15,156 nt of DNA from DASVDK01 sp036381125 [NCBI: Thermodesulfobacteriota bacterium] (lineage in GTDB: Bacteria > DASVDK01). Below, one piece after another: positions 1-15,156 of this stretch. The notes beneath the pieces were generated by a model. That model made no database searches. It was not told where the DNA came from and saw only the letters and a list, made by a program, of their open reading frames with translations. How positions within the stretch are numbered: position 1 is the stretch's first letter; each line of letters opens with the position of its first letter. The stretch spans positions 1 to 15,156 of the forward strand of contig DASVDK010000208.1 of NCBI GenBank assembly GCA_036381125.1. Reading direction: 5' to 3'. The position numbers were made by a program, and so were the translations under genes.

Positions 1-113
1 ATTCTGCGCGCCGTCGCTGGGCTGTGCGAGGCACCACCCGCACGGCAACCGTACAACCCTAACCCGAAGAGGAGATCACCCGCCACTCCGCACCCCGATG
101 CCGGGGGACCGGG

Positions 114-132
114 CCGCTCCGTGGTGGAGCGG
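114..132 (+). other. Perfect stem-loop upstream of the first gene
   Basis: CCGCTCC and GGAGCGG form a 7-bp perfect stem around the loop GTGGT, 32 bases before the first start codon. No T-run follows, so it is not an ordinary intrinsic terminator. It probably lies in the 5' leader of the 165 gene. A clean Shine-Dalgarno AAGGGAGG follows at 148-155. I see nothing else in bases 1-113. Confidence 0.4.
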
Positions 133-164
133 ACACCAACCCGAAACAAGGGAGGACAGGCTCC

Positions 165-980
165 ATGCCATTCCGCACGTTCGTCATTGCCGTGATCACC
201 GCGGCGTGGCTCGCACCGGCCTTCGCGACGCACGCGTCGGCCGCCAATCTCGACGTGATGTCCTACAACATCAACTGGGGCGCCCCGAGCGGCAAACGCC
301 TCGACGCCATCGCCAAGGTGATCGCCTCGAGCGGCGCCGACGTGGCCGGCCTTCAGCAGGTACGCCGGTTCGCGCGCGTCGCGAAGAAGGGCAACTACGG
401 GTGCGTCGACCAGCCCAGGAAGCTGGTGAGCGCGCTCCAGCGCTACACCGGCGACCGGTGGTACTGGGCGTACGCCGCCAACACGAGCGCGCGCCAGAGC
501 TCGAAGCACTGCAAGAGCATCACGAGCACGCCGCGCCAGGAGGGCGTCCTCATCGTGAGCCGCTACCCGATCTCCCACGCCGAGGCGCACAGGCTCCCGT
601 ACTCGCGCGGCCTCGCCCGCGCCCTCGTGAACGCGCCGGGCGGCCCGGTCGCCGTCTACACCGTGCACCTCGACTCGGGCTCGACGGGCAAGCGAGCCGT
701 CCAGGCGCGGCGCGTGGCCGACATCATCCGCAGGGACCGCACGCCGTCGATCTTCGTCACCGGCGACATGAACGACAAGCCGGGCAAAGCGCCGCTCAAG
801 GTGCTCCGCGGCGTCGTGAAGGACAGCTGGGCGCAGGTGGGGAAAGGCTCGGGGGCGACGCGCAACGCCCGCATCGACTACGTCCTCTACCGCGGGCGGG
901 CGAAGCCGCAATCGGCCCGCGTCATCCAGACCTGGGTCTCCGACCACAGGCCGGTCGTCGCCCGGTTCTCGGTCAACTAG
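165..980 (+). CDS. Secreted endonuclease/exonuclease/phosphatase-family protein
   Basis: The 271-residue product belongs to the EEP superfamily of metal-dependent phosphoesterases (DNase I, exonuclease III, sphingomyelinases). Residues 1-26 form a signal peptide with a hydrophobic core and an ASA-type cleavage site, so it probably acts outside the cytoplasm. Family motifs appear in order: MSYNIN (Asn35), LQQV (62-66), TVHLD with His168, TGDMND with Asp201 and Asn203, RIDYV with Asp238, and VSDHRP with Asp260 and His261. The normal metal-binding Glu of the LQEV motif is Gln65 here, which may weaken or alter catalysis. Cys80 and Cys116 could form a disulfide. The start is fixed by AAGGGAGG nine bases before the ATG and by the signal peptide. 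Length fits the compact members of the family. The substrate (nucleic acid, phospholipid or other) cannot be decided. The next gene starts five bases after the stop and may be cotranscribed. Confidence 0.88.
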   Translation: MPFRTFVIAVITAAWLAPAFATHASAANLDVMSYNINWGAPSGKRLDAIAKVIASSGADVAGLQQVRRFARVAKKGNYGCVDQPRKLVSALQRYTGDRWYWAYAANTSARQSSKHCKSITSTPRQEGVLIVSRYPISHAEAHRLPYSRGLARALVNAPGGPVAVYTVHLDSGSTGKRAVQARRVADIIRRDRTPSIFVTGDMNDKPGKAPLKVLRGVVKDSWAQVGKGSGATRNARIDYVLYRGRAKPQSARVIQTWVSDHRPVVARFSVN

Positions 981-985
981 GTGGA

Positions 986-2020
986 ATGGTCCGGCGACAT
1001 GGCCGAGCCGCCGGCGCGCTCGCGCTGGCGGCGATCGGCACGCTGATGATGCCCGCGGGCGCCGCCCGCTCCGCGAACCGCGGACCGGGCGGCTCTGCGT
1101 CCGACACCGCGTCGCTCTGGGTCCAGGCCGCCCGCGGCCGACTTTCGGTCGCGCTCGACGAGGCGCCGCTGCCGGCCGTGCTCGACGCGATCCGCGCCGA
1201 GACCGGCGTGGCGGTGTCCGTCCACGGGTCGGTCGCGCGCGAGGTGTCCGACCAGTTCCGCGGCCTCACGTTCGAGCGCGCGCTGCGCCGCCTGCTCCGC
1301 CCGTTCAACGTCGCGTTCGTCTACCGGCCGCGGCGCGGCGGGGCGCCGCAGCTCGAGAAGGTCGTCGTCTATCCGGCCGCCGAGGCCGAGCGGCAGCCGG
1401 CGACCACGCGGCCGGCGGCGCCGCCGGCCGAAGGCCCGGGCCGGCCCGTGACCGCGGCCGAGCACGGGCCGGCGCCGTCGGGCCCGCCGCTGCCGCCCGA
1501 GACGGAGGCGCGGCTCGCCGCGCTCGCCCGGCTGGGCCCCTCCGCGCCGGCCGGCGCCGGCGCGGAGCTGGACGCGCTCATCGCCGACCCCGACCCGGCC
1601 GTGCGGCAGCGGGCGCTCGAGGTGGCCGAGGCCACGCAGCTCGCCTCGCCCGACGCGCTGCGCCATGCCGCGCTCGCCGACCCCGACCTGCAGGTTCGCT
1701 GGGCGGCGCTTGCCGCGCTCGTCGCCACGGCCGGCCGCGAGGCCGCGATCGCCGCGGCCGAGGGGGCGCTGTCGAGTCCGTCGCCCCAGGAGCGGCTGGC
1801 CGCGGTCGAGGCGCTCGGCGAGCAGCTCGGAGGCCGGGCGGGGGAGGAGGCCGCGCGCAGGGCCCTCGCCGATCCCGACCCCGCGGTGCGCGCCAAGGCG
1901 GCCGAGATCGTCGCCATCATCGAGGAAGGCGAGGCGGTGGCGGCCGACGAGGAGGACGACGACGAGGCGGAGGAGCCCGACGACGGGGCCGACGCGGGCG
2001 GCAGGCGGGAAGGGGGCTGA
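986..2020 (+). CDS. Exported protein with STN-like domain and HEAT repeats
   Basis: The 344-residue product begins with a signal peptide (about 1-30: basic residues, then an Ala/Leu-rich core). Residues about 51-113 resemble a secretin/TonB short N-terminal (STN) domain: a pattern like LSVALDEAPLPAVLDAIRAE, then a Gly-Val strand and FERALRRLL. A Pro/Ala linker (about 130-175) follows, then four HEAT-like repeats, recognisable by ADPDPAVR (200-207), ADPDLQVR (231-238), SSPSPQER (263-270) and ADPDPAVR (295-302). The tail (about 313-337) is highly acidic, with a run of Asp/Glu. STN domains occur at the N-termini of secretins and TonB-dependent receptors, but no barrel follows here, so a periplasmic protein-binding role is my inference. 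The ATG at 986 is the first in-frame start after the upstream stop; any SD would overlap that stop. The same frame stays open far upstream, but only as a shadow of the previous gene. Confidence 0.75.
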   Translation: MVRRHGRAAGALALAAIGTLMMPAGAARSANRGPGGSASDTASLWVQAARGRLSVALDEAPLPAVLDAIRAETGVAVSVHGSVAREVSDQFRGLTFERALRRLLRPFNVAFVYRPRRGGAPQLEKVVVYPAAEAERQPATTRPAAPPAEGPGRPVTAAEHGPAPSGPPLPPETEARLAALARLGPSAPAGAGAELDALIADPDPAVRQRALEVAEATQLASPDALRHAALADPDLQVRWAALAALVATAGREAAIAAAEGALSSPSPQERLAAVEALGEQLGGRAGEEAARRALADPDPAVRAKAAEIVAIIEEGEAVAADEEDDDEAEEPDDGADAGGRREGG

Positions 2021-2032
2021 CGCGGCATCCGA

Positions 2033-2062
2033 TTGACAGCCGACGGGCAGGGTCGGTACCGT
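2033..2062 (+). promoter_or_regulatory. Sigma70-type promoter for the nitroreductase gene
   Basis: A perfect -35 box TTGACA (2033-2038) is followed by an 18-base spacer and TACCGT (2057-2062), a TAnnnT-type -10. It starts 13 bases after the stop of the HEAT-repeat gene. The start point should lie near 2069, leaving a leader of about 60 bases with a good Shine-Dalgarno at 2119-2125. Confidence 0.6.
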
Positions 2063-2131
2063 TCACGCGGCGGCGGCGCCGGCACCCGATGCCGCGCGCG
2101 CCACGTTCCCTTTCCCCGAAGGAGGCGACGC

Positions 2132-2692
2132 GTGGACGTCCTCGACGCGATCCGGACCCGGCGCAGCATCGCCGTCTACTGTGCCGACCCGGTCCCGAAG
2201 GGGAAGCTGCGCGCCATCCTCGAGGCCGCCACCTGGGCGCCCAACCACCGGCACAACGAGCCCTGGTTCTTCCACGTGGTGGAGGGCGAGGCGCGCGCCC
2301 GACTCGCCGACCGGTTGCTCGAGGCGGCGCGTGCGGACGCGGGCGGCGACAAGGCCCGGGGCAAGGTCCGGACGACGGCCGAGCGGATCCGCAACACGCC
2401 GACCGTCGTCTTCGTCCAGACCTTCGCCGCGGCGACGCCACACGACACGGAGGAGAACTACGCGGCGGCCTGCTGCGCCGTGCAGAACCTGCTCCTGGCG
2501 GCACACGCCGAAGGGCTCGGGGCGATCTGGCGCACCGGGGTGCCGTGCGAGCACCCGGTCGTCAAGGCGTTCCTCGGGGTCCCCGGCGACGCCAAGCTCG
2601 TGGCCGCCGTCTTCCTCGGCTTCCCTGCGGCGCCCGCACCACCCCAGACCCGGCGCCCGCTCGAGGAGCGGGTCCGCTTCCTCGCCGAATGA
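2132..2692 (+). CDS. Nitroreductase family FMN oxidoreductase
   Basis: The 186-residue product is a single-domain nitroreductase, normally a homodimeric flavoprotein that uses NAD(P)H to reduce nitro compounds, quinones or related substrates in the cytoplasm. Visible motifs are the N-terminal FMN-phosphate-binding RTRRSI (8-13), APNHRHNEPW (36-45, matching the usual AP-S-x-x-N-x-Q-PW loop), the central helix around Asn109-Gly130 with repeated Ala and Cys114-Cys115, and the C-terminal GVPGDAKLVAAVFLGFPA (149-166). A GTG start at 2132 is chosen because AAGGAGG lies at 2119-2125 and the protein then starts at the normal family position; an upstream in-frame extension to 2033 would be Arg/Gly-rich low-complexity sequence. 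It has its own promoter at 2033-2062. Its stop overlaps the next ATG in an ATGA. Specific substrate unknown. Confidence 0.9.
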   Translation: MDVLDAIRTRRSIAVYCADPVPKGKLRAILEAATWAPNHRHNEPWFFHVVEGEARARLADRLLEAARADAGGDKARGKVRTTAERIRNTPTVVFVQTFAAATPHDTEENYAAACCAVQNLLLAAHAEGLGAIWRTGVPCEHPVVKAFLGVPGDAKLVAAVFLGFPAAPAPPQTRRPLEERVRFLAE

Positions 2693-2853
2693 CCCGCCGG
2701 CGCACCCTGCCGGGCCTCCTGGCCGCGACGTTGATCGCCGGACCGGCGGCCGCGAACGGCGTCCTCGCCTTCATCGTGAAGAGCTTCACCGGCGGACCAC
2801 CTTCGTCATCGACCCCGGCGGCCGCGGCGCTGCGCGCGTGCGGCGGCCGGTGA
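2689..2853 (+). CDS. Possible small secreted protein (54 aa), unrecognised
   Basis: This short ORF starts in an ATGA overlap with the nitroreductase stop, an arrangement typical of translational coupling. It begins with three Arg residues and a hydrophobic stretch ending in Ala-Ala-Ala-Asn (about 1-23), which looks like a signal peptide. The remainder is about 31 residues containing LAFIVKSF and a Ser/Pro/Ala-rich end. I recognise no family. The ORF ends 25 bases before the A-tract of the minus-strand terminator. A shift of frame near 2800 would give a longer reading, but it runs into the terminator hairpin, so I do not call a frameshift. It may be real or a chance ORF. Confidence 0.35.
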   Translation: MTRRRTLPGLLAATLIAGPAAANGVLAFIVKSFTGGPPSSSTPAAAALRACGGR

Positions 2854-2878
2854 CCGCTCCACTCGACAGCTCGGGAAC

Positions 2879-2915
2879 AAAAAAAGCCCCGACCCGGCGT
2901 ACGCCGGGTCGGGGC
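2879..2915 (-). terminator. Intrinsic terminator, 13-bp stem plus T7
   Basis: Bases 2886-2915 are a perfect 30-base palindrome (13-bp stem, loop GTAC). Seven As at 2879-2885 precede it on the + strand, so on the minus strand the hairpin is followed by TTTTTTT. No T-run lies on the + side, so it works leftwards only. It ends the small RNA starting near 3040. Confidence 0.9.
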
Positions 2916-3040
2916 GCGTCGGGGCCGGCCCTGAGGCCGGCATGTGGCCGAAACGAAGGATCTCGCCGTAGGAAGAGTCCCTCGGGCCCCCCGCGGAGCG
3001 AGTGCGGGGACATACGGACCTCGGGCTGCTCGGCGAGCAG
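2879..3040 (-). ncRNA. Candidate small RNA of about 160 nt, unassigned family
   Basis: A strong promoter reading leftwards (3046-3075) and a strong intrinsic terminator (2879-2915) bracket about 160 bases that contain no convincing minus-strand ORF. The RNA predicted by eye has four hairpin elements. From its 5' end they are CTGCTC-GCC-GAGCAG (3040-3026), a C4GC/GCG4 stem near 3008-2988, GCCGGCC-TCAG-GGCCGGC (2941-2924), and the terminator stem. A long-range pairing CCGTA with TACGG near 3016 and 2970 could enclose the second element. I compared it with what I remember of 6S, SRP, RNase P, tmRNA, tRNA and common riboswitches and saw no diagnostic motif. Size, promoter strength and an independent terminator fit an abundant trans-acting or housekeeping sRNA; a divergent 6S RNA is the alternative I cannot exclude. 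The start point is inferred at 3038-3040. Confidence 0.65.
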
Positions 3041-3045
3041 GGTCC

Positions 3046-3075
3046 ATACTACGGGCAGCCGGAATGGGCTGTCAA
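3046..3075 (-). promoter_or_regulatory. Strong sigma70-type promoter of the small RNA
   Basis: Read on the minus strand, TTGACA (3075-3070) is followed by an 18-base spacer and TAGTAT (3051-3046). An A/T-rich patch at about 3086-3100 sits where an UP element would act. A second TTGACA on the same strand lies at 3129-3124, without an obvious -10 at the right distance. Confidence 0.75.
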
Positions 3076-3334
3076 CGCGCGTCGCGAAACTAAATTATGG
3101 CGAACTGACGATAACTTATGCGGTGTCAAGGGCTTTTGACCGCGCACCGACGACATTTTTCGCGAGGGCCGGGCGCTCGCGCCCCCGGCGGCCCCGCCCG
3201 TCGCCGCCGGGGCTGCCGGCCCACAGGGGCAAAAGCCGGGCCCTGAGGCCCCATTTTCGGCACCGCCTTCGGCCGCCGCGCAGCAATCGGGTCGCCTGAT
3301 ACGGCAGGCGAGCGTCCACTGACTAAGAATTTGC
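3076..3334. other. Gene-free stretch with an AT island and stem-loops
   Basis: No credible ORF lies here. Bases 3086-3122 are unusually A/T-rich for this window. Stem-loops follow: a 10-bp stem at 3183-3192/3203-3212 (CCCCGGCGGC with its complement), GGGCC-CTGA-GGCCC at 3238-3251 flanked by AAAA (3231-3234) and TTTT (3254-3257), and CGCCTG-ATACGG-CAGGCG at 3293-3310. The second looks like a weak bidirectional terminator. Its 12-mer GGCCCTGAGGCC also occurs in the small RNA at 2927-2938. The stretch may separate the sRNA promoter from the response-regulator gene. Confidence 0.45.
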
Positions 3335-3363
3335 TTGCCTGCCGAAACGACCGGGTGTAGCTT
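3335..3363 (+). promoter_or_regulatory. Promoter of the response-regulator gene, near-leaderless
   Basis: TTGCCT (3335-3340), a 17-base spacer and TAGCTT (3358-3363) precede the ATG at 3373 by only nine bases, putting the start point at about 3370-3373. No Shine-Dalgarno sequence is present. An inverted repeat GGCAGGC (3303-3309) / GCCTGCC (3337-3343) overlaps the -35 box and could be an operator. Confidence 0.5.
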
Positions 3364-3372
3364 CCCGACGCT

Positions 3373-4023
3373 ATGGAAACCCACATCCTCGTCGTCGACG
3401 ACGACCCGAGCATTCGAAGCTTCCTGAAGACCGCGCTCGAGCGTACGCCGGGCCAGCACGTGGAGGTGGCCTCCGACGCCGCGACCGCGTTGACCATGGT
3501 GCGCCACGGTCAATACGGTGTCGTCCTGGTCGACCTCCGGCTGCCGGGTCAGGGCGGGGCCGAGCTGCTCCGGACGCTCAAGCAGGAGCGGCCCGATCTC
3601 CCGGTCATCGCCATCACGGGGGCGGCGACGACGGAGGAGGCGCTGCAGGCGATCCGCCTGGGCGCCGTCGACGTCATCCTCAAGCCGATCTCCCTGCCGC
3701 AGCTCAACGAGGCGATGCAGAAGGGGCTCGCCCGGCGCCAGGCACCGGCCGCGGTGGTCGACACCGCGCTGCCGCTGCTCGCCATGCGCGAGAAGGCGGT
3801 GCGCCAGCTCGAGCGGGACTACCTGATCCGCGTGCTGACGGAGGAGCGGGGTCACCTCGGGGCGACTGCGCGTCGTGCCGGCGTGAACGCGAAGACGCTC
3901 TACGAGAAGATGCGCGCGTACGGCCTCCGCAAGGAGGACTTCCGGCGCCGGGGCGGCTTCGCCCGCGCCGCGACCGCCGCCTCCTCGTCCTCGTCCCCGT
4001 CGCCCGCCCCCTCGAACGCCTAG
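3373..4023 (+). CDS. Response regulator, REC domain plus Fis-type HTH
   Basis: The 216-residue product is a two-component response regulator. Residues 4-118 form the receiver domain with acidic residues Asp9-Asp11, phospho-acceptor Asp54 in VLVDLRLPG, switch Thr82 in AITGA and conserved Lys104 in ILKP. Residues about 143-189 are a Fis/NtrC-type helix-turn-helix (ERDYLIRVL, then ATARRAGVNAKTLYEKMRAYGL). There is no AAA+ sigma54-activation domain between them, so the layout is like ActR/RegA/PrrA-type regulators, which act with sigma70. The tail from about 191 is Arg-, then Ser/Pro/Ala-rich and probably disordered. No histidine kinase gene is adjacent, so this is an orphan in the window. The start has no Shine-Dalgarno but sits just behind a promoter-like sequence. 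Targets are unknown; neither the TGATACCC repeats near 14000 nor any other site can be linked to it from sequence alone. Confidence 0.92.
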   Translation: METHILVVDDDPSIRSFLKTALERTPGQHVEVASDAATALTMVRHGQYGVVLVDLRLPGQGGAELLRTLKQERPDLPVIAITGAATTEEALQAIRLGAVDVILKPISLPQLNEAMQKGLARRQAPAAVVDTALPLLAMREKAVRQLERDYLIRVLTEERGHLGATARRAGVNAKTLYEKMRAYGLRKEDFRRRGGFARAATAASSSSSPSPAPSNA

Positions 4024-4039
4024 CGGGCAGAGCGCGGCG

Positions 4040-4059
4040 GCCGGCGAGAATACGCCGGC
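4040..4059. other. Stem-loop between convergent genes
   Basis: GCCGGCG (4040-4046) and CGCCGGC (4053-4059) form a 7-bp perfect stem around AGAATA, 16 bases after the response-regulator stop. It has no T-run on either side. It may still help transcript ends between the converging genes at 3373 (+) and 5265 (-). The rest of 4060-4137 shows nothing clear. Confidence 0.4.
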
Positions 4060-4137
4060 TCGCGGCGACCTGCCGACCGGCGCCGGTGGCCCGACCGATG
4101 GGGAGTGGTGCGGCCCTTGCGCGAGGCGGCGCGGCCG

Positions 4138-5265
4138 CTACCGCGCGAGGAGCCGCGTCCGCAAGGCCTCCGTGCGCTCCGGCTGCGCGGGGGCGTCCTC
4201 GAGCGCCAGGGCCGCCCGTCGAGGCGGCCGGCCTGCCAGCTCCACGACGCCCGAGCCGGGCCGTCTCCCCTCGGAGGCGGCCGCGAGGGTGATCCGGTGC
4301 GCGAGGCGAGCGGGCATGCGCGCCAGCACCTGGGCGGCGAGGGGCGAGCCGCCCTGCAGGCCGGCGTCGGCGAGGGAGACCACGGGGGCGAGCGCCGTGC
4401 GGGGCGACGCCTCGAGGAGGCCGAGCAGCGGCGGCACGAGGTACGCCTCCGCCGTGTCGAGCAGGAGCAGGAGCGGCATGGCCGGAGCCGGCCGACTCTC
4501 GATCGCCACCCGCAGGTCGGCCAGCACGAGCGCGGCGAGCGAGGCTGCGAGCGCCTCGTCCGCCACCACCCCGAGCCCGACGTAGAGCAGCCCTCCGCCC
4601 TCCACGACGGCGCCCAGGTCGATCTCGTTCGATTCGGCCATGAGCGGCGCCGCCCCGTCGTTCATCAGCAGACGATCGAGTTCCTGCGCGAGACGCCGAC
4701 GCCAGGTGGCGGGGCCGACCACCGGGAGGCCGGCCTGCGCGCGCGCGAGGCGGCGCCGGTCCGACGGCTCCGACTCGGCGAGCCGGCGACGCACCGCGGC
4801 CAGGGTGAGCGGGCCGCCCTCGTCGAGCAGGCCGGCGACCAGCGCCTCGGCGCCGCGCCGCGTGGCGCCGTCCACGGCCGACCCGGCGCGGCGCGCGGGG
4901 GGTGCGCCGAGGTGCAGGAGCAGGCTGGCGAGCGGCGCGAGCCCCTTGCCGGCGAGCGGGTTGTACCGATGGCTGCGCGACGGCGTCGACGGCTCGTAGA
5001 GCCGCACGACGTCGAGCCGGTCGGCCTGCTCCGCGGCGGCGAGGAAGGCGCCGAGGGCGCGGCGCGAGGGCCGGCCCTCCAGGAAGACCGCTCCGCCGCC
5101 GCGCGCGACCTGCCGGGCGAGCAGCGCGAGGAGCACGCTCCGCTTGCCGCCGCCCGGTGGACCGCCGACGGCGATCCCCTCGAGGAGCTCCCCCTCGGTG
5201 ATCACGATCGGAGCGCCGTCATCCTCCGACCGACCGATCGACAGCGCCGGCGCGCTCCGGTCCAT
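4138..5265 (-). CDS. TraG/VirD4 (T4CP)-like P-loop protein with altered Walker motifs
   Basis: The 375-residue product resembles the ATPase core of type IV coupling proteins (TraG/TraD/VirD4) and relatives. Seen in order: a P-loop-like GGPPGGGKRS (34-43), RYNPL (100-104, like the NPL motif of that family), a linker region, NEIDLGAVVEGGGLLYVGLG (213-232, the usual stretch after the all-alpha insert), a Walker-B-like LLLLLD (265-270) followed by TAE, and VVSLADAGL (295-303) in the sensor position. Two key positions deviate: Arg42 replaces the Ser/Thr after the P-loop Lys41, and the Glu normally next to Asp270 is three residues on (Glu273). There are no N-terminal membrane helices. No relaxase or type IV secretion gene lies nearby, so a conjugation role is not supported. 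The ATG at 5265 is chosen because a promoter sits eight bases upstream; a TTG at 5307 would fall inside that promoter. Function unknown. Confidence 0.7.
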   Translation of the reverse strand: MDRSAPALSIGRSEDDGAPIVITEGELLEGIAVGGPPGGGKRSVLLALLARQVARGGGAVFLEGRPSRRALGAFLAAAEQADRLDVVRLYEPSTPSRSHRYNPLAGKGLAPLASLLLHLGAPPARRAGSAVDGATRRGAEALVAGLLDEGGPLTLAAVRRRLAESEPSDRRRLARAQAGLPVVGPATWRRRLAQELDRLLMNDGAAPLMAESNEIDLGAVVEGGGLLYVGLGVVADEALAASLAALVLADLRVAIESRPAPAMPLLLLLDTAEAYLVPPLLGLLEASPRTALAPVVSLADAGLQGGSPLAAQVLARMPARLAHRITLAAASEGRRPGSGVVELAGRPPRRAALALEDAPAQPERTEALRTRLLAR

Positions 5266-5273
5266 GGCCGCAC

Positions 5274-5302
5274 ACCCTACCCCTGGGCAGGGGGGTTGGC
5301 AA
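5274..5302 (-). promoter_or_regulatory. Promoter of the P-loop gene, probably leaderless
   Basis: On the minus strand TTGCCA (5302-5297), a 17-base spacer and TAGGGT (5279-5274) lie just eight bases before the ATG at 5265. The start point would fall on or next to the ATG. The -35 box overlaps the palindrome TTGGC-AA-GCCAA (5296-5307) in the gap shared with the divergent phosphatase gene. Confidence 0.55.
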
Positions 5303-5323
5303 GCCAAAAGCCGGGAACGCCTC

Positions 5324-5332
5324 TGCTATGCT
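5324..5332 (+). promoter_or_regulatory. Extended -10 promoter of the phosphatase gene, probably leaderless
   Basis: TGC followed directly by TATGCT (5327-5332) makes an extended -10 element six bases before the ATG at 5339. No TTGnnn box is found at the normal distance, which an extended -10 can offset. There is no Shine-Dalgarno sequence. Confidence 0.45.
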
Positions 5333-5338
5333 CGTCCC

Positions 5339-6241
5339 ATGTCCGACCCGGTCGTCCCGCCTGCGGCGCCGCCCGACCCCGCCGATCTCGCCCGGCGCGT
5401 CGCGCTCGCGCGCCGGCTCGCCGGCGAGGCGGCACACGTGGCGGTGCGCCGGTGGCGTGCCGGCCGCGTCGTCGCGGAGCTCAAGGCGGATCAGACGCCG
5501 GTCACCGCGGTCGACCGCGAGATCAACGACCTCCTCGTCCGCCGGCTCGCCGAGGCCGACCCCGGCACGCCGATCGTCGGCGAGGAGGGGAGCCTGCGCG
5601 GCGCGCCGGGCGGCTGGTGCTGGTTCGTCGACCCGATCGACGGCACCGCCGACTTCGTGGCCGGGACCGGGCAGTGGATGGTCCTCCTCGGCGCGACCTT
5701 CGGCGGCCGCCCGGTGCTCGGCGTCGCGGCGCGGCCGCTGCCGCCCGCCGACCAGGGCGCGCCGAGGATCTACTGGGCCTCGGCCGGCGGCGGAGCGTGG
5801 CAGGAGCCGCTCGCCGGCGTCGAGGGCAGCCTGGCCGAGGGGGACACCGGCCCCTCGGCCCTGCACGTGAGCGAAGTCCGCACGCTCGAGGCGGCGCGCC
5901 TGCTCGTCGGCAAGAGCCGGCATCGCGAGGGGTTCCTCGAGCGGCTTGCCGCGTTGCCCCACCGCACCCTGCTGCAGGTCGGCAGCCTCGGGCTCAAGGC
6001 GGTCCTCGTCGCGCAGGGGAGCGCCGACGCCTACGCGTCGGCGAGCCTGCAGACCTCGGTGTGGGACCTGGTCGGCCCCTCGGTGATCGTCGAGGAAGCC
6101 GGCGGTCGGATGACCGACCTGTCGGGCGCGGCGCTCACCTTCGAGACCGACGATCCGACCTGGCGGCGGGGCCTCATCGTCTCGAACGGTCGCGTCCACG
6201 ACGCGCTCGTCGCCGCCTTCGAGGAGCCGTCGGCCCGTTGA
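5339..6241 (+). CDS. Inositol monophosphatase / CysQ-family phosphatase
   Basis: The 300-residue product is a Mg-dependent, Li-sensitive-type phosphatase fold of the IMPase/FBPase-like superfamily. All metal-site motifs are present: KADQTPVT (49-56, with Asp51), IVGEEG (79-84, catalytic Glu82), FVDPIDGTADF (96-106, Asp98 and Asp101) and the C-terminal VWDLVGPSVIVEEAGG (241-256, Asp243). The family includes inositol-1-phosphatase, the PAP phosphatase CysQ and histidinol-phosphatase HisN. Sequence alone does not separate them. The following metX makes a CysQ-like role in sulfur assimilation attractive, but that is inference. It starts at the ATG behind an extended -10 with no Shine-Dalgarno; the same frame is open further upstream only across the neighbouring gene's shadow. 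The N-terminal 15 residues are Pro-rich and atypical. The TGA is overlapped by the -35 box of metX. Confidence 0.9.
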   Translation: MSDPVVPPAAPPDPADLARRVALARRLAGEAAHVAVRRWRAGRVVAELKADQTPVTAVDREINDLLVRRLAEADPGTPIVGEEGSLRGAPGGWCWFVDPIDGTADFVAGTGQWMVLLGATFGGRPVLGVAARPLPPADQGAPRIYWASAGGGAWQEPLAGVEGSLAEGDTGPSALHVSEVRTLEAARLLVGKSRHREGFLERLAALPHRTLLQVGSLGLKAVLVAQGSADAYASASLQTSVWDLVGPSVIVEEAGGRMTDLSGAALTFETDDPTWRRGLIVSNGRVHDALVAAFEEPSAR

Positions 6242-6266
6242 GACACGACCCGCCGCGTGGTACCCT
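6238..6266 (+). promoter_or_regulatory. Promoter of metX, leaderless
   Basis: TTGAGA (6238-6243, overlapping the stop of the preceding gene), a 17-base spacer and TACCCT (6261-6266) lie seven bases before the ATG at 6274. The predicted start point is at or one base before the A of the ATG, and no Shine-Dalgarno sequence exists. Confidence 0.55.
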
Positions 6267-6273
6267 CGCGCGC

Positions 6274-7494
6274 ATGTCGCGCGCCGAGGAGTCAGGTCGT
6301 TCGACCGCCGACGAGGCATCCCTCGAAGAGGCACCTGGGTCGGACCGGGCCGGCGATCCGCACTCCGTCGGCCTGGTCGCGACGCATCACCTCACGCTCG
6401 ACGGCCCGTTCCACTGCCAGTCCGGCGACGTCCTCCCCTCGGTCACGGTGGCCTACGAGACCTACGGCACGCTCTCGCCCGCCCGCGACAACGCCATCCT
6501 CGTGGCGCACGCGCTGTCGGGCGGGTCGCACGCCGCCGGCTACTCGAGCCCGGCCGACCGGAAGCCGGGGTGGTGGGACGTCATGATCGGCCCGGGCAAG
6601 CCGTTCGACACGTCGCGTTACTTCGTCGTCTGCACGAACGTGCTCGGCTCCTGCTACGGCACGACCGGTCCGTCGAGCATCGACCCGACGACCGGCCGGC
6701 CCTACGGGCTGCGTTTCCCGCTCGTGACGATCCGCGACATGGTCGACGTCCAGGCTCGCGTCGTCTCCGCGCTCGGCATCGAGCGCCTCCTCTGCGCGGC
6801 GGGCGGATCGATGGGCGGGATGCAGGCGCTCCAGTGGCTCGCCTCGTACCCGAGCCGCGTCGACGCCGTCATCGTCTCGGCCTCCTGCCTGCGGCACACG
6901 GCCATGCAGATCGCCTTCAACGAGGTCGGCCGGCGCGCGATCACCTCCGACCCGAACTGGAACGACGGCGACTACTACGGGGGGCCGGCCCCCGGCAAGG
7001 GGCTCGCGGTGGCCCGCATGCTCGGCCACATCACGTACCTGTCGAACGAGGCCATGGAGAAGCGCTTCGGGCGCCGGCAGCGGGGGCCGCGCGAGAAGTT
7101 CCGTCCGACGTTCGAGGTCGAGCACTACCTCGATCACCAGGGCCAGTCGTTCGTGAATCGCTTCGACCCGAACTCCTACCTCTACATCACCAACGCGCTC
7201 GACACGTTCGACTGGCACGAGGAGATCGCCGCGGTCGACCGCGCGCTGCGGAGCGTCCTCGAGGGCAAGCGCGCCCTCGTCCTGTCCTTCACCTCCGACT
7301 GGCTCTACCCGACCGAGCAGTCGTACGAGGTGGCCACGGCCCTCTCCGTACGCGGGATGCAGGTGGAGCGGCACGAGGTGCGCTCCGCCTACGGCCACGA
7401 CGCCTTCCTGCTGGAGGCCGAGGAGCAGGGGCCGATCGTCCGCGACTTCCTCGGCGCGGCGCTGGCCGCGCGCCGCCGCGTCCCCGGCAACTAG
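6274..7494 (+). CDS. metX: Homoserine O-acetyltransferase MetX
   Basis: The 406-residue product is an alpha/beta-hydrolase-fold acyltransferase that activates homoserine with an acyl-CoA in the first committed step to methionine, in the cytoplasm. The catalytic triad is visible: Ser179 in the nucleophile elbow GGSMGGMQAL, Asp342 in FTSDWLYP and His375 in AYGHDAFLLE. Other family landmarks are VAYETYG (59-65), HALSGGSHAAG (79-89), GPSSIDPTTGRPYG (132-145) and NWNDGDYY (228-235). Length is slightly above the usual 370-390 because of a polar N-terminal extension (about 1-32). Acetyl- versus succinyl-CoA use in MetX proteins depends on a few active-site residues, so acetyl is the default call rather than proven. 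No metW follows, unlike in many proteobacteria. Translation probably starts on a leaderless mRNA. The downstream gene is convergent; the 72-base gap at 7495-7566 shows no clear terminator. Confidence 0.95.
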   Translation: MSRAEESGRSTADEASLEEAPGSDRAGDPHSVGLVATHHLTLDGPFHCQSGDVLPSVTVAYETYGTLSPARDNAILVAHALSGGSHAAGYSSPADRKPGWWDVMIGPGKPFDTSRYFVVCTNVLGSCYGTTGPSSIDPTTGRPYGLRFPLVTIRDMVDVQARVVSALGIERLLCAAGGSMGGMQALQWLASYPSRVDAVIVSASCLRHTAMQIAFNEVGRRAITSDPNWNDGDYYGGPAPGKGLAVARMLGHITYLSNEAMEKRFGRRQRGPREKFRPTFEVEHYLDHQGQSFVNRFDPNSYLYITNALDTFDWHEEIAAVDRALRSVLEGKRALVLSFTSDWLYPTEQSYEVATALSVRGMQVERHEVRSAYGHDAFLLEAEEQGPIVRDFLGAALAARRRVPGN

Positions 7495-7566
7495 GACCGG
7501 TCCCGGTGGGGTGAGGCGCGGCGGGAGGCCCCTGCCGGCGCGGTGCCCGAGGCCGTCGGACGCGGC

Positions 7567-8382
7567 CTAGCCCGCCGCGGCAGGGCCCAGCGCGGCGCGC
7601 GCCACCATGTAGAGCGTCGCGCCGACGAGCAGCGCGTTGTAGACAGCCCGCAGCCGCGCCCGCGGCAGCCAGACCACGAGTCGCGCGCCCGCCTGCGCGC
7701 CGACGACGCCCGCCGCCACGAGCGGCCCCACGAGGGCCGGGTCGACGCCGAGCAGGGTCCAGTGCGTCGCGATCCCGGCGACCGCGGCGGCGAGGATCGA
7801 GAGCAGCGACGTCCCGATGGCGATCGGCAGGGGGATGCCGAGCAGGACGACCAGCAGCGGCACGAGGAGGAAGCCGCCGCCGATCCCGAGCAGGCCGGTC
7901 ACGACCCCGATGCCGGCGCCGACGAGGAGCGCCCCGACCAGCGAGTACGAGTAGACGTACCGCTCCTCCCCGGCGTCCTGCACCCGCGTGACGGCGAAGC
8001 GGCCCGCGCGCGCGGCCGGGCTGCGACGGGCGGCGGGCCGCGGCAGGTTGAAGAGGACCAGGGCGAGCGCGGTCACCGCGGCGAAGAGCCCGCCGAGCAC
8101 CCGGTCCGGGAGGCTGGCGCTCACGGCGGAGCCGAGCGCCGCCGTCGCGGCCGACGCCGCCATGAGGGGCAGGCCGAGCCGCCAGTCGGCCGTGCCCTGG
8201 CGCAGGTGTCGCAGGGCGCCGGAGACCGAGGTGGCCAGGACGAAGACGAGGCTGGCGCCGACGATCACGTGGAGCGGCACGGCGAGGGCCGAGAGGAGCG
8301 GCACCAGGATGAAGCCGCCCCCCACGCCGAGCAGACCCGAAGCGATGCCGGTGAAGAGCCCGATGGCGAGGAGCGTGAGCAT
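7567..8382 (-). CDS. TauE/SafE family permease (sulfite-exporter-like)
   Basis: The 271-residue product is an integral membrane protein with about eight helices and the internal duplication typical of the TauE/SafE family. The repeat signatures are GIASGLLGVGGGFILVPLL (12-30) and GVVTGLLGIGGGFLLVPLL (159-177). Characterised family members export sulfite, sulfoacetate or other sulfur anions; many are unassigned. A basic loop (about 113-145) separates the halves. It is the last gene of the molybdoenzyme operon: its ATG lies six bases after the stop of the TorD-like gene. Such linkage suggests that it moves the substrate or product of the molybdoenzyme, which would then be a sulfur oxyanion. This is inference from context. 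Confidence 0.88.
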   Translation of the reverse strand: MLTLLAIGLFTGIASGLLGVGGGFILVPLLSALAVPLHVIVGASLVFVLATSVSGALRHLRQGTADWRLGLPLMAASAATAALGSAVSASLPDRVLGGLFAAVTALALVLFNLPRPAARRSPAARAGRFAVTRVQDAGEERYVYSYSLVGALLVGAGIGVVTGLLGIGGGFLLVPLLVVLLGIPLPIAIGTSLLSILAAAVAGIATHWTLLGVDPALVGPLVAAGVVGAQAGARLVVWLPRARLRAVYNALLVGATLYMVARAALGPAAAG

Positions 8383-8388
8383 GGCGCG

Positions 8389-9335
8389 TCAGCGGGCGGC
8401 CTCGCGACGCATCGCGACCAGCGCGTCGGCGGTCGCCTCGGCCCGTGCGGCCCAGCCGTCCAGGACGGCGGCGGCGCCCCGGTGCTCGGCGGCGCGGGCG
8501 GCGTAGTACGCGCCGGCCCCGCGCGCCTCGGCCTCGAGCCGCTCGAGGAGCGCCGGGAGCTGGCCGAAGCGTGCGGCGCCCTCGAAGAGGACCTCGATCA
8601 TCCGGGGCCGTTCGAGGAGGGCGAGGGGAAGGGCGAGTCGACCCGCCAGGCGGTGGAGCGTCTCGCGCGAGAGAAAGAGGCCGGCCACAAGCGGGGTCGC
8701 GAGGTATCGGCCGACCCCTTCCAGATCGGCGTCGCGCAGGGAGGCGCGCGCGGGGGCCGCCGTCTCGGCCGCGCCGGCCTCCGCGGCGACCGGCAGGCTC
8801 GCGGCGCCGAGCCGCGCGAGGTCGCCGAGCACGACGTCGGCCGTCACGTCGGCGAGGACCCGGTAGAACGGGTGCCGCGCGTCGCGCCCTACCGCCTCGG
8901 CGAAGGGGGCGACGAAGGCGGCCAGGTGCGTCTCGAGGAAGCGGCGCTGGACGGCGGCCGGCGCGCCGTCGATCAGGGCCGCCGCGAACCAGAGTTCGGC
9001 GCCGACGTGGTCGGCCGCCCCCGGCCGGGGGACGCCCGAGACCTCGAAGCCGGCCGCCCGGTAGGCCGCCTCCACCGCCACGCTCGGCGCGGCCCCGAGC
9101 ATCACCGACTCGTCGAGGAAGACCGACTCGTACGGGTAGACGTTCAGCAGGAAGAGGCGCGCGTACTCCGCGCGCAGGCGGGCGGCCGCCCCCCCGTCCG
9201 TCTCGCCGGCGAGCGCCTCGCCGAAGGCGGGCCACTCGCGCAGGCGCCCGACGAGCGCGGCGTCCGGCTCGGCGAGGAAGAGCCGCCCGAGGAGGCGGTA
9301 GAGCGCCGAGCGGTCGGCGCCGTCCTCACCCCCGC

Positions 9336-9339
<4 letters not shown>
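8389..9339 (-). CDS. TorD/DmsD-type molybdoenzyme chaperone with extended C-terminus
   Basis: The 316-residue product is a cytoplasmic chaperone that helps insert the molybdopterin cofactor into, and protects, its partner enzyme. Residues about 9-180 are the all-helical TorD-like domain: LYRLLGRLFL (13-22), RAEYARLFL (56-64), PYESVF (69-74) and the hallmark DHVGAELWFAA (110-120). A Pro/Ala-rich linker (about 181-199) leads to a second helical region (about 200-316) that ordinary TorD proteins of about 200-220 residues lack; I recognise no family there. The GTG start is chosen because it overlaps the preceding TGA (GTGA), implying translational coupling to the molybdoenzyme gene; no strong Shine-Dalgarno is seen. 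This frame is open through the whole upstream operon, but only as a shadow. The partner is very probably the 992-residue enzyme encoded just upstream. Confidence 0.88.
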
Positions 9340-12314
<2,975 letters not shown>

Positions 12315-12318
12315 GGAT

Positions 12319-12331
12319 CGAAGCTCCTTCG
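12319..12331 (-). promoter_or_regulatory. Ribosome binding site inside a small hairpin
   Basis: Upstream of the molybdoenzyme ATG the minus strand reads CGAAG-GAG-CTTCG, a 5-bp stem with a three-base loop. The Shine-Dalgarno AAGGAG is spread over one arm and the loop. It sits between the NrfD-fusion stop (12333-12335) and the ATG at 12314, so ribosomes finishing the upstream gene could open it. Confidence 0.5.
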
Positions 12332-12332
12332 G

Positions 12333-13943
12333 CTAGCTCATCGGGACGGACTGACCTGCAGCCACCCACCGGTCCTCGAAGGCGAGCAGGCCGATCAGCG
12401 CGAGCACGCTCGCGGCGCCGGCCGCGATGCCCGACGGCAGCGCCCCGACCGCCCCGAGGGCGAGCGCGAGGAGCGGCGCCGCGACGCCGACGCCGGCGGC
12501 AACGAGCCAGAAGCGGCCCGCCAGCCGCCCGGCGCGCAGCGCGTCGGCAGCGAGCGCGACGTGGGTGTTGGCGTGCGGCGTGTAGAGCTCCGCGGCCACG
12601 AACCCCGCGTGCGCGACGAGGCCGACGCCGAGGGCGCCGGCCAGGAAGACCAGCTCGGACGGCCGCGCCGCGCCGGCCAGCGCCACGAGCAGGAGCGCCG
12701 CCGCGCCGGCGAGCACCGCCTGGGCGAGGAGGTGGGGGGCGAGGAGCGGGCTCTGCCAGAAGTCGCGTCCCTCGGCCTGGCCGAAGAGGAACGCCGTGTA
12801 GACGGCGGCCAGCACGGCGAGGATCGCCCCCGGCCACCTGAGCCACCGGGCGGCCCCGTCGAGGAGCCCCACGTCGAGCAGGCCTGCCGCGAGCGACACG
12901 GCCGACACCGCGCCGAACGCCACGAGGACGTAGCCCCCCTTCACCAGCCAGGAGCTCCAGTTGCCCTTCGTGAGCAGGTAGTAGAAGCGCTCCGGGCGCT
13001 TGAGGTCGGCCACGAGGAGCCCCGCCGTGATGAGCGTGAAGACGAGCGCGAGGGCCGGGGCGGCCGTGCCGAAGAGGGCGCTCCGCTCGCCGATGCCGAC
13101 GCCGAGCGCCGCCGCCATGAGGAGGAAGGCTCCCGCCGCGATCGACTTGGTCCAGAGGTAGGCCGAGACGAGGCCGCCCCAGGGGGTCTCGTGGGCCACG
13201 TTGTAGTTCACCTGGCCGCCCTCGGTGAGGTAGCCGGCCGCGACCGACTCGCCCGGCCCCCCGCCGCGGCTGCCTCCGCTCGCGCGTACCAGCGCCGTGA
13301 GGTCGATCGCCTGCCCGTGCCCGCCGTGCGACGTGTCGCGGTGCTGCGACCACATGCCGCCCTGCGGGTCGGCGAACATCGCCGGCTCGAGGGCGGCCGT
13401 CTCGGCCCCCACGTACCAGAGCTTGGGCTGCGTGCCCTGCTCCGGCCGGCGGACCGCGACGTTCTCCCGCCCGAGCGTGCGGGCGATGCGGCTCGCCGGG
13501 TCGTCGAGGTCGCCCGAGATGATCGCCTGGGTCGGGCAGACCAGCACGCAGGCCGGCTCGAGCCCGACCTCCACCCGGTGCGCGCAGTAGTGGCACTTGG
13601 CGGCGGTGTTGGTGGCCGGGTCGATGTAGATCGCGTCGTAGGGGCAGGCCTGCATGCAGGCCTTGCAGCCGATGCAGCGCCGGTTGTCGAAGTCGACGAT
13701 GCCGTCCTTGCGGCGGTAGAGCGCCGAGGTGGGGCAGATCGTGGTGCAGGGGGAGTTCGCGCAGTGGTTGCAGCGCTGGACCAGGAAGTGGCGGCGGGTG
13801 TTCGGATAGGTCCCTTTCTCGACCGACTTCACCCACGTGCGGAAGACGCCCACCGGCACCTGATTCTCCGACTTGCAGGCGACCGTACAGGCGTGACACC
13901 CGATGCACCTGCGCTGGTCGATGACGAAGCCGTACGTCGGCAC
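12333..13943 (-). CDS. Ferredoxin-type Fe-S subunit fused to NrfD/PsrC membrane anchor
   Basis: The 536-residue product joins two subunits that are normally separate. Residues 1-145 form a four-cluster ferredoxin domain like PsrB/DmsB/SoeB: 16 Cys at 13,16,19,23; 58,61,66,70; 90,93,96,100; and 117,120,132,136. A linker (about 146-250) contains a His-rich HRDTSHGGHG (201-210). Residues about 251-536 are an NrfD/PsrC-type quinone-interacting membrane domain of about eight helices, with DLKRPERFYYLL (313-324), NWSSWLVKGG (328-337) and the end EDRWVAAGQSVPMS (523-536). It should shuttle electrons between the molybdenum subunit encoded next and the quinone pool. There is no signal peptide or Tat motif before the Fe-S domain, which suggests that this domain is cytoplasmic. 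The GTG start is supported by GGGGAGG (13949-13955) five bases upstream and by the normal ferredoxin N-terminus. First gene of a four-gene operon. Confidence 0.93.
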   Translation of the reverse strand: MPTYGFVIDQRRCIGCHACTVACKSENQVPVGVFRTWVKSVEKGTYPNTRRHFLVQRCNHCANSPCTTICPTSALYRRKDGIVDFDNRRCIGCKACMQACPYDAIYIDPATNTAAKCHYCAHRVEVGLEPACVLVCPTQAIISGDLDDPASRIARTLGRENVAVRRPEQGTQPKLWYVGAETAALEPAMFADPQGGMWSQHRDTSHGGHGQAIDLTALVRASGGSRGGGPGESVAAGYLTEGGQVNYNVAHETPWGGLVSAYLWTKSIAAGAFLLMAAALGVGIGERSALFGTAAPALALVFTLITAGLLVADLKRPERFYYLLTKGNWSSWLVKGGYVLVAFGAVSAVSLAAGLLDVGLLDGAARWLRWPGAILAVLAAVYTAFLFGQAEGRDFWQSPLLAPHLLAQAVLAGAAALLLVALAGAARPSELVFLAGALGVGLVAHAGFVAAELYTPHANTHVALAADALRAGRLAGRFWLVAAGVGVAAPLLALALGAVGALPSGIAAGAASVLALIGLLAFEDRWVAAGQSVPMS

Positions 13944-13985
13944 GTCGCCCTCCCCGGGGGAAGCCCGTCACACACCGCTGCCGAC

Positions 13986-14014
13986 AATCTACGCGACCGT
14001 CGGGTATCAGGCAA
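13986..14014 (-). promoter_or_regulatory. Promoter of the molybdoenzyme operon
   Basis: On the minus strand TTGCCT (14014-14009), a 17-base spacer and TAGATT (13991-13986) put the start point near 13979. This leaves a leader of about 36 bases with a good Shine-Dalgarno before the GTG at 13943. An alternative pair, TTGATA (14042-14037) and TATTTG 18 bases on, overlaps it. Between here and the HNH stop (14041-14203) I see no gene and no clear terminator. Confidence 0.6.
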
Positions 14015-14040
14015 ATAGCAAGTTGCGCGGAAGGGTATCA
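14002..14040 (-). repeat. Direct repeat TGATACCC x2, candidate regulator site
   Basis: The octamer GGGTATCA (TGATACCC on the transcribed strand) occurs at 14002-14009 and 14033-14040. The copies are 31 bases apart start to start, close to three helical turns. One copy overlaps the -35/spacer of the operon promoter and the other lies upstream. This is the arrangement expected for an activator or repressor binding the same DNA face twice. Confidence 0.5.
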
Positions 14041-14203
14041 AGGATCGTTTATGCGCGGCCGGGCCGAACTCCCCAACCGCAGTCGGTCGGAGCGAGTCAC
14101 GGACGCGATGCGGAAGCCGGAAGGCCTGCCGGTCGTGACACGACGAGCCGCCCTTCTGCCGCCGGCGATCGCGGCGGCCGCATCGACCCGCCGGCCTCGC
14201 GTC

Positions 14204-15156
14204 CTACGGCGGCCGGCCGGCCGAGGCCCAACTCGGTTCGAACCGAGTTCGCACGGGCCCCGGGGCCCGGCACGCCGTGGCATAGACGACCGCCGCCTCC
14301 CGCACCTGCGACGCGCCCCAGGGGCCGAACATCCGTTCCGCCTCGTACCCGTTGTGCGCCCGGCAGCACAGCTCGATGTTCTCGACCGTCGCCGCGCCGC
14401 CCGCCGCGTACGGCCGCACGTGGTGGAACTCGAGAAAGCCCCGCTCGGCGCACCGCCGCCCCGTCCGGCGGCTCACGAAGGCGCACCGCCCGCCGTCGCG
14501 CGCCCACACCGCCCGCCTGACCGCTGCCGGCACGTGCCGCGACCCCGGCCTCGGCGGCGTCCCCGCCCGCGGCCGACCGGTCGCGCCGACCTTCTGCTTG
14601 AGCAGCGTCTCGACGAGGACGGTCAGGGCGCGGTCGAGGACCTGCGCGACGTCGCCGTCGGGGATCTGGTGGCGCAGGAGATCCTGCGCCTGCCGCAGCT
14701 TCGTGTACGTCTCGGTGCTGGCGGTGAACTGGACCCGGTAGCGCTCGGGCGCCAGCGGCGCCACGACCGGCGGCCGCGCGGGCGGTGGTGGGGCGACGGC
14801 CGGCGCCGGTGGTGAGGCCGAGGGCTCCGGGTACGGGGCGGGCGGGCTGACCGGCGGCGCCTCGGCCGGAGGCGGCGCCGCCGCGGAGAGGACCGGGGCC
14901 GGTCCGAGTGCGCTGGCACGCGCCGCCTCGGCCAGTGACGGGCGCGCGGCCGGTGCCGTCCGCGGCACCGGGAGCCGGCGGATCGAGGGAGGTACCGGGG
15001 GCAGGGGACGCAACGCCGCCACCAGCGCCTCGACCTCCCGCCGGCTCCTGTGGCGGGCCTGGTCGAGGAGCGCCAGGTGGTTCTCGGCCGTGAGGTGCGG
15101 TGCGAGGAGCGTCACGGTCGTGAGCGTCACCGACCCGTCGGCGAGGTGCTCGAGAA
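14204..15156 (-). CDS. HNH endonuclease, 5' end beyond the window
   Basis: The frame is open to the right edge, so the N-terminus is missing; the first visible residues read LEHLADGS and lead without a break into TLTTVTLLAPHLTAEN. Counting from the Val codon at 15130, about 1-40 is helical with REVEALVAAL, about 42-125 is a long Pro/Ala linker, and about 130-185 (YRVQFTAS, TYTKLRQAQDLLRHQ, LDRALTVLVE) is a conserved helical block. About 205-268 is the HNH nuclease domain, with Cys216, Cys227, FHH (235-237), Asn251, Cys255, Cys256 and AHN (258-260). From memory, this architecture recurs in many copies in some uncultivated GC-rich lineages, often near no recognisable mobile element; its role is unclear. 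The C-terminal tail (about 288-308) lies past the domain and is encoded by strongly palindromic DNA. Confidence 0.87.
   Translation of the reverse strand, partial: LEHLADGSVTLTTVTLLAPHLTAENHLALLDQARHRSRREVEALVAALRPLPPVPPSIRRLPVPRTAPAARPSLAEAARASALGPAPVLSAAAPPPAEAPPVSPPAPYPEPSASPPAPAVAPPPPARPPVVAPLAPERYRVQFTASTETYTKLRQAQDLLRHQIPDGDVAQVLDRALTVLVETLLKQKVGATGRPRAGTPPRPGSRHVPAAVRRAVWARDGGRCAFVSRRTGRRCAERGFLEFHHVRPYAAGGAATVENIELCCRAHNGYEAERMFGPWGASQVREAAVVYATACRAPGPVRTRFEPSWASAGRPP
14210..14269. repeat. Three tandem perfect palindromes in the HNH gene's 3' end
   Basis: The palindromes are 14210-14223 (14 bases, CGGCC repeats), 14230-14249 (20 bases, AACTCGGTTC plus its complement) and 14254-14269 (16 bases, CGGGCCCC plus its complement). 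GGCCC (14225-14229) and GGGCC (14255-14259) could extend the central hairpin across a five-base bulge. No T-run follows, so it is not a standard terminator. It may be a dispersed palindromic repeat or a protein-binding or nuclease site. Confidence 0.6.

Follow-up and report, generated by a model that had tools for sequence, protein, structure and literature searches.

The closest described counterparts of the locus analysed here are the intergenic units predicted by sRNAscanner, in which an orphan promoter, a short non-coding stretch and a Rho-independent terminator lie together in an intergenic gap (PMC2916834, in excerpt). According to the same excerpted study, Northern bands were obtained for 6 of 16 selected candidates, which deep sequencing had also picked up, and the share of high-scoring hits that are genuine was put by the authors at ∼40%. 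In the stretch of DNA that we analysed (15,156 bases, GC 0.743; hereafter the window), a minus-strand unit located between the genes for a nitroreductase and a response regulator fits this kind of object. The sRNAscanner matrices, in contrast, were trained on E. coli, and the host here is far more GC-rich. A second likeness is to PmaR (PMC6234868) and B11 (PMC10470900), which, in the excerpted reports, are structured RNAs with a C-containing exposed loop able to pair with G-rich mRNA stretches. Here, the corresponding element is a single loop that mixes C with U instead of carrying a C tract, taken from a single-sequence prediction, and we draw the comparison with these C-rich-loop small RNAs (sRNAs) as an analogy only, claiming no kinship.

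Promoter, terminator and predicted transcript

On the minus strand, we identified a sigma-70-type promoter that matches 10 of the 12 consensus letters, as the preliminary description had stated for TTGACA-18-TAGTAT. The first promoter scan, under its rules, returned this site and no other, with 0.2 expected (50 shuffles of the 15156-base window), and a looser scan placed promoters of at least 10/12 at 0.01 expected per shuffled window (300 shuffles). The A/T-rich patch claimed upstream of the promoter is indeed present and is possibly an UP element or a shared divergent promoter region. On the plus strand, the looser scan added one 9/12 promoter site (start index 2032). Approximately 130 bases downstream of the minus-strand promoter, and on the same strand, lies the terminator hairpin. 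Its stem (2915-2886) is perfect, with G-C at 12 of 13 pairs, and is followed by seven T (2885-2879), in agreement with the 13-bp stem and T7 described previously. The loose terminator class was not enriched (3 found versus 2.3 expected in shuffles). Perfect stems of at least 8 bp with a T-rich tail occurred at 0.017 per shuffled window (300 shuffles), and stems of at least 11 bp were absent from all 300 shuffles of the 74% GC window. The combination of promoter and terminator is a real observation, and a chance pattern is excluded.

Judged by sequence, the unit carries what an sRNA gene would need, a promoter of its own and, on that strand too, a dedicated terminator, and these signals support well an independent short transcription unit of ∼160 nt, as was proposed earlier; no Rfam family claims it. 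The housekeeping RNA polymerase would start at ∼3039 on the minus strand and halt at the hairpin and T7 near 2880, yielding a non-coding RNA of ∼160 nt, the production of which is predicted from the promoter and terminator. Minus-strand frames called mechanically downstream of the unit lie opposite the nitroreductase gene and are without support; since that gene has Pfam support, we see no gene for which the RNA could be a leader or riboswitch. Because of the two signals, their order, spacing and rarity by chance, and because no supported gene lies downstream, our preferred but tentative reading, which we hold at a little under even confidence, is that the unit is an unassigned, stand-alone intergenic sRNA gene, perhaps encoding a trans-acting base-pairing regulator. 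That role is the likeliest, judging from the kind of RNA. With less confidence, we propose that the sRNA may be trans-acting and pair with targets by means of exposed bases, for instance those of the ACUCGCUCC loop, the CUCC of which could cover a GGAG ribosome-binding site. The candidate is probably a gene with well-made signals that is ordinary in kind. If transcribed, it would add an unassigned sRNA gene beside a response regulator and leave the general picture unchanged; its value hinges on expression and conservation.

Table 1. Coordinates of the candidate sRNA unit, its signals and neighbouring features in the window
Feature	Position	Strand	Remarks
Predicted small RNA, ∼160 nt	2879..3039	-	Start inferred from distance to -10 box
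Sigma-70-type promoter TTGACA-18-TAGTAT	3046..3075	-	10/12 consensus letters
TTGACA box	3075-3070	-	Spacer 18 nt
TAGTAT box	3051-3046	-	Spacer 18 nt
A/T-rich patch upstream of promoter	3080..3139		GC 0.45 versus 0.743 for the window
Rho-independent terminator	2879..2915	-	13-bp stem, loop of 4, T7
Nine-base apical loop ACUCGCUCC	2995..3003	-	Unpaired in single-sequence fold; contains CUCC, complementary to GGAG
7-bp local hairpin, loop UCAG	2924..2941	-	Rival to long-range helix of minimum-energy fold
GGCCCTGAGGCC/GCCGAAACGA copies	2927-2956 and 3239-3350	+	
Promoter-like site, 8/12	3069-3098	+	
Inverted repeat	3302-3344		12-nt arms, 92% complementary, 19 nt between
75-codon frame	Opens 3013, ends 2786	-	GAGG five bases before start; crosses terminator
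161-codon frame	Opens 3047	-	Opens within -10 box
45-codon frame	Opens 2943	-	
Nitroreductase gene	∼2033-2692	+	Pfam support
Possible 54-codon frame	2689-2853	+	ATG overlaps nitroreductase stop (ATGA); GC3 0.89
Response-regulator gene	3373-4023	+	Fis-type helix-turn-helix; divergent from sRNA
389-codon frame	4138-5307	-	No Pfam match
Molybdopterin oxidoreductase cluster	8389-13943	-	

Predicted fold and searches for relatives

A non-functional transcript is a somewhat unlikely alternative: the signals may be real, or active by chance, with the product being mere noise, the result of an antisense start, or part of an insulator that separates the neighbouring genes. Promoter-plus-terminator predictions frequently go unconfirmed, as the excerpted sRNAscanner study indicates (PMC2916834). 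Against this, it is very unlikely that chance would bring the two signals together in DNA of this composition. In addition, the T-run is on the minus side only, so that the hairpin is unlike a terminator of the nitroreductase gene and would have no other evident transcript to serve.

The predicted fold bears on the same question. The whole RNA (162 nt) folded at -95.9 kcal/mol (z -5.28), and none of 200 shuffles was as good. When the terminator was removed, z dropped to -1.84: 13 of 300 shuffles then folded as well, and 11 of 120 segments drawn at random from the window were no less extreme. Thus, the modelled fold energy owes much to the terminator and the remainder is slightly better than chance, and a terminator-less fold this near chance is what a non-functional transcript might show. 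The single-sequence prediction is a three-way junction plus the terminator hairpin. Enforcing the local hairpin with the UCAG loop gave -54.4 compared with -61.1 kcal/mol, a cost of 6.7 kcal/mol. The "several stem-loops" of the preliminary description are therefore present in the predicted fold, although what lies outside the terminator reaches only the modest z-score given above. A dispersed palindromic repeat was also considered, as CGAAGGATCTC resembles repeats known from other soil bacteria.

The searches made recognised neither a homologue nor a conserved structure, which also favours a non-functional product. The distance of the genomes searched was gauged from protein matches. A response-regulator search of genome contigs gave 30 loci of 26-57% identity, none close. 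MetX was matched in 11 of 21 genomes drawn from those that hold the response-regulator loci (best 55%), in 42/140 genomes in the phylum of G006 (best 53%), in 36/112 in the phylum of G013 (a set that largely overlaps that of G006) and in 83/247 in the phylum of G015 (best 58%). Since MetX identity did not exceed 58%, we judge that the genomes searched lie outside the host's own class and probably outside its own phylum, and the lack of a recognised homologue among them does not refute conservation. Among 148 relatives of G404, the response regulator had no match at E ≤ 1e-30 among at most 20 candidates scored per genome, an empty answer that is uninformative.

A DNA search with 2880-3110 was made in 297 genomes, namely the phylum of G404, the nearest reached, many of which are shared with the G015-phylum set. 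Matches at E ≤ 0.01 were obtained in 16 of these genomes, at 19 places. Thirteen of the 19 fall in the terminator end (query 167-227) and the other six elsewhere, and no homologue was recognised among the matches in this phylum. The longest of the six (L038, 78% over ∼60 nt) was rejected, as it falls within a ∼313-codon open frame and has the character of coding sequence. On plasmids, four records matched short pieces only (31% and 12% of the query), and no homologue was recognised. Four patterns searched in viral contigs gave 0, 3, 5 and 3 stretches, again with no homologue recognised, and these contigs held no relative of the nitroreductase or the response regulator. When the unit was compared with 55 loci by blastn, similarity to 11 viral stretches was confined to the surroundings of the pattern (at most 34 nt).

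Base pairing with candidate targets

For the stand-alone sRNA gene that we prefer, targets were sought within the window. The exact complement of the nine-base loop occurs twice, in the loop's own opposite strand and at 14089-14097. Allowing up to one mismatch, there are four complements in all (two exact and two with one mismatch) compared with 9.3 expected. Because loop complements are not enriched, the window offers no target for the ACUCGCUCC loop, a further difference from PmaR and B11. Duplex energies were calculated for 12 start regions, two of which are overlapping stretches before the response regulator and some of which have approximate start positions. The NrfC/D region was best and beat 60 of 60 shuffles (z -2.97, as a single test), and TauE beat all but 2 of 60 (z -1.83, likewise a single test).

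Two short sequences, GGCCCTGAGGCC and GCCGAAACGA, are each present in exactly two copies in the window: one copy of each lies inside the sRNA gene and the other before the response regulator, and their order is the same at both places. Such copies might allow a local regulatory loop, in which two collinear stretches of the sRNA pair with the mRNA leader of the divergent response regulator; we regard this as improbable. The complementary stretches are of 12 nt (2927-2938 with 3239-3250) and 10 nt (2947-2956 with 3341-3350), both exact and in the order required for pairing. A match of at least 12 arose in 36 of 2000 shuffles, and two collinear matches totalling 22 in 4 of 2000. Furthermore, transcription from the 8/12 promoter-like site on the plus strand would yield a leader holding both stretches. 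However, the arrangement was noticed after the fact, and the 12-mer is GC-rich and near-palindromic, with at least two copies at up to one mismatch in 18 of 200 shuffled windows. Both sites are buried, opening them costs 10.7 and 16.5 kcal/mol, and the duplex formed with 3140-3400 has an unremarkable total energy (z -0.71; equalled by 18 of 60 shuffles). The response-regulator mRNA may also be leaderless, since no Shine-Dalgarno precedes its ATG and a weak TAGCTT lies nine bases upstream of the gene (seen by eye; below the 8/12 scan). Just upstream of the response regulator there is an inverted repeat, possibly an operator or a leader hairpin.

Known RNA families, coding potential and neighbouring genes

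The preliminary description had found no motif of 6S, SRP, RNase P, tmRNA, tRNA or a known riboswitch, and no Rfam family reached its gathering threshold anywhere in the window. There is no tRNA or tmRNA in the window by ARAGORN or Rfam, and no match to SRP RNA or RNase P, either by Rfam at thresholds or in a permissive scan of 2860-3380. That scan gave 13 matches, all below gathering scores, nine of which are on the minus strand over the terminator stem (NsiR1, F6, ctRNA_pGA1 and others). For the abundant regulatory or housekeeping RNA proposed in the preliminary description, no support was obtained: the searches recognised no homologue, and the fold outside the terminator is not clearly unusual. 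We consider it distinctly improbable that the unit encodes an abundant RNA confined to a very GC-rich clade, with a housekeeping role and a new three-way-junction fold, which replaces or supplements a known general RNA.

The unit might instead be a short mRNA or a dual-function RNA, read from the ATG at 3013. This has a GAGG upstream, and both elements are placed ∼25 nt past the inferred transcript start. The earlier statement that there is "no ORF between" the signals was nearly right, except that mechanical frames do cross the stretch, including this 75-codon minus-strand frame. No other frame opens early in the transcript; this one has no stop codon before the transcript ends at the terminator, and the perfect palindrome would fall inside it. 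Third-position GC in the part within the transcript is 0.73, whereas ten protein frames of the window, some with approximate starts, gave 0.92-0.97. Given the missing stop and the low third-position GC, the RNA is tentatively taken as non-coding, and we hold the coding alternative to be very improbable.

6S RNA folds into a single long rod that is bulged at its centre. The candidate resembles 6S RNA (RF00013) in its similar length and in having its own promoter, and differs in its predicted three-way junction plus terminator hairpin. Of the 21 genomes around G015, 15 gave a 6S hit above cut-off, compared with only 4 of 14 control genomes, so the silence of the 6S model at this locus is good, if imperfect, evidence. 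We consider it extremely unlikely, despite the size and the independent strong promoter, that the unit is a divergent form of a known housekeeping RNA, above all 6S, because 6S is not among the 13 permissive matches at E ≤ 10 (2860-3380) and SRP RNA, RNase P and tmRNA are likewise without a match.

Further genes lie downstream of the response regulator. A minus-strand cluster encodes a molybdopterin oxidoreductase, a protein in which ferredoxin and NrfD are fused, and a chaperone of the nitrate-reductase-delta (TorD-like) type; beyond it lies a TauE transporter. For the oxidoreductase and the ferredoxin-NrfD protein, even the best NCBIfam models fall far short of their cut-offs, too low to assign a substrate. 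Next to the response regulator, the 389-codon frame resembles an ATPase that carries a GGPPGGGKRS P-loop; its TraD-like match is weak (E 7.7e-06) and well short of the cut-off.
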